From Kaiparowitsia implicata GSE-PSE-MK54-09C (GTDB lineage Bacteria; Cyanobacteriota; Cyanobacteriia; Elainellales; Elainellaceae), in NCBI GenBank assembly GCA_019359435.1, contig JAHHHI010000086.1:1-64000 (forward strand): a stretch of 64,000 nt of DNA, written 5' to 3'. The translations under genes and the position numbers were made by a program. Positions 1 through 64,000 of this stretch are shown one piece after another. The notes beneath the pieces are model-generated. The model was given only the letters and a program-made list of their open reading frames with translations, was not told where the DNA came from and ran no database searches. The first letter of the stretch is position 1. Every line of letters begins with the position of its first letter.

Positions 1-123
1 TCGGAGAGATACCTCGAGTCTTTACTTGCTTGGTTCATTTCTGCTGTTCTTTTTCTTGCTCACATCTACCCTACAACTTCACCTTAGCTGTCCCTATTGA
101 CTCAGTCTCCCTCAGGGCCTATG

Positions 124-1677
124 TTAGGTGTGTATCTGAACTGTATAAAGGGAAGGTTGCTCCGCCAATCCCAACTCTAGCTGACCATTAGAAGCTACCT
201 GAAAAGCTTCAGCCCATTGCAAATAATTTTCTACAACTCCTAGCTCTTTTGCAACAGCTTTAAGGGATAGCCGCCTTAAAATCTCTACTGTAATTGGTCT
301 TTTTTCATCCCAAAAGATCATAGAGTCAAAAAACTCTAGTGAAGGACTTGAGGTAACAAGCTTGAAAATAAATTTAGCCTCTTCCTCTGTCTCAAACGAT
401 AAAAAATTTACAGTATCATCAAACATTACTGGTTTTCTCCCTAAAGGTCCAATAAGGCAAAAATTTAACTGCTTGTAAAGTCCAGAAATTGCTATTTTCC
501 AGTTCTGGAAGGAATAGGAGCCAACACCAAAAATAGAATATGGTGGTTTGTTTTTATAAATCGAACTTTTCCTGTTTTTTAGATATTCATCATGTTCAAG
601 TAGATATTGCCAGGTTTTAGGGGCTTTATCCTGAATAAAACTTGTATCACCACCAACTAATTTTTGTGTGACTAAAATAAGTTTTCGATAATCGCTGGTT
701 CTGCCATTGCCAATATCTGAACTCTTTAGAAGAGGATACAAATAGCTCTCCTCTAAAGAGTATTTCTTGCCCATCCCATTCAGGAACAAGGCATTATGAA
801 CTTGCTCTAACTCCATTACCTTAGAACAGTCATGCTTAATTCCAGAACGCCAAACATATCTTAAATCTTGACCTGCTAAGTGTTTCAAATTCTCATATTT
901 AACTGTGTTTCTGAGAATTAATCCATCTCTTTCACCAATTAGATATGATGCCTTTCTAGACTGTAAATTCTCATAAACTTTGCAATCAAGATCATCGTCA
1001 ACGTCAGTAGATAAAATAAAAAGACAAGCCTCTACTGATGCTCCAAAATGCACTTTTGCATCAATCAAATAAATATGAGCAGAAAATCTATTCCCTGACT
1101 TCCGTTTTACCTGTCGCACTACCTTGCGAGCAACAGAGTACTTGCATAAAACGGCTATAGTACCTTCTTTTTTCGATAGCCACTCGACGTATTGCAGTAG
1201 CATCCATTCGGAAATGTCAAAATTTCCTGAACCAGTAATAGCCTCAATACCCCGACGATTCTGAAAGTTTGATTTTGAGGGAATATTTTGACTGTTAAGA
1301 ATGCTCAATTCACTACTTGTAACCCAAGGAGGATTACCAATTACCAAAATATATCCCGACAGATTTGAAATAAAATCTTTCCAATCTGTATCAAAAAAGT
1401 CGGACTCATATACAGTTAAGTTCTCGGCGTTTGAATATTCAGATACGGAAAGCTTTGCTTCTTTAACATACTCCTTATTTATATCTAAGCCTATAATTTT
1501 TGATTTTTCAAATGCACTAAGGCCAGCTCGAATAAAAGCTCCTTTTCCACAGCTTGGCTCTATGATAAATTCCGGCGATATCTGATGATTTATCCTAAGC
1601 GTCTGAACTACTGCTATTGCAAGATTGTCGGGGGTTTGGAAATCACCAAATTGCCATTTCTCTATTGATTTCACCAT
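124..1677 (-). CDS. Adenine-specific DNA methyltransferase of a type II restriction-modification system
   Basis: This 517-residue protein probably transfers a methyl group from S-adenosylmethionine to the N6 of adenine, protecting host DNA from the endonuclease encoded just upstream. The N-terminus shows the gamma-type order: motif X-like FGDFQTP (about residues 10-16), SAM-binding motif I IIEPSCGKGAF (38-48), an acidic residue after the second strand (D65) and catalytic motif IV NPPW (115-118). The remaining 380 residues have no motif I recognise and probably hold the target-recognition region. It starts 6 bases after the endonuclease stop codon, so the two genes form an operon. The region is AT-rich and lacks HIP1 sites, which suggests horizontal transfer. 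The target sequence cannot be read from the protein. Confidence 0.88.
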   Translation of the reverse strand: MVKSIEKWQFGDFQTPDNLAIAVVQTLRINHQISPEFIIEPSCGKGAFIRAGLSAFEKSKIIGLDINKEYVKEAKLSVSEYSNAENLTVYESDFFDTDWKDFISNLSGYILVIGNPPWVTSSELSILNSQNIPSKSNFQNRRGIEAITGSGNFDISEWMLLQYVEWLSKKEGTIAVLCKYSVARKVVRQVKRKSGNRFSAHIYLIDAKVHFGASVEACLFILSTDVDDDLDCKVYENLQSRKASYLIGERDGLILRNTVKYENLKHLAGQDLRYVWRSGIKHDCSKVMELEQVHNALFLNGMGKKYSLEESYLYPLLKSSDIGNGRTSDYRKLILVTQKLVGGDTSFIQDKAPKTWQYLLEHDEYLKNRKSSIYKNKPPYSIFGVGSYSFQNWKIAISGLYKQLNFCLIGPLGRKPVMFDDTVNFLSFETEEEAKFIFKLVTSSPSLEFFDSMIFWDEKRPITVEILRRLSLKAVAKELGVVENYLQWAEAFQVASNGQLELGLAEQPSLYTVQIHT

Positions 1678-1683
1678 CTTTAT

Positions 1684-2337
1684 CTATCGAATCCTAACTA
1701 TTCCGGAGGTGCTACCAGCTTGCTGAATGACTCGACTATATTGCAATCTCCACTGAAGAGCATTTGAGATTGTTAAATATCCTTGATTTGGAGGCGATTC
1801 CAGAATCCTATCAGCCAACTGACTCGCACCTATTTCATCGACTGGTAAATTTCTCTCAACTATAAAAGCGATGATGTCATCCTTATTTCCATCTCGATTC
1901 AAGATACCAATAAGACCTCTGGTCGTCTGAAAATCTCCTGTTCTGCTCTTATCTAAAAAAATGGTATGCTGCATATTTAATCTTCCAGTTCTATTCGCTG
2001 GATCATCATACTTGTCATAAACAAAAACAAAAAGATGGTATCCCAAACCAAATACTTTTTGAGTCGCTGATTTAAAGGGACAAGAAGATTGGGGTTGCTT
2101 TATGCTTGTTACTTTAATGTCAACTTCAAGAGCCGGAAGATCGATACCTGATGCTGAATTTCCCCGTTGGTGAGTGTAATTTTGAGCTAAATAGGCTGTG
2201 AATTTATGCTCAAGATAAGTTCCGACAGCTTTTCCATCTGTCACACCATAAAGGGTAGGCTCGTCGTATATAGACTCTATTTCAGCAAACCTAGCTGCTT
2301 CAGCGCACAAGTTTTCTATAGTCAGTATTGGCTGCAT
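1684..2337 (-). CDS. Type II restriction endonuclease, PD-(D/E)xK-like
   Basis: This 217-residue protein is the likely nuclease partner of the downstream methyltransferase. A short stretch, GIDLPALEVDIKVTS (about residues 64-78), fits the PD-(D/E)xK metal-binding core, with D66 followed by D73-x-K75. No other domain is visible. Its size suits a simple homodimeric type II enzyme that cuts unmethylated sites in the cytoplasm. It is the first gene of the pair, and the methyltransferase follows after 6 bases. No controller (C) protein gene is visible beside it. The nuclease call rests on this motif plus the gene context; the specificity is unknown. Confidence 0.75.
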   Translation of the reverse strand: MQPILTIENLCAEAARFAEIESIYDEPTLYGVTDGKAVGTYLEHKFTAYLAQNYTHQRGNSASGIDLPALEVDIKVTSIKQPQSSCPFKSATQKVFGLGYHLFVFVYDKYDDPANRTGRLNMQHTIFLDKSRTGDFQTTRGLIGILNRDGNKDDIIAFIVERNLPVDEIGASQLADRILESPPNQGYLTISNALQWRLQYSRVIQQAGSTSGIVRIR

Positions 2338-2558
2338 TCTTCTCTCAGGTTACGCCCCTGAAATAGTACATTAGTTTGCAAGATTAGGAAAGTATATGTC
2401 AAGATCCTTTACCTTATTTCTGAAGTGCATGCAGTTTATGGTTTGGAAGACTGGAAGAGAGGAGCTGCGTACACCTAACGGTCGCGCTCACCGGACGCAG
2501 ATAACCTTTGCAACTACTTGTACGTTCCGGTGCAGTGCGATTGTTACACAGCGATCAA

Positions 2559-3332
2559 CTACGGGTTGCAATTCCATTCATGACCAGCATTCCAAAGATT
2601 CAAGATTTCCGTTTTGTAGACGCTATACCAATTGGGATCAGCGCGTGCAGAAATCACGACACACGGCAGATCTTTAGTCGTTTTATATGAGTAGTACTCA
2701 AGATAGATTGAACCATCACTTGATTCTAAATCTGACGCAAAACAGCCGAACGGAATTGGGAAATTAATTGTCCTTATCTCAAGTCTATCCGGTGCTACTG
2801 AATGCAAGCTGCAAATAAGTGTTAACGTATCTAATATTTTGTCGCTAAGGCGCTGATCAGAGATTGGTCGATATACTCTCTGCGGTATCAACTTCGTTGT
2901 TTCGCTGTTTGGTTCGACAACAAGAATCATAATCTTTTGACCGTCTTTCAATTTCTGCTCTAGCTGGGAATAGAAAGTTGTTATGGTTCGATTGAGAGTG
3001 ATTCCAACAATAAATAACTCTTTCGATCCAATAATGACGGTATCTTTCAAATCAAGTGGGAATTCCTCACAGAGAAGATTTTTTGTTCCACTGAGTTTGT
3101 CGTTTATGCCACTTAATCGATCTCTAATCCCAAGACTGTAAACTGCAAGCAACCCTAACAAGGCAAGTGTGACCGATTCAACCAGAGTTTTAGATGCTAA
3201 ACCGAGTCCATTGAGAATAGCTAACGTGAGTGCGGCAAATGCAAAGAAATACAGATCAATATTTTCGCCTTTGCGTATATCAGAAATGATGCGTCTAAGG
3301 ACTTCCATTCCGACTTGCTCCGTTACTTCCAT
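2559..3332 (-). CDS. Two-helix membrane protein with a soluble phospholipase-D-like/DUF5919-like domain
   Basis: I do not recognise a characterised homologue for this 257-residue protein. Two hydrophobic helices (about residues 26-44 and 49-68) are followed by a soluble domain. That domain has alternating strands such as LFIVGITLNRT and KIMILVVEP around residues 106-141, which resemble DUF5919-type or degenerate phospholipase-D-like domains. The HKD motif of true phospholipase D is not visible. It lies on the same strand as, and upstream of, the restriction-modification pair in the same AT-rich stretch, separated by about 220 bases. The two-helix-plus-soluble-domain plan is common among membrane-acting defence effectors, but that role is inference. 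A second ATG at residue 9 could also be the start. Confidence 0.6.
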   Translation of the reverse strand: MEVTEQVGMEVLRRIISDIRKGENIDLYFFAFAALTLAILNGLGLASKTLVESVTLALLGLLAVYSLGIRDRLSGINDKLSGTKNLLCEEFPLDLKDTVIIGSKELFIVGITLNRTITTFYSQLEQKLKDGQKIMILVVEPNSETTKLIPQRVYRPISDQRLSDKILDTLTLICSLHSVAPDRLEIRTINFPIPFGCFASDLESSDGSIYLEYYSYKTTKDLPCVVISARADPNWYSVYKTEILNLWNAGHEWNCNP

Positions 3333-3963
3333 TTGTGACTCCGCAATACTTCAAGCTAGGCATCCCCCAAAAAGTCTGAACGAACTCTCCAAACCAACCA
3401 AGCTGTATAACTACTACATAAACTGAAATTTTCTGCCTAAGATCCCCTTATGGGTGGATAGGTAGAAAGACTCGACATAACACTCCAGATTTATTACTTA
3501 TGCAAATTTTTTCTGTATAGTACGCCAATCAAGCTAAATAGCGAGAATCTTTCCGCCTATTTTCAGGTTCCTCACGGAGATAAGCAGATGCACGGTACAA
3601 CCTCTGTCTTTTATGCAGCCACATTATCAAGATGGGCGGGTTTTGCTGGAAGAGGGATGGGTGCGATCGTAGTCGTGAAGGCTGGGGCAAACGGTAGCAG
3701 ATGGGTCTTGCGTTTTGAGATCAAATGTTTTATGCTTCCAGCTACCGGAATCTGATTCCGGTGATAACTACATGCGCGCTTGGGGTTTTGGGCGCTGATT
3801 AGGAGTGGTAGGACACTCACTAACCAGCTGACCTGACTCCTGGTATAGGCAGGAGCCAGGCTTTGATGATTATCAAGCGCCTCGCGAATGCTGACAAGTG
3901 GTTGGGTCAACCACGTCCCTGAGCGCGTTTCCTCTACAACATGCATTAGCGAGGCAAAAACCT
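3333..3963. other. Gene-free spacer at the edge of the AT-rich block
   Basis: This stretch holds no gene I can support. The first ~200 bases continue the AT-rich composition of the restriction-modification block, and HIP1-rich host-like sequence resumes after about 3600. Open frames on the minus strand here lack family features and overlap one another. No transposase remnant or tRNA is visible. Confidence 0.4.
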
Positions 3964-4176
3964 ATGAGTTCAGAAATTAAGGCGCTGGTGCGATCGCACC
4001 AGGGCGAGAGCAACGCGCAAATTTGGATCATCGGCACGCGAGACCAGGTGATCCATCTGATGAACGAGCTGTATGTGAAAAAGGTGGCGACGGATCGAGC
4101 GCAGTTTACGCCGATTATCCCTGCGCCGTTTGCGGATGGGCAGTATATGACGGTGTTGGTGCGATCGCACCATTGA
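3964..4176 (+). CDS. Small conserved-looking protein of unknown function
   Basis: This reading frame encodes 70 residues beginning MSSEIKALVRSHQ. It looks like a compact soluble domain with hydrophobic strands (IWIIGT, TVLVRS) and a helix (DQVIHLMNELYVKK). I cannot assign a function. Both ends carry a LVRSHQ/LVRSHH segment encoded around the HIP1 octamer, so part of the sequence is shaped by that repeat. No strong ribosome-binding site precedes the ATG. An upstream in-frame ATG at 3898 would add 22 residues of unconvincing sequence. Overlapping frames on the other strand look like shadows. Confidence 0.45.
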   Translation: MSSEIKALVRSHQGESNAQIWIIGTRDQVIHLMNELYVKKVATDRAQFTPIIPAPFADGQYMTVLVRSHH

Positions 4177-4260
4177 CTTCTGGCTGCACCGTGGGTAAAT
4201 CGGATGGGTTGGGGATGGGGTCTGGAGCACTCATAGAGGCAATGGCGTTGATCGCCAGGT

Positions 4261-4809
4261 TTAGTCGAATTCGGGTGCCCAAATGCTGGAGACTTCCATT
4301 TCCCAACCCGGTAAGAGTTCTGGGACGGTGAAGCGATCGCCATTCTGCAAAATCACGGGTTCGGCTTGAGATTGGTAAACCTCAATGGTCTGGGTGCGAT
4401 AGTCTACCAGTGCGCCAATGGTGGTGCCCAGGTCAAGGAACTGCCGAATTTTGGCGCGGAGGTTGTCGAGGTCATCCGTTTTAGAGCGCACCTCAAAGAT
4501 CAGATCGGGAACGAGGTTGGCATAGTCTTCGGTGGTGCGTTTTAGCCGTTCGGCTTTGACGAAGGAGGCATCGGGAGCGCGGATATCCCCATCGGCGTTG
4601 GGGAGCTTGAAGCCTGCACTAGATGCGGTAACCCGCCCTAGCTTGCGAGGACTGACCCAGGCCCAGAGTTGGGCGATGATGGCGGCGGCGATTTCATCGG
4701 ATTCAAAACCAGATGGACTCATGACAATGATGGCTCCATCGACGAGTTCGAGGCGGTAGTCGGGGTGCTGATGCTGAAAGCGCTGGAGGTCTTCAACGGT
4801 GAGGGTCAT
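4261..4809 (-). CDS. Uma2 family (DUF820) putative PD-(D/E)xK nuclease
   Basis: This 182-residue protein belongs to the Uma2/DUF820 family, which is strongly expanded in cyanobacteria and has a restriction-endonuclease-like fold. Visible hallmarks are the N-terminal LTVEDLQRFQ helix, the ELVDGAIIVMSPSG segment, the APDASFV strand with its acidic residue, and PDLIFEVRSKTDD, where E-x-R-S-K carries the expected catalytic acid and lysine. The start at 4809 is preceded by AGGAGGA, a strong ribosome-binding site. Biological roles of the family are poorly known; links to mobile elements have been suggested. It follows the small gene ending at 4848 on the same strand. Confidence 0.85.
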   Translation of the reverse strand: MTLTVEDLQRFQHQHPDYRLELVDGAIIVMSPSGFESDEIAAAIIAQLWAWVSPRKLGRVTASSAGFKLPNADGDIRAPDASFVKAERLKRTTEDYANLVPDLIFEVRSKTDDLDNLRAKIRQFLDLGTTIGALVDYRTQTIEVYQSQAEPVILQNGDRFTVPELLPGWEMEVSSIWAPEFD

Positions 4810-4847
4810 GGTGTCCTCCTGTGGGGTATGGGCGATCGCTCGAGACA

Positions 4848-5135
4848 TTACAGCGTTACATGTCCGGTCACATTGCCAACCACCTTGCCTCCTGTGACTT
4901 GCCCCATCACCTGGTTTTGGTTGCCTGTCACCGTCTGCACAATCTGAGTGCTAGGGGTGCTATCGGGGGCATCGGCTTGCAGAATTTGGGCGATCGCCTC
5001 GGCTAGGGCAGCATCGCTATCTGACCCACAGCGTAACCCATCCTTTGTGGCTGATGCCAAGGCGTAGAGACAAAGGTCAATCGACACGATGGGTGTATGC
5101 TGGTTGGCCTCGACGACCCGATCGAGCTTGACCAC
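4848..5135 (-). CDS. Small protein of unknown function between a STAND ATPase and a Uma2 gene
   Basis: This frame encodes about 95 residues and appears to start with GTG. The N-terminal half looks like a globular helical segment (SIDLCLYALASATKDGL). The C-terminal third is unusual: a Val/Gly/Asn-rich run with repeats of the form GNxNQV-GQVTGGKVVGNVTG, suggesting a short beta-strand repeat. It lies 81 bases downstream of the WD40 ATPase on the same strand and 38 bases before the Uma2 start. It may therefore be co-transcribed with both. No function is recognised and the start codon is uncertain. Confidence 0.45.
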   Translation of the reverse strand: MVKLDRVVEANQHTPIVSIDLCLYALASATKDGLRCGSDSDAALAEAIAQILQADAPDSTPSTQIVQTVTGNQNQVMGQVTGGKVVGNVTGHVTL

Positions 5136-5216
5136 CCGGCGGAGAATTTCAAAAAGTATAGTGCGGGTTCGGGAGTGCAGTGGCCTGCGTTAGTCTGTTC
5201 ACCGCTGCATCAGCGC

Positions 5217-8200
5217 CTAGATCACCGCACCCAGCATCTGCAATGTTGCCCGCGTGGCCTGGGTCAGCCCGGTTGCCCCCGTCAGGTTCATCCCCTCGTA
5301 GAGTCGCTTGGCAATCAGCACCCGCAGGCACTCCCCCGTCTGGGCATCCCAAATCCGCACGGTCTGGTCTTGAGAGCCGGTGGCGATGGTGAAAGACCGG
5401 CCCTGAGGGGCGATCGCACCCCCATCGGCACTAAACGCCAGCGAAGACACCAAATGCTGATGCCCCTTACAGATATGCAAACAGTCCCCCGTCTGGGCAT
5501 CCCAAATTCTTACCGTGTGATCGTGGGCGGCACTGGCTAGGCGCGTGCCATCTGGGCTAAAGGCCACCGCAAACACCCAGTTGGTATGGCCTGCCAAAAC
5601 TCGAAGGCATCGCCCCGTGGTTGCATCCCACAGGCGCAGGGTTTGGTCGCTGCTGCTGCTGACCAGGGTATGCCCGTCTGGGCTAAAGGCCACAGACCAC
5701 ACTCGGCTGTCGTGGCCTGTCAGAATTCTGAGGGGTGTTCCCGTAACGGCATCCCACAGTTGGATGGTTTGGTCGGCCCCACTGCTGGCTAGCTGGGTGC
5801 CATCGGGGCTAAAGGCAACCCCGAGAACTTTGGCGGTGTGTTTCGTCAGCGTGCGCAGGCACTGGCCTGTGGCGCAATCCCATAGTTTAACGGTGCGGTC
5901 GGCGCTGGCGGTGGCCAAAATAAACGCGTGGGGATGAAAGGCGATCGCATTAATCCAATCCCCATGCCCTTGCAACACCTGCACACAGCGCCCTGTTGCG
6001 ACCTCCCATAGCCGCGCTGTGCAGTCGGTGCTGCCGCTGGCAAGAAGGGTGCTGTCCCCATTGAAGGCCACGCCATAGACAAAATCGCGGTGGCCGCTCA
6101 AGGTCAACAGTTGCTGCCCGGTTTGCCAATTCCACAGGGCGACGGTTTTGTCATTGCTGCCGCTGGCTAGGTAGCGCCCGTCGGGGCTAAAGGCTACGGG
6201 CAAGGCCCAGTCGGTGTGGCCTTCCCAGGTGCGCAGGCAGTGCCCAGTGTCGCTATCCCACAGCTTCACCGTCTGGTCGAGGCTGACCCCCACCAGGCGG
6301 CGACCGTCGGGATGCACCGCCACGGAGCACACTTCATTTTGGTGACCCGTGAGGGTTTTGAGGCAGGTGTCGGTGTGCCAATCCCAGAGTTTGATGGTGC
6401 GATCGCCCCCGCTGCTAAACAGCAACTCTCCCGTGGGGCTAAAGGCCACCGAGTAAACGCTGCTGCCATGCCCAGGGTAAGTCGCTAGGCAGTCCCAACT
6501 GCGGCAATCCCACAGTTTAATTGTGCCATCGCCGCTGCCGCTGGCCAGCAGCTGACCATCGGCGCTAAAGGACAGAGCGTTTACCCAGCCGCTGTGGCCG
6601 GTGAGGGTGTGGAGACAGGTGCCCGTCTCCGCATCCCAGAGCTTGATCTGGTGGTCGGCCCCGCCGCTGGCGAGCAGCAGAGACGGCGGGTTGCCTTGAC
6701 CCGGCTGAGCGATCGCCCGAGGGGCAAACGCCACAGAGCGCACCCAGTCGGTATGGCTGGTTAGGGTGTTTAGGCAGGTTCCTGTGTCTACCTCCCAAAG
6801 CTTAAGGGTGCGATCGCCCCCCGCACTGGCCAGCATTTTGCCATCTGGGCTAAAGGCGATCGCAAACACCTCATGGCCGTGGCCGGTCAGGGTTTTGACC
6901 GGCGTGCCGTCTTCAGCCATCCACAGGCGAATCGTTTGGTCGGCCCCGCAGCTGCCAATCAACCGCCCCTCTGGGCTATAGGCCACAGCCCGCACCCAGT
7001 TTTGGTGGCCCCGGCACATCAGCAAGAGCTGCCCGGTCTGGCTATCCCACACCCGCACTTGGCAATCAGTATCGCCCGTGGCCAACCCCTGTCCGTTGGG
7101 GCTAAAGGCCGCCGACAGCACATTCCCCAACGATTCTGTAAAGACGCAGTGGGATAGATCTGCCCCGGCAAAGTTGACCCCGTGCAGCTTCACATCCTGC
7201 AAATAGGCCTGCCACACCGTTAGCCCAGAAAAGTCGTAGCCGCTAATATCGACTGACATGTGCAGCAGCAGATTCAGGCTGTTGCCCCCGACGTACCCCA
7301 TCGACTGAGGCGTGCCGCCCCGCAGGGTTGCTAAGATGCGTTGCAGGGTTGTGGCAATGGCCTCGGCGCTGCCCAACTCATTCATCAGCTGATCAAGAAT
7401 GGGGCGAAGAATTAGGTTGATCTGAGTTTCGCGCACAAAGTCTTTGGCTTGGGCTTTGGTTAAGGCATGGCGTTTGAATAGGTGTGGGGTCTGGGTGCTA
7501 ATCTCCTCGCAGACGCGGTCAATCAGGGAATGGGTGACATACTCCATCACGACCGGTTGCTGGGTCATGCCTATTGGGCTGCGTTCTAAGAGCGATCGCC
7601 GTTGCAGTGAGTTTAGCGATTCCCACAGGTCGCGCGGGGGCACATGGGTGAGGAGGTCAGCTTGGAGGTCTGCGATCGCCGCAGGCTCTCGGTTGATCGC
7701 CAGCCAATACATTACCGATTTTTCTAGCTCCGTCAGGCGCTGAAAATGCTGTTCTAGCAGATCGCGGATGTCGTCAAACAGAAACCCGCCCTGCTGCGAC
7801 ACGGCCAAAAACTGGGTGATGTCGCCGCCAAAAAAGTCGTGAATCGACGAGGCCACAATCTTGAGCGCCAGGGGATTGCCGGCATAGCGTCTGATTAGCG
7901 CCTGCCATTGGTCTTCAGTCGCCTGAAATGCGCCCTTTACGCTAAACAGAGCTTTGCCATCATGCTCCGGTAGCCCTGCGAGCTGGAGCGATCGCACAGG
8001 CAGCGCGTCGCCTTCAAAGGCGGCCAACCCCTTCGGTTTCTCGCGCGAGGTCACTATGACACAGCTTTGGTGAGCGGTTTCGGCTAGGCAGCGCAGCAGG
8101 TCACCATAGCCCTCAAACCCAGCTCGGTAGCGTCCGGTGCGATCGCCCCCCTGCAAAATCGACTCCGCATTATCCAAAATCACCAAACAGCGCTGATGCC

Positions 8201-8930
8201 GCAGGTAGTGCAGCAGTCGTAAGATCCGTCCCTCCAAGCTCAGGGGCAAATCACGCTCTTGCTGGTTAGACAACACCTGCATTAAATCCGCCAGACTATC
8301 TTCTGGGGATGGGGCATTGCGCAGGGAGCGCCAGATCACGAACTGAAAATCCGACTGGGGCGAGTCGATAATCTCGTTTGCGAGGCGCACCGACAAGGCG
8401 GTTTTGCCAATTCCCCCCATGCCCAGCAACGTCACTAAGCGGCAACGTGGGCCTTGTCTGTCTGCGAGAGCGTCGCCCAAAATCCAGCGCTTTAGAGTGG
8501 CTAGCTCACGCTGGCGACCATAAAAAAAGAGAGTGTCGGGGGCGTTGCCCCAGTCGATCTGGAGTGAGTCTGGAGACGGTGAGGCAAGTGTAGGGGAGGG
8601 ATCAGAGCGTGCGATCGCCCCTTGGGGCTGGTCTTTAACCTCGACGGTCTCTACCCCATGCTCGGCGTCTGCTACCGCTTGCCAGTCTAGACCTAGCACC
8701 GCACAATAGGCCTTAAAGGCATCCGCGTTAATCGCCACCTTACCCGCCAAAAAGCGCTTCCAGGTGCCTTCCGATATCCCCGCGGCTAGAACCCCCGCCG
8801 TGTCCCAATCAGTGCCTAAGATCCGGCTAGCTGCTTCTACCCATCGAAAGTCGTTGACAGGCCAGCCCTGTGCCAGTCTGGCCTGCTTGATTTTGCCTCG
8901 GCCTGAAGAAGACGCTTTGAGGGTAATCAC
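5217..8930 (-). CDS. STAND/NB-ARC ATPase with 14 C-terminal WD40 repeats
   Basis: This 1237-residue protein is a signal-transduction ATPase of the STAND class. An N-terminal domain (about 1-95) resembles the helix-turn-helix-like module common in cyanobacterial NB-ARC proteins. The NB-ARC domain follows, with P-loop GMGGIGKT (170-177), Walker B LVILDN (249-254) and GNPLAL (351-356). A winged-helix-like linker and a short pentapeptide-like stretch (about 570-600) come next. Fourteen WD40 repeats of about 42 residues run to the end, enough for two seven-bladed propellers. Repeats 4 and 14 carry insertions encoded around a HIP1 site. The start codon is GTG. By family knowledge the propellers sense a ligand and ATP drives oligomerisation. 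The ligand and output are unknown. Confidence 0.92.
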   Translation of the reverse strand: MITLKASSSGRGKIKQARLAQGWPVNDFRWVEAASRILGTDWDTAGVLAAGISEGTWKRFLAGKVAINADAFKAYCAVLGLDWQAVADAEHGVETVEVKDQPQGAIARSDPSPTLASPSPDSLQIDWGNAPDTLFFYGRQRELATLKRWILGDALADRQGPRCRLVTLLGMGGIGKTALSVRLANEIIDSPQSDFQFVIWRSLRNAPSPEDSLADLMQVLSNQQERDLPLSLEGRILRLLHYLRHQRCLVILDNAESILQGGDRTGRYRAGFEGYGDLLRCLAETAHQSCVIVTSREKPKGLAAFEGDALPVRSLQLAGLPEHDGKALFSVKGAFQATEDQWQALIRRYAGNPLALKIVASSIHDFFGGDITQFLAVSQQGGFLFDDIRDLLEQHFQRLTELEKSVMYWLAINREPAAIADLQADLLTHVPPRDLWESLNSLQRRSLLERSPIGMTQQPVVMEYVTHSLIDRVCEEISTQTPHLFKRHALTKAQAKDFVRETQINLILRPILDQLMNELGSAEAIATTLQRILATLRGGTPQSMGYVGGNSLNLLLHMSVDISGYDFSGLTVWQAYLQDVKLHGVNFAGADLSHCVFTESLGNVLSAAFSPNGQGLATGDTDCQVRVWDSQTGQLLLMCRGHQNWVRAVAYSPEGRLIGSCGADQTIRLWMAEDGTPVKTLTGHGHEVFAIAFSPDGKMLASAGGDRTLKLWEVDTGTCLNTLTSHTDWVRSVAFAPRAIAQPGQGNPPSLLLASGGADHQIKLWDAETGTCLHTLTGHSGWVNALSFSADGQLLASGSGDGTIKLWDCRSWDCLATYPGHGSSVYSVAFSPTGELLFSSGGDRTIKLWDWHTDTCLKTLTGHQNEVCSVAVHPDGRRLVGVSLDQTVKLWDSDTGHCLRTWEGHTDWALPVAFSPDGRYLASGSNDKTVALWNWQTGQQLLTLSGHRDFVYGVAFNGDSTLLASGSTDCTARLWEVATGRCVQVLQGHGDWINAIAFHPHAFILATASADRTVKLWDCATGQCLRTLTKHTAKVLGVAFSPDGTQLASSGADQTIQLWDAVTGTPLRILTGHDSRVWSVAFSPDGHTLVSSSSDQTLRLWDATTGRCLRVLAGHTNWVFAVAFSPDGTRLASAAHDHTVRIWDAQTGDCLHICKGHQHLVSSLAFSADGGAIAPQGRSFTIATGSQDQTVRIWDAQTGECLRVLIAKRLYEGMNLTGATGLTQATRATLQMLGAVI

Positions 8931-9234
8931 GATCCGTCAACTAAACGTTACGTGTCCTGCGCTGAATGGGTGAACACTACAACAGTTCGAGCAATCGTCT
9001 CAGCAACTGCTAAGACCCTTAGTCTCTCGCTAGGTAATTTAGCATAGGACGCAATCCACTATCCCCTCTTAACACTTGCCCAGCAGCAGTTCCTAGGGTG
9101 CTGCCTTACTATAGGCCAGAGCCGCAGTCCCCCGGCTTGAGCCCAGAGTTAAGAGTGCCAGATCGCATCCTGAGTTGGGGATATGCCCAGACCGTTCTCA
9201 ACTCTATCTCAACTCTAACTGAGGGGATTAATCT
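8931..9234. other. Spacer upstream of the STAND ATPase gene
   Basis: This 304-base stretch should contain the promoter of the leftward STAND gene and the 3' flank of the next leftward gene. I see no clear promoter boxes, terminator or small gene. Confidence 0.35.
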
Positions 9235-10143
9235 TCATTCCACCCGAAAGCGATCGCACATCATCACCCCGGTATCACCTTGCCCGTGAAGCTGACAGCC
9301 CTCATTGGTGCAGTGGGCGCAGTGGGCGCGGGTGTGCAACTCTAGCGGTTGGCTGGTGGCATAAATGCTGATGCCCTGGCTAATAAATCCCTGCGCTTCG
9401 AGTTCTGACATGGTTTCACAGATCAAAATGGCCTTGGCGATGCCCAACTGCTGCCGAAACAGGTTGATGCGTTCCAGCGTTTTGCGAAATGAGCGATGCT
9501 CAGTCCGAATTTCGATCAGCACGCGCTCTTCTTGGCTGGTGAAGCAGGAGGGCTTGTTTTGGGCGTAAAAGTCTTTGTATTGCAGGGTGAAGGTGCCATC
9601 GGGAAAGCGGATGGTACGCATTAGTCGCAAAAACGGCTCCGATAGATTGCCGTCGCTATCGAGCGCATACCACCACGAGCGATGCCACGCCTCTTGCGGC
9701 ACGTTGATGATGGCATCCACCTGGTCTGGAGAAAAGCCCGACTGAGCCAGCAGGGCGATCGCCTGTGCCAGCGAAATATGCTGCCCTAGCACTTGGGTAT
9801 CTGACTCGCAGCGGGTTTGCGCCAGATATTGCCGATTCAGCATTCGACTGTCGGCCTGGGCGGCGATCTGCTGTTCAATGTCTTCGGGCGATCGCGCTAG
9901 GGCACAGTTTACCGCCTCAAACGCAATCACGCTATCCACCGTTCGATGCGCCTCAACCGGCACCCCAACTTTTGCGGTCACTGCGCCCACGAGATGCGGC
10001 TGCACCAGCGGCGGGGTGCATTGGGTCAGCAGGGTTTTGAGGATGTCTTCTTCGGCGATCGCCAATGCAATCTGCACGCGATCGCGCATCGAAATCGAGT
10101 GAGACGTATCATCCGGTCGGTGAGTCAACACAGTGCTAAACAT
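9235..10143 (-). CDS. Unknown protein with a C-terminal cysteine cluster
   Basis: This 302-residue protein has no family I recognise. The C-terminus carries a cysteine/histidine cluster, CAHCTNEGCQLHG and a final MMC, that could bind zinc or another metal. The middle contains basic and aromatic segments (EAWHRSWWYALDSDGNL and RTEHRSFRKTLERI). No signal peptide or membrane helix is seen, so it is probably cytoplasmic. ATG at 10143 is preferred over an upstream TTG at 10170. The gene stands alone on its strand, divergent from the RidA-like gene. Confidence 0.65.
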   Translation of the reverse strand: MFSTVLTHRPDDTSHSISMRDRVQIALAIAEEDILKTLLTQCTPPLVQPHLVGAVTAKVGVPVEAHRTVDSVIAFEAVNCALARSPEDIEQQIAAQADSRMLNRQYLAQTRCESDTQVLGQHISLAQAIALLAQSGFSPDQVDAIINVPQEAWHRSWWYALDSDGNLSEPFLRLMRTIRFPDGTFTLQYKDFYAQNKPSCFTSQEERVLIEIRTEHRSFRKTLERINLFRQQLGIAKAILICETMSELEAQGFISQGISIYATSQPLELHTRAHCAHCTNEGCQLHGQGDTGVMMCDRFRVE

Positions 10144-10405
10144 ATCACCAGTCTCAAAGAACGGCTTCAACGCATGGCTAACGTATTGCCATCATTATGC
10201 AGAGCTTATTCGAGAGAGATGGAGTTCGTGGCGCTGTTTTAAGGAAATGTTGATAAAACCTCGCATTCCCTTACCATTCGTTACGCAAGCTGTTTTATTT
10301 TGTGATGTCTGATTTGGGATGCCTGATGGGATGGAAACCCGACTAGGCTAACTGTGGGGGAGGCCAAACAGGCGATCGCCCCCGCTTATTTTGCAGGAGG
10401 AGCGC

Positions 10406-10783
10406 ATGGCGCGGCGTCTAATCTCGTCGGGGTCTTGGTTTGAGGAACAGGTCGGCTACTCTAGAGCCGTGGTTGATGGAGACTGGGTATTTGTGTCGGG
10501 CACAACCGGGTTTGACTATCCATCGATGACCATTGCCGATGATGTGGTGGAGCAAGCAGAGCAGTGCTTCAAAAATATTGAGGCGGCTCTCACCGCTGCC
10601 GATTGCTCGTTTCAACACGTGGTACGGGTTCACATTATCGTGCCGAACCGAGAAGACTTTGAACCCTGCTGGCCTGTGTTTCGCAAATATTTAGGGGAGG
10701 TGCGCCCTGCCTCGATGGTGTGGGTGGCGGGTCTGGCAGACCCCCGCATGCGGATTGAGATTGAAGTGACGGCTCGGCGCTAG
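10406..10783 (+). CDS. RidA/YjgF family protein
   Basis: This 125-residue protein fits the RidA (YjgF/YER057c/UK114) family. True members hydrolyse reactive enamine/imine intermediates released by pyridoxal-phosphate enzymes; other branches have different or unknown activities. Family features include the strand GDWVFVSGTTGFD, the helix EQAEQCFKNIEAALTAA, VVRVHIIVPN, and the C-terminal RPASMVWVAGLADPRMRIEIEVTA with its conserved arginine. ATG at 10406 is chosen because AGGAGG lies 5 bases upstream. An in-frame TTG at 10391 is unlikely. It is a single gene. Confidence 0.88.
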   Translation: MARRLISSGSWFEEQVGYSRAVVDGDWVFVSGTTGFDYPSMTIADDVVEQAEQCFKNIEAALTAADCSFQHVVRVHIIVPNREDFEPCWPVFRKYLGEVRPASMVWVAGLADPRMRIEIEVTARR

Positions 10784-11184
10784 TCGCGCTTCTGTTGCGC
10801 TTCTGGTGGGGCGATCGCCCTAACTCCACCCCAAAATCCCTACGTCATCTCTACTTTGTATTGTGGAATACCGACAACCGAGAATCTACTACATATAGTT
10901 TGAGAGCTACAAGTCCACACCTAGATATAGCGTTTTGATCATCCATCAGGGGCTTGTTCGCCAGACTCATTACAAGCGCTAGCCGAGGGCGCTAATCCGC
11001 AACATTGGCGGCGTTCTCCGTTGTTGTAGTGCCGGTTCAGCTTTGAGTTCGAGGGTGCGATCGCACCCATGTTTGTCGCTCTGTGCAGTTCAGTCCCGTC
11101 GGGGCTAATGTTGCGCAGCCATTAATGACGAGATGCTGTCTGTAGCGTTTCGCTATTTTGCACACCTTACCGTTCAAATTTACT
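10784..11184. other. Gene-free spacer with HIP1 palindromes
   Basis: About 400 bases separate the RidA gene from the next small gene. Two HIP1-centred palindromes are visible, near 10810 and 11056. I see no open reading frame, RNA gene or clear terminator that I can support. Confidence 0.35.
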
Positions 11185-11436
11185 ATGGCTTATCAACATC
11201 AGTTAAATCCTTGGGTTATTCATCAGCTTTTGCCAAGCCTAAAGCAGCACACCATTGCTCGCTTTCGCAGTCGTGCCGAGGCTGAGGGCTATGTCAAGGT
11301 GGTGACACGCCTAACGCCGAATGCCAAGTTTGCGATCGCCTTCGATGCAGGCAGCGCTAGTCCTACAAAATCCACCGCCAAACCTGCAGCAACGCCTTCT
11401 ATGCCCTCAGCCAAGGTGAAGGTGTCGATCAGCTAG
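11185..11436 (+). CDS. Small basic protein of unknown function, SPOR-like core
   Basis: This frame encodes 83 residues starting MAYQHQLNPWVIHQLLPSL. The core (LKQHTIARFRSRAEAEGYVKVVTRLTPNAKFAIAFD, about residues 20-54) has the beta-alpha-beta look of a SPOR-like or small RNA-binding fold. The tail is a low-complexity Ala/Pro/Ser/Lys segment. Similar short proteins occur in cyanobacteria, but I know no function. An in-frame TTG at 11158 is less likely than the ATG at 11185. A strong hairpin (11484-11514) follows and could terminate the transcript. Confidence 0.55.
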   Translation: MAYQHQLNPWVIHQLLPSLKQHTIARFRSRAEAEGYVKVVTRLTPNAKFAIAFDAGSASPTKSTAKPAATPSMPSAKVKVSIS

Positions 11437-11483
11437 GGTGAGTTACAGTTAAAGAAAATTCCTACCAATGAGCAGCATCCCAT

Positions 11484-11514
11484 CCAAAGCCCCTCGCAGT
11501 GCGAGGGGCTTTGG
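11484..11514 (+). terminator. GC-rich hairpin after the small gene, possible terminator
   Basis: A perfect 15-base-pair stem (arms 11484-11498 and 11500-11514, CCAAAGCCCCTCGCA and its complement) lies 48 bases after the stop codon at 11436. The following GGCGTGTTT is only weakly T-rich, so intrinsic termination is plausible but not certain. Confidence 0.5.
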
Positions 11515-11627
11515 GCGTGTTTGGCCTCACGCTGCAGGGCTGCAATAACGCTTTGAACCCATGTGGTCTGAGATCAAGTACAGCTCACCTCACACTACAT
11601 CACGGTTAAACTCGGATGCCGCCTGAA

Positions 11628-12167
11628 TTAGCTAACGGTGGATGAGGGCTGGTGCTCTAGATAATGCCGCACGCCCTCGCTCATCTGCACCAGATTCGGT
11701 TCAATTTTTTTGCCTAAAAAGTCTTCTACTACCCCGCCCACCATCCCAGCCAAGAACGACGGCACTTCTTTAATTTGGCGGCTGTCAATTTTCAGCTCGC
11801 CGTTGCTTTCTATGATGGTGCCATCGCGCGTTTCTAGAAATCGGTTCAACCCGTTGCAAGAAACCGCGTTGGTATAGGCGTGGGTTTTGATGCGCCAGTG
11901 AGTGGTGAAGTCCGTTTCATTCCAGATGGCACTTTCTGTCCATGAGAGCATCGACTCGTTCAAGATGGCGCGTGCAGCTGCTGGAATATCCCCGCCGCCG
12001 TGCCACTCGTTCATGGTTTCGGTTTGAGCCCCCGCTTGCACCCTTGACTTCGCCACTACTTGGCGAATGTTCGGCATATAGGGAACGACCTCCATCAGGC
12101 GATCGCGATACGTCGCATAAACGAGCGATCGCGGGAAAGGAATTGTGACGCGAGTCGAAATAATCAT
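11628..12167 (-). CDS. Putative SRPBCC-fold lipid/ligand-binding protein
   Basis: This 179-residue protein begins MIISTRVTIPFPRSLVYATYRD, a pattern typical of the START/polyketide-cyclase (SRPBCC) fold: a first strand, then short helices around PRSLVYATYRDRLMEVVPYMP. A C-terminal amphipathic helix (PNLVQMSEGVRHYLEHQ) also fits, since it often closes the ligand pocket. The internal segments SWTESAIWNETDFTTHWRI and IIESNGELKID look like the curved sheet. The ligand is unknown. ATG at 12167 is preferred; an ATG 60 bases upstream adds sequence unlike the fold. It is a single leftward gene. Confidence 0.6.
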   Translation of the reverse strand: MIISTRVTIPFPRSLVYATYRDRLMEVVPYMPNIRQVVAKSRVQAGAQTETMNEWHGGGDIPAAARAILNESMLSWTESAIWNETDFTTHWRIKTHAYTNAVSCNGLNRFLETRDGTIIESNGELKIDSRQIKEVPSFLAGMVGGVVEDFLGKKIEPNLVQMSEGVRHYLEHQPSSTVS

Positions 12168-12437
12168 GAAAGCGGTGCCAAACTCTAACGAATTGTCTAG
12201 CGAGCCGATTAAAGCGACGCCACCCATGGCGTAAGGTGGTCAAACCAATAGGCCGAGAGCGATAAACAGAAAGTTGACGGATGCCCGCCAACCGTCCTAA
12301 AAATCTGCCTTAATGCTTACCTTATTTCTAGTTATGCCATTGAACGGGCATTGCTGCATCGTTAATTTGCTCGCAATGCCCGAACACATCAGGCGGTGAT
12401 ATCCATCTAGCCCTAGGCTGGTGCACAGGCCCAGCCG

Positions 12438-13145
12438 CTAGGCGCTGACTAATTCTGGCTCTGAGCGCTTGCTGTTGCGGATTCCGGCGATCGCCTCAGC
12501 ATAGTCACTTGCGCCAAATACAGCAGACCCCGCAACAATGGCGTTGGCCCCCGCTTCTAGCACTTGCCAGGTATTGTTCACCTTTAAGCCACCATCCACT
12601 TCAATCCAGGGATCTAGCCCACGCGCATCGCACATCTCACGCAGCTTGCGAATTTTGGGCACCACCGTAGGAATAAAGCTCTGCCCACCAAAGCCGGGGT
12701 TAACGCTCATGATCAGCACTAGGTCACAGACTTCTAGCACATAGTCAATGAGTTCTAAGGGGGTGGAGGGGTTGAGGACAACTCCAGCCTTTTTCCCCAT
12801 CTCGCGAATTTGGCAGAGGGTGCGGTGCAGGTGGGGCGACGCGTTGTGCTCGGCGTGAACCGAGATGATGTCGGCACCGGCGTTGGCAAAGTCTTCTACA
12901 TACTTCTCGGGTTCCACAATCATCAAATGCACATCCAGTGGCTTCTCAGTATAGGGACGGATGGCTTTGACGATCAGGGGGCCAATGGTGATGTTGGGCA
13001 CAAAGCGACCATCCATCACATCCACATGAATCCAGTCGGCTCCAGCGCGATCGATGGCTTGAATTTCCTCACCCAGTCGGCTGAAGTCTGCGGATAGGAT
13101 GGAGGGCGCGATTACGGTTTGTTTGGTGGGCGAGGCTTGTGTCAT
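12438..13145 (-). CDS. rpe: Ribulose-phosphate 3-epimerase
   Basis: This 235-residue TIM-barrel enzyme interconverts ribulose 5-phosphate and xylulose 5-phosphate in the Calvin cycle and pentose phosphate pathway. The family signatures are clear: [13 protein letters not shown] near the N-terminus, [12 protein letters not shown] with metal-binding His40 and Asp42, [26 protein letters not shown], and [10 protein letters not shown] with the second catalytic aspartate. The phosphate-binding [12 protein letters not shown] completes the barrel. Length is normal for the family. The gene stands alone, with the spacer from 13146 probably holding its promoter. Confidence 0.97.
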
Positions 13146-13518
13146 GGCGTAGGGTATCTCCTAGGTATGCGGCTTAGTAAGGTATGCGGCTTGGTTAAGG
13201 ATAGAGCGTTGGCTAATGGAGTCTTGGCCTGCGGGTCTAACCGGGTTGGAACTAGGTATGGGGGATGCAATAGGGTAAACGATGCCGTTGTGGTTGCTCA
13301 GGTAGAGCGCGCTCACGAGGCAGAGCACACACTAGATTCAGTGTGGCGTAAATCTTTCTGGTATTTAGTCTAACAAACTGTGATCCCCGGTATTGATGAA
13401 GCTAGAGTTAAGCCAGTGTAATTCTCACCCGCTGCACCCTCGGTTCCAGTAGTTTTGAGAATAGCCCTAAGGTAACGTCAGGCCAGCAGACGCCTAAACC
13501 CGTATTACCCCCGAATCC
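13146..13518. other. Spacer upstream of rpe
   Basis: This stretch lies between the start of leftward rpe and the inverted-repeat element at 13519. A short imperfect direct repeat around GGTATGCGGCTT occurs near 13165-13195. No gene or clear promoter box can be supported. Confidence 0.3.
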
Positions 13519-13654
13519 CTAGGGGCTGTCATCAATTAGCCGCTAATGGCCCAGCAATGAACGGTCACAGCCCCTAGCCTGGTTTTCTAGGAGCGGGCGT
13601 GGCAACGCTCCTAGAAAACCAGGCTTTTGGTCGGAATTGATGACACGCCCTAAG
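13519..13654. mobile_element. MITE-like element with terminal inverted repeats and an internal hairpin
   Basis: The ends are imperfect inverted repeats: CTAGGGGCTGTCATCAATT at 13519-13537 and the complement of CTTAGGGCGTGTCATCAATT at 13635-13654. Inside lies a perfect 20-base-pair hairpin (arms 13576-13595 and 13606-13625, loop of 10). At 136 bases with no coding capacity it looks like a miniature inverted-repeat element mobilised by a transposase encoded elsewhere. GGGCGTGTCATCAATT-type ends resemble those of cyanobacterial insertion sequences, but the family is not assigned. Confidence 0.65.
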
Positions 13655-13920
13655 AAAAAAACCTATGGGCAAGCCTAAAACCCTTGCTCGTCCGACTTTT
13701 TGGTTCTTTGTATCTGTCTGCCTTCCGACGTTGAAGACTGGGGCTAAATTAGCAAACTTAGTAGATCTGAACAAACAAAGATTTTTGGGAAGTTTAGACT
13801 GTGCCCACTTATTTCACTCTCTTCTTTTCAGTCTCTTCTTTTCAGTTCGTATCTATATTTTTTCCGATTCATATCTTTCAGCCTAATAGGGTTCAACTAG
13901 CAAATCAGGAGTCGTTGGGT

Positions 13921-15537
13921 ATGACGCGAGGGCAACAGGTGGTGAGGGTAGGGGCTGGGGCGATCGCCCTATTGTCGTTGTTGGGGGGGGTGCGGGCGAT
14001 CGCCCTAAATTCCTCTGTGGGCGATCGGGGCATTGATGCCCTACGACTGCACCAAGCTCCCTATTCTCTGACTGGACGCAAAATTGCGATTGGGCAGGTT
14101 GAAATTGGTCGCCCAGCCCAGTTTGGGCTCGATAAAACCGCTAGCCAGAACTTTGCCGTGCGTCCCTGGCAGGCTTTATTTCGCACCCGCCAATCTGACC
14201 CGAATGAGAATGTGGATCGCCATGCGGCCAGCGTTGCCAGCGTCATGATTAGCAATGACAAGGCGTTTCGGGGGGTGGCTCCCGATGCACGGCTGCATGC
14301 AGCGGCAGCAGGCTCTCTGCGCGAAGGCGGGCAAATGTATGAATGCCAGGCATCTCAGGCCGTGGCGCAGCAAAATGGCGGGGATGTTCGCGCCATCAAC
14401 TTTAGCTTTGGCGAGTCGCTGCTGCGCGACCCGCGTCCCGACGCCATGCTAGATGGCAATGCCCTTCTGACCCAGTGCATTGACTGGTCAGCGCGCGTGC
14501 ACAATGTGCTGTATGTGATTGCGGGCAATCAGGGGCAGGGCGGCATCCCCATTCCCACTGACAACTTTAACGGAATGGTCATTGCCAACTCTATCGAAAT
14601 GGATGGGGTGTTTCGCAAAGTGAGCTTTGCCGACCTGGGCAGCGAGCCGCCGTTGTTGCCCAATCGCCCCAGTGAGAGCAACGTGGGGCCGCGCCGCTCG
14701 GTGACGCTGACGGCCCCAGGCACCCAACTGCGCACCATTGATGCGGATGGATCTGCCTCTCAAAGTCGCCAAACTGGCACTAGCTTTGCGGCACCTCATG
14801 TGGTGGCAACGGTGGCGCTGCTGCAAGAATGGGGCGATCGCCAACTGGCTGCTCAAGTGCCCCAGTGGAGCCTGGATGCTCGTCGTCATGAAGTGATGAA
14901 AGCGGTGCTGATGAACGCAGCCGATAAGCTGCAAGATACAGGGGATGGATTGACGTTGGGCATGAGCCGCACCGCTGTAGATCAGCGCAATCAAGACTGG
15001 CTCTCTGCCGATGCCTTTCTCGATGAAACCAAACCCCTGAATGCCAACTTGGGGACGGGGCATCTCAATGCCTACCGTGCCTGGCAGCAGTTTTCGGCGG
15101 GGCAGTGGTCTGCCGCTGCGCCAGTTGCTCCTATCGGCTGGGACTACAGCACCGTGGGCAGCGGAACCGATGCGCCAGTCTTCCGCGATTACGAAATTGA
15201 GCAACCGCTGCAGGCGGGCAGTTATGTGTCGGCGTCTCTCGCATGGAATCGGCATATAGAGCTGAACGATGCCAACAGGGATGGCGGCTATACCATCAGC
15301 GAACGCTTTGTCGATCGCGGCTTAAACATCCTCGATCTATACTTGATGCCCATCGATGAGGCCGATCCAGCCAACCGGATTCGCGGCTCGTTTAGCGATG
15401 TGGATAGCGTGGAGCATATTTTCCATCCTGTGCCCAAAACCGGGCGCTACAAACTGCGTGTGGTGTTTCGGCAACAGGTCAACGACCCCGTTCAGCCCTA
15501 TGCCTTAGCTTGGTGGACGGCTCCGGCACAGCCCTAA
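13921..15537 (+). CDS. Secreted subtilisin-like (S8) protease-fold protein with altered first catalytic residue
   Basis: This 538-residue protein starts with a signal-like helix (MTRGQQVVRVGAGAIALLSLL). It has the S8 peptidase plan: the His block VDRHAASVASVM (His101), the oxyanion block VIAGNQG (Asn203) and the Ser block GTSFAAPHV (Ser288). The block that normally holds the catalytic Asp reads IAIGQVEIG, with Glu61 in that position, so activity is uncertain. The C-terminal ~200 residues look like a beta-sandwich of the P-proprotein type, with a calcium-loop-like NDANRDGGYTISE. ATG at 13921 follows AGGAG by 9 bases, favouring it over ATG 13801. It is probably exported. Confidence 0.8.
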   Translation: MTRGQQVVRVGAGAIALLSLLGGVRAIALNSSVGDRGIDALRLHQAPYSLTGRKIAIGQVEIGRPAQFGLDKTASQNFAVRPWQALFRTRQSDPNENVDRHAASVASVMISNDKAFRGVAPDARLHAAAAGSLREGGQMYECQASQAVAQQNGGDVRAINFSFGESLLRDPRPDAMLDGNALLTQCIDWSARVHNVLYVIAGNQGQGGIPIPTDNFNGMVIANSIEMDGVFRKVSFADLGSEPPLLPNRPSESNVGPRRSVTLTAPGTQLRTIDADGSASQSRQTGTSFAAPHVVATVALLQEWGDRQLAAQVPQWSLDARRHEVMKAVLMNAADKLQDTGDGLTLGMSRTAVDQRNQDWLSADAFLDETKPLNANLGTGHLNAYRAWQQFSAGQWSAAAPVAPIGWDYSTVGSGTDAPVFRDYEIEQPLQAGSYVSASLAWNRHIELNDANRDGGYTISERFVDRGLNILDLYLMPIDEADPANRIRGSFSDVDSVEHIFHPVPKTGRYKLRVVFRQQVNDPVQPYALAWWTAPAQP

Positions 15538-15665
15538 CGGCTAACGCTCATTCGCCAACAAGTTTCTTAAACGGGATGGGCGATCGCCCCCAATCGATCT
15601 CGGTGGTGTGGCATTCTGGAATATGCGTCGATTTCGCCACATTTTTTAGACAGGCAGGAAGGGCA

Positions 15666-16814
15666 ATGGACAATAAATTGATGCTGATGATTCCGGGGCC
15701 GACCCCGGTGCCGGAACCCGTGCTATTGGCGATGGCAAAGCATCCCATCGGGCACCGCAGCGGCGAGTTTAGCCAAATCATGGCAGAGGTGACGGCAGGG
15801 CTGAAGTGGCTGCACCAAACTCAGCATGATGTCTTGGTTCTGGCATCGAGCGGCACGGGGGCCATGGAAGCCGGAATGATCAACTTCCTGAGTGCGGGCG
15901 ATCGCGTGTTGGTGGGCAGCAATGGCAAGTTTGGCGATCGCTGGGCCAAGGTGGCCCAAGCCTATGGTCTGCAGGTAGACACCATCACCGCTGAATGGGG
16001 CAAGGCGCTCGACCCAGAGGAATTCCGCACTCGGCTTGACGCCGATACCAGCCGCTCCATTAAAGCGGTTGTGGTCACCCATAGCGAAACCTCGACTGGC
16101 GTGCTGAACGACCTGAAAACCATCAGCGGCTATGTGCGATCGCACGGTGCATTGATGCTCGTGGATGCCGTCACCAGCCTAGGCGCTGCCCACGTGCCGA
16201 TGGATGAGTGGGGGCTAGATATGGTGGCCTCAGGGTCGCAGAAGGGCTTTATGCTGCCGCCAGGGTTGGGGTTTGTAGCCGTTAGTGCGAAAGCCTGGGA
16301 GGCGTATAAAACCGCCACGCTACCCAAGTTTTACCTTGACTTGGGCAAATACAAAAAAGCTGCTGACCAAAACAGCAATCCGTTTACGCCACCCGTGACG
16401 CTGTTCTATGGGCTGCAAGTGGCGCTGAGCATGATGCAGACGGAGGGGCTAGAGGCCATTGTGGCCCGGCACCATCGCCAGATGACGGCCACCCGGGCCG
16501 CGATGCGCGCCCTCAATCTGCCTTTGTTTGCTGCTGATGCGGCTGCGAGCCCGGCGATCACCGCTGTCGCGCCCGCTGGCGTAGACGCTGAAAAAATTCG
16601 CTCGGTAATGAAGAAGCGATACGACATTCTGCTAGCGGGTGGTCAAGACCATCTCAAAGGCCAGATCTTTCGAGTTGGACACTTAGGCTTTGTGGGCGAT
16701 CGCGACATCCTTACTGCCGTAGGCAGCCTAGAAGCCACGCTAAAAGAGCTAGGCTTTGATGGTTTTACTCCGGGAGCCGGCATCAGCGCTGCCGCCGAGG
16801 TGCTAGCGGCTTAA
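15666..16814 (+). CDS. Class V aminotransferase, alanine/serine-glyoxylate type
   Basis: This 382-residue pyridoxal-phosphate enzyme resembles alanine-glyoxylate/serine-glyoxylate aminotransferases, which act in photorespiratory glycolate metabolism. Cyanobacterial homologues have often been labelled 'soluble hydrogenase small subunit', a name I would not trust. Visible features are the N-terminal IPGPTPVPEPVL, the cofactor loop ASSGTGAMEAG (60-70), THSETSTGV, VDAVTSLGA with the cofactor-binding Asp167, and GSQKGFMLPPG with the Schiff-base Lys193. ATG at 15666 follows CAGGAAGGG, a good ribosome-binding site. It is 128 bases downstream of the subtilase-like gene on the same strand. Confidence 0.9.
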   Translation: MDNKLMLMIPGPTPVPEPVLLAMAKHPIGHRSGEFSQIMAEVTAGLKWLHQTQHDVLVLASSGTGAMEAGMINFLSAGDRVLVGSNGKFGDRWAKVAQAYGLQVDTITAEWGKALDPEEFRTRLDADTSRSIKAVVVTHSETSTGVLNDLKTISGYVRSHGALMLVDAVTSLGAAHVPMDEWGLDMVASGSQKGFMLPPGLGFVAVSAKAWEAYKTATLPKFYLDLGKYKKAADQNSNPFTPPVTLFYGLQVALSMMQTEGLEAIVARHHRQMTATRAAMRALNLPLFAADAAASPAITAVAPAGVDAEKIRSVMKKRYDILLAGGQDHLKGQIFRVGHLGFVGDRDILTAVGSLEATLKELGFDGFTPGAGISAAAEVLAA

Positions 16815-16879
16815 TCACTAGACTGGGTGTTCTAGATATCTAGATAACCTGAGGTTGGAATACGCTCAAACCTCTACCT

Positions 16880-16966
16880 GACTTACGCAGTTGGACGAGT
16901 TCTGGGAGGCTGAGCCTCCCAGAACTCGTCCAAGGTTGCCAGGACGCTGCATGAAGTGCGTCAGTC
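16880..16966. mobile_element. 87-base inverted-repeat element, copy 1 (family shared with 24175-24260)
   Basis: Imperfect terminal inverted repeats GACTTACGCA (16880-16889) and TGCGTCAGTC (16957-16966) bound a perfect 20-base-pair hairpin (arms 16891-16910 and 16914-16933, loop TGA). The 3' part CCAGGACGCTGCAT is shared with the copy at 24175-24260, while the hairpin stem is completely different in sequence. It has no coding capacity. It sits between two convergent genes and could also work as a bidirectional terminator. Confidence 0.7.
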
Positions 16967-16975
16967 CTGACCCTA

Positions 16976-16993
16976 TTAACCCGAACTGAAGTT
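16976..16993. repeat. Solo end of the double-hairpin repeat family
   Basis: The 18 bases TTAACCCGAACTGAAGTT match, at 17 of 18 positions, the complement of the left end of the element at 18674. No partner end or hairpins accompany them here. The segment overlaps the stop codon of the gene at 16992-17852 by two bases, so the last part of that gene may have been altered by insertion or loss of an element. Confidence 0.5.
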
Positions 16994-17852
16994 ATGGAGC
17001 GTAGCCCGTATCGCGCAAAAACGTGGTGAGTTCGTTGAGAAACGCCTGATGTTGTGCCGCAGGATAATTCTGGCGGATGCGCTGCATGGCATCGTCGCCC
17101 TGACCTATACGGAACTTTGCCCCGGCATAGGCGGCGATCGCCCCCCGTGCAGTCTCTAGGCCAAACTCACGTCGTATCCGTTGATATTGCCCCCAAAGCT
17201 CAAACGCATTTTGATAAACGATGTCGGGGAACTCTGCGGTGACATCAACCATTTGCCCTCGGCGAAACTGCCAAATTTGAATCGGCGCAAACGATGTGGC
17301 ATAACCGCCAAACTCCCCTCGAAATCGATCGTCCAGCGCCACAAACTCACGAGCACCATCGCCGTTTAAATCGGGCAGTTGACGCGAGTCAGGTTGCCCC
17401 GTGATGTCGTCCAGCCAGTAGCCGCTCGTATAGTTGCCCCAAAAATGGGCAATGGATTGGTATTGCTGCGTTTGCGGTTCGTAATAGTAAATGAACGTCG
17501 AGGCACAGCACCGTGCCCCAGCCTCTGCTAAATCGACTAAAATTTCGGGTTCTCCGCTAGCATCTAGATCTAGCACTTTGACATCAGCAGAGATGCCGCG
17601 TACCGGAAACGACGGATCGTAGGTAGATAATTGCTCAACCGGAAGGGGCGATCGCATCACTTGTCTGCCCTGCCGCACCACCCCCAACTCAAAATTGCTC
17701 AGCAGCCCAGCCTCATTCTGTTGAAACTGTAGCTCTGCACTGACGGGGACATCTGATTCTGATGAACGTGCCCGCAGGCGCACCGGAACCGCTTGTCCCG
17801 CCGTCATCATCAGCATCCATCCCACCAGCGTTAGCCCTGCCAGTGCCCTCAT
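16992..17852 (-). CDS. Exported protein with calcium-loop-like repeats, unknown function
   Basis: This 286-residue protein starts with a signal peptide (MRALAGLTLVGWMLMMTAGQA) and is probably periplasmic or secreted. Two segments, LDLDASGEPEILVDL and PDLNGDGAREFVALD, match the D-x-[DN]-x-[DSG]-G-x-x-[DE] calcium-binding loops seen in FG-GAP/VCBS-type beta-propellers and dockerin-like proteins. A CC pair (ARCCAST) lies between them. The C-terminal third is helical. Function is unknown; binding of a surface ligand or calcium is plausible. Its stop codon overlaps a solo repeat end at 16976-16993. Confidence 0.7.
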   Translation of the reverse strand: MRALAGLTLVGWMLMMTAGQAVPVRLRARSSESDVPVSAELQFQQNEAGLLSNFELGVVRQGRQVMRSPLPVEQLSTYDPSFPVRGISADVKVLDLDASGEPEILVDLAEAGARCCASTFIYYYEPQTQQYQSIAHFWGNYTSGYWLDDITGQPDSRQLPDLNGDGAREFVALDDRFRGEFGGYATSFAPIQIWQFRRGQMVDVTAEFPDIVYQNAFELWGQYQRIRREFGLETARGAIAAYAGAKFRIGQGDDAMQRIRQNYPAAQHQAFLNELTTFLRDTGYAP

Positions 17853-18151
17853 GCTAAACTCCTCAGCGAAAATCCACTACATCCACGCCTAGTTTAGCCG
17901 CAGTGCTACGAAAATCTATCCCGGTCTCCCCTCTGCGAAAGTAATTCTAAGCTCTTAAGCTCTCTTTAAAGTTAGTTCAGCAATGCCGGAAGGCAGGAAG
18001 GTGCAAAGAAACAAAAGGTCTAGCTACCAAGGGTTTCAGCCTTACCCATGACTTTGTTTACTAAGAGCGGCTGACCCGTGCTGCCCACCGTGTCAGGCCC
18101 GTCAGAAACTTCAAGCTCTTGTTGACTTGATCCCTCAACCTGTACCTAAGA
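17853..18151. other. Spacer before the hairpin block
   Basis: This stretch should carry the promoter of the leftward exported-protein gene. No open frame or RNA gene is supported. It runs directly into the first double-hairpin element at 18152. Confidence 0.3.
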
Positions 18152-18275
18152 AACGCCAGTTCGGGTTAAGGGGGTTTTGGGGCACCGCGCGTCGCGCGGC
18201 GCCCCAAAACCCCTAATGTGCCGTGCGCGACGCGCACGGCACATTAGGGGTTTGAGCTTATCCCGAACTCAGGTT
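18152..18275. mobile_element. Double-hairpin inverted-repeat element, copy A
   Basis: The element is bounded by AACGCCAGTTCGGGTTAAG (18152-18170) and GAGCTTATCCCGAACTCAGGTT (ends 18275; only the inner part is an inverted match). It holds two adjacent long hairpins. The first spans about 18171-18213, with one A-C mismatch. The second, 18210-18250, has a perfect 19-base-pair stem and a 3-base loop. Copy B at 18674-18803 has the same ends and layout, but its stems differ and still pair. No coding capacity is present. Confidence 0.75.
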
Positions 18276-18300
18276 AAGAAAGTTTCTTGAGAATTCGAGG

Positions 18301-18339
18301 GCGTTGTTTCAGCCCTACGCTGTGGGGCTGAAACAACGC
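18301..18339. repeat. 39-base palindromic hairpin, related to 51189-51227
   Basis: GCGTTGTTTCAGCCC pairs with its complement at the 3' end to form a 15-base-pair stem. The same 39-base layout recurs at 51189-51227. There, a T-to-G change at stem position 8 is matched by an A-to-C change at position 32, keeping the pair. Confidence 0.6.
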
Positions 18340-18376
18340 AAAACCCTGCTGCTTGCATCGCGAGCAGCAGGGTTTT
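18340..18376. repeat. Hairpin, 14-base-pair perfect stem
   Basis: AAAACCCTGCTGCT (18340-18353) pairs perfectly with 18363-18376 across a 9-base loop. It directly follows the previous hairpin. With its A-rich 5' side and T-rich 3' side it could act as a terminator in either direction, but no gene ends here. Confidence 0.55.
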
Positions 18377-18432
18377 GGGAATTTGCCGAACTGACGTCAG
18401 ATGGGGAAAGCAAGTTTTGGAAAAATGCCTGT

Positions 18433-18480
18433 AAAAAAGCCCATGTCGTTATTTCATGGATGAACAACAGGGGCTTTTTT
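18433..18480. terminator. Bidirectional terminator-like hairpin
   Basis: AAAAAAGCCC (18433-18442) pairs with GGGCTTTTTT (18471-18480) around a 28-base loop that has a further weak inner pairing. The flanking A and T runs make it look like an intrinsic terminator on either strand. No annotated gene ends beside it, which raises the possibility of an unrecognised short transcript. Confidence 0.5.
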
Positions 18481-18516
18481 ATTAATGCTTTCTTGTTGAC
18501 GGAGTCACATTTCCAT

Positions 18517-18564
18517 AAAAAAGCCCCCGGGCGTCTTTCCTTGTTTCGACTCCGGGGGCTTTTT
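18517..18564. terminator. Bidirectional terminator-like hairpin
   Basis: AAAAAAGCCCCCGG (18517-18530) pairs with CCGGGGGCTTTTT (18552-18564) in a strong 13-base-pair stem with a 21-base loop. The flanking A/T runs fit an intrinsic terminator for either strand. It repeats the AAAAAAGCCC core of the hairpin at 18433-18480. Confidence 0.55.
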
Positions 18565-18673
18565 CTATTCCTCACACCTGTAGAAAGAATACTGTGAGAC
18601 ACATTGCCTTAGAGCCAACCTCATGCCACTTTCACAGCTGTCATAGAGACCCTCCATTGCGATAGTGGTATTC

Positions 18674-18803
18674 AACGTCAGTTCGGGTTAAGAAGGTGTT
18701 GGGGCATCGCGCGACGCGCGATGCCCCAACACCCTTAAAGTGCCGTGCGCGTCGCGCACGGCACTTTAAGGGTGCGAGTGCGAGCTTATCCCGAACTCAG
18801 GTT
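18674..18803. mobile_element. Double-hairpin inverted-repeat element, copy B
   Basis: This 130-base element has ends AACGTCAGTTCGGGTTAAG (18674-18692) and GAGCTTATCCCGAACTCAGGTT (18782-18803), nearly identical to copy A and in the same orientation. Hairpin 1 (18695-18733) has a perfect 19-base-pair stem. Hairpin 2 (18730-18774) has a perfect 21-base-pair stem with loop GTC. Stem bases differ from copy A at several paired positions, with pairing kept. It lies about 100 bases upstream of the alkyltransferase-like gene and could influence its transcription. Confidence 0.75.
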
Positions 18804-18899
18804 ACTCAGGTGATGATAGGTGGGATGAGAATTCAGTCCTTGCCTCACCCCATCATGATCCGTCTAGGACTGTCAGTACCGCTTCAGCCGCAACACCTT

Positions 18900-19244
18900 A
18901 TGAATACTTACAGCAGCATCTACGCTGTCGTGCAGCAGATTCCCGTCGGGCGAGTCGCAACCTATGGGCAAATCGCCACGCTAGCAAATCTGCACGGCAA
19001 AGCGCGCCTCGTCGGGTATGCCCTATATCGCGTGGTCGATGGCAGCAGCATTCCCTGGCATCGGGTGATCAATGCCCAAGGCAAAGTCTCGGAATCACCG
19101 TTTCGCAATGGCAGCGATGATTTGCAGCGATCGCTCTTAGAGGCAGAAGGCGTCGAATTCAACCACGCGGGCCACATCAACCTGCGACAATATCAATGGC
19201 AACCCGATTTGGCTCAGTTTTTCCCGGATGAATCGCGTATTTAG
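18900..19244 (+). CDS. Alkyltransferase-like (ATL) protein, MGMT family without catalytic cysteine
   Basis: This 114-residue protein has the DNA-binding domain of O6-alkylguanine-DNA alkyltransferases. Family features are IPVGRVATYGQIA (14-26), the nucleotide-flipping region ARLVGYALYR, and IPWHRVINAQG. The last of these has Trp53 where true alkyltransferases have the acceptor cysteine of PCHR. That substitution defines alkyltransferase-like proteins, which bind alkylated guanine and flag it for nucleotide excision repair rather than repairing it. ATG at 18900 is chosen because the family fold starts there. The 3' end overlaps the next gene by 17 bases, so the two are probably translated together. 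Confidence 0.88.
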   Translation: MNTYSSIYAVVQQIPVGRVATYGQIATLANLHGKARLVGYALYRVVDGSSIPWHRVINAQGKVSESPFRNGSDDLQRSLLEAEGVEFNHAGHINLRQYQWQPDLAQFFPDESRI

Positions 19245-20076
19245 ACTGTTTCCCGCTTGGCTTAAGCGCTATTTCTTTTGGCAGCGTCGAGGGGTGCGAC
19301 ATCGTGCAGTGAGCCTGCTGCTTTTCATTCTGCTGCTGCATCCCAGCTTGGTGCCCGCAGCCTATGCGGAGTCCTCACACGGCACGATGGGAGACGAAGC
19401 GGGGGCAATGATTGCTGAGACAGCAACGCCAAACACCCATGCCCGCTATCACCCGCGCCGCCCTAGCGCCGATGGCATTGGCAAAGTTTACCTAGGGCGC
19501 GAAATCTCTCAGGTGATGGGGCATCGGGGTGCGGCTTGGTTAGAGCGCCCCAGCCGCAGTTGGGAAGAGCATCCGGCGGATTTGGTTCAGCGCCTAAACC
19601 TAAGCCCTGCCGATGTGGTCGCTGACATTGGGGCTGGCACTGGCTACATGACCTTTCGTCTGAGTTCGCAGGTGCCCGAGGGCCAAGTTTACGCAGTTGA
19701 TATTCAGCCTGAGATGCTAGCCCTGCTGCAAGCGCTAAAGCAGGATCAGCAGGCCGACAATGTGATCCCCATTTTAGGAAGCGAAACCGATCCTCACCTG
19801 CCGCCCCAGATCATCGACTTGGCACTTTTAGTCGATGCTTATCACGAATTTGCTTACCCTTATGAGATGATGACGAACCTCGTCTCTGCCCTAAAATCTG
19901 GAGGGCGGGTGGCATTGGTGGAGTATCGCGGGGAGAACCCGTTCATTCTGATCAAGCGGCATCACAAGATGACTCAGCGGCAGGTGCGACGCGAAATGAA
20001 CGCGGTGGGGCTGCTGTGGCAAGAAACGCTGGAGTTTTTGCCACAGCAGCATGTCATGATATTTCGCAAACCTTAG
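19228..20076 (+). CDS. Exported class I SAM-dependent methyltransferase
   Basis: This 282-residue protein has a long N-terminal signal or anchor (basic stretch to residue 24, then AVSLLLFILLLHPSLVPAAYA). A class I methyltransferase domain follows. SAM-binding motif I is VVADIGAGTGYMTFRL (about 130-145), the acidic residue after strand 2 is in VYAVDIQPEML, and IDLALLVDAYHEF is motif IV-like. The region before the domain (YLGREISQVMGHRGAAWLERPSR) is typical of a group of exported bacterial methyltransferases. The substrate is unknown. It overlaps the alkyltransferase-like gene by 17 bases and meets the convergent holin-like gene with a 4-base overlap. Confidence 0.82.
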   Translation: MNRVFRLFPAWLKRYFFWQRRGVRHRAVSLLLFILLLHPSLVPAAYAESSHGTMGDEAGAMIAETATPNTHARYHPRRPSADGIGKVYLGREISQVMGHRGAAWLERPSRSWEEHPADLVQRLNLSPADVVADIGAGTGYMTFRLSSQVPEGQVYAVDIQPEMLALLQALKQDQQADNVIPILGSETDPHLPPQIIDLALLVDAYHEFAYPYEMMTNLVSALKSGGRVALVEYRGENPFILIKRHHKMTQRQVRREMNAVGLLWQETLEFLPQQHVMIFRKP

Positions 20077-20429
20077 GCAATGTTGAGCGCTTGCAGAATA
20101 GTGACGAGGATGGAGTTGACAATGCTGAGGGCGATCGCTCCAATAATGGCGCTACCAATGCCCCAGCGCAGCCGAAACCCCTGCACCAGCAGTGCCGTTA
20201 GCCCAAACACAATCACACTGGTGATCAATGGAATCAGCCCTAGGCTGATCCAGGCCCCAAAGGTTCGCAACCCCTCAGGGAACAGGTTGAGCACCCCATT
20301 CAGCGCGCCGATAATGCCACCGGAGATGAGTGCCACTACCGGACTGTCGATTTCGACCCCGATGGGCAGCTTAGAAATAATCAGCAGGCTAATTGCCAGC
20401 ACAATAATTGAAATAATGAAACTAACCAC
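20073..20429 (-). CDS. Phage-holin-family (holin_4_2) membrane protein
   Basis: This 118-residue protein is almost entirely hydrophobic, with four predicted membrane helices (about 3-20, 30-48, 58-80 and 88-112). The pattern matches the phage_holin_4_2/DUF360 family, widespread chromosomal membrane proteins of unknown role despite the name. PEGLRTFGAWISLGLIPLITSVIVF is typical. No lysis gene or phage gene lies nearby, so this is not evidence of a prophage. It is convergent with, and overlaps by 4 bases, the exported methyltransferase gene. Confidence 0.82.
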   Translation of the reverse strand: MVSFIISIIVLAISLLIISKLPIGVEIDSPVVALISGGIIGALNGVLNLFPEGLRTFGAWISLGLIPLITSVIVFGLTALLVQGFRLRWGIGSAIIGAIALSIVNSILVTILQALNIA

Positions 20430-20750
20430 AGCATTTGCTCCTTAAAACTGTCCAAATTAAACGGCTCAACCCTAAATAAACCCTGAATGGAGGGTTTCAT
20501 GCAAGATTGCTGAAATACGTGTTGATATTGTGTTGATATGTTATGCCTCTTGCCGGATGTTCCTTGAGCCTCTGGCCTATCAACTGGTAAGCTCCTATTT
20601 GTCCTATTTAAAGAACTTTTTTTAGAGAACCTTTAGAGAACTGTTCTTCGCACCTAAAACCTCGAGCGGCCTGTGGGGAGCGCGATCGCCCATCAGACGG
20701 CTAGCCCCTGCTCAAGCTTGAGCGGATCTCAACCATACGGGGTTCGGGGC
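20430..20750. other. Spacer between the holin-family gene and hemW
   Basis: The region holds a short hairpin (AAACCC...GGGTTT near 20477-20497) upstream of the holin-family gene and a near-tandem repeat TTTAGAGAAC around 20620-20642. No gene is supported. Confidence 0.3.
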
Positions 20751-22028
20751 TTAAGAGAACAGGTGAAAGAGATGGGCCAATACCGTATTGGATAGCAGAA
20801 ATCCGTCAGGAACCGTCAAGTGCAGGCGATCGCCCGAGTCGATCTGCACGAGTCCTTGTCGGACATAGGCGTGTAACCCCTCCACAAGACGATGCACCGT
20901 CTCGTCGCCAAATTGATTGCGTAGCGCCGCCACGCTGAGCCCCTCTCGCAGCCGCAGCCCTAGCATCAGCGTGTCCAGCAGTTGCTCCATGAGTGGAGTG
21001 GGGGCGCAGTCGATCAGGGCTCCAGATGCGAGCCAGGCATAATAGGCCTCGCGAGTGCTTGGGCGGGTAAAGCGCTGGCCTTGCACATAGCTCGCTGCCG
21101 CCATGCCCATGGCATAGTACGGGCGATTTTCCCAATACACGCGGTTGTGGCGGCACGCATAGCCAGGTTTGGCATAGTTTGAAATTTCGTAATGATCGTA
21201 GCCAGCGGTGGTGAGGTGCTGGTGCGCCTGGCGATACATCTCGGTGGTGGCGTCGTCGCTGGGGAGGGGCGCTTCGCCGGAGGTATAGCGTTTGCCAAAC
21301 ACCGTGCCCGGCTCAATGGTGAGGTCGTAGATCGAGAGATGGGTGGGATTCAAGGCGATCGCCCGCTCTAGCGACTCGTGCCACTGGGCCATCGTCAACC
21401 CAGGCAAGCCCGAAATTAAATCAAGGCTAACATTCTCAATCCCCGCTTGGCGCAGCAGCGCCACCGCTTGAGGAATATCGTCGGCGGTGTGGGTGCGTCC
21501 GCAGACCGCCAGCAACTCTGACTGAAACGCCTGCGCTCCCAAGCTGACCCGCGTGATTCCGGCAGCTGCATAGCCCTGAACCTGAGCTAAGTCAAACGTG
21601 CCAGGATCCATCTCCATCGACACCTCTGCAGAGGCGGCAATGCCGAACTGCTGCCGCAGCGCTGCCAAGATCTGTTCCAACTGCCCAACCGACAGCAGCG
21701 ATGGAGTGCCCCCACCGAAAAATACGGTCTCTAGAGGACGGGTCATGGGGAACGCTTCAGAATGAGCAGGCGTTTGGGCGATTTCTTGGCAGAGTTGCTG
21801 CACATAGGCGCAAATGGTGCACGAGCGATCGCCCCAGCGAGCATCCCCCACCACCGAAATCGGAAAATCACAATAGAAACAGCGTCGCCGACAAAAGGGA
21901 ATATGGAGGTAAGCCGCCGTAGGGGCCGCTGCTGCCGGGCCAGACGTTGCCAGATCAGCTTTTTTTTCGTTGCCCAATGGATGAATAGACGGGCGATCGC
22001 TCGACGCCGGAAGCGGCAGTACTGTCAT
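20751..22028 (-). CDS. hemW: Radical SAM heme chaperone HemW (HemN-like)
   Basis: This 425-residue radical SAM protein carries the iron-sulfur motif CRRRCFYCDF (Cys46, Cys50, Cys53) followed by FFGGGTPSLL, RVSLGAQAFQ and VSLDLISGLPG. Such proteins were long labelled oxygen-independent coproporphyrinogen oxidase. HemW lacks the extra N-terminal cysteine context of true HemN and instead binds heme for delivery to target proteins. The YEISNYAKPGYACRHNRVYW block is typical of HemW. A 39-residue N-terminal extension of low complexity precedes the barrel, so a later start is possible. The gene stands alone. Confidence 0.88.
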   Translation of the reverse strand: MTVLPLPASSDRPSIHPLGNEKKADLATSGPAAAAPTAAYLHIPFCRRRCFYCDFPISVVGDARWGDRSCTICAYVQQLCQEIAQTPAHSEAFPMTRPLETVFFGGGTPSLLSVGQLEQILAALRQQFGIAASAEVSMEMDPGTFDLAQVQGYAAAGITRVSLGAQAFQSELLAVCGRTHTADDIPQAVALLRQAGIENVSLDLISGLPGLTMAQWHESLERAIALNPTHLSIYDLTIEPGTVFGKRYTSGEAPLPSDDATTEMYRQAHQHLTTAGYDHYEISNYAKPGYACRHNRVYWENRPYYAMGMAAASYVQGQRFTRPSTREAYYAWLASGALIDCAPTPLMEQLLDTLMLGLRLREGLSVAALRNQFGDETVHRLVEGLHAYVRQGLVQIDSGDRLHLTVPDGFLLSNTVLAHLFHLFS

Positions 22029-22239
22029 TGCAATAATTCCTAAAGCACCGTCGGGAATCTCCGACGATATAATTAAGGCTGTATTTGTGCTTATTGCCCC
22101 CGCTGGGGGCTATGATCTTAGCCCTAAACGGTCATACCCTTGGCCAGTGCCCTCGTTAGCGGCTAAACGGCTGACAGTCCCATTCGAGATTCCGTGACCT
22201 CAACAGAACACACCGCCCCATCCCAGAGCAACCTGGACT

Positions 22240-23352
22240 ATGCTTGACGCCATTATTGTCCTCTCGTTCATCCTAGCAGGGGTGGGAATCGGCTTCTACA
22301 GCGTAGATTTCTTGCCCGACGATGCCCTTCGTCAAGTGTCAAATATTGAAGGGTTGAGCTTTGTCATTGCTGGCTTTGGTGGCATTTTGGGGCTGGCGAT
22401 TGGCTTGGCGGTGCAAACCAGCTATCAGCGGCTAGAACGGCAAGTCCGCGAAATGCCCGTTGATTTATTACTGAGCCGCTCAGTGGGTCTGATCCTCGGA
22501 TTGTTGGTCGCCAACTTGCTGCTGCTGCCCGTGTTCTTGCTGCCCATCCCTAGAGACTTTGGCTTTATTAAGCCGTTGGCGGCGGTAGTCGGCAGCATTT
22601 TGTTTGCCGCGACTGGGGTGAACTTGGGCGGGGCCCATGGGCGATCGCTCCTGCGGCTGATTAACCCCAATAGCGTAGAAACGCTACTCGTGTCGGAGGG
22701 CACCCTTAAGCCCACCAGCAGCAAGGTGCTGGATACCAGCTGCATTATTGATGGCCGAATTGAAGATATTTTGGCGACGGGGTTTGTAGAAGGGCAAATT
22801 CTGGTGCCGCAGTTTGTGCTGCAAGAGCTGCAGCAGGTTGCTGACGCCTCTAACGACATGAAGCGCACTCGCGGACGGCGGGGTTTGGATATTCTGAATC
22901 GGCTAAAAGAACGCTATCCCGACAAAATTGTGATTCACTCTGCTGATTATGACGACATCTCTACGGTGGATGCCAAACTGGTGCGACTAGCGCAGGACAT
23001 TGATGGCATGCTGCTCACCAACGACTACAACCTTAACAAAGTCGCGAGTTTGCAGCAGGTGCCTGTGCTAAATATCAACGACTTGGCGCAGTCCATGCGG
23101 CCCTCCTATCTGCCGGGTGACAACCTAGAGCTAAAAATTCTCAAGCAGGGCAAGGAGCCAGAACAGGGCGTTGGCTATCTGAATGACGGCACCATGGTAG
23201 TGGTAGAAGGGGGCGATCGCCTGATTGGTGAAGAAACCATCGTAGTCGTCACTGGAGCCTTGCAAACCTCCGCAGGCCGCATGATTTTTGCCCGCCCCGA
23301 CGCCGATTCCAGCCAGTCGACTAGCCCTGACTCTACCGTTTCACGCAAATAA
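22240..23352 (+). CDS. PIN/TRAM domain membrane protein (YacL-like)
   Basis: This 370-residue protein has four predicted N-terminal membrane helices (about 5-21, 42-58, 80-101 and 112-130). A PIN ribonuclease-fold domain follows, starting at KVLDTSCIIDGRIEDI with Asp165 and continuing through LQELQQVAD and AQDIDGMLLTNDYNLNKVA. A C-terminal TRAM domain (about 290-350, YLNDGTMVVVEGG) should bind RNA. The plan matches YacL/YacL-like proteins found in Firmicutes and cyanobacteria. RNA cleavage is the family expectation, not proven here. It is a single gene. Confidence 0.92.
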   Translation: MLDAIIVLSFILAGVGIGFYSVDFLPDDALRQVSNIEGLSFVIAGFGGILGLAIGLAVQTSYQRLERQVREMPVDLLLSRSVGLILGLLVANLLLLPVFLLPIPRDFGFIKPLAAVVGSILFAATGVNLGGAHGRSLLRLINPNSVETLLVSEGTLKPTSSKVLDTSCIIDGRIEDILATGFVEGQILVPQFVLQELQQVADASNDMKRTRGRRGLDILNRLKERYPDKIVIHSADYDDISTVDAKLVRLAQDIDGMLLTNDYNLNKVASLQQVPVLNINDLAQSMRPSYLPGDNLELKILKQGKEPEQGVGYLNDGTMVVVEGGDRLIGEETIVVVTGALQTSAGRMIFARPDADSSQSTSPDSTVSRK

Positions 23353-23400
23353 TTGGGCACATCCCCTACGCAGCAGATGTGGGTTCCATCATTCCCTCCA

Positions 23401-24015
23401 TCACTCTACTGTGTACCATCGCCAGCTATAGCGATTCCATTCGTACACGCCCTGAATTTCATATTCCATGCCGCTGTCAAACCGAATGATGCAGTTGGTA
23501 TGGGCTGTGCCGTTTTCACCCCCCACTTCGGCGGTCTTCGACAGGCTCACCACCGTGCAGGGAAACCACTCCTGTTGACACGGCCCCTCTTCCTGCACCC
23601 ACTCCCACAAACTGTTGGATACTTCGATGCGATCGCCCACCTGAAGCTGAGTCGGGCGAGCATACTGACTCACATGGGACGGTCGCACCCGCTCTAGCCA
23701 TTGCAGCCCGTATTGATCGCGGATAAACTGCACTGCGCCAGAGTCGCGGCCAGCAACCCAGTCATTCAGCAGTTGCGCCTTCCAGTTGCGGCTTTGTTGC
23801 TCTTGCTCAGCAATAAATTCGATCAAGGCATGCTGTTGATCTGCCTCTAGCGCATCAAGCGGATTCTCAGCCGCACCATGGGTTGCGCTGTTCGGGAGTG
23901 GATGTAGCAGCACCCGGATTAAGATGGCTTGCTGCTGCCCCGTGAGGGGACAACCTGCCGCGTCGCACTCATCTACGGCAGCCTGAAGCAGCGCTTCATA
24001 GTCAGGGGAGGACAT
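23401..24015 (-). CDS. Conserved-looking cyanobacterial protein of unknown function
   Basis: This 204-residue soluble protein has two parts. The N-terminal part is helical (LLQAAVDECDAAGCPLTGQQQAILIRVLL, then a Gln/Glu-rich helix near 80-110). The C-terminal part, from about 135, looks like a small SH3-like beta barrel (LQVGDRIEVSNSLWEWV through WFPCTVVSL to the aromatic-rich end WNRYSWRWYTVE). I cannot assign a function. It is convergent with the PIN/TRAM gene, 48 bases away. Confidence 0.65.
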   Translation of the reverse strand: MSSPDYEALLQAAVDECDAAGCPLTGQQQAILIRVLLHPLPNSATHGAAENPLDALEADQQHALIEFIAEQEQQSRNWKAQLLNDWVAGRDSGAVQFIRDQYGLQWLERVRPSHVSQYARPTQLQVGDRIEVSNSLWEWVQEEGPCQQEWFPCTVVSLSKTAEVGGENGTAHTNCIIRFDSGMEYEIQGVYEWNRYSWRWYTVE

Positions 24016-24174
24016 TGCGACTGAATCCGCGAAACGTGACCTGATTAGTCTTGCATTATCGTCTTATCCGTCAACTCAGCTCAATCTTTCGCAAAATCTC
24101 GTCACATAGGCTCTAAGTCAACCGATAATTTTGTACCGGAGTAAAACGGTGAGGAGGAGCAGTTAGATTGCCAA

Positions 24175-24260
24175 GACTAACGCAGTTAGGCGATTTTGGG
24201 GAACCTACCCTTCCCAAAATCGCCTAACATTCCCAGGACGCTGCATCGAGTGCGTCAGTC
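24175..24260. mobile_element. 86-base inverted-repeat element, copy 2 (family shared with 16880-16966)
   Basis: The terminal repeats GACTAACGCA (24175-24184) and TGCGTCAGTC (24251-24260) and the internal CCAGGACGCTGCATCGAG match copy 1. The hairpin stem TTAGGCGATTTTGGG (24186-24200) pairs perfectly with 24213-24227, yet its sequence is unrelated to the stem of copy 1. It is non-coding and lies about 100 bases upstream of the acyl-CoA-dehydrogenase-like gene. Confidence 0.7.
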
Positions 24261-24358
24261 TTAGTGGCTTTAAATCATCGTTGGAGCACCAGCATGGCGG
24301 ACAAATCCCTGCCGGAAGAGAGAAGACCGTCTGAGTCTCTTTCGACCATGCTGGAAAG

Positions 24359-25579
24359 ATGCTGGAAAGACAAGGAGAATTCGCTATCGTCGCTCAACGC
24401 TTATCGACCTCTGCGCATACTGCGCCTGTGGCTGCAGAGCTTATAACCCTTGCCAGCGCCATGGCGGACGAATTCGCCACCCAGGCCGCGATCCTTGATC
24501 GGCCCGGTGCGTTCCCAGAAGCAGAATTTCAACGCCTGGCAGCGGAAGGGTTCTTGGTGGCCCCGCTGCGCACTGCGTTGGGGGGATGTGGTTTGGGAAT
24601 CGACGCGAGTTTGACCCATGATCTGCTCGTGCTGCTTAAGCACATTGGGCGGGGCAATCTGGCCGTGGGCCGGGTGTATGAAGGGCATGTGAACGCGCTT
24701 CAACTCATTCAAACCTTTGGCACCGCTGAGCAAGTTGAACGGTATAGCGCAGAGGTGCGCGATCGCCATAGGCTCTTTGGCGTGTGGAATGCAGAAGATG
24801 CCGAGGGGCTCAAAATTCTGCCCCTTGGGGAAGGCCGCTATCGACTAGACGGGGCAAAAACCTTCTGTTCTGGAGCGGGCTATGTAGATCGTCCCTTTGT
24901 GAGCGGCACGCTGCCCGATGGCACCTGGCAGATGTGCATTGTGCCCATGGATCAGGTCACGACTCGCATTGATCCAACCTGGTGGCACCCTGCAGGGATG
25001 AAAGCTACGGCCAGTTATCGGATTGACTTTAGCGGCGTTGAGCTGGAGGGTAGCGATCTGATGGGTCAGCCCGGAGACTATATGCGGCAGCCGTGGTTAA
25101 CGGCGGGGGTAGTTCGGTTTGCCGCAGTGCAACTGGGCGGTGCAGAGGCGTTGTTTGATCTGACGCGACAGTTTCTTCAAGCTGAGAACCGAACCAGCAA
25201 TCCGTTTCAACAGGAGCGGCTGGGGCAAATGGCGATCGCCCTTGAAACAGGTCAACTCTGGCTACGGGGTGCCGCCGATGCCATTGCGGCCTATGCGCCC
25301 CAGTTTGGCGGTGAGGTCGGTGTTGTAAATTCCCAAGCCAATCGGCTGCTGGCTTACACCAACATGATGCGCACGACGGTGGAGCAGGTGTGTATGGATA
25401 TGATGCAGATGTGCCAGCGCTCTGTGGGCACGCGTGGGCTGCTGCCCCCCAACCCCATTGAGCGCGTGGTTCGCGATTTAACGCTGTATTTGCGCCAGCC
25501 GGCCTATGATGCCGCCATTTCTGGCGTGGGCGCTCATGTGCTGACAGAGGCAGCGGCTGCTGACCGGCTGTGGCAGTGA
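24359..25579 (+). CDS. Acyl-CoA dehydrogenase family protein
   Basis: This 406-residue flavoprotein resembles acyl-CoA dehydrogenases. An N-terminal helical domain (FPEAEFQRLAAEGFLVAPLRTALGG) is followed by a middle beta domain (LFGVWNAEDAEGLKI and GAKTFCSGAGYVDRPFV). A C-terminal helical bundle contains FQQERLGQMAIALETGQLWLRGAADA. The substrate may not be a fatty acyl-CoA, since many such proteins act on sugars or carrier-bound acyl groups. ATG at 24359 lies within a tandem 11-base repeat (ATGCTGGAAAG twice), so the start is uncertain; ATG 24461 is an alternative. Its stop overlaps the next gene's ATG, suggesting translational coupling. Confidence 0.82.
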   Translation: MLERQGEFAIVAQRLSTSAHTAPVAAELITLASAMADEFATQAAILDRPGAFPEAEFQRLAAEGFLVAPLRTALGGCGLGIDASLTHDLLVLLKHIGRGNLAVGRVYEGHVNALQLIQTFGTAEQVERYSAEVRDRHRLFGVWNAEDAEGLKILPLGEGRYRLDGAKTFCSGAGYVDRPFVSGTLPDGTWQMCIVPMDQVTTRIDPTWWHPAGMKATASYRIDFSGVELEGSDLMGQPGDYMRQPWLTAGVVRFAAVQLGGAEALFDLTRQFLQAENRTSNPFQQERLGQMAIALETGQLWLRGAADAIAAYAPQFGGEVGVVNSQANRLLAYTNMMRTTVEQVCMDMMQMCQRSVGTRGLLPPNPIERVVRDLTLYLRQPAYDAAISGVGAHVLTEAAAADRLWQ

Positions 25580-26397
25580 TGAGCGATCGCCCCCTTCCAT
25601 CATCCCTATTCGCAACCCCTGAGCACCTGCCATTGCGAACGGTTGCAAGCTTAACCGCAGAACCCGTGCTAGTGGTTGCACCGCATCCCGATGATGAAAC
25701 CCTAGGGTGTGGCGGTGCGATCGCCCTGCTGCGTGCCCGGGGTTGCCCGGTCTATGTGCTGATCGTGAGCGATGGCACCCAATCGCACCCTCACTCCTGC
25801 CACTATCCACAGGCAAAACTTCGCCAACTGCGCGAGGCAGAATCGCTCGAAGCCCTCACGTTGCTGCAGGTTGACCCTAGCCATGTCACCTTTCTGCGGT
25901 TGCCCGATGGGGCGGTGCCTCCTGTCGGAACGCCCAACCAACCCTCTCTTCTGCTAACCTCACTGGATAAAACAGCAGCCAATGCAGCCGCGCGGCACGC
26001 CATTGACTCTTGTCAGGATTATTTGACGCAAGTTCAGCCGCGCGTCATTTTTCTGCCCTATCAGTTTGACCCACACCCTGATCACCGTGCAACCTGGCAG
26101 TTGATTCAGTCCGCAATCCCACACCTTGCCGATCGTCCCCGAATCATTGAATACCCCATCTGGGATTGGGATCCCACTCAGCGGCAGTCGCCCGACACCC
26201 ACTACCAAGCTTGGCGACTTGATATTGCAGCTATCGTAAAGCTCAAAGAAGCGGCGATCGCCTGTTATCGCTCTCAAATTACTGATTTGATCAACGATGA
26301 CCCGACAGGATTTCGATTAGCCCCAGGCTTAATCGCGAACTTTCTAAAACCCTGGGAAATTTATCTAGAACCGATCTTGAATAACTCTAGTCAGTAA
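25579..26397 (+). CDS. PIG-L/LmbE family deacetylase
   Basis: This 272-residue protein has the zinc-dependent N-acetyl-sugar deacetylase fold. The first motif, VAPHPDDETLGCGG, holds the metal-binding His36 and Asp39 and the catalytic Asp38. The later YQFDPHPDHRATW supplies the second histidine. Family members remove acetyl groups from N-acetylglucosamine-linked lipids, bacillithiol or mycothiol precursors, or antibiotics. The ATG at 25579 overlaps the previous stop (TGATG). The neighbours suggest it processes an N-acetylated glycoconjugate with the downstream methyltransferase and glycosyltransferase; this is inference. Confidence 0.9.
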   Translation: MSDRPLPSSLFATPEHLPLRTVASLTAEPVLVVAPHPDDETLGCGGAIALLRARGCPVYVLIVSDGTQSHPHSCHYPQAKLRQLREAESLEALTLLQVDPSHVTFLRLPDGAVPPVGTPNQPSLLLTSLDKTAANAAARHAIDSCQDYLTQVQPRVIFLPYQFDPHPDHRATWQLIQSAIPHLADRPRIIEYPIWDWDPTQRQSPDTHYQAWRLDIAAIVKLKEAAIACYRSQITDLINDDPTGFRLAPGLIANFLKPWEIYLEPILNNSSQ

Positions 26398-26486
26398 GTT
26401 TCAATCAATCTTTTGCGGTGCCATTGTGAAGCCACCGTATACAAAATCTCGACATCAAATATACACAAACCTACTCTTCCAATATA

Positions 26487-27068
26487 ATGACTAACCAATC
26501 TCTTCCTCCAACGTATTTCGACAAGCTCTACGCTGCTGATCCCGATCCTTGGGACTTTGAAACCAGTGAGTACGAAGCCCAAAAATACGCGGCAACGATT
26601 GCCGCGCTGCCTAACACACGCTATCAGTCTGCCTTTGAAATTGGAGGGTCGATTGGCGTTTTAACGGAGCAGCTCGCAGGGTATTGCGATTCGCTCCTGT
26701 CAGTTGATATCTCTACCATTGCTCAGGCAACAGCAATTCAACGTTGCCAACATCTACCCCATGTGCGTTTTCAAATCATGAACGTGCCCCATGAATACCC
26801 CAATGCTAGCTTCGATTTAGTGGTGCTATCGGAAGTGGGCTATTACTGGTGCTGGGACGACTTTAAACAGTCCCAAACGCGGATCTTTGACTCGCTGCTA
26901 CCCGGGGGGCACCTGTTGTTAGTCCATTGGCTGCATGAAGCAATCGACTATCCCCTTAGAGGACATCAAGTGCATGATGCATTCCAAGAATTTGCAGAAT
27001 CTCGGATGCATCAGCGTGTAAGCCAACGCACCCAAGATTATCGATTAGATGTATACGAGAAACGCTAG
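26487..27068 (+). CDS. NodS-like SAM-dependent methyltransferase
   Basis: This 193-residue protein resembles NodS, which N-methylates the deacetylated sugar end of rhizobial Nod factors. Supporting features are YFDKLYAADPDPWDFETSEYE near the start, motif I FEIGGSIGVLTEQL, the post-strand-2 acidic residue in LLSVDIS, and LVVLSEVGYYW at the motif IV position. The order deacetylase then NodS-like methyltransferase echoes NodB-NodS logic: deacetylation frees an amine that is then methylated. That parallel is inference. It lies 89 bases after the deacetylase and ends 2 bases before the convergent glycosyltransferase gene. Confidence 0.82.
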   Translation: MTNQSLPPTYFDKLYAADPDPWDFETSEYEAQKYAATIAALPNTRYQSAFEIGGSIGVLTEQLAGYCDSLLSVDISTIAQATAIQRCQHLPHVRFQIMNVPHEYPNASFDLVVLSEVGYYWCWDDFKQSQTRIFDSLLPGGHLLLVHWLHEAIDYPLRGHQVHDAFQEFAESRMHQRVSQRTQDYRLDVYEKR

Positions 27069-27070
27069 GC

Positions 27071-28369
27071 TCATTCACTTGTAGCGGGAGCTGACTGTTG
27101 ACGCAGCTGATGGATTCGCAGTCGAAGTTGGGCGATCGCTACCTCAATACCCACAGCAGACCAGCGCTGACGCCATAGCCCTGCATCCTGCTGATGCTGT
27201 TCAATTTGCTGATAAAACGCTCCGAATGAAGACGAGTGCTCAACTGCATAGATTAGCCTATCTACTGAAACCGCTAATTTCATAGCAAGTTGCTTCAGAG
27301 TCTGTTTTGATAAACCGTGGTTTTCAGTAAATTGCTCCCACACAGTGCGAAGCTCTCGCCTCGCCCTTAATTTAGCCTCAATGGCCTCTGCCGACTCCAC
27401 CCAATCAGTTTGTTGCTGATGCCCCATGGTTTGCCATTGTGCTAACTGGTTGGCAAGACCAATTGAGGTTCGTCCTGTTTGACGAGCAGACGTTATCACT
27501 CGCATCCGTGAGCTATATCGCAATTGTGCACCAGCTCTCATTAAAGCGCGATGAAACGCTACATCTTCTGGCGTCCGCACAGATGGCATACCACCAGCTA
27601 ATGCATACATTTCATGAGTCACCGCAAAATTTGCACCAAAGAATTGATGGTGGCTAGGCCAGTGATCAAACGGATCGGGATCAATATAATTCTCTAGCTG
27701 AGTCACTAAATGGTGATACCCAACTGAGCGCAAATACGAGGCTCTAGTACATTGATCAAGAGCCGATCGGCCTGCTCGATCAGTGATAATGCGCCCTCCA
27801 ACTGCATCAGCACCTCTATCTATCTCATGCAAGATCGATGCAACCCATTTTGAATCAACTTGGCTATCGCCATCTGTTGACGCAATAATTCCCTGCTGCT
27901 GATTTAAGACCATAAATCGGCGATGGGCTTCATCCATAACCAACTGGCGAGCTCGGCCAATATGAGCTTCGGCAGACGGCAACTCCTGCTCAATCAGATG
28001 AAGCAAAAAATGGGGATGCTGGCTAATAAAACGGCGCACTAGACCAGCAGAGTTATCCGTGCAATTATTAGCAAAAATAATGACCTCATAGCAGTTTGGA
28101 TCAAGCGGTTTCCCATGAAAATCAACTTGATTTGCCAGAGCGGTCAATGTGCTCACTATATGCTCAGCCTCATTGCGAACTGGCACAATGGCACAAACTC
28201 TAGTTTGTGCCAGCAGCGGAGTTTTGACTAAACCCCCAGAGAAGTAATCAACTTTATAATCCCATAGTCTTGTAGTTAATAGACTTGCAGCCAAGTCAGC
28301 AGATCTATCTACGCGACATTCTTGTACACATTCTTGTACAGGTATCCGTTCCACAATACCTTTTCCCAC
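27071..28369 (-). CDS. Family 2 glycosyltransferase
   Basis: This 432-residue protein has the GT-A fold: VCAIVPVRNEAEHIVSTLTAL (nucleotide-binding start), YEVIIFANNCTDNSAGLVRRF and the metal-binding DGDSQVD. A later FGANFAVTHEMYALAGGMP segment fits the acceptor region. No membrane helix is seen. The C-terminal ~130 residues form a helical tail rich in Gln. The start is GTG at 28369, with AGGAAAAGG just upstream. The N-terminus carries a short tandem VQECVQEC encoded by a 10-base direct repeat. It converges on the methyltransferase gene and probably belongs to the same pathway. Confidence 0.85.
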   Translation of the reverse strand: MGKGIVERIPVQECVQECRVDRSADLAASLLTTRLWDYKVDYFSGGLVKTPLLAQTRVCAIVPVRNEAEHIVSTLTALANQVDFHGKPLDPNCYEVIIFANNCTDNSAGLVRRFISQHPHFLLHLIEQELPSAEAHIGRARQLVMDEAHRRFMVLNQQQGIIASTDGDSQVDSKWVASILHEIDRGADAVGGRIITDRAGRSALDQCTRASYLRSVGYHHLVTQLENYIDPDPFDHWPSHHQFFGANFAVTHEMYALAGGMPSVRTPEDVAFHRALMRAGAQLRYSSRMRVITSARQTGRTSIGLANQLAQWQTMGHQQQTDWVESAEAIEAKLRARRELRTVWEQFTENHGLSKQTLKQLAMKLAVSVDRLIYAVEHSSSFGAFYQQIEQHQQDAGLWRQRWSAVGIEVAIAQLRLRIHQLRQQSAPATSE

Positions 28370-28423
28370 AGCCTTTTCCTACCGTAATTAGAAACATCGT
28401 CAGACATCGGCAATCTTAAACCT

Positions 28424-28479
28424 GCAGCAATGTTCCAGTGACTCAGTAGTGTACTACTGAGTCACTGGAACATTGCTGC
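28424..28479. repeat. Near-perfect 56-base palindrome
   Basis: GCAGCAATGTTCCAGTGACT... (28424-28450) pairs with 28453-28479 in a perfect 27-base-pair stem separated by only GT. It lies 55 bases upstream of the glycosyltransferase GTG start. It could be an extruding cruciform, a leader hairpin or an element remnant. No terminal repeats or T-run are visible. Confidence 0.7.
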
Positions 28480-29260
28480 AAAACCATCACTCAACATTAT
28501 GATGAGAGCAGAACAGAAACGTCTTGGAACGACCTAAAAATAATTCCAACACAATGAGTTTAAAGCTCCTAACGTGACAGGGGAATCGCTCATTTGAAAG
28601 ATTATCTAGTATTCCTTTTGTATTATTTTTTTAGCTTCCTACTTTACTTCTTGAACATCAACGATTTACAGCCTATTTTTATCTGCACGTATTGCATCTG
28701 CTTGCTAGTCACAGATAAATTTAAATTCCGCGATTCAGATAATGAATTAATTAGGTCTTTGAAATTCAATCTATATGAATACTGCTGCGAATTTCTAAGT
28801 TTTTGATGAGTGCAGAAGCTTAGCAGTATAGACTTATATTAGAGCCTGAATTTATGTAAAATCAGCACGGAAACCGAGTCATTGAGAGTTTCATGTATGT
28901 AACTCAAATTCAGTACAGAGCGAACCTATGAAATGGAAGCTATAAAATAAATCAGAGTCGGCATTCAACGCTTTGCAGCTTCTTAGGGTGCGCGCGATCG
29001 TCATGTGTGCCAAACAATAGCTACAAGGAATAGTGTTATGAGTCTAAAGCCTATTCTGTAATGGTTTGAACGGTATTTGAGTATTGTGACTATGCTGATA
29101 CAAGGGCGTCTGCCCTCCTTCTCTCAATAGAGAAAGCGATGTATCCTAACTGCATCGTTGACGTATAGATAGCGTGATATGGTGCAAGCTAGCTTGATAG
29201 TCAAATCTTCATTGATTGGCGTTAGTCAATCTTCATTCCCTATTGATTTCTTGGGTTCTG
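28480..29260. other. AT-rich gene-poor spacer
   Basis: About 780 bases with strikingly AT-rich composition between 28550 and 28900. One open frame of about 70 codons (28594-28806, TTG start) would encode a hydrophobic peptide, but it has no recognisable features and its composition alone explains the hydrophobicity. The 3' part should hold the promoter of the gene at 29261. Confidence 0.4.
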
Positions 29261-30457
29261 ATGGCGGATTTTCATCTTAATCGTGTTCCTACTTTTACCC
29301 TGCTGCAAACTGAAGCACTGACTGCAATGGAAGAGCGGTTGCTCAACGCTGCGGAACGTATTCCAGTAGGGGTATTGATTCCAGCGCTCTACAGTGATTT
29401 GGCTAGCCCAGCAATGGCAGCCATTATCAAAGAGCTGACGGATATGGCATTTGTGCAGCAGGTTATCATTAGTTTGGATCGCGCTAATGGAGATGAATTT
29501 CGTAAAGCCCAGGGGATCGTAGCTCCGCTGGGCGATCGCAGTCGGCTAATTTGGAATGATGCGCCTGGGGTGCAAGCCCTCATTCGCAAAATTGACGCGT
29601 TGCTGCCGCTGGGGCCACGCGGTAAGGGGCGAGCGGTTTGGACAGCGCTAGGCTACGCAGTCGCGAAGGAAGAAATGGCGGTGCTGGCCTTTCATGATGC
29701 GGATATTTTGACCTACGACCGACGGTTTTTGGTGCGCTTGCTTTATACCGTGGTGCAGTTACGCTATCAGTTTGCAAAGGGGTTCTATGCTCGCTTTAGC
29801 GATCGCCTGTTTGGGCGCGTGGTGCGGCTGTTCTACTTTCCGTTGGTGCGATCGCTCAAAGAAATCTTAGGCCCGCTGGATTTTTTGGATTATATGGGCG
29901 ACTTCCGCTACCCCCTCTCTGGGGAATTTGCGACCTTTACCAGCAACGCCCGCGAGATGCAGTTTCCCTCAGACTGGGGTATTGAGGTCGGCATTTTGTC
30001 TGAAATTTACCGCCTGTTTCGTGTGCCCCGCGTATGCCAAGTTGAGTTGACCCACCGCTATGACCATAAGCATCAAGAAGTGGGCAGCAGCAGCCACAGA
30101 GGGTTACAGAAAATGGCTGCTGACATCGCGCGTACGTTTTTTACGCAGCTCTCGGCACAGGGGGTGATGCTCAATAGTGAATTTAGCCGCGCCCTGAAGC
30201 TGACCTATATCACCCATGCCCGCCGTGCCATTGATGTGTATGAAGCCGTGGCAGAAATGCATAACCTGACCGCCTACGACCTACATCAGGAATTTACTGC
30301 CGTAGAAGCCTTTGCCCAGGCCTTAGATGATGCCTTTGAAGAGTTTAATCGCTATCCCTTTGGCTCACCGCTAATTCCCGACTGGCGGCGGGTCGAGGTG
30401 GCGCTTCCCGGCATCATGCAAGCGCTAGTCGAGGCAGTCGAAAACCCGCCGCCTTAG
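29261..30457 (+). CDS. GT81-like glycosyltransferase, putative glucosyl-3-phosphoglycerate synthase
   Basis: This 398-residue protein resembles GT-A-fold retaining enzymes of family GT81, which make glucosyl- or mannosyl-3-phosphoglycerate. These are precursors of the compatible solutes glucosylglycerate and mannosylglycerate. Diagnostic segments are VGVLIPALYSDL, QQVIISLDRA, GPRGKGRAVWTALGYA, AFHDADILTYDRRFL (the D-x-D metal site) and DWGIEVGILSEIY. ATG at 29261 starts the family-like region MADFHLNRVPTF. No matching phosphatase gene is next to it. The donor sugar cannot be told from sequence. Confidence 0.75.
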   Translation: MADFHLNRVPTFTLLQTEALTAMEERLLNAAERIPVGVLIPALYSDLASPAMAAIIKELTDMAFVQQVIISLDRANGDEFRKAQGIVAPLGDRSRLIWNDAPGVQALIRKIDALLPLGPRGKGRAVWTALGYAVAKEEMAVLAFHDADILTYDRRFLVRLLYTVVQLRYQFAKGFYARFSDRLFGRVVRLFYFPLVRSLKEILGPLDFLDYMGDFRYPLSGEFATFTSNAREMQFPSDWGIEVGILSEIYRLFRVPRVCQVELTHRYDHKHQEVGSSSHRGLQKMAADIARTFFTQLSAQGVMLNSEFSRALKLTYITHARRAIDVYEAVAEMHNLTAYDLHQEFTAVEAFAQALDDAFEEFNRYPFGSPLIPDWRRVEVALPGIMQALVEAVENPPP

Positions 30458-30752
30458 GGGTGCGATGGCTGCTGGTCAAGAGCTTGACATTCTCTATCAT
30501 CCCACTGCTGGAGCGGGTTGTGGAAGCGCAGATCCTGGGGCACATCCATCACATCATCATAGTTCAGCAGTCTTGCGATAGAAACTTATGATTTGGGGGG
30601 TTAAACTCACTATCTCATGATGATTTTATTGAGTGTTCCGGGCATTCTTTAGGATGGGTGTTCCTGCTGAGGTGGCCATCGATTTAAGAATTCCACCCCA
30701 TGTTCAATCTCAATCTCCCAATCGTCTCTTCAATGCCCGGCAGGAATGTGAC

Positions 30753-33125
30753 ATGGGTCTTTATGACGGATCAATGCCGATTCAATCCTTACCTTTACAC
30801 GCATTATCTGCGGCTCAGCCCCAGGGGCGATCGCCCCTACCTGCACCGCCATTACCCCAGCCCGTTTTCACTGAGCGCCACGCGTTTAACCTCATGACGG
30901 TTTCCCCCTGGAGGATGATGGCTGTGCAACTCGATGCAGCAGCCCAGATCTGCGGCGTTGCTCCAGAATTGGCTGATTGGGGGCTCGCACCCGAGGCCAT
31001 GCTCGGGCGCTCCATTTTGGACTGGGTACAGCCCAGTGATGTGGAGACTGTGCGATCGCTGCTGCAGAATCCCTCTGAATTTTCTGCTGGCGTACAGGCC
31101 ACACTTTCCTTTGGGATGTCCGTGATGATGCAGGCGCAGACCCTGACTGTCGGCAATGGACAGGCACACACTCTGCTTCTGTGGACACCACTATCTTCTC
31201 AAGAGCCTGGAGAAAACCCACCAACAGATCATCCAGATCATCAGACGGCGCTGCTGACTCCCAATACATCCCAACGCCGTCTCGTCGCGCAAGTCGTCTC
31301 AGAATTCACCCGGCAAGTGCGCCACTCGCTTGACCTGCCTAGGATTTTGGCGGAAACAACTGCGACAGTCCAACGCTTGCTACAGGCCGACCGGGTGGTA
31401 TTAGTGCAGCCTCAAGGGGCAGCCGTGCAAGTGGTAGAAGCCGCCACCGCAGCAGGCATTCCAACACTGCAGGGGCGCGTGATTGGCGCTGCATCGGCTG
31501 ATCGTGGGGATATAGGAGGGGCGATCGCCACGTTTTGCAACGGGGCCATTGCCGTGACCCATCCGTTTCCTGCAGTAGATCTGCCGCCCGAACTCCAGTC
31601 TGCCCTGCAAGACATGGATGTTCAATCGGCCTTGATCGCGCCTGTGTCTCAAGAGCAAGCACCGTGGGGCTGGCTGATGGTGCAACACTGCACCGCGCCG
31701 CGCCCCTGGCATCTGTGGGAGGTCGAATTGGTCGCGCAGTTGTCAACTCAGCTTGAGAGCGCCATTCATCATGTAGAACTGCATCAACGGGTTCAGCAGT
31801 TGAATGCCGATCTGGAGCACCAGGTTCAATCCCAAACCGCTCAGCTCCAGATTGCACAAGAGTTTGAAGCGACACTGCAACGCATTACGGATAAAGTGCG
31901 CGACAGCCTAGACGAAGAGCAGATTTTGCAGGCTGCGGTACAGGAATTGGTCACCGTGTTGGGGGTAAATTGCTGCAACGCGGCTATTTACGACCTAGAA
32001 CAGGGCACGTCTACCATTCACTACGAATACACCACCACTGTGTCTCCCTACCAAGGGCGGGTCTCTCGGCTCTCGGCCTTTCCTGAACTCTACACGCCGC
32101 TATTGCATGGGCAACGGCTTCAGTTTTGTTCGCTAGTGCCCAACCCAGTACGAGGGTTTGTCTCTACCCTGGTCGTGCCTATGCTAGATGACAAAGGCAT
32201 ACTCGGGGATCTGTGGCTGATTAACCAGCCAGACTACGCATTTACGGATCAAGACATTCGGTTGGCGCAGTTGGTTGCTAATCAATGTGCGATCGCCCTC
32301 CGACAGGCGCGGCTCTATCAAGCAGCACAGGCGCAAGTCCAGGAACTAGAGCGGCTAAACCGACTTAAGGACGATTTCCTCAGCACCGTGTCTCACGAAC
32401 TGCGGACGCCTATGTCTAATATCAAAATGGCGCTGCAGATGTTGGAAATTTTTCTGAAGCAGTCAGGAGCATTAGACCACAACCCCGAGCGATCTACTCG
32501 TTATCTCAAAATTCTGCATGAAGAATCAGAGCGCGAAATTAACCTGATTAATGACCTGCTGGATTTATCACGACTAGACGCAGGGGGAGATACCGTTACC
32601 ACCGCTACAATTGATCTCTCCATGCTGCTGCCGCCGCTGCTTCAGCCCTTTGAAGAACGCACCCAGAGCCACCAGCAAACCCTGCGCTTAGTGTTAGACG
32701 ACAATCTGCCTCGCATCACTACTGACGCGGGCAAATTGGAGCGGGTGCTGGGGGAACTGTTGACCAATGCCTGCAAGTACACCCCCGCAAACGAGTGCAT
32801 TACTGTATCCGTATCGTGCTTACCTGATGTGCCAAACGCTCCAGAGCAATCCACCGGTTTGCCATCAGGGATTCGCCTGTCGGTCATCAATACTGGGGCT
32901 CAAATTCCTGCTGAAGAGTTAAAGCAAATTTTTGAGAAGTTTTACCGTATCCCCAACCATGACCCCTGGCAGTATGGAGGAACGGGTTTAGGACTGGCTC
33001 TAGTTAGAAAGCTGGTTGAGCGCATGGATGGAACAGTTCATGCCACGAGCACCCCAGCGCAGACCTGCTTTGCGATCGATCTGCCGTTAGTGCTGCTGGC
33101 AAAAGATAGCTCGCTGCTCCATTAG
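30753..33125 (+). CDS. PAS-GAF-GAF sensor histidine kinase
   Basis: This soluble 790-residue kinase has a PAS-like domain (about 55-145), a first GAF (about 185-345), a coiled linker, a second GAF (about 385-520) and a transmitter. The transmitter shows the H-box VSHELRTPM (phospho-acceptor His548), the N-box LLTNACKYTP and the G-box GGTGLGLAL. The first GAF resembles phytochrome-type GAFs but lacks the chromophore cysteine, so it is probably bilin-free. The C-terminal half closely parallels the kinase at 47849-50881. ATG at 30753 is preferred because CAGGAA lies 6 bases upstream. No response regulator lies beside it. Confidence 0.88.
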   Translation: MGLYDGSMPIQSLPLHALSAAQPQGRSPLPAPPLPQPVFTERHAFNLMTVSPWRMMAVQLDAAAQICGVAPELADWGLAPEAMLGRSILDWVQPSDVETVRSLLQNPSEFSAGVQATLSFGMSVMMQAQTLTVGNGQAHTLLLWTPLSSQEPGENPPTDHPDHQTALLTPNTSQRRLVAQVVSEFTRQVRHSLDLPRILAETTATVQRLLQADRVVLVQPQGAAVQVVEAATAAGIPTLQGRVIGAASADRGDIGGAIATFCNGAIAVTHPFPAVDLPPELQSALQDMDVQSALIAPVSQEQAPWGWLMVQHCTAPRPWHLWEVELVAQLSTQLESAIHHVELHQRVQQLNADLEHQVQSQTAQLQIAQEFEATLQRITDKVRDSLDEEQILQAAVQELVTVLGVNCCNAAIYDLEQGTSTIHYEYTTTVSPYQGRVSRLSAFPELYTPLLHGQRLQFCSLVPNPVRGFVSTLVVPMLDDKGILGDLWLINQPDYAFTDQDIRLAQLVANQCAIALRQARLYQAAQAQVQELERLNRLKDDFLSTVSHELRTPMSNIKMALQMLEIFLKQSGALDHNPERSTRYLKILHEESEREINLINDLLDLSRLDAGGDTVTTATIDLSMLLPPLLQPFEERTQSHQQTLRLVLDDNLPRITTDAGKLERVLGELLTNACKYTPANECITVSVSCLPDVPNAPEQSTGLPSGIRLSVINTGAQIPAEELKQIFEKFYRIPNHDPWQYGGTGLGLALVRKLVERMDGTVHATSTPAQTCFAIDLPLVLLAKDSSLLH

Positions 33126-33525
33126 ACTGGCCCCCCACAGTACAGCCCTGCAAAACAGTACAGGCCTGCAAATCTGCAACATCTGAGGCAGTGTTGAGGA
33201 CATCATGGGTCTGGCATTACGGTGTGTTTGGGACGCGCAGCTGTATCGAACGGCACTCTGCGTAAGAATTTTTAATAAAAACTCTCATCAAATCGGTCTA
33301 CTGTAGCAATTTAGGTGCTCTAAGCCGCTTCGTTGTGGATGCCACTCAGCATTAGCGCAACGCAGCTGGTGGTTTAGTGTGTCTGTTCGATGTCCAATAG
33401 TTGGGCTATGGCGTGGCGATACCTGGGTAGCGGTAATAGCCTACGTAGTTTGGAGAGAGTCATTGCAATGCAGGGCTTCCCAACCGATTCCGTGAAAAAG
33501 AGAGATAGTTATCAGGATTCTTAGC
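33126..33525. other. Spacer upstream of the heme oxygenase gene
   Basis: About 400 bases with no supported gene. The spacer presumably contains the heme oxygenase promoter. A GTA...TAC pair near 33428-33445 does not have the 8-base spacing of an NtcA site. Confidence 0.35.
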
Positions 33526-34242
33526 ATGAGCAGTAATTTAGCAAAAGAACTTCGCGAAGGCACTAAGAAAGCCCATACCATGGCGGAGAACACGGGGTTT
33601 ATCGCATGTTTTCTAAAGGGAACCGTTGAGCCGACGTCTTATCGCAAGCTGGTGGCTAACTTCTACTTTGTGTATTCTGCTATGGAAGAGGAAATGATGA
33701 AGCACCAGCAGCATCCGGTGCTGGGTCAGCTCTACTTCCCTGAGCTCAATCGCAAAGCCACGCTAGAAGAAGATCTCACCTATTATTTTGGACAAAACTG
33801 GCGAGAGCAGGTGGCCCCCTCTGAAGCGGCGCAAGCCTATGTCGATCGCATTCACACGATCTCTGAGCAAGCGCCTGAACTGTTGATCGCGCACCTCTAT
33901 ACCCGCTATATGGGTGATCTGTCGGGTGGTCAAATTTTGAAGAAGATTGCCCAAAACGCCATGAACCTGTCGGACGGGCAGGGCACTGCGTTCTACGAGT
34001 TTGAGCAAATTCCTGATGAGAAGGTGTTTAAGCAGATCTATCGTGCTCGACTAGACGAAGTGCCGGTAGATGAGGCCACAGTCGCTCGCATTGTGGAAGA
34101 AGCTAACGATGCGTTTGGTTTAAACATGGTCATGTTTAAGGAGCTAGAAGGCAACTTGATCAAGGCCGTCGGCATTCAACTGTTTAATTTGCTAACTCGT
34201 CGTAACCGCCGCGGGGGCACAGAACTGGCTACGGCTGAGTAG
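33526..34242 (+). CDS. ho1: Heme oxygenase, biliverdin-producing
   Basis: This 238-residue enzyme opens heme with oxygen and ferredoxin electrons to give biliverdin IXalpha, iron and carbon monoxide. In cyanobacteria this starts the synthesis of phycobilins and phytochrome chromophores. The proximal ligand His17 lies in KELREGTKKAHTMAENT. The distal helix block YTRYMGDLSGGQILKKI and the region FYFVYSAMEEEM are typical. Length matches cyanobacterial HO1. The gene is followed by two hairpins, one with a T-run, so it is probably a single transcript. It could supply bilin to the candidate photoreceptor kinase at 47849-50881. Confidence 0.96.
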   Translation: MSSNLAKELREGTKKAHTMAENTGFIACFLKGTVEPTSYRKLVANFYFVYSAMEEEMMKHQQHPVLGQLYFPELNRKATLEEDLTYYFGQNWREQVAPSEAAQAYVDRIHTISEQAPELLIAHLYTRYMGDLSGGQILKKIAQNAMNLSDGQGTAFYEFEQIPDEKVFKQIYRARLDEVPVDEATVARIVEEANDAFGLNMVMFKELEGNLIKAVGIQLFNLLTRRNRRGGTELATAE

Positions 34243-34252
34243 TCAGAACAGC

Positions 34253-34295
34253 ATTCGGTAGGGAGAGGGGCGATCGCCCCTTCTCCCTACCGAAT
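34253..34295 (+). repeat. HIP1-centred 20-base-pair hairpin after heme oxygenase
   Basis: ATTCGGTAGGGAGA and a central GGGGCGATCGCCCC fold with their complement across 34253-34295, with one bulged T at 34281. The HIP1 octamer is the tip of the hairpin. No T-run follows, so it may stabilise the mRNA rather than stop transcription. Confidence 0.55.
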
Positions 34296-34334
34296 CGGGT
34301 CATCAACTCTGTTCTGTTCCATACACACAAACTC

Positions 34335-34382
34335 AAACACCCAACCGCTTGTGTAACGCATAGGCTGTTGGGTGTTTTTTTT
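34335..34382 (+). terminator. Rho-independent terminator of the heme oxygenase gene
   Basis: AAACACCCAAC (from 34335) pairs with GTTGGGTGTTT (34366-34376), followed by a run of eight T (34375-34382). This is a canonical rightward intrinsic terminator between two convergent genes. Confidence 0.75.
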
Positions 34383-34402
34383 AATTAATCCACCTGATCC
34401 AC

Positions 34403-34882
34403 CTAATCCACCTGACAGCGCCCTTCCGGAGTGCAGGCGAGTCGCTGATTGCGAGCAGCTACCAAGGTGGCTAAATCGGCACGCCCGGTGAGGCGAAGAC
34501 GCCAGTCGGCCCACAGCCCATAGACCCAATCGGCGATCGCCCCAATCACAGGCACCGTGGTTAGGGCATAGACCCAGCCCATCCCCAGCGCCTCATACAC
34601 GCGGCGAAATACCTCTACATTTTGGATGATGGTGCCATCGGGTAGCACAGCGTGAATGCGTCCCATCGCAGTTTCAAACGCTATGTTGCCATGAGCAGCA
34701 GGATCATACGCATCATCGGCAATATCCACAAATTCAACCAGCCCCCGCCCCGCATCTCGCGTTTGCAAAAAGTTGACCTCGCGCACACAGAGCGGGCACT
34801 CTCCGTCGTATAGCAGCTTGATCGCCCAGGTTGGGACTGCCTCGGTGGGCGCTGACGAGACTGGAGCGGTGGATGATGACAT
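34403..34882 (-). CDS. DCC family thiol-disulfide oxidoreductase-like protein (DUF393)
   Basis: This 159-residue protein belongs to the DUF393/DCC family, named after its DxxCxxC signature. Here the signature is YDGECPLCVREVNF, giving a thioredoxin-like CPLC pair. Later segments, FVDIADDAYDP and IHAVLPDGTIIQNVEVFRRVYEALG, are typical. A C-terminal hydrophobic segment (YALTTVPVIGAIADWVYGLWADWR) may associate with membrane. The physiological substrate is unknown. ATG at 34882 is preferred, with AGGA 8 bases upstream. A longer version would start at 34918. It is convergent with heme oxygenase. Confidence 0.85.
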   Translation of the reverse strand: MSSSTAPVSSAPTEAVPTWAIKLLYDGECPLCVREVNFLQTRDAGRGLVEFVDIADDAYDPAAHGNIAFETAMGRIHAVLPDGTIIQNVEVFRRVYEALGMGWVYALTTVPVIGAIADWVYGLWADWRLRLTGRADLATLVAARNQRLACTPEGRCQVD

Positions 34883-35021
34883 GACGTAATTCCTGGGGTT
34901 CTGAGCCTCTGCTTCCATTGTAGAAATTTTGGGAGAAATTTTAAGAAAGATAATGCGCCATCTCAGTGGGACGGGCGAAGAAATGATTACATGTTCAGAG
35001 GTTCAATAAGTCCAGTGCTAA

Positions 35022-36170
<1,149 letters not shown>

Positions 36171-36184
36171 TTTAGGAATCTGCT

Positions 36185-37045
36185 ATGCCCCCTGTATCCC
36201 CCACCGAGCTGACGCAAGTCAGCCGCAATTGCAGCTTTGGCGGTTGGCAGATGGTGTATCGTCACGCGTCTGCCGTGCTCAACTGCGAGATGAATGTGGG
36301 TGTGTATCTGCCGCCTCAGGCTGAGACGCAGCCTTGCCCTGTGCTGTATTGGTTGAGTGGCCTCACCTGCACGGAGCAGAATTTCATTACCAAAGCGGGG
36401 GCTCAATCCTATGCGGCGCAGCATGGGCTGATTGTGGTTGCACCCGATACCAGCCCCCGAGGCTGCAATCTGCCAGGCGAAGATGACAACTGGGATTTTG
36501 GTAGCGGCGCAGGCTTTTACCTCAATGCCACCCAGCAGCCCTGGGCACAGCATTACCACATGTACGATTATGTGGTGGATGAGTTGCCGGGGGCGATCGC
36601 CGCTAATTTCCCCATTAAGCCCGGCTATCAAAGCATTTCAGGACATTCCATGGGTGGCTTTGGTGCTGTGATGATTGCGCTCAAAAACCCAGGGCGCTAC
36701 AAAAGCGTGTCGGCCTTTTCCCCAATTCTCACCCCGGCGCAGGTGCAGTGGGGGCAAAACGCATTCAGCAAGTATCTAGGCAACGATTCAGACTTGTGGG
36801 ATGCCTATGACCCGATGTATTTGATCAAAGCGGCCCTAGAGCGATTGCCAATTTTGATTGACCAGGGCGAGGCCGATTCATTTCTAGAAACCCAGTTGCA
36901 GCCTCACGTCTTTGCCCAGGTGTGTGAAACCTTGCAGCATCCTCTCATGCTCCGAATGCAGCCCAACTATGATCACAGCTATTACTTTATCGCGTCGTTT
37001 ATGGGCGACCACCTAGCGCACCACGCCCAAGCGCTTGCTGGGTAA
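36185..37045 (+). CDS. fghA: S-formylglutathione hydrolase
   Basis: This 286-residue alpha/beta hydrolase cleaves S-formylglutathione into formate and glutathione, completing formaldehyde detoxification. The nucleophile elbow is SGHSMGGFG (Ser155). The segments VLYWLSGLTCTEQNF and APDTSPRGCNLPGEDDNWDFG are strongly conserved in this family. The catalytic Asp and His lie in LIDQGEADSFL and NYDHSYYFI. It sits 14 bases after the dehydrogenase gene on the same strand, so the two are surely co-transcribed. Length is typical. Confidence 0.96.
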   Translation: MPPVSPTELTQVSRNCSFGGWQMVYRHASAVLNCEMNVGVYLPPQAETQPCPVLYWLSGLTCTEQNFITKAGAQSYAAQHGLIVVAPDTSPRGCNLPGEDDNWDFGSGAGFYLNATQQPWAQHYHMYDYVVDELPGAIAANFPIKPGYQSISGHSMGGFGAVMIALKNPGRYKSVSAFSPILTPAQVQWGQNAFSKYLGNDSDLWDAYDPMYLIKAALERLPILIDQGEADSFLETQLQPHVFAQVCETLQHPLMLRMQPNYDHSYYFIASFMGDHLAHHAQALAG

Positions 37046-37079
37046 GGGGCCATGCCTGCTTAGACCAGGTACGTCATTC

Positions 37080-38012
37080 CTAGCGGCGCTGGCGGGGCTC
37101 AAACTCCACCACGTCTTCGCGCAGCGTCACGTCAAAATGCTGAAGGAAGTCGTGTCCCAGCAGGCCCACAGACATATTGGGCAGGGCGATCGCCACCGGA
37201 ACGTTGATCACCTCGGCCCCATGGACATTGATGGAATTGACATAGCCCACATCTAGCACCACGGTGCCATTGACGGTGGAAGTGCTGACCTTGGCAACGG
37301 ACTCCACCCGAAGCGCTCGCGCAATCGGCTGTGTGATTAGCGTTCCAGACGCCCCCGTATCAATCATCATGGGCACGGTCTGATTATTGTTGAATGTAAC
37401 GTCAATAATCGGAATCCCAGCCACCCGCTCAACTACTGGCGCAACAAAGGTGCCACCGGCACTGAGGGACGATGGAGCTAGAGTCGCCGTGCTAAAAAAC
37501 TGTCGCCGCGAGTAGTCGCTAACGGTGCGCAGGTTGGCCCCAACAAACATCATGAGCAGCGACGTGATCGTTACTATGGCAATCTGCTGGGTGTTGAGGT
37601 AATGTGCAGGCCGAGCCGGGGTGATGGACTTAGGCCGATCATAGGTGGAGGAAGGGTGCTGCATTGGCTGAGAGGGTCTCGCCTGCTGGGCCACCGTCAA
37701 CGCCCGACTCCACGCGGGGGCGGTGGCATTTTGCTGACGCGCCCGCAGGTGCACCGCGCTCAGTGCGGTGTGGGGCAACGCCGCCAGTTGGGCTTGGGCG
37801 ATCGCCACCACCTGGTCAGCAGGCGGAACCTGTTCCGCTTCAACCATCAGCGTTAACACCAATCCCCGCAGCGAGGCTTTGGTTCGAAATCCTGCTTCTG
37901 TCAGCGCATCGTAGAGAGACTGTGCATCTGCCCTAACCGGGTCTTCTGCATTGCCTTGGTTGACTGGCTGGGGCAATAACTCGCGCTGGGATGAAGGCTC
38001 AAATGAGGTCAT
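37080..38012 (-). CDS. Membrane-anchored retropepsin-like aspartic protease
   Basis: This 310-residue protein has a cytoplasmic N-terminal region (about 1-140), a single membrane helix (about 143-160, IAIVTITSLLMMFVGANL) and a C-terminal retropepsin-like domain. That domain contains VPMMIDTGASGTLIT with catalytic Asp218, and VGLLGHDFLQHFDV. It fits the clan AA family of single-domain proteases that dimerise to form an active site. The N-terminal region includes a conserved-looking helical module (SLYDALTEAGFRTKASLRGLVL). The substrate is unknown. ATG at 38012 is preferred over an upstream start at 38111 whose extra residues look random. Confidence 0.8.
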   Translation of the reverse strand: MTSFEPSSQRELLPQPVNQGNAEDPVRADAQSLYDALTEAGFRTKASLRGLVLTLMVEAEQVPPADQVVAIAQAQLAALPHTALSAVHLRARQQNATAPAWSRALTVAQQARPSQPMQHPSSTYDRPKSITPARPAHYLNTQQIAIVTITSLLMMFVGANLRTVSDYSRRQFFSTATLAPSSLSAGGTFVAPVVERVAGIPIIDVTFNNNQTVPMMIDTGASGTLITQPIARALRVESVAKVSTSTVNGTVVLDVGYVNSINVHGAEVINVPVAIALPNMSVGLLGHDFLQHFDVTLREDVVEFEPRQRR

Positions 38013-38398
38013 AGCGGCGTGGAAGGAGTGAAAGAACGGAGAGCAGAGAGCGATAGCTAGACGAACGACGCAACTCAACGAGACTTCAACAGAGCATTCA
38101 ACAGAACACACGGGGCGATCGCCCTACATTCCAATAGCACAGCGATCAGGATTAAGATCCAGGTCGTTTTTCTAGAAAGGCTGTGCTCAATTCCCCAAAA
38201 ACGATCGCAGGCTGTTCTAAGGCTTCAACTACCGATAGATAGTAAAAAATAACTAAGAAATAAAGACCAGACCGTTTGATGCTTGCGATCCTACGGCACA
38301 ATTCCACAATAGCGCTTCACTTGTGTGATAAGTGTCACCCGTGTATCCACTTAGATGAATTTTCAAAAAAGATTGGGATGATCTGCTTGCGGCGACGT

Positions 38399-39178
38399 TT
38401 ATGGAGAAACATTCAGATCGACTAGATCCACAGCAAAGCGTTCGCCCGGAACGGGGTCAATCACCCGAGTAGGCAGTTGGCGATCGCGCAACATCGTTTG
38501 AAACTCTGCCACGGTGCCCGACGCCTTCAGCACCGAGGTCAACACTCCATCGAACTGCACCTCGCCTCCCGCCGCCGTGGGCAGCATCACCTTTGGGGTT
38601 AACCAGGTTGCCAGTTGCAGCGCACTGTCTTGCCCCTTAATAAACGGCCCCACCAGCGGCAGTTCCAGATTCACCAGTGGCGTAATGGCGACATCGACCG
38701 GAGCCTCAGACTGAAGTTGGTCAGAGTGGTTGCCGTGGGGCTCATAATATAGCCGAATGCCTGTGGTTAGCCCCGTTAGCAGATAGCCGTTTTCGGTCAG
38801 CATTGGGCCAATCGGAGACCCCGGAACAGCCTGAATTCGGAGGCGATCGCCCAGCACAAAGGATTCTCCATGGGCGATCGCCGTTACTTGGGCAAACCCA
38901 GCTTGGGACGCTACCTTGGCTCCATTGGGCGACGCCACCACGGGAATGGTTTTATCCAGCGCCTTTAGCGTATCGGGGTGGGCGTGGTCTTCCAATCCCT
39001 GAGACAGCAGAATCAAATCAATGCCCTCAGGCAGGTCACGCGCCTGCTTGCGATAGCCTCGAAAAAACCAGCCCGCCCCACCAAACACCAGATCGCCCAC
39101 CAGCCAAGGGTCGAGCAAAATTCGCTGGTCATCCAGCTCTATCAACCAAGAGTTGCTGTCTAGGTAGGTCAGGTGCAT
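38399..39178 (-). CDS. Metallo-beta-lactamase-fold protein with a degenerate HxHxDH motif
   Basis: This 259-residue protein has the overall metallo-beta-lactamase (UlaG-like) fold, beginning MHLTYLDSNSWLIELDDQRILLDPWL. Where active hydrolases have T-H-x-H-x-D-H it reads SQGLEDHAHPDTL. The first two metal-binding histidines are replaced and only the Asp-His pair remains. This pattern is shared by a plant/cyanobacterial branch of the fold. Zinc binding and hydrolase activity are therefore uncertain. It stands alone on the minus strand. Confidence 0.8.
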   Translation of the reverse strand: MHLTYLDSNSWLIELDDQRILLDPWLVGDLVFGGAGWFFRGYRKQARDLPEGIDLILLSQGLEDHAHPDTLKALDKTIPVVASPNGAKVASQAGFAQVTAIAHGESFVLGDRLRIQAVPGSPIGPMLTENGYLLTGLTTGIRLYYEPHGNHSDQLQSEAPVDVAITPLVNLELPLVGPFIKGQDSALQLATWLTPKVMLPTAAGGEVQFDGVLTSVLKASGTVAEFQTMLRDRQLPTRVIDPVPGERFAVDLVDLNVSP

Positions 39179-39318
39179 GGCTATTCTTCAACGTTCTACA
39201 CACTTCTACACTCATTGTAACGATGTCCACCGCGACTTCATTCGTCCCTAGCCAGGTCGTGGGCTCAACGGCCTGACCGAGTCATGTCAAACCCGGCTTG
39301 GTTCTTTCCCTATGACGC

Positions 39319-39350
39319 AAAAAAAACGGAGCGCAGGGTTGCACTCCGTT
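39319..39350 (-). terminator. Intrinsic terminator downstream of the PatU-like gene
   Basis: Read on the minus strand, AACGGAGTGCAACCCTGCGCTCCGTT folds into a stem (39325-39350) followed by a run of eight T (39319-39326 as A on the plus strand). It lies about 100 bases after the stop at 39451 and fits termination of the hetZ-patU-like unit. Confidence 0.75.
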
Positions 39351-39450
39351 GATCAATAAACCCGGTGAATTTCAGGACGATTTTCAGGATACGGGTTTTG
39401 AGTTTTCAGCAAAAATTCAGGAACAGACGCGGACGTTGAGGGCGATCGCC

Positions 39451-40218
39451 CTAGTGGTCTTGCCCCAGCTGCACCGCAAAGGTGAGGCTGGTGTGCTCAG
39501 GTAGCTCAAGTTGAATATCGAGCAGATACGTCGCCTCAGGCTGGAGGTCAAACTGCGCGACAGCGACGCTCCCCGAGTCTGCCCGTCGAGCCGTGGCTTC
39601 TTCTCCAGCATTGCCGCGAAACACCAGACACCCGGCACAGGGCAGATGAGCCCGCACGCTCACAAAGCCTTGCTCAACCTTGGCGTTGACCTCAAGGCGC
39701 ACCATCCCGGCATCGGTCAGCCAGTCGCGCTTGGCTTGGGGCTGGTTCGAGGTGAGCTTGCAGGTCAGGGTTTCCAGAATTTCGTGAGCCGCCATCAACG
39801 ACAGCGCCATTTTCTGGCTCTCGGTCGCGGCATCGTACTGGCTTGGGAACGACGCCCCATCCGTATCGGCCAACAGCGCCTCGGGCGATCGCGCCGGGGC
39901 TGCCATCACCCAGCCGGCCAGCTCATTCAGCATATCGGGGTGCTGAGGGAAAATAGCTTCTACCGCTTTGACCAGCTTGGCGCCATCCCGCAGGGACGAT
40001 TGCAGCAGCGTTTGGCACTGGCTAAACAACCGCTCCATCATAATGTCAGGTAGCGGCGTGGGCAGCGCAATAGCCCGCAGTTGGCGCGTCCACACTTGAA
40101 GCGCAGTCGGCTCTAGCTCATACTCCATCGGCCCAGACTCCCAGGGAAAACGGGGAGGATTGGCCTCAATTTCTTCGCGCAGTCGTTGCTTTAACAACGC
40201 ATAAAAACGATCTTCCAC
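39451..40218 (-). CDS. PatU/PatU3-like protein
   Basis: This protein of about 255 residues lies downstream of the hetZ-like gene, the position occupied by patU3 in heterocyst-forming cyanobacteria. PatU proteins affect heterocyst pattern, and homologues persist in filamentous species without heterocysts. Visible parts are an N-terminal helical region (EDRFYALLKQRLREEIEANPPRFPWES) and a C-terminal beta-rich domain (GMVRLEVNAKVEQGFVSVRAHLP through LTFAVQLGQ). GTG at 40218 preceded by GGAGA is a reasonable start. Upstream in-frame sequence to 40434 looks non-coding. Assignment rests mainly on context and general resemblance. Confidence 0.6.
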   Translation of the reverse strand: MEDRFYALLKQRLREEIEANPPRFPWESGPMEYELEPTALQVWTRQLRAIALPTPLPDIMMERLFSQCQTLLQSSLRDGAKLVKAVEAIFPQHPDMLNELAGWVMAAPARSPEALLADTDGASFPSQYDAATESQKMALSLMAAHEILETLTCKLTSNQPQAKRDWLTDAGMVRLEVNAKVEQGFVSVRAHLPCAGCLVFRGNAGEEATARRADSGSVAVAQFDLQPEATYLLDIQLELPEHTSLTFAVQLGQDH

Positions 40219-40505
40219 AGCGGGTATGTCTCCGGGTTCAATAAGTGAGAAATGTCGTGATGTTAATGGAAAGCGGCCTATTAGCACGGCGTTAGTCGCC
40301 GGGTAGTTTCCCAAACAGAGGACTGCGGCACACCACAGACCGGGGATGATGCACTCTAAATTTATTGAATGACAGCGGCTTTCCGAAACCAGCCCTGCGG
40401 CTGAACGTCCCTGATGGTGTAGTGTTGGGTGCATCTGCCAGGGTCATCAGCTTGATGCCACGCTGGAGATGCAGACGGCAGGGCAACGTTGCCCTGACCA
40501 ATACT

Positions 40506-41651
40506 CTATTCTTCATGGCTAGAATCCGCTGCTCCGGATACTAAATCGTTTCTAATTTCCCAGGCTTGTTCCAGTAGTTTAGTCCATTGTTTTTGAAACT
40601 GGTTGACCGTGCAGCCGACTGTTTGAGCGATCGCTGCATCGGCCATCCCTTGCTGCTTAAGCTGCAACATTTCAGCTTGCTGGTCTGTGATCTGCGTCTG
40701 CAACTGCTGCCATTGCCAAGGGGTCAAGCCAAAGTTGCGTTCTAAGTCTGCTTCTAGCCATTGATGCACCAATTCCCAATGGTGTGACAGCGCAAACCGA
40801 ATCAAGTGGTACTTAAACCGCTGCTGCAAATAGTCGCGCTGGCGCGGGGTCAGCTTCAAAATGGTCTCAATTTCGTTCGCGGGCAAGTCTTGCAGCCGCA
40901 GCGCAAAATAGTCGGCGCAGTCTTGCTGCTGCTTGTCCTCTAGATACGCCATCAGTTGAGTAACCACCGCATCTCGCAGAGCGCTCTCTGCCACTTCGGG
41001 CTCTTGCGCCACCATTTGCTCGCGCACCTGTTGCAGCGAAGCGCTGCTGCGCGTCGGTTCTGAGTCAGAGCTGGCCCCTTCTGCCGCCTGTTCAATATCG
41101 ACCAGGGTTTCGGGAGGCTGCTGTTGCGAAAAGGTTTGGGCGCGTAGAATAATCAACTGCTGGCTGCGGCGGCCCGGTAGGGGAATGCGCCGCTTGGCAT
41201 AGCGCTCAGCAAAGGCCATGTATTCGCTTAGCTCTAGGAGCGATCGCGGCGAATAGGTGGGCAGCAGTTGGGTCTCGCGCCGAAAGGCATTGATCGCTTC
41301 GATGTAGAAACCCTGCAAAAAGTCTTCAATCAAGCTAAGCCTCGCCTGATAACTGGCCTGCACTTGAGGGGGCGTGATGTAGCGATACACCACAGCACTC
41401 AAGGTGCTGTGCAGTTCAACCCGGCCTCGATTTGATTTGAGCTGGTAGTACTTAAGGCACTGCGTTAGCCGATGCCGTGCCAATGACAATGACCATGCGT
41501 CCACATCGCCTGAGGCCTGAATTCGCTGGCTCTCTGCACAGATTCTGGCGACTTCGACGGCAATACGCTCGGCCACGTCGCGGCAATTGCGGTCAGAAGC
41601 CCGGGTGGCTTGTTTCAGCTCACTGTATAACTGTTGAGAAATATCCTCCAC
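40506..41651 (-). CDS. hetZ: HetZ-like regulatory protein
   Basis: This 381-residue protein resembles HetZ, an early regulator of heterocyst differentiation in Anabaena that also occurs in filamentous cyanobacteria without heterocysts. Recognisable segments include ASDRNCRDVAERIAVEVARIC, RHRLTQCLKYYQLKSNRGR, AFRRETQLLPTYSPRSLLELSEYMAFAERYAKRRIP and DCADYFALRLQDLPANEIE. A C-terminal helix-turn-helix-like portion follows (LKQQGMADAAIAQTVGCTVNQFQKQW), which could bind DNA. Its role here may be filament or cell-type regulation. The PatU-like gene follows 287 bases downstream and probably belongs to the same unit. Confidence 0.82.
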   Translation of the reverse strand: MEDISQQLYSELKQATRASDRNCRDVAERIAVEVARICAESQRIQASGDVDAWSLSLARHRLTQCLKYYQLKSNRGRVELHSTLSAVVYRYITPPQVQASYQARLSLIEDFLQGFYIEAINAFRRETQLLPTYSPRSLLELSEYMAFAERYAKRRIPLPGRRSQQLIILRAQTFSQQQPPETLVDIEQAAEGASSDSEPTRSSASLQQVREQMVAQEPEVAESALRDAVVTQLMAYLEDKQQQDCADYFALRLQDLPANEIETILKLTPRQRDYLQQRFKYHLIRFALSHHWELVHQWLEADLERNFGLTPWQWQQLQTQITDQQAEMLQLKQQGMADAAIAQTVGCTVNQFQKQWTKLLEQAWEIRNDLVSGAADSSHEE

Positions 41652-41897
41652 GCCTTATCTCATGTCTCCCTGAATGTTAGATTCTGAGGGTATGGGCGCT
41701 CGGAGCGCTGGTGGCAATCCTCGGCTGAAATGGAGTTACACGCCATTCGCACTTGTGGCGACCGAAGCACTGCGATTCCAGGTGGCACTCTGTCTCCACC
41801 CTCTTGAAACTTCAGGGGTAAGCCGGGGTGCTCAGGAGGAAATAACGGCCAGTCTGCTCTAGACTGGTCGAGAACCCTTCCTTTTTCTCGTCAGGAC

Positions 41898-42368
41898 ATG
41901 GATCTCGATCAGCAAATTAAAGACTTGATAGAGCAAGCCCCGCAGGATGGTGTTACGCCTGCTGCAGTTCAGGCGATCGCCCCAGTCCTACGGCAGATCG
42001 CCAGTCAGTTAAAGCATTCAGAATATTACATTCTGCAAACGCTAGATGAGCGCTGGATGATGACCACCCTAAGTCAACGCACCCAGCCCAACAGCCAAAA
42101 AAATCTCATCTATGCTTACGCCAGCCTCAAAGATGCAACGGCGAGTCCATCCGCCAAAGACCCCCAGGTTGTGGCTGTCCCAGTTGCGAGCACTCACATT
42201 CTGTTTCAAATGGTGGCCATGACCACGCTTGATAGCACGGTTTTCTTCGAGATCCCCGGCAATACGACGGCAGGCACGGAGATCGCTCGGGATAATCTGC
42301 AACAGCTCGTGCAGGCATTTCTGCAACAAGTGCAGCAACGCCCTCAGCCCCCCACCGATATTGCCTAG
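41898..42368 (+). CDS. Conserved-looking cyanobacterial protein of unknown function
   Basis: This 156-residue protein has an N-terminal helical segment (DQQIKDLIEQAPQDGVTPAAVQAIAPVLRQIASQL). An alpha/beta core follows (YYILQTLDERWMMTTL, KNLIYAYASLKDA, VVAVPVASTHILFQMVAMTTLDSTVFFEIPG), and the end is a Gln-rich helix. I do not recognise a characterised family. No signal peptide or catalytic motif is evident. It is a single rightward gene, divergent from hetZ. The spacer between them (41652-41897) carries GC-rich hairpins near 41850-41897. Confidence 0.6.
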   Translation: MDLDQQIKDLIEQAPQDGVTPAAVQAIAPVLRQIASQLKHSEYYILQTLDERWMMTTLSQRTQPNSQKNLIYAYASLKDATASPSAKDPQVVAVPVASTHILFQMVAMTTLDSTVFFEIPGNTTAGTEIARDNLQQLVQAFLQQVQQRPQPPTDIA

Positions 42369-42413
42369 GGATCTACGGACTGATTCCTGAGGACGGTGGG
42401 GCAAGGCTTACTG

Positions 42414-42667
42414 GAGTAACTTTATCAAGATGGCGCAGGTCGAAGGGTAGGATCGCAAGACCTGTCCGCTGAGCCAAAGGCTGGAAGTCCAGAGCTCAAA
42501 GCAGAAATCCTCTGAACTCTGAAGAGGATTATCTAGCCTCGGATCTCAGTCTGCTTCAGCAGACTTCAGCGGTAGGCCAGGGAGCTTACTTCCTGGGGGT
42601 GTGGCCGAAGTCCCCAATTCATGGCCAGCTTGGAGGTTTCCCCGCATTGATCGATCACCTTAACGGA
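42414..42667 (-). mobile_element. Possible remnant of a TnpB (IS200/IS605-type) 3' end
   Basis: This structured, gene-free segment is flanked by a 14-base direct repeat GGCAAGGCTTACTG (42400-42413 and 42668-42681). On the minus strand a short open frame ends KVIDQCGETSKLAMNWG...SSLAYR (stop near 42566), reminiscent of degraded TnpB C-termini. Several hairpins follow, including TCTGCTTCAGCAGA (about 42550-42563) and ATCCTCTGAACTCTGAAGAGGAT (about 42508-42530). It does not match RNase P, tmRNA or SRP RNA motifs. The assignment is tentative. Confidence 0.3.
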
Positions 42668-42675
42668 GGCAAGGC

Positions 42676-43137
42676 TTACTGATGTTTTGCCGCCTGCTGT
42701 CGTAGATAGGCGGTGATCACCGTGGCATCTTGAACCCACTGACTTACGTCGGCCAGGGTTGGGCAAAGGTCTTTGCGCTGAAGCGTGGCGATGTGCAGCT
42801 TAAGGATTTGGCGGTGCACTTGATGCGGCGTTGCTTGGGCTAGATGGGTGAGCGACGTTACGCCCGCGTGCAGCAGCAACCCGCAGAAGCGATCGCCCAC
42901 GGATGGCACCCGTGCGAGATCGGAGAGCGATCGCCATTTGGCAACATGGTGATCATGCACGTGCAGGCGCGTGGCGAGCGATCGCCGCTGACTAGGCGTA
43001 GTGGTGGCCTGCAACAACTGCTGGCTGTGATCAATCCCCTGCTGGCTCAATAGATCGAGCGACTCCTGAGAGAGGCCTGGCAATTGCTGCAGAGGCCAAT
43101 AGCGCAAGCGCAAGGGTGGGGTTTGAGAACGAGGCAT
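42676..43137 (-). CDS. DUF4332 domain protein with helix-hairpin-helix motifs
   Basis: This 153-residue protein looks like a DUF4332 protein, a family built of helix-hairpin-helix DNA-binding-like repeats. Two repeats are visible: LQQLPGLSQESLDLLSQQGIDHSQQLL (about 16-42) and LARVPSVGDRFCGLLLHAGVTSLTHLAQATPHQV (about 73-106). Both have the L-x-x-[IV]-P-x-[IV]-G hairpin seen in HhH proteins. A possible role in binding nucleic acid is inference. Its stop codon falls inside the right copy of the 14-base direct repeat that bounds 42414-42667. Confidence 0.78.
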   Translation of the reverse strand: MPRSQTPPLRLRYWPLQQLPGLSQESLDLLSQQGIDHSQQLLQATTTPSQRRSLATRLHVHDHHVAKWRSLSDLARVPSVGDRFCGLLLHAGVTSLTHLAQATPHQVHRQILKLHIATLQRKDLCPTLADVSQWVQDATVITAYLRQQAAKHQ

Positions 43138-43201
43138 GGGCGATTACTCAGAAGAGGCGGCAGGCAATGCCATTCGTCTTGTATGATAGTGGATGACATT
43201 C

Positions 43202-43278
<77 letters not shown>

Positions 43279-43388
43279 GGCGATCGCCAGTTTATCTACC
43301 TTCGCCCATTTGCTTACAAGGATTGCGCCGTCGTGATCCTAAGTTGCCAACATCACAAGACGCCGCACGCAGGGCGTAAGTCCTACTC

Positions 43389-43420
43389 AAAAGGCTGTCG
43401 CGATTTCGCGACAGCCTTTT
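43389..43420 (+). terminator. Strong hairpin downstream of tRNA-Pro
   Basis: AAAAGGCTGTCGCGA (43389-43403) pairs perfectly with 43406-43420 across a 2-base loop and ends in TTTT. It could terminate the tRNA transcript about 115 bases downstream, in either direction. Confidence 0.55.
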
Positions 43421-43654
43421 GCTGCTTCTATGGCTGAGCGTTGGCCGCATCTCAGGCGAGAAGGATAGCCGGAAACGTCGCCTCTTGAGTACCCCCGCCT
43501 TTCACGCTGTCTTCGCGTAAAGACGGGGCACAACTCTGATGGAATCAGTGCTTTTAAGCGATCGCCAAAAAATCTAGCCGCCGCTTAGCAAAATCAATGA
43601 TCTGCAACGGCAAAGGCTGAGTATGCTTTGGGGTATTGCATGGGGAGCCGCAGC

Positions 43655-44407
43655 ATGGCGAACAACCGAATGAATAGGCTAGCACTGATGCTGGTGTGTG
43701 GAGCGATGAGCCTCGTCGTGAGTGCCTGTGGGGGGCGATCGCCCTCGCAGCAGGCTCAATCCACGCCGCCCACCGTTCCGCCAGCTCCCACCTTAGAGGA
43801 ATCAGGGGCATCGCCCACGGGTCGGGTGCCCAGTCGTGCTGTTCAACCGGCGTTGGCCGCACTACCCACCGCTGACAGAGGGGGGCGATCGCGCCCAACG
43901 CCCTCTAGTCTGCCCGAGCAGGCAGGGCGCAATAATCCATTTTCGTCTGTCACAGATGCAGCCGTGTTAGTAAACGTGCCCACCATGACCGAGGCCCTAA
44001 CACAGCCGCTGATGCCGCAAGTCGCCCCAACAGCGCAACCGATGCCTGCTGTTTCTAGCCTTGCGGTACCGCCTCCACCCCCTGCTCTGACGACGGTTCC
44101 CATACCCGCCCAAATGCCCGCGCCGACGGTAGAAGGGTCTAGCTCATCCATCAGCTTGCCGAGCCGCCCGCCGCAACTGCTCGCCAATCGCATTCAAGTA
44201 ACTGGCATGGTGCAGGTGGGCGATCGCCTTGCAGTGATTACTGAAACCCCAGGAGATGCCACCAGCCGCACCGTCAGCGTGGGGGATTATTTGGGTGAGG
44301 GTCAAGTCCTCGTCAAGCGCATTGAGATGGATGGCCTAGAACCGCTGATTGTATTGGAAGAACAAGGCCAGGAAATTATGAGGACGTTAGGAAGTATTGT
44401 CCCTTAA
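43655..44407 (+). CDS. Lipoprotein with a PilP-like C-terminal domain
   Basis: This 250-residue protein starts with a lipoprotein signal (MANNRMNRLALMLVCGAMSLVVSAC) and a lipobox cysteine at residue 25. A long Pro/Ala/Thr-rich low-complexity linker follows (about 30-180). The last ~70 residues (IQVTGMVQVGDRLAVITETP through SVGDYLGEGQVLVKRI to IVLEEQGQEI) have the small beta-barrel pattern of PilP/GspC-type domains, which link pilus or secretion secretins to the inner-membrane complex. That role is plausible because pilM begins at 63471, but the genes are not adjacent. ATG at 43655 is chosen. Confidence 0.62.
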   Translation: MANNRMNRLALMLVCGAMSLVVSACGGRSPSQQAQSTPPTVPPAPTLEESGASPTGRVPSRAVQPALAALPTADRGGRSRPTPSSLPEQAGRNNPFSSVTDAAVLVNVPTMTEALTQPLMPQVAPTAQPMPAVSSLAVPPPPPALTTVPIPAQMPAPTVEGSSSSISLPSRPPQLLANRIQVTGMVQVGDRLAVITETPGDATSRTVSVGDYLGEGQVLVKRIEMDGLEPLIVLEEQGQEIMRTLGSIVP

Positions 44408-44961
44408 ATCGCCCTACGAGCCATAGCTCTACATAGACTGCGAGGCGTTTTCATCGCGTGTCTACAGGGTCAGAGCAGCATTCTGGGGGAGTTCTGCCAA
44501 AGAACTTAAGTGAGTCAGCAGTAGTGCCGTAGGGCGTTGGCGCAGCCCAACCAAGGGCTTCACGGCTAATTTGCCCAATGCAGGGATGCTTTTTTCGAGA
44601 AAAGCCAAAGGCGCAGGAATCGGGTGGGAGTGGAGTTAGGGCGAAGCGGTTTCATAGTTCAACTGAGCGCCGGACTGGAATCTGTCCACGCTTAATCAGG
44701 CATGTCCCAACGTTGAATTTTGAATTTAATTTAATCTGCCTGCCCACGCAAAATCTTTGGAGTAAGACTAGGATGAGGAGGGTTTAGCAGGTCTGTCGGA
44801 TGGCTGCAGTCTGAAAAGCGTTTGAAACGTGCATGTTGCTTGCAGAACGCTGCTGCAAGCCTGTTGCGCACAAACGCTTTCACTAAGCTAATCCCTCTAA
44901 CGCCTGCACTAAATCCTGAGTTGAACGATCGAGATTGCCACTGTTTCTATAGGGGCTGGGT
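44408..44961. other. Gene-free spacer with short palindromes
   Basis: This spacer holds an imperfect palindrome around GTAGGGCGTTGGCGCAGCCC (near 44530) and a small hairpin GCTTGCAG...CTGCAAGC (44838-44860). An open frame of about 70 codons in the middle has no protein-like features. No gene is supported. Confidence 0.35.
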
Positions 44962-45501
44962 ATGACACCAGCATTTAACCGAGTGCCAAAATCTGCGCAC
45001 TCAAAACATTCACCACGCATTACGCCAGACTATCGCGAGCTCACCCTGCATGATTCCTACGCGTGCCCTATTTGCCAGCATGGAGAAATCAGCAGCCTAG
45101 CGCTTATGGATGCGTTTGCCTGCAACTTCTGCCGCCATATTTTTGCAGTCAATGTAGAGAGCCAAGCCATCGAAGTGGTCGATAGCTCGCAGCCTATGAC
45201 TTGGCGATGGAGTGGCCGCAACTGGCAGGTGGCTCGGCAGGAAGATGCCAACGTGCGCACCGTCATCTGGCTGATTGCAGTTGCCATTGTGCTATTGCCG
45301 CCTCTGGTGGTGGGGCTGTCGGTCTACACCTTTCCGCCATTGCCCAACAGCCCACTGTCATGGTTTCCGGTGGCTTGGGTAGTAGGCACCTTCATCCTCC
45401 ATCTGACTATGGTGACGTGGCTTTTAGTAGAGCACTATCAATTTCCTCGCTATGTGGCGTTCAAAATTCGTTTGCGAGAGCTGTTTGAGCGCCGTGCCTA
45501 A
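44962..45501 (+). CDS. Two-helix membrane protein with a zinc-ribbon-like N-terminus
   Basis: This 179-residue protein has two CxxC pairs (Cys35/Cys38 in CPICQHG and Cys54/Cys57 in CNFCRHIF) that should form a zinc ribbon. Two membrane helices follow (about 100-122 and 134-158). A basic C-terminal tail (RYVAFKIRLRELFERRA) should face the cytoplasm. Such proteins are seen in cyanobacteria, but I know no function. It is followed by another small zinc-ribbon gene on the same strand, 230 bases away. Confidence 0.68.
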   Translation: MTPAFNRVPKSAHSKHSPRITPDYRELTLHDSYACPICQHGEISSLALMDAFACNFCRHIFAVNVESQAIEVVDSSQPMTWRWSGRNWQVARQEDANVRTVIWLIAVAIVLLPPLVVGLSVYTFPPLPNSPLSWFPVAWVVGTFILHLTMVTWLLVEHYQFPRYVAFKIRLRELFERRA

Positions 45502-45731
45502 TTGAGCGCTGCAATCCCTAATGGTGTCAGTTTTAGCAGGGTTGCCTCTAAACAATTTTGTATGATTAGGAATTCTGCACCCTGCGCTGTATCTAAGTGA
45601 GTGCTGACATGCTCATGATGACTGCTGGAATCTAACTCTGCGATACTTGCGAGACAGCCAGACCTGGGGTTAAACCTAGGATTTAATGAGAGTCAGGGTA
45701 CTTTATAGGGAGAGTGGATGGAGGGTTAACA

Positions 45732-46037
45732 ATGCCTTTGGATGAATGTCCAAACTGTAGCTATCGATTAGGGCCGCCGCTGAAGTCGTCGGGGCGGCAA
45801 GTCTGTATGAAATGCGGCTGGTCAGATCGTCCTCGGCAATCTGCTGCAAGCAGTTTAGCGGGGCGTTCGGCGGCGTCCAAGCCTCCGAAACCCTTGCCTG
45901 AGAAGGCTTTGACGCCAGACGAAATCCAAAAGATTTTATCCCAGGCGGCAGCAACGGCTAAAAACAACATGAAGCCTAAGAGCAAGCAAGATCCCTCTGT
46001 GGGTCAGCCTATTGATCTCTCTAATTTGGGCGAATAG
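45732..46037 (+). CDS. Small zinc-ribbon protein
   Basis: This 101-residue protein begins MPLDECPNCSYRLG and has two CxxC pairs (Cys6/Cys9 and Cys25/Cys28) forming a zinc ribbon. A Pro/Lys/Ser-rich linker and a conserved-looking C-terminal helix follow (LTPDEIQKILSQAAATAKNNM). It could bind nucleic acid or a partner protein, but no function is known to me. ATG at 45732 is chosen because it places the first cysteine pair near the N-terminus. An earlier ATG at 45714 is possible. Confidence 0.65.
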   Translation: MPLDECPNCSYRLGPPLKSSGRQVCMKCGWSDRPRQSAASSLAGRSAASKPPKPLPEKALTPDEIQKILSQAAATAKNNMKPKSKQDPSVGQPIDLSNLGE

Positions 46038-46089
46038 CTTGCATTATGCCCACGCGTCATGACCTTGTCACTATCGGTACTTAGAGTAA

Positions 46090-47814
46090 ATGCGAGATAG
46101 TGCCCCGCCACATCGCAATGACATGGATTGGCTGCTGCGGCAAGCCGTTGGGGCGATCGCCCTCGCCCATCACGCTGACTGCGCCGTTTGGTGTCGCATT
46201 GATCTCGCTGCGGATACAGCGTGGGTCTATGCGACGGTAGGCATTGCAGATCGGGTTACCTTGGGTAGCACTCCGGCAGTCATTCGGGAGCCTTGGCCTG
46301 AGGAGCCTGAGACTGGGGAGCCTGGGACTGAGGAGTCCGCTACAGTAGGCTCTATGGCGGAGCAACAGACAGCCGCAAGCGGCGTTGCCGCAGAGGTAGA
46401 GAGCCAGCCGCTACCAGTCGTGCACTCCTACCGAGTATCGCCCCTGCCGCTCTGGGTTATTGATCAAGTGCGATCGCCCCATCGGATGCAGTTTGAGGAT
46501 GGCACCTTAGTGCAGCCGCTACCGCCGCCCGCGGTCACAGTCTCGGCAGATGAAGCCCCACCCTCTGCCGATCTGCCGTTCCTTCTGCAACTGCACCGTC
46601 CCCAAACGGCAGCGCCCGATCGATCTAACCGAGCTGTGACTCTATTTACGACCGAGATTGAGGGCTGGGCTAAAGAAGAATTAGCGGCGCTGAAGGCTCA
46701 AGCCACAGAGTTAAGCCTCGCCTATAGCAGCGTGTACTGGCGGCACAAGCTAGCCCAGGCACGGTTGCACATTGCCCGGTTGGGCCGCATTACCCACTTA
46801 CTCAATTCCTACATGGAGCCAGACGGGGTGGTGCAAACCATCTTGGCAGAGCTAGGGCAAGAATTTGGGGGCGATCGCACCCTGCTCGTGCAGGTGAGTG
46901 CGCCCGGTGCAGCGCTCATTGCCCACTGGGCCGCTGACTCTGTCCTAGAGCCAATTCCCGCCTTTCCGCCCGATGCCGATGCGGCCTGGCAGACAGCCGC
47001 CGCCCTATTCTTGCAAGATGGGGTCTCATACTTGCAAGTAGAGCCGCTAAACGACGAACTCGCCGCCCTGCGACCGTTACTGCCCGCCACTCAGACCCCC
47101 TCGCTGCTGTTGCTGCCTGTGTTTATCCAGCAAGAGCTGTTTGGGATTGTGGCCCTCGCGCAGCAGGATGGCAACAGCGCCTCTCTCGAGCAAGTGCAAT
47201 GGGTGAGCCAAGTAGTGGATTATTTGGCGATCGCCCTGACCCAGATGCAGCATACCCAAAGCCTGCGCCACCATCCCGATGCTCAGTGGCTGCCCTTGCC
47301 CTCAACCCTGCAAGCCGACGCCCAAGACCTGCTGCTTACCCACTGCCTCGCGCGCGAAGCCCTAGAAGATGAATTGAAACAGCTCAGCAGCAAAGCCCTG
47401 TGGGCCGAGCAACCTGTTTTTTGCATTCTGATGTGCGACATTGACTACTTCAAGCTAATCAACGATGCCCACGGCTACCCTGCCGGAGATGGGGTATTGC
47501 AAACTCTCGTAGAGCGCTTGCGGCACCAACTGCGCAAAGACACTCCCATTTATCGCCATGGCGGCGAAGAGTTTGTGATGATCTTGCGCGCTACCCCGCT
47601 GGCGCTCGCAACCGACATCGCTGAGCGTCTGCAGCAAGTCATTCGCGGCAAGCCCTTCTGGGTCGCCAACCAGCCCCTCACCGTAACCACGAGCATTGGC
47701 ATCGCCCAAAAAGAGGCCAGCCTAGATGCGACCGCATGGGACGTATTGCACCGAGCCGAGCAAGCGCTACTTCAGGCCAAGCGCCATGGCCGCAATTGTG
47801 TTAAGGCGCTGTAG
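46090..47814 (+). CDS. GAF-domain diguanylate cyclase (GGDEF)
   Basis: This 574-residue protein ends in a GGDEF domain (about 405-574) with an intact active-site motif YRHGGEEF and the metal-binding LMCDIDYFKLIND. It should make cyclic di-GMP, which controls motility and adhesion. A GAF domain (about 235-380) precedes it. The N-terminal ~200 residues are divergent and include a low-complexity Glu/Pro/Thr segment. The inhibitory RxxD site five residues before GGEEF is not evident, so product inhibition may be absent. No membrane helix is seen. It converges with the two-cysteine GAF kinase gene, 34 bases apart. Confidence 0.9.
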   Translation: MRDSAPPHRNDMDWLLRQAVGAIALAHHADCAVWCRIDLAADTAWVYATVGIADRVTLGSTPAVIREPWPEEPETGEPGTEESATVGSMAEQQTAASGVAAEVESQPLPVVHSYRVSPLPLWVIDQVRSPHRMQFEDGTLVQPLPPPAVTVSADEAPPSADLPFLLQLHRPQTAAPDRSNRAVTLFTTEIEGWAKEELAALKAQATELSLAYSSVYWRHKLAQARLHIARLGRITHLLNSYMEPDGVVQTILAELGQEFGGDRTLLVQVSAPGAALIAHWAADSVLEPIPAFPPDADAAWQTAAALFLQDGVSYLQVEPLNDELAALRPLLPATQTPSLLLLPVFIQQELFGIVALAQQDGNSASLEQVQWVSQVVDYLAIALTQMQHTQSLRHHPDAQWLPLPSTLQADAQDLLLTHCLAREALEDELKQLSSKALWAEQPVFCILMCDIDYFKLINDAHGYPAGDGVLQTLVERLRHQLRKDTPIYRHGGEEFVMILRATPLALATDIAERLQQVIRGKPFWVANQPLTVTTSIGIAQKEASLDATAWDVLHRAEQALLQAKRHGRNCVKAL

Positions 47815-47848
47815 TGCCAATACGCTGTAGTCCCAATACCCGCTGGCG

Positions 47849-50800
47849 TCAATGCGCTATGGGCAGCACCGCACGCTTAGTATGGTGAGCCGGGGGTCGG
47901 AGGGGCAAGCAGAGATCAAACGTCGTCCAAGCGTCACAACTCGATACGCTGAGCACACCGCCCAGATGCTCCGCCAGCTTTTTGGACAGCGCTAGCCCTA
48001 GCCCGGTGCCGCCGTGTTTCCAGGGGTCATGGTTGGGGATCCGGTAAAATCGCTCAAACACATGCGTCTGCTCTTCTGGCGCAATTTCGACCCCAGAATT
48101 GCTAACGCTGATAGTGAGAAAATCTGCCAGAGGCTTGGCGGTAATTCGGATCTGTTCCGCCGCCGGGGTGTACTTGCAGGCGTTGGTCAACAGTTCCGAC
48201 AGAATCCGCCCTAAATAGCTGCTGTCTGTGTGGACGGTGGGCAGGTGCGGCGGCAGTGCAATCGTGAGGGTTTGCTGTTGGCGCTGGGCCTGTTGCAGAA
48301 ATGGCTCCACGACATGGCGAATCCAGGTGTGGGGCTCAATGTCGGCCAGAAGCAAGGGTTCGGTCTCAGCATCTAGACGGGAGAGATCGAGCAGGGTATT
48401 GATCAGGTCTAGTTCTTGCTGGCAGGCCTCCGTCAGAATAGTCAGGTAGCGATGCATAGGTTGGTCATCCAATAGCCCCAGCTTGGCAAAGCTCATTTCT
48501 AACATTTGGGCCGCCATGTGGATGTTTGCCATTGGGGTTCGCAGTTCGTGGGAGACGCTGCATAAGAAATCGTCTTTAAGGTGGTTAAGGCGTTCTAGCT
48601 CCTTGACTTGGGCATGGGCGGCTTCGTAGAGGCGGGCTTGACGAATGGCGATCGCACATTGATTAGCCACCTGCTGCACTAAGCGAATTTCTAACTCGTC
48701 AAAGCAGGCCCCATTTAGCTTGTAAAGCCATAAATCTCCAATCACACCCTGGTCATCAATCAACGGGCAGGCAAATACGCTAAACGGCTGGGTTAGGGCT
48801 CGAATCGTCACACAATCCCCCTCTCGATGCAGCCGCCAGCAAAAGTGCAGCGATTCGCCAGCGAGCAACGATGGGTAGATTTCTGGATAATTCTTCATCA
48901 TCACCAAGCGGTGCTGCACACTGGGCACGGCGGTCACCACGTGTTCATAGCGAATGTTCGAGGTCTGGGCCTCTAGGTCATAGATGCCCGTGTCGCAGAT
49001 GCTCACCTCAAGGCCTGTGGCAATTTCCTGCACAGCCGTTTGCAAAATTTGAGACTCGTCTAGGCTGTCACACACCCGATCGGTAATCCGCTTGAGCAGT
49101 TCTTCGTGGTGCAGAGCGCGACGCAGTTGCTGGGTGCGGCGTTCCACCGTTTGCTCTAGCGTGATGTTGAGCGTCTGCAGTTGGCTATATAAGGTCGATT
49201 GCTGAATGGCGATTCCCGCCTGTTCGGCAAGCTGCAGCAGTAGATCCTTTTCCCAGGGCTGCCACACGCGCGGCCGGGTGCAGTGGTGGGCAATCAGCAA
49301 TCCCCAAAGGCGATCGCCCGACCGAATGGGCACCACCAGATTCGCCATTACCTGAAAGTGATCGAGCAGGTCACGATAGCAGGGTTCAATGTTTGCCGTA
49401 CCCACGTTATCAATGGCACTCGTCCGCCCGTCTCGATAGGGCTGCGCCTGTTGGTCGCCAAAGCAGGGGTCATGATAAATTTCGCCAACCAGCGAGTAGC
49501 GCGAGGCCACAATTGATTCCACAACAAAGCTGCCGCTCCAGTCGGGGTTGAAGCGATAAATCACAACGCGATCGACCTGCAAAAACTGGCGCACTTCAGT
49601 AACGGTGGTTTGCAGCACCACGTCTAAATCGAGCGATCGCCGCACCTGCTGCGTCATCCAATGAATGAGGCGATCGCGCCGCGCCTGCTGTGCCCGCAAC
49701 CGTTCAATTTGAATACGTTCGGTGATATCAGTATTGGCAACCACACAGGTTATTACCTTGCCCATCGGGTCTTTAAGCGGATAAAAGCGCGTCAGGCTAT
49801 GGCGAAACGCGCCGTCATGGCAGCGATAGATCAGTTCCACATTGCTTAAGGACTGCCCCGCAAAGACGCGCTCTGTCATTTGAGAGATGGACAGAGGATA
49901 ATCCAACCGATGCACAATAGACGCCATCGACTCGCCGCAAATGGTCGCGGAATAGCCATACAGATCACGACAGGCCGCATTCCAAGACTGAATGGTGCCA
50001 TCGCGCTGAATTGAAAAAATCGGAATCGGCGAATGCTCAATGGTCTGACGATAGCCATCTTGGCTGCGCGCCAGCAGTTCGTGGGTGCGTTTAATGGGCG
50101 TAATGTCAATCGACAGGGTAGTGAGGTGGAAAGGCTCAGACTGAGGATGGGGCTGTCGCCTCAGCTGAGTTGCAATCCACCGCATCTCTTGGTGCTGGGT
50201 CAAAAACCGATACTCAACGGTGATGGGATCTACAGTCAGCAGAGCCGCTCGGCAGCTGTGCTGAACGCGGGGCGCATCGTCGGGGTGAATGCGCGATTGC
50301 CAGAGGGTAGGAGTGGTTTGAAAGGCTTGGCTAGCATGGCCAAAGAGTTGCGCCACGCCGGCTGAGCCGATTTGGTAAAGCAGGTGACCCTCAGCATCGC
50401 TTGAGAACTGGGCGATCGCCACCACAGAGGAATTCAGCAAACTAGCGGCTTCAGATTCCGGCCCCCCGCCTACCGCCGGGACTGGTGCCATCAGCTGCTG
50501 CTGGATTGCATCCAAGGTGAGAATCCGCACCACCTCGCCCCCCTCAGACACGATGGGCAGGTGGTGAATACGGTGGTGGTGCAGCAGTTGGGCAGCCTTA
50601 AGCAGATTGCCCGCATCCAACTCTGACAGGGTGATAACGGGATGGCTCATCACCGCGCTGACGGGCGCAGATGTGTCTAGCCCACGGGCGATCGCCCCCA
50701 CCACATCCTGCCCCGTCACGATACCGCAAAGGGTGCCCTGGGTCATCACCAAGACACAGCGGCTAGGCTGCGGGTGCAGCAGCTTAATAGCCGCTGCCAG

Positions 50801-50881
50801 TGAACAGTCTGGCGACACAGTGGCCGTCGGGCTAGGGCGCTGGCTGGGCGCTGAGTTAGGCGGAATAGGCTCTAGAGGCAT
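47849..50881 (-). CDS. CBS-PAS-PAS-GAF-GAF histidine kinase with a candidate bilin-binding GAF
   Basis: This soluble kinase of about 1010 residues has paired CBS domains (about 15-130), two PAS domains (about 150-260 and 270-390), a phytochrome-type GAF (about 415-565), a second GAF (about 610-745) and a transmitter (H-box VSHELRTPM with His778, N-box LLTNACKYTP, G-box GGTGLGLAL). The first GAF carries both cysteines expected of DXCF cyanobacteriochromes: D-P-C-F (Cys473) and the canonical site in EPCYRDLLDHFQVMANLVVPI (Cys501). The usual Cys-His pair there is Cys-Tyr. Covalent bilin binding is therefore possible but unproven. The C-terminal half parallels the kinase at 30753. No regulator gene is adjacent. 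Confidence 0.88.
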   Translation of the reverse strand: MPLEPIPPNSAPSQRPSPTATVSPDCSLAAAIKLLHPQPSRCVLVMTQGTLCGIVTGQDVVGAIARGLDTSAPVSAVMSHPVITLSELDAGNLLKAAQLLHHHRIHHLPIVSEGGEVVRILTLDAIQQQLMAPVPAVGGGPESEAASLLNSSVVAIAQFSSDAEGHLLYQIGSAGVAQLFGHASQAFQTTPTLWQSRIHPDDAPRVQHSCRAALLTVDPITVEYRFLTQHQEMRWIATQLRRQPHPQSEPFHLTTLSIDITPIKRTHELLARSQDGYRQTIEHSPIPIFSIQRDGTIQSWNAACRDLYGYSATICGESMASIVHRLDYPLSISQMTERVFAGQSLSNVELIYRCHDGAFRHSLTRFYPLKDPMGKVITCVVANTDITERIQIERLRAQQARRDRLIHWMTQQVRRSLDLDVVLQTTVTEVRQFLQVDRVVIYRFNPDWSGSFVVESIVASRYSLVGEIYHDPCFGDQQAQPYRDGRTSAIDNVGTANIEPCYRDLLDHFQVMANLVVPIRSGDRLWGLLIAHHCTRPRVWQPWEKDLLLQLAEQAGIAIQQSTLYSQLQTLNITLEQTVERRTQQLRRALHHEELLKRITDRVCDSLDESQILQTAVQEIATGLEVSICDTGIYDLEAQTSNIRYEHVVTAVPSVQHRLVMMKNYPEIYPSLLAGESLHFCWRLHREGDCVTIRALTQPFSVFACPLIDDQGVIGDLWLYKLNGACFDELEIRLVQQVANQCAIAIRQARLYEAAHAQVKELERLNHLKDDFLCSVSHELRTPMANIHMAAQMLEMSFAKLGLLDDQPMHRYLTILTEACQQELDLINTLLDLSRLDAETEPLLLADIEPHTWIRHVVEPFLQQAQRQQQTLTIALPPHLPTVHTDSSYLGRILSELLTNACKYTPAAEQIRITAKPLADFLTISVSNSGVEIAPEEQTHVFERFYRIPNHDPWKHGGTGLGLALSKKLAEHLGGVLSVSSCDAWTTFDLCLPLRPPAHHTKRAVLPIAH

Positions 50882-51364
50882 GGACAAAAAAGGCTGCGGA
50901 GGGTTGCAATGCAGCAAGGGGAAGGCTTGCTCAGCAGTGGCACGGGTGAAATGCAGGAGTCGGAGATTTGCCAGACCCACAGCGGCGCTGGCCAGAGTGG
51001 CAAAAACCGCACCACGGCGTGCATAGACTCTTTTTGGCTCGTGTGGCGCTGCGGTTTCGAGACATGGGTTATGGCAGTAGCCTCCTTAAGGTTTAGAACA
51101 CTCAGCGGACATCATGTCCCGAGAGTTAGCCGTCAAGTTCAGCAAAGTCCTCAACCCGCACTGTCAGCAATGCGGGGAAAACGGGTTTGCGTTGTGTCAG
51201 CGACGCGCTGCGGGACTGACACAACACTATCGAACTCATGTCTAGATGTAGAGACTTCAGGTGACATACTGAACCGACTGTATAAGGTTCATAACCTCTG
51301 CCGTTTTATCTTTGCCGTTTTATCTTTAATGTAGCAACGCCAATTTTTTAACGCATTAAACGCA
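50882..51364. other. Spacer with a hairpin of the 18301 type
   Basis: Apart from the hairpin at 51189-51227 and a small CCCGCA/TGCGGG stem near 51160, no feature is supported. Rightward open frames across it look like shadows of the kinase gene's 5' part and low-complexity sequence. Confidence 0.35.
51189..51227. repeat. 39-base palindromic hairpin, second copy of the 18301-18339 type
   Basis: GCGTTGTGTCAG pairs with CTGACACAAC near its 3' end. Aligned base for base with 18301-18339 it shares length, stem and the central CGCTG. A stem change at position 8 (G for T) is compensated at position 32 (C for A). Confidence 0.55.
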
Positions 51365-52234
51365 TTAATTAGATTCGTGAGTGGTGCCCGCTGTCATTGC
51401 CGTCATAACAGCCGCCTGACTAGTCACAGCATACACAGTCTTTAAATAGTCCATAATAGTTTCTGGCGCAATGACACTAAATGTAGCTGTGATGTCGGGG
51501 TGCGTCGGAAAATTGCCCAGGATATCGAGGGGCAGATCGCTGCCAGGGGCAGGCGCAATCACCACTAAGGATGGATCGATTTGGTGATCGTATTGCCAAA
51601 ACTGCTGCAGGGCGATCGCCCTCTCCGCTTCAGTCGTCTCAATCGCAGTCGCTTCACTCTCAGCCGCTTCACTCTCAGCCTCTGGCGCAGCAGGTGCGGG
51701 AGCGCTACGCAAGTGCCGCAACGCGCTGATGATCTGATCCTTCGTGCGCCCCCGCAGCTGAAACAGCACAAAGGGATCTTCGCTAAAGCGATCGCCCAGC
51801 AGATAATACACCGCCCCAATATGCTTGCAGGGGTTAGCGGGGTCAGGGCAAGAGCATTTGCTGTGAATATCAAACTTGGTAAACGGAAACAAGCTCAGCC
51901 CATTTTCGGTAAACACCTCTTCAATATTATGAGGCATTTCACCCGACAGCAGCTTCGCGGAGAACACCGCCTGCTGGGCCAGCGACTCAATCACATACTG
52001 CCACTGCTCATCATCAAACGCGTCAAGGTGCAGGCTAACGCGATAGGGCTCTGGCGCGGTGCCCTGCACCAACGCTCGCACGTTTGATGTTTCAAAGGAA
52101 ATGCTTAGCACATGCCCCTCGCGGGCATAGTTGCGCGCCCGCGCTAGGCGGGGAATGCGCCCAAACGATTCCAGCACATCAACCCAGCGCTGGGCCCACC
52201 ATTCTCGACTGGGTTGAGCTTCAAAATGGGTCAT
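51365..52234 (-). CDS. SWIM zinc-finger protein
   Basis: This 289-residue protein has a SWIM zinc-binding motif C-x-C-x6-C-x-H (Cys127, Cys129, Cys136 and His138 in CSCPDPANPCKH). It is preceded by a domain beginning WWAQRWVDVLESFGRIPRLARARNYAREG. SWIM proteins of this type often accompany SNF2-family helicases, but none lies next to this gene. DNA or protein binding is the family expectation. The C-terminal part carries an Ala/Glu-rich low-complexity repeat (AAESEA) and then a short conserved-looking tail. It stands alone. Confidence 0.88.
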   Translation of the reverse strand: MTHFEAQPSREWWAQRWVDVLESFGRIPRLARARNYAREGHVLSISFETSNVRALVQGTAPEPYRVSLHLDAFDDEQWQYVIESLAQQAVFSAKLLSGEMPHNIEEVFTENGLSLFPFTKFDIHSKCSCPDPANPCKHIGAVYYLLGDRFSEDPFVLFQLRGRTKDQIISALRHLRSAPAPAAPEAESEAAESEATAIETTEAERAIALQQFWQYDHQIDPSLVVIAPAPGSDLPLDILGNFPTHPDITATFSVIAPETIMDYLKTVYAVTSQAAVMTAMTAGTTHESN

Positions 52235-52485
52235 GGGTTGAGCATCCTGGCATGACTGGGTGTGTGATTAGCCCCGATGGCAGATTATCTAACGAACACG
52301 CTGTCTAACGAGAGCGGCTGCAAACTCTGGGGAGGGGAGGGCGATCGCCCTCCCTTCATCAAACGCCACCTGCCTCAGAAGATCAAGTCAGGTCTGACGC
52401 GCTCCTGCGGCATTCTGGGAATGTGGGACGGTGTTTGAGAGGTTATGTTTCCCCCAAATTGCCCCACTGCATCAGTCCTACCCAG

Positions 52486-53736
52486 TCACAGAAAATCAAG
52501 GGGATTAATCGGTTCCCCATTACGCCGCACTTCAAAGTGCAAATGTGGCCCTGTGGAAAAGCCGGTAGACCCAACAGCGGCGATCGCCTGTCCCCGCTGC
52601 ACCGTTTGCCCTTCGGATACAAAAATGCGACTGCTGTGAGCATAAAGGGTCGAGAGCTTATTGCCGTGATCAATGATCACCGTTCTGCCATAGCCCCCCT
52701 GCCATCCCGCCGAGATCACCACGCCACTATCTGCCGCCCGAATCGTCGTGCCTTGGGGTGCCCCAAAGTCGATGCCCGCATGAAAGCGGCGAGTGCCCAA
52801 AATGGGATGCACCCGATAACCAAAGTTGCTGGTCAGTCGGCCATCGGTGGGAATATTGAACACGCCCGTGCCGCGCAGCGCCACCCCCACATTCAGCCGC
52901 TGCCGAATCAGCGCCGCAATATTGTTAGAGTCGCGGGTGAGCTGATCTTCCGCCTCCTCTAGCGCTTGGCGATTGCGCTGAAACCGATCGACCAAGCCAC
53001 TCTGCACATCGGCCTGCTGCTCATAGGCGGCTTTGCGGCTCAGCAATTCTTGAGTTAGCAGGGTAATCTCGTTTTTTTGGCGCTCCACTTCGCCGCGCTG
53101 CTGGCTGATATCGGCCGCGTTGGCATAGAGCTGCTCCAACATGTCACGGTCTGCCGCATACACCCGCTGCAGCTGATAGCGCCGTTCCAAGAACTCGTTT
53201 AGGTTCTGGCTTTGCAGCAGCACAGCCCAGCCGCGACTGCTCTGCTGCCGCTGCAAAAACTTGAGCCGCCCTACGGTCGCGAACTGCTGCTGCTGAAAGG
53301 CCCGCTCTGCCTGCGCTAGTTCGTCTTCTAAAATCTGCAATCGCGTGTTGGCCTGCTGAATGCGGGTCTCGTTCTCGCGGATAGTTTCTGTGGTGTTTTC
53401 GATCTGATCAGTCAACCCTTCAAGTTGCCCCTGAGCAGTCTCTTCTAAATTTTGCAGCTCGCTGCGCTGTTTGCGAATGGCCTCGCGCTTTTGCTCAAGC
53501 TGCTGCTGCTGCTGCCGCAGCGTTTCAATTGGGGCGCTTGGTGAGGGCTGCTGGGCCAGTTGCACCGAGAGATGCGCAGACGGAGAAGTCGCCGCAGCGG
53601 GGAGCGCGAGATGCGCCAGACTGCTCACCCCCAGGATGATCGCGATCGCCATCCCCAGCATCTGCCAACCGACGAAACGAGCCCGAGGCCGTTGATTAAG
53701 TTGCTTATAGTGGGCGATCGCCCGATCTATCCCCAC
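52486..53736 (-). CDS. EnvC/NlpD-like M23 peptidase with coiled coil
   Basis: This protein of about 416 residues has a signal or anchor helix, a long coiled coil (Gln/Glu/Arg-rich heptads) and a C-terminal M23 LytM domain. The M23 motifs are HAGIDFGAP and HLHFEVR. The plan matches murein hydrolase activators such as EnvC or active M23 endopeptidases of cell division, acting on peptidoglycan in the periplasm. Zinc ligands appear intact, so direct peptidase activity is possible. The start is uncertain: GTG 53736 gives a positively charged N-terminus, ATG 53661 is shorter. It overlaps the end of the upstream LysE gene by 10 bases. Confidence 0.87.
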   Translation of the reverse strand: MGIDRAIAHYKQLNQRPRARFVGWQMLGMAIAIILGVSSLAHLALPAAATSPSAHLSVQLAQQPSPSAPIETLRQQQQQLEQKREAIRKQRSELQNLEETAQGQLEGLTDQIENTTETIRENETRIQQANTRLQILEDELAQAERAFQQQQFATVGRLKFLQRQQSSRGWAVLLQSQNLNEFLERRYQLQRVYAADRDMLEQLYANAADISQQRGEVERQKNEITLLTQELLSRKAAYEQQADVQSGLVDRFQRNRQALEEAEDQLTRDSNNIAALIRQRLNVGVALRGTGVFNIPTDGRLTSNFGYRVHPILGTRRFHAGIDFGAPQGTTIRAADSGVVISAGWQGGYGRTVIIDHGNKLSTLYAHSSRIFVSEGQTVQRGQAIAAVGSTGFSTGPHLHFEVRRNGEPINPLDFL

Positions 53737-54356
53737 CCCCACGGCACCAGAGCCGCGCAGCCAAAGACGATCAGAACGATGCCAGAAATGCGGTTTACCC
53801 ATCGCAAGCGACTAGAACTGAACCTTGATCGAACCAGACCGATACTCGCACTCAGCAGCAGCCACCACAACGCCGAGCCCAGAAACACCCCGACCACCAG
53901 CGTGGTTGCCGCACCCGCATTCCCCTCTGTGCTGGCCAACCCCAATCCAGCAAATACCGCCGCAAAGGACAGGATCGTGGTGGGGTTCGTGAGCGTGAGA
54001 ACGAGGGTAGAGCCATAGGCCGCCAGCAGCCCATACCTGGGCAGTGCTGAGGCAGATAGCTCAGCGGGCCTTGATCGTAGCGTGTGAATCCCTAAACCTA
54101 TCAAAAAAATTCCGCCAATCCAGCGCAACCCTGTGCCCTGCCCGATTAAGGCGGCTGAGATAAACGTTACCCCATATCCGGCGATCGCACCATATATAGC
54201 GTCGGCAGTGGCCGCACCCAAGCCCGACATCAGCCCAGCCATCGGCCCGTTTGCCAGCGTTCGGCGAATGCACAAGATCCCGATAGGCCCTACAGGAGCC
54301 GCAATTGAGAGCCCTATCACAAAGCCTCGAATCAGAAAAGAAGAGGGTACGTCCAT
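53727..54356 (-). CDS. LysE/RhtB family amino acid exporter
   Basis: This 209-residue membrane protein has about six helices and the LysE-family start FVIGLSIAAPVGPIGILCIRRTLANG, whose APVGP loop is a family hallmark. The segments GLGAATADAIYGAIAG and NPTTILSFAAVFAGLGL fit as well. Such proteins export amino acids or related compounds. The neighbouring upstream gene encodes an Lrp/AsnC regulator on the same strand 40 bases away, a frequent pairing in which the regulator senses the exported amino acid. The exact substrate is unknown. Confidence 0.9.
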   Translation of the reverse strand: MDVPSSFLIRGFVIGLSIAAPVGPIGILCIRRTLANGPMAGLMSGLGAATADAIYGAIAGYGVTFISAALIGQGTGLRWIGGIFLIGLGIHTLRSRPAELSASALPRYGLLAAYGSTLVLTLTNPTTILSFAAVFAGLGLASTEGNAGAATTLVVGVFLGSALWWLLLSASIGLVRSRFSSSRLRWVNRISGIVLIVFGCAALVPWGWG

Positions 54357-54396
54357 TGTTTTGTTTTGTTACAAGACGGCAAGAGTCAATCCAAAT

Positions 54397-54903
54397 CTAG
54401 GGGTGTTCAGTCTGAGTTGGAGCCTCAGTTGAGGGATCGTGCAGATCGAGCGGTAGCGTAGTGGTTTCCTTGGCTGTGGACAGCACGATGGTGGTTTGGG
54501 TGCGCAGAACCCCCGGCAGGCTTTTCAACACTTCACTTACCAGATGCTCCAAGTCACGGGTGTGGCGGCAGCGCACCTTCAGCAGGTAGTCGCCATCCCC
54601 CGCAATGTGGTGGCATTCCTGAATGGCATCGTGCTGCTGCACGCAGTTAAGGAGATCGGCCCGGTGTCGGGGATGGTCGAGAGTCAGGGTGATAAACGCC
54701 ATCAGGTGCAAGCCCAAATGCTCGGCGCTGACCTGAGCGCTATAGCCTCGAAGAATGGCGCGTTCCTCTAACCGCCGCACGCGCTCAGCCGTAGCCGGTG
54801 GCGAAAGCTGAAGCCGTGCGGCCAGATCTGACCAGGTCATCCGCCCCTGCGCCATCAGCAGAGTTAGAATTTTTTTATCAACGGCATCTAGGTCACTTTG
54901 CAT
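54397..54903 (-). CDS. Lrp/AsnC family transcription regulator
   Basis: This 168-residue protein has an N-terminal winged helix-turn-helix (LDAVDKKILTLLMAQGRMTWSDLAARLQLSPPATAERVRRLEERAIL) and a C-terminal RAM/Lrp ligand-binding domain containing CHHIAGDGDYLLKVRCR. Such proteins form octamers and respond to amino acids. It lies just upstream of the LysE exporter gene and probably controls it. The low-complexity tail after residue 150 is additional to the usual length. Confidence 0.92.
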   Translation of the reverse strand: MQSDLDAVDKKILTLLMAQGRMTWSDLAARLQLSPPATAERVRRLEERAILRGYSAQVSAEHLGLHLMAFITLTLDHPRHRADLLNCVQQHDAIQECHHIAGDGDYLLKVRCRHTRDLEHLVSEVLKSLPGVLRTQTTIVLSTAKETTTLPLDLHDPSTEAPTQTEHP

Positions 54904-55098
54904 TATTTATTTAAGCAAGTTTGCTTTGTGACTTAGTTTTATTATTTAAACTCCAGACTTGTCAAATTTTTATGAGCTTCTAGAAGGCTTTGGCTGCTGC
55001 TGAGCCAGGTTAAACGCAGACGCTAGGGGAGTGATGATGCGCTAGTCTGCTTGCAGCAGCTTGAATTCAGCAGCCTTCAGAGATGCCGGAGCCGGATC

Positions 55099-55701
55099 AT
55101 GAATCCTACTACCTTTCAGGACGACAGCTTAGGCTGGCGCATACGTCAGGCGTCGCAGTGGTTAGGAGAGGGGTGGGAGTGGCTGTTTCGCCATGTGGAT
55201 GCGGAGCGATCGCCCTTTCCATCTGAGTTGCCGGAGTGGCTAACCCAGCTCGTGTTTTGGCTGGTGGTTGCCGCCTTGGCCGCTTGGGGGCTGACGCAGG
55301 TGGCGCGCTGGCTGCCAGATTGGGTGCCTTGGCGAGAGCGGGGTGGCGCAGCTCCGTTGGCAGATCGGCCAGAGCAGGCTAGTCTAGCCACGTGGCTAGC
55401 GCGATCGCGCCGGGCACAGCAGCAGGGCAATTATGCTGAGGCCTGCCGCGCCCTTTATATGGCAGGGCTGCAGCAATTAAACGATGGCGAGCTAATTCCC
55501 CAACGGGCGAGCCGCACCGATGGCGAATATTTAGCGCTGCTGCCAGCCACGCAGGTGCGATCGCCCCAGGCTCAGCAGGCATACGCCATTCTGATTGCCA
55601 CCCACGAGCGACTGCATTACAGCCCGACGGATGCCTCGCTGGAGATGCTGCGGGCCTGTCAGCAGGCGTTTCGCACCATTGAGGAGTCTGCCGCATCATG
55701 A
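55099..55701 (+). CDS. DUF4129 domain membrane protein
   Basis: This 200-residue protein has one membrane helix (about 52-72, LTQLVFWLVVAALAAWGLTQV) followed by a helical C-terminal DUF4129 domain. Conserved-looking segments there are ARSRRAQQQGNYAEACRALYMAGLQQLND and SRTDGEYLALL. DUF4129 proteins often occur with DUF4350, MoxR and DUF58 genes, exactly as here, in loci of unknown or cell-envelope-related role. ATG at 55099 is preferred over 55051. It overlaps the next gene by 4 bases (ATGA), indicating translational coupling. Confidence 0.85.
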   Translation: MNPTTFQDDSLGWRIRQASQWLGEGWEWLFRHVDAERSPFPSELPEWLTQLVFWLVVAALAAWGLTQVARWLPDWVPWRERGGAAPLADRPEQASLATWLARSRRAQQQGNYAEACRALYMAGLQQLNDGELIPQRASRTDGEYLALLPATQVRSPQAQQAYAILIATHERLHYSPTDASLEMLRACQQAFRTIEESAAS

Positions 55702-56855
55702 CGACGCAGCCCATCCGTCAACGCTGGTTTTGGGCGATCGCCCTGGGTGCTTTGCTGCTGCTGAGCATGTTTGGCGCACCCAACGCCACACCGAGTCAGC
55801 ACGGCTCTACCTATAGCCGCACCCCGGCAGGCTATGGGGCATGGTATGCCGAGTTGCAGCAGCAGGGTATTGACGTGCAGCGCTGGCAGCGGCCCGCGTC
55901 AGAGTTCTTCGACGAGACAGAAACGCCCCGAACGCTCGTGCAAATTTTTCCCACGCTGTCTCCCGTCATGCCGCCCGATCTGGACTGGGTAGCCCAGGGC
56001 AATGTGTTGGTTCAGGTGGGCATCCGCAGTCCGGTGACGGCGGCACCGTTTCGGAGCCAAGTTGAGAGTCCGGTGGGCGCGGTGCGGGTGGAAACGCGCC
56101 GCCGCTATCAGCCCGATGCCCCCCCGGCCGAGACCCTGGCTGAAACGCCCGAGTTTGCCAGTCAAGAGGCGCGGCTGCGACTGGCAGACGAGGCTGGTGC
56201 GCTGGTGTGGGAGGTGCCTTGGCAGCAGGGGCAGGTGATGTATATCGCCACACCGCATCTAGCCGCAAACGCCTACCAAACCGAAGCCGGAAATTTCGCG
56301 TTCTTTACGGATCTGGTGACAGAGCCGGGGCATCCCCTCTGGGTGGATGAGTACCTGCATGGCTATGTGGATGCAGACGAGCTGGCAGAAACCGGGCGCG
56401 ATACGCTGCTGGGCTATCTGGCCCAGACGCCGGTGGCGCTGCTGGCGCTGCAGGCAGGCATCTTGGTGCTGCTGGCGGTATGGGGCGATCGCCGCCTAGG
56501 GCCACCCCACCCCCAACCAAACCCCAAGCCTGATACCGGCGACGCCTACATTCGAGCGCTCGGGGCTGTGCTGCACAAGGCTGAACGCGTCGAATTTGTG
56601 GTGGCGCTGGTGGGTCAGGCTGAGCGGCGTCGGCTGCAGCGATCGCTCGGGCTGGGGCTCGACCCAGTGGAGGACGACAAACTGATGGCAGCCTGGCAGC
56701 AGCAAACGGGGCAGCCTGCAGCAGAGCTAGCACCGCTGCGTTCCGCCACCGTTCACACCGCCAAAGTCCAAGACGGCAAACGGCGCGGCAGAACGGATCG
56801 GTTTCTCGTCGCTTGGCTCGATCAGCTGCATCGCTTGCGCCGCCGCCTGTCCTGA
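55698..56855 (+). CDS. DUF4350 domain membrane protein
   Basis: This 385-residue protein has an N-terminal membrane helix (WFWAIALGALLLLSMFGA), an extracytoplasmic domain (YGAWYAELQQQGIDVQRWQRP, GQVMYIATPHLAANAYQTEAGN) and a second helix near 250-270 (TPVALLALQAGILVLLAVWG). A basic cytoplasmic tail follows. It matches the DUF4350 family, which accompanies MoxR ATPases. Function is unknown; a role in assembling or sensing envelope components with its neighbours is inference. It starts inside the previous gene's stop and lies 249 bases before moxR. Confidence 0.85.
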   Translation: MTTQPIRQRWFWAIALGALLLLSMFGAPNATPSQHGSTYSRTPAGYGAWYAELQQQGIDVQRWQRPASEFFDETETPRTLVQIFPTLSPVMPPDLDWVAQGNVLVQVGIRSPVTAAPFRSQVESPVGAVRVETRRRYQPDAPPAETLAETPEFASQEARLRLADEAGALVWEVPWQQGQVMYIATPHLAANAYQTEAGNFAFFTDLVTEPGHPLWVDEYLHGYVDADELAETGRDTLLGYLAQTPVALLALQAGILVLLAVWGDRRLGPPHPQPNPKPDTGDAYIRALGAVLHKAERVEFVVALVGQAERRRLQRSLGLGLDPVEDDKLMAAWQQQTGQPAAELAPLRSATVHTAKVQDGKRRGRTDRFLVAWLDQLHRLRRRLS

Positions 56856-57104
56856 GGGAGCCGTGACCGCCGCTTGAGCGCATCGATAGGCATCGAGCTG
56901 CCACTCCTCCCGCTAAACCCAATGCACAAACATGCCGCAGGATCAGAGACTCCTGCTACTATCGCCAATGTGTCGCCAATGTATGTCTGGCCTGAATGCA
57001 AGCATCTATCTGGGGTTAGGTTGTGATTTGGATGGTGATTCGGCTTGTATTTGGGATGCATGATGGATGCAACGAATTGTGCGATCGCTCGTTCTGAGGT
57101 ACCC

Positions 57105-58055
57105 ATGCCCGATTCTATTGTCCAGTTTCAGCAACTTGCCCGGGCGTTAGCCACGGTTGTCGTCGGGCAAACTGACGTGGTGCAGCAGCTCTTGGTGGCG
57201 CTGCTATGCGGGGGGCATGTCATTTTAGAAGGGGTGCCCGGAACTGGCAAAACTCTGATCGTGAAGGTATTGGCGCAGCTGCTGCAAGCAGACTTTCGGC
57301 GTGTGCAGCTCACGCCTGATATTTTGCCCTCCGATATTGTTGGCACGAATATCTTTGATCTGAATAGTCGCAGTTTTACCCTGCGGCGTGGCCCGGTGTT
57401 TACCGAACTGCTGCTGGCCGACGAAATCAACCGCACGCCACCCAAAACCCAGTCCGCCTTGCTCGAAGCCATGGAAGAACAGCAAGTCACGATTGATGGC
57501 GAAAGTCTGCCCCTCCCGGATCTGTTTTGGGTTATTGCCACCCAAAATTCGCTGGAGTTTGAAGGCACCTATCCGCTACCTGAGGCACAGCTCGACCGCT
57601 TTTTGTTCAAGCTGGTGGTGGGGTATCCCGAGGCCAAGGCCGAGCGACAAATGCTGCACAATGCCCAAACTGGGCAACAAACCAAACGGCTAGATTTAAC
57701 CCGCCTCACTCCCGTCATGTCTGTAGAAACCGTGCTGGCTGGGCGGCAGCAGGTGCGCCAGTTGGCCATTACCGAGGCGCTACTGGACTATTTGCAAGCG
57801 CTGGTGCTGCAGACGCGTCAGCATCCCGAGATCTTGTTGGGGGCATCGCCGCGCGCCGCCGTGGCCTGGTTGCAGGCAAGCAAAGCCCATGCCTGGCTGC
57901 ACCAACGGGATTACGTCACGCCCGATGATGTCAAGGCGATCGCCCCAGCCCTGCTTCGCCATCGCCTCATCCTCAGACCCGAAGCCCAAATCGACGGCCT
58001 TAACCCCGACGACATCATCACCAGCATTCTCGGCCAAGTGCCCGTGCCCCGCTAG
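57105..58055 (+). CDS. MoxR family AAA+ ATPase
   Basis: This 316-residue ATPase belongs to the MoxR family, chaperone-like AAA+ proteins that help mature or insert metal into partner proteins, often with a von Willebrand-type partner. Walker A is GVPGTGKT (about 43-50), Walker B is LLLADEINRTPPKTQSALLEAMEE, and sensor 1 is in IATQNSLEFEGTYPLPEAQLDRF. The C-terminal lid LLGASPRAAVAWLQASKAHAW is typical. ATG at 57105 is chosen because family similarity begins there. It is followed 91 bases later by the DUF58 gene. Confidence 0.93.
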   Translation: MPDSIVQFQQLARALATVVVGQTDVVQQLLVALLCGGHVILEGVPGTGKTLIVKVLAQLLQADFRRVQLTPDILPSDIVGTNIFDLNSRSFTLRRGPVFTELLLADEINRTPPKTQSALLEAMEEQQVTIDGESLPLPDLFWVIATQNSLEFEGTYPLPEAQLDRFLFKLVVGYPEAKAERQMLHNAQTGQQTKRLDLTRLTPVMSVETVLAGRQQVRQLAITEALLDYLQALVLQTRQHPEILLGASPRAAVAWLQASKAHAWLHQRDYVTPDDVKAIAPALLRHRLILRPEAQIDGLNPDDIITSILGQVPVPR

Positions 58056-58146
58056 CGCGCGAACACCTGAACCGCTAGGGGCTGCGCGCTGCCACGCGGC
58101 CTCTACAACTCGGCTTCGCGCGATCGCCTCTCCATCCCCCATCCCC

Positions 58147-59484
58147 ATGGTTCCAGCCAAACGCCTCTATCAACTCTTACTTGTCGGCACCGTGGGCGGA
58201 CTGGCGATCGCCCTGCTGGGGGGCAATCCCACTCAGCCTGCAGGATTAGGTCGGGCGATCGCCCTAACGCTGGCCTACGATGCTGCCGTGCTAGCGCTAG
58301 CGCTGGTGGATGCCGCGCGGGTGCGATCGCACCGCATCCACGCCGTGCGCCAGACGATCCCGAAGCTTTCCATCGGCAGAGAGAATCCCATCACTCTGAC
58401 ACTGACGGCAGCCGAGCAGGCCACAACTTTGGCTCAATTTCAGGTACGCGATGCGGCTCCGGCAGAGTTTGCCACCACACCCCTCCAGTTGCAGGGGGCG
58501 ATCGCGCCCTCCAGTTCCGCCGAGCTAACCTACACGGTTCACCCCAGTCGCAGAGGCGCCTATCGCTGGGGCGATCTATACCTGCGGCAGCTCGGGGCAT
58601 GGGGGTTAGCCTGGCATGAATGGCGCATACCCCAAGCAGCACCAGCCCTGGTGTATCCCGATTTAATCGGACTCAAGGAGCTATCGGCAAAACTGATGCT
58701 GCAAGCCTCGGGCAATGTGCGTCAAGCCCGCCGCATGGGCATGGGCACTGAATTCACCGAATTGCGCGACTACAGCACGGGCGACGATCCCCGATTGATC
58801 GACTGGAAGGCGACGGCGCGCCGCAATCAGGTGTTAGTGCGGGTGCTTGAACCCGAACAAGAGCAAACGCTGATTATTTTGCTGGATCGCGGACGGCTGA
58901 TGACCGCGCAGGTGCACGGGTTAGCCCGGTTTGACTGGGGCATAAATGCGGCATTATCGCTCGCGTTGGCAGCGCTGAATCGGGGCGATCGCGTCGGTCT
59001 CGGCGTATTTGACCGAGAGATGGCGGCTTGGGTACCGCCAGAGCGAGGGCAACCCCACCTGACGAAGCTGCTTAACACGCTGACACCGCTAGAACCTGTC
59101 ATGCAAGAACCAGACTATGTAGGTGCCGTCACCACTGCCGCCCTGCAGCAAGCTCGCCGCGCCCTGATTGTGATGCTCACCGACTTGGTCGATGAAACCG
59201 CCAGCAGCGAGTTATTGCTGGCCTTGGGTCGCCTCAAGCCGCGCCACCTTCCCTTCTGCGTGCTGCTGCGCGACGCCGCCTTAGATCGGCGGGCGCAAGA
59301 GTTTGTCCCGCAGGTTGCCCAGGCCTATCGCCAAGCAGTCGCGCTAGATCTGTTAGCTCAGCGTCAGCTGGTGCTGGCTAAGCTGCGGCAGCGTGGAGTA
59401 CTCGTCCTGGATGCGCCCGCTCAGCAGTTGTCAAATCAACTGGTGGAGCGTTATCTCCAAGTCAAAGCCCGCAATTTATTGTGA
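58147..59484 (+). CDS. DUF58 domain protein (MoxR partner, vWA-like)
   Basis: This 445-residue protein has two N-terminal membrane helices, a beta-rich region and a DUF58/vWA-like domain. DUF58 is marked by TEFTELRDYSTGDDPRLIDWKATARRNQVLVR, a signature of MoxR partner proteins. The later LIILLDRGRLM and IVMLTDLVDETA resemble the metal-ion-dependent adhesion site of vWA domains (D-x-G-x rather than D-x-S-x-S). It is likely to be the direct partner of the MoxR ATPase. ATG at 58147 is chosen; upstream in-frame sequence overlaps moxR and looks random. Confidence 0.9.
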   Translation: MVPAKRLYQLLLVGTVGGLAIALLGGNPTQPAGLGRAIALTLAYDAAVLALALVDAARVRSHRIHAVRQTIPKLSIGRENPITLTLTAAEQATTLAQFQVRDAAPAEFATTPLQLQGAIAPSSSAELTYTVHPSRRGAYRWGDLYLRQLGAWGLAWHEWRIPQAAPALVYPDLIGLKELSAKLMLQASGNVRQARRMGMGTEFTELRDYSTGDDPRLIDWKATARRNQVLVRVLEPEQEQTLIILLDRGRLMTAQVHGLARFDWGINAALSLALAALNRGDRVGLGVFDREMAAWVPPERGQPHLTKLLNTLTPLEPVMQEPDYVGAVTTAALQQARRALIVMLTDLVDETASSELLLALGRLKPRHLPFCVLLRDAALDRRAQEFVPQVAQAYRQAVALDLLAQRQLVLAKLRQRGVLVLDAPAQQLSNQLVERYLQVKARNLL

Positions 59485-59625
59485 GGCTCTCATCCCAAAT
59501 CCGCATCCAATCCCCCCAGTTTCACAACCGTCAATCTGTCGGGGCGCATAGCATTTGCCTTGCCCAACCGGAGATAACCCAAGCAGGGTTTGATATGACG
59601 TTAAGTGATGAGGAGAGATGCAGGG

Positions 59626-61008
59626 TTAGCCTTGGCTCGCAGGGGATGCCGCACCCAACGCCTTTTCCTCCACAGCCCCAACTCCAGACGATGTCGGTGC
59701 AGCAGGGGGATGAGCCGATAGGGCAGAGGGCTCTGGCTCTAGGTTTAGCGTGATCAAAAACTGCGTGCCTTTGCCGACTTCAGAGTGGCATTCTAGAGTG
59801 CCGCCATGCTTTTCTACCACAATCTGGTGGCTGATCGCCAGCCCAAGTCCGGTTCCTTTGCCCATCGGCTTAGTCGTAAAAAACACATCAAACACGTGAG
59901 CTTGAGCCTCAGGTGAAATCCCCGGCCCATCGTCAGCGATCACAATCTGCACCTGATCCGGCTGAGGCTGCTTCGTTTCGATCGTGATCGTGCCTATCCC
60001 CTGCCGCACCGACGAATCCTGGGTTGCTGCCTGGTGTTCCAGCGCATCCAACGCATTACTGAGAATATTCATAAACACTTGGCTAATCTGCCCCGGATAG
60101 CAGGGCACCCGCGGAATTTCGCCATACTGACGCTCTAGCTGAATGCCCGCGTGGTGACTGCGCGCCTTGAGCCGATGCTGCAACATCAACAGCGTACTGT
60201 CGAGGCACTCATGCAGATCGGTCGGCTTCATCGTCGCCTCGTCAATGCGCGAAAAGTTGCGCAGCGACAGCACAATTTGCCGAATGCGATCTGCTCCCAA
60301 CCGCATTGACGATAGGGTTTTGGGGAGATCGTGCTGAATAAATTCCAGATCAGTCTGGGCGATCGCCCCGTCTAGCATGGGGGATGGCGTGGGATGCTCG
60401 GTCTGATAGTGCTGCAGCAGGCTCAGCAAATCTGTGATGTAGTCGCTGACATGGGTCAGGTTGCCATAGATAAAGTTCACGGGATTGTTGATTTCATGGG
60501 CAACGCCTGCCACCAACTGCCCCAAGCTCGACATTTTCTCAGTTTGGATGAGCTGGGCTTGAGTTTGGCGTAGGTCTGCCAATGCCTGCTCTAGCTCACG
60601 GTTGGCGGCCTCTAGCTGAGCCGGGCTGGGCAGCGCTAACGCCTTTGGCACGAGCGGAATCAACTCAATGGCGGTATATACCGAAACAACGGCAGTCAGC
60701 GCTTTGACCGTGCCCGATAGCCAGTAGGTGGGATGCCACACCGTCCAAATATCCATGACATGCCCCATTCCACAGGCAATGATGAATGCACCAAACAGCA
60801 CAAACACCCATTGAAACGGAACATCTTTACGGCGGGCAATGAAATACATCAACGTCGCCGGGATAGAGAAATAGGAGAGGGCGATCGCCGTGTTAGACAG
60901 TACATGCAGCCATACGAGCCCCGGCTTCCACAAATAACAATGCCCATGGGGGATATATCCCTGCGCATCAAACAACGTGCTCGTTAATCCTTGCAGCGTG
61001 TGTACCAC
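59626..61008 (-). CDS. Ethylene-receptor-like histidine kinase
   Basis: This 460-residue membrane kinase has an N-terminal three-helix domain that aligns without gaps to the ethylene-binding domain of plant ETR1. Matching residues are Tyr46, Ile49, Pro50, Ile76, Cys79 and His83 (ETR1 Tyr32, Ile35, Pro36, Ile62, Cys65 and His69). The Asp25 equivalent is Asn39. Copper binding through Cys79/His83 is possible. A coiled linker and a transmitter follow, with GVAHEINNPVNF (His171) and GKGTGLGLAISHQ. GTG at 61008 has AAGGAA 7 bases upstream, better than TTG 61032. No response regulator is adjacent. Confidence 0.9.
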   Translation of the reverse strand: MVHTLQGLTSTLFDAQGYIPHGHCYLWKPGLVWLHVLSNTAIALSYFSIPATLMYFIARRKDVPFQWVFVLFGAFIIACGMGHVMDIWTVWHPTYWLSGTVKALTAVVSVYTAIELIPLVPKALALPSPAQLEAANRELEQALADLRQTQAQLIQTEKMSSLGQLVAGVAHEINNPVNFIYGNLTHVSDYITDLLSLLQHYQTEHPTPSPMLDGAIAQTDLEFIQHDLPKTLSSMRLGADRIRQIVLSLRNFSRIDEATMKPTDLHECLDSTLLMLQHRLKARSHHAGIQLERQYGEIPRVPCYPGQISQVFMNILSNALDALEHQAATQDSSVRQGIGTITIETKQPQPDQVQIVIADDGPGISPEAQAHVFDVFFTTKPMGKGTGLGLAISHQIVVEKHGGTLECHSEVGKGTQFLITLNLEPEPSALSAHPPAAPTSSGVGAVEEKALGAASPASQG

Positions 61009-61110
61009 TTTAGAGTTCCTTGACCATCGCAATTTGAGCCCAGTGTTCCCGATTTGGAAGCTGGATAACGAGGGTTTGGAATGATTTAATCTTCAATCGG
61101 CTGTCGGTAT

Positions 61111-61164
61111 GAGACACCCGTTGGGAAAACGACCAACGGGTGTCTCAGCGCCGCTGCGCAGCGG
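61111..61164. repeat. Two adjacent hairpins between convergently oriented signals
   Basis: GAGACACCCGTTGG (61111-61124) pairs perfectly with 61133-61146 across an 8-base loop, followed by the palindrome CCGCTGCGCAGCGG (61151-61164). They sit in the 173-base gap between the binding-protein gene and the kinase gene, both leftward, and could terminate transcription from the former. Confidence 0.5.
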
Positions 61165-61181
61165 CACTGAACCAACGCTCA

Positions 61182-62474
61182 TCAGCGGGCGTCCCACTCA
61201 GCGGCGGCACGCGTGGCAGCCTCGTCTACAGACAGTTCTCCTAACATGGCCGCTTGAAGGTGGTCATATACAATCCGCTGCAGTTCCTTAATGGACTCAA
61301 TGGGCGGCAGTAGCACCTCTGCCTCTGTCATTTGAGCCGCGCTAATGGCCTTGGCCCGCTCCAGTGCATCATCGGCTTCGGCCCCAGCGGTAAAGTACGG
61401 ATCGGTCAGGGCCTCTTGCGTAGAAGGCAGCACGTTCGCGGCTTTGGCAAATTCTAGCTGGTTGGCGTTATTGGTTAAATACAGGGCAAAGGCGACGGCT
61501 TCCTCTGGGCTAGGCGTATTGCGGGGAATCACCACATTCATCACCGCCACGCTCTTTTTAGCGGTGTTGCCGGTAATTTGGGGCGCTGTTTCTGTGACCT
61601 GGGCGATCGCCGGTGCATTGGTTTCGATAGTTTTCAAGAACTGCGGCCCCGACGACAGCAGCGCCGTTTCCCCCGCCTGAAATAGCTCAATCCCCCGGCG
61701 GTGGCCCTGGGTCAGCACCTCACGGGGCAGCAGCCCTTGCTGATAGAGATCCGTCCAGTATTGAAATACCGCCCGACCCTGAGGGGAGTCAAAGGCAGCG
61801 TTGCCCTCAGCATCTAATAAGTCAGCTCCCATCTGCACAAAGGATTGCAGCACATCCGCAGAATCAGTAGGCACAAAGGTTACAAAAAAGGCATATTTCC
61901 CAGTGGACTCGCGCACCTGACGCGCCACATCGGCTAGTTCCTCATAGGTGCTCGGCGGTGCGGCGATGCCTGCCTGTTGCAGCAGTTGGGTATTTGCCAT
62001 CGCCACGCTGGTGGTCAAATACCAGGGAATGCCGAAGGTTTGACCGTCTAGCTGATTTGCCTCCCAAATGCGAGGCAGATACTGCTCTCGGGCAACGCTA
62101 TCAATATGGTCATCCAAGTTTAGCCAGGCATTGCGTCCGGCCAACTGCGCCGCAAAGTCAGGGTTCAGATTCACGACGTCGGGGGCGGTTCCGGCTGACA
62201 CGGCGGTGAGAATCTTGCTTTGCATGTCGCCCCAGGGCACATCCACCCACTTCACCTGGATGCCGGGATTCTCTTGCTCAAAGCTGGCAATCAGCTCATT
62301 GAAGTAGTCGGTAAATTGGGGCTGTAGCTGCATGGTCCAAAACTCAACCTCTACATTGCCCTCTGCCGAGGTTGACGAGGATGGCTGAGACGGGCTACAG
62401 CTGATTAGCCAACTGAGACATAGACCCACTAGCGCCAATAGCCCAAATGTTTTCCAGCGTCGCACGGTTCCCAT
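61182..62474 (-). CDS. ABC sugar transporter substrate-binding lipoprotein
   Basis: This 430-residue protein starts with a lipoprotein signal (MGTVRRWKTFGLLALVGLCLSWLISC, lipobox LISC). It continues as a family 1 solute-binding protein (EVEFWTMQLQPQFTDYFNELIASFEQENPGIQVKWVDVPW, DVVNLNPDF, LDDHIDSVA, and PRNTPSPEEAVAFALYLTNN). It probably captures a sugar or oligosaccharide for an ABC importer. No permease or ATPase genes are seen in this window, so its partners lie elsewhere. It is upstream of, and on the same strand as, the ethylene-receptor-like kinase. Confidence 0.92.
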   Translation of the reverse strand: MGTVRRWKTFGLLALVGLCLSWLISCSPSQPSSSTSAEGNVEVEFWTMQLQPQFTDYFNELIASFEQENPGIQVKWVDVPWGDMQSKILTAVSAGTAPDVVNLNPDFAAQLAGRNAWLNLDDHIDSVAREQYLPRIWEANQLDGQTFGIPWYLTTSVAMANTQLLQQAGIAAPPSTYEELADVARQVRESTGKYAFFVTFVPTDSADVLQSFVQMGADLLDAEGNAAFDSPQGRAVFQYWTDLYQQGLLPREVLTQGHRRGIELFQAGETALLSSGPQFLKTIETNAPAIAQVTETAPQITGNTAKKSVAVMNVVIPRNTPSPEEAVAFALYLTNNANQLEFAKAANVLPSTQEALTDPYFTAGAEADDALERAKAISAAQMTEAEVLLPPIESIKELQRIVYDHLQAAMLGELSVDEAATRAAAEWDAR

Positions 62475-63398
62475 CCTTCTACTCTCGCGTTGCCTGAATC
62501 TACTGTCTGAAGTCTGTTGCCTGAATCTACCGTCTGAATCTACGGAATCTAAGGGACGGCGATCGCCCCTTCACCGTCAGCCTACTGATTCTACTGAACG
62601 TTGCACCCATTCTGATATAGCCGAGGCGATCGCCCCCCTCGGCAGAGCGCCATACCAACGCCATACACCAAAGCGCCGAACCCACCCCGTCAACGGGTAG
62701 AGCGTCAGAACTAGAAATCGCTATCCTCGAGCCGCACACCGGCCCCCCACCCGCCCTCTTCAAACCATTAAGAACTATTACGAAAATCCTGCCTCAATAA
62801 TCTGAATCGTCTAAGAGATCAGCCCAGCGGGCCATCCCAGCCAGCCTGCCAAGCTATTTTTTGACGCTATATCTAAGGGGCGATCGCCCACAATTCACGA
62901 TACTTCGCTACATATGCATATACCGCCTCAATTTCAGGGCGGCGTTTCCCGCAGCTAATCCAGCCGCCGCATGAAAAATATCCTCAAACAATTTTGCAAA
63001 TCTGCGCCAGATTGGCGTCCCACTTTTTGAGTTCGGATCTAAACTTTCAAGCAGACCTCGATCCGTAGGTCGTTTGGGTAGCTTCAAGAAATTGACAAAC
63101 CTAGGTGAGACAGCCCAAAAGCCAGTAGTCCTTACTACAAGGGTATAGTGGGCCTTCAGCGTGGTTTTTTTAATAGTGACTAGCCACTCCCAACGGGTTG
63201 AATCTATGTTTTCCGCATCGCACCTAGCCCTTTTTCGTGTTGCGATAAAGGTGAATCAAACTGGGTACTATGCGCTAGCATTGACCTTTATTTCTTGCTT
63301 TGGCTGAGCGTTATTCCTTTGGCAAAGCCAGAGAGATTTGGCAAAACCGCTGCTACTGGAGCATTTTGCACGATCAAACATCCAATCTAAGTCATGAC
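62475..63398. other. Long gene-free spacer upstream of pilM
   Basis: About 920 bases without a supported gene. HIP1 sites continue to about 62900 and are rare after that. No tRNA or RNA gene could be recognised. A short leftward open frame near 62527-62763 is low-complexity and not convincing. Confidence 0.4.
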
Positions 63399-63435
63399 GG
63401 CTGCGCATTGACTTGATGCAGCCAGTCTGTTTTTT
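63399..63435 (+). terminator. Terminator-like hairpin in the pilM leader
   Basis: GGCTGC (63399-63404) and GCAGCC (63418-63423) pair, extended by CAT/ATG with one bulged base, and six T follow at 63430-63435. It points rightward, 36 bases before the pilM start. It could stop a short upstream transcript or act as an attenuator of pilM. Confidence 0.5.
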
Positions 63436-63470
63436 CTATCACCTAACCCACTACCTCAGAAGACGAAACT

Positions 63471-64000
63471 GTGTTTAGCAGCTTCAAAGGATTATTCTCA
63501 AAAAAATCAAATGGCGTCGGCATTGAGCTGGCTCCAGATCGCGTTAACGTGGCCCGCATTAAAAAGAAGGGTCAAGGATTTCAGCTAGCCACCTTAGCGT
63601 CTGCGGATGTGCCCGAAGGCGTGTTTCAAGAAGGGCAAATTCTGGATTCTGCTGTCATGGCAGAGATTATTCAGTCTGTGCTGGCAGAAAGCAAAATCAA
63701 GGTAAAAAGCGCTATAACGGCCATTCCGGGTGGGCGCGATACTGTGACCCGCATCATCCCCGTTCCCGCAGAGCTAGACGAGCGAGAATTGCGGGAAATG
63801 GTGCTCAACCAAGAAGCGGGGCTCTACCTGCCCTTCCCCCGCGAAGAAGCGGATGTGGATTACCAGAAACTGGGCTTTTTTGTCGATGAAGATGGCATCG
63901 AGAAGGTGCAGGTGTTGCTAGTTGCCACCCGCAAAGAAGTCACAGATTCGTATATCAGCACCTTTCAACAGGCCGGGCTCAGCTTAAACGTGTTAGAAAT
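63471..64000 (+). CDS. pilM: Type IV pilus assembly protein PilM, N-terminal part (cut by window end)
   Basis: The frame starts at GTG (MFSSFKGLFSKKSNGVGIEL) and remains open to the end of the window, giving 176 residues. PilM is an actin-like (FtsA-fold) cytoplasmic protein that anchors the PilN-PilO inner-membrane platform of type IV pili. Supporting segments are GIELAPDRVNVARIKKKG, KVKSAITAIPGGRDTVTRIIPVP, ELDERELREMVLNQEAGLYLPFP and VQVLLVATRKEVTDSYISTFQQAG, all typical of PilM. Motility or natural competence is the usual role in cyanobacteria. PilN, PilO and PilQ genes probably follow beyond the window. Confidence 0.95.
   Translation, partial: MFSSFKGLFSKKSNGVGIELAPDRVNVARIKKKGQGFQLATLASADVPEGVFQEGQILDSAVMAEIIQSVLAESKIKVKSAITAIPGGRDTVTRIIPVPAELDERELREMVLNQEAGLYLPFPREEADVDYQKLGFFVDEDGIEKVQVLLVATRKEVTDSYISTFQQAGLSLNVLE

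Follow-up and report, generated by a model that had tools for sequence, protein, structure and literature searches.

Isomerisation of phycocyanobilin (PCB) to phycoviolobilin (PVB) is typical of the DXCF class of cyanobacteriochromes (CBCRs), though not universal in it. The DXCF mechanism and the formation of PVB have both been described (PMC11284453). In the GAF domain of the blue/green DXCF CBCR TePixJ (PDB 3VV4, 4GLQ), which belongs to a methyl-accepting chemotaxis-type receptor, the second cysteine is Cys494 of a DPCF motif, the canonical chromophore cysteine Cys522 is followed by His523, and Val and Leu occupy the two ‘trapped-twist’ positions. The tandem sensor kinase in PDB entry 6OAP, which we take to be PPHK, has DQYF and no second Cys, with Cys-His at the chromophore site. 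miRFP670nano (PDB 6MGH) was engineered from the red/green domain NpR3784, a Cys-His parent; it is a fluorescent, biliverdin-binding, single-Cys domain (DRYF) with CYRDLL at the chromophore site, where its Tyr87 stacks on the bilin. Finally, insert-Cys CBCRs (NpF2164g3, Mbr3854g4 type) use dual-Cys chemistry at C10; their second Cys belongs to an inserted loop (CxxK/R), DTYL replaces DXCF, and Cys-Tyr is nearly invariant among those we sampled.

The window, i.e. the whole 64-kb stretch of DNA analysed here, encodes a sensor histidine kinase on the minus strand, whose parts are:

47849..50980, minus strand: sensor histidine kinase, CBS-CBS-PAS-PAS-GAF(CBCR)-GAF-HisKA-HATPase (open reading frame of 1043 aa from GTG 50980; Pfam)
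50477..50833, minus strand: CBS pair, approximate limits (Pfam PF00571, two stretches, 6.8e-13)
50159..50365, minus strand: PAS domain 1, PAS_3 (Pfam)
49715..50038, minus strand: PAS domain 2, PAS_4 (Pfam)
49205..49630, minus strand: CBCR GAF of the bilin-binding type, DXCF class (Pfam PF01590, PDB matches, TePixJ alignment, AlphaFold model)
48644..49057, minus strand: second GAF, lacking the phytochrome-type Cys (Pfam)
48365..48577, minus strand: HisKA with H-box SHELRTPM (Pfam, translation)
47897..48226, minus strand: HATPase_c with boxes NACKY and GTGLGL (Pfam, translation)

The stretch 49181-49630, originally proposed to encode a DXCF photosensor domain, is the first GAF of this kinase, and Pfam places the full-length GAF at 49205-49630 (PF01590 match of 6.9e-33 for the whole kinase protein). 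Counting from an alternative start, ATG 50879-50881, reproduces exactly the residue numbers of that prediction (Cys473, Cys501). Pfam gives no PHY domain match in the kinase, and no response regulator was recognised beside its gene among the open reading frames listed for the window. Convergent with the kinase, the two stop codons lying about 35 bp apart, is the gene of a GAF-GGDEF protein with a GGEEF motif (46090-47814, plus strand), a probable diguanylate cyclase whose GAF showed no Cys of the bilin type.

At the chromophore site of the kinase, the residues of interest are:

49460..49471, minus strand: DPCF motif (Asp471, Cys473, Phe474), in which Cys473 (codon TGC, 49463-49465) is the second Cys and the equivalent of TePixJ Cys494 (alignment, model)
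49379..49381, minus strand: canonical chromophore Cys501 (TGC), equivalent of TePixJ Cys522 (alignment, model)
49376..49378, minus strand: Tyr502 (TAT) replacing His, equivalent of TePixJ His523 and miRFP670nano Tyr87 (alignment)

Searched with phmmer against the PDB, the domain matches bilin GAFs of the phytochrome superfamily, namely PPHK (2e-48), miRFP670nano (6e-41), NpR6012g4 and TePixJ (8.5e-28). Judged from sequence, the likeness of 49205-49630 to bilin GAFs is far beyond chance. The best match, PPHK, is 48% identical but has Asn where the window domain has its pocket His. Pairwise alignment with TePixJ shows no gaps over 139 aa at 35% identity and sets DPCF on DPCF and Cys-Tyr on Cys-His. 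An AlphaFold model built from an 86-row alignment of the window domain and its genomic relatives (mean pLDDT 86.9, pTM 0.83) supersedes a poor single-sequence model (pLDDT 44); it matches the PPHK entry group with a Z of 25.6, while its residues 18-166 superpose on residues 436-584 of TePixJ 4glq (149 residues, same length; Z 22.6, rmsd 2.1).

Whether Cys501 stands at the chromophore site had been set beforehand as an alignment check. The offset to TePixJ is 418 in both sequence and model, so that domain residue 76 corresponds to C494 and residue 104 to C522, and Asp471, Cys473, Cys501 and Tyr502 fall on D492, C494, C522 and H523. The gapless alignment and the model offset thus exclude a misplacement of Cys501. 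TePixJ F495, Y503, R507 and L527 also have their equivalents in the window domain; the last of these, Leu109 of the domain (protein numbers are higher by 397), keeps the usual Leu at the Tyr/Leu colour position (PMC7504144). The bilin contacts of miRFP670nano, D56, F59, Y67, R71, C86, Y87 and H117 (PMC6336887), correspond to D74, F77, Y85, R89, C104, Y105 and H135 of the window domain, all of which are present.

Two other classes were considered and ruled out: an expanded red/green (XRG) CBCR, since the window has YHDPCF as opposed to WXDXXL without the second Cys, and an insert-Cys CBCR, since its stretch from beta2 to the DXCF position carries no extra residues compared with TePixJ. What is found instead is a CBCR-type GAF fold with Asp-Xaa-Cys-Phe at TePixJ 492-495 and a Cys at the position of TePixJ Cys522. 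The assignment of the first GAF to the DXCF class therefore stands, carried by DPCF and the canonical Cys, the PDB matches and the gapless TePixJ alignment. It is likely that the kinase is a DXCF photosensor that binds bilin, the binding being the part that we infer. The domain could conceivably be a relic that no longer holds bilin, like the CBCR-like GAF lacking both Cys in the kinase at 30633-33125, and such a degenerate GAF does occur in the same window; however, the domain at 49205-49630 retains its two Cys and every pocket residue checked, and is also the top GAF match across the whole genome, and we consider a relic highly improbable.

The kinase also has close relatives of similar design. 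The best whole-protein matches in 36 genomes belonging to the same order span the PAS-GAF-GAF-HK part with some 45-58% identity, and at least two of these best matches also have a CBS match. The N-terminal CBS domains that had been proposed ahead of the photosensor are present as a pair by PF00571. We rejected the pair as a novelty, because CBS pairs precede PAS or GAF domains in many cyanobacterial genomes, and CBS matches are present in the closest full-architecture relatives as well. Two same-family relatives, L244/L036 and L245/L035, share the CBS-PAS-PAS-GAF-GAF-HK order and DPCF at 45-48% identity over their full length, but they have weaker CBS matches and Cys-His where the window protein has Cys-Tyr; the His/Tyr difference thus exists within this architecture. 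L035 additionally lacks the beta2 Phe that the window domain has at Phe452.

A source of bilin was also proposed within the window:

33526..34242, plus strand: heme oxygenase, for biliverdin supply (PF01126, 1.9e-89)

A genome-wide profile search shows this heme oxygenase to be the only one in the genome, which also has, on another contig, a single Fe_bilin_red gene with a PcyA-like sequence, by eye probably PcyA itself. With both genes encoded, a supply of PCB is expected. The heme oxygenase is thus present as proposed, whereas a specific link between it and the kinase was rejected: the genes lie 13.6 kb apart on opposite strands and form no operon, and the heme oxygenase, the genome's only copy, serves all bilin proteins. 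The histidine kinase gene at 30633-33125 (plus strand) precedes the heme oxygenase gene, with the same orientation, by about 400 bp. The Cys-less CBCR-like GAF of this kinase is 29% identical to the DXCF GAF, and the kinase may be a non-bilin sensor with a tie to the supply of bilin.

The Tyr after the canonical Cys had been regarded as an unusual substitution for His. The survey of related domains contradicts this. DXCF domains from genome contigs comprise 54 Cys-His and 33 Cys-Tyr sites, those from the 36 order-level genomes 66 and 31, and the combined DXCF sample (n=202) 128 and 74, i.e. about one third Cys-Tyr. A single transition separates the His codons (CAT/CAC) from the Tyr codons (TAT/TAC), and a tree computed with the motif columns left out requires at least 33 changes of the residue between His and Tyr, with 14 independent His/Tyr pairs on well-supported branches within DXCF. 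A Cys-Tyr site is therefore ordinary within the class. Co-variation with Tyr/His in DXCF domains was significant by Fisher's test at positions 169, 43, 112 and 96, but none of these held on independent tree pairs. In the genome of the window, which counts 69 GAF matches, at least four domains are of the DXCF type, with Cys-Tyr in the window domain and L007 and Cys-His in L002 and L023, so that several dual-Cys sensors coexist in it.

Other classes differ sharply in this respect. The same 36 genomes yielded 53 red/green-type domains with WXDXXL, 5 of which are Cys-Tyr, in agreement with the naming of NpF2164g5 as the Cys-Tyr exception among red/green CBCRs (PMC9378818). Natural WXDXXL-type domains with Cys-Tyr (L275, L277, L280, L327 and L328, the last also with an insert-Cys-like loop Cys) are, by analogy with NpF2164g5, candidate fluorescent or biliverdin-binding CBCRs. 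Insert-Cys domains from class-level genomes (L337-L406) are Cys-Tyr in 69 of 70 cases, the sole exception being the Cys-His domain L401; this sample comes largely from one lineage and was found with a query that is itself Cys-Tyr. The share of Cys-Tyr thus rises from 9% in single-Cys domains through about one third in DXCF to about 99% in insert-Cys domains, as raw counts that ignore kinship, and a tree-corrected comparison of Tyr with the second Cys has very few independent pairs. We found no statement of the spread of Cys-Tyr among CBCR classes in the literature searched, subscription papers defining DXCF sublineages being outside its scope.

As for what Tyr502 might do, Tyr-bilin pi-stacking has been described for H87Y in miRFP670nano (PMC6336887) and for Cys-His to Cys-Tyr in SPI1085g3 (PMC9378818). 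Such engineered changes (PMC6336887, PMC9378818) lay the Tyr ring on the bilin, increase fluorescence and the binding of biliverdin, and can make reversion slower. Natural Cys-Tyr in NpF2164g5, which does not photoconvert, and Cys-Tyr in miRFP670nano go with lost photoconversion and high fluorescence (PMC9378818), and by analogy Tyr502 could make the window domain weakly photoactive. It is nonetheless unlikely that Tyr502 has turned the window domain into one of this kind, which photoconverts poorly, fluoresces or accepts biliverdin, since both examples are single-Cys red/green-type domains, one third of DXCF domains carry Cys-Tyr, and the insert-Cys CBCRs, 69 of 70 of which are Cys-Tyr in our sample, are known as a class to photoconvert (PMC5240096). 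Tentatively, and with a chance well short of even, there may be a functional coupling between the second Cys and the residue after the canonical Cys, with Tyr supporting reversible attack of the thiol at C10, e.g. by stacking near C10 and removing the charge or a hydrogen bond of His. Such a coupling would explain why Cys-Tyr occurs in nearly all insert-Cys, many DXCF and few single-Cys red/green CBCRs.

The colour of the photoproduct may be indicated by two further residues:

49526..49528, minus strand: Phe452 (F55), beta2 ‘trapped-twist’ position (aligned with the NpR6012g4 Phe; position III of PMC5240096)
49355..49357, minus strand: Phe509 (F112), helix alpha4 ‘trapped-twist’ position, canonical Cys + 8 (position X of PMC5240096)

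Position X, where Phe509 is placed, is taken to be that of UG1 Tyr777 from the distance of Tyr777 to UG1 Tyr741. Trapped-twist Phe residues are tied to red/green and teal-DXCF photocycles (PMC5240096). Unlike TePixJ, the window domain has Phe at both positions, a feature of teal-DXCF domains shared by only 21 of the 202 sampled DXCF domains; a blue/teal photocycle, as opposed to the blue/green one of TePixJ, is thus predicted, at slightly less than an even chance for a sequence-based call. In the tree, which contains no characterised teal-DXCF reference, no supported set surrounds the window domain. There is also a substantial possibility that the same DXCF domain either keeps PCB and is blue/orange, or makes PVB and is blue/green like TePixJ, the trap Phe residues not acting as predicted. 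DXCF photoproducts range from teal to orange with chromophore and tuning (PMC6628166), and the residues behind isomerisation are incompletely known, three of them mattering in XRG domains without the DXCF Cys (PMC11284453); against this, both trap Phe residues are in place.

On the blue/teal reading, Cys501 would attach PCB supplied by heme oxygenase and PcyA, and Cys473 would attack the 15Z bilin at C10, so that the conjugation is split and the dark state absorbs blue or violet light. Light would then isomerise C15=C16 and break the Cys473 bond, and the resulting longer-wavelength photoproduct, after at least partial conversion of PCB to PVB, would more likely be teal than green. The signal would pass through a helical linker and the second GAF to HisKA. 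Stacked on the bilin close to ring C, Tyr502 would adjust fluorescence, the adduct equilibrium and the speed of reversion without abolishing bilin binding. The colours, the kinase output and the role of Tyr502 in this soluble histidine kinase are what we infer.

The kinase itself adds one more DXCF photosensor kinase, and the survey of Cys-Tyr around it matters more, its lasting outcome being how unevenly Cys-Tyr is distributed over the CBCR classes. Tags that fluoresce or bind biliverdin could be developed from natural Cys-Tyr domains, Cys-His to Cys-Tyr changes having so far been mostly engineered. Were Tyr and the second Cys coupled, the window protein and its Cys-His relatives of the same architecture would form a natural His/Tyr test set. 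In place of an unusual Tyr, a frequent His/Tyr switch in dual-Cys CBCRs provides a simple, testable idea for the tuning of colour and adduct.
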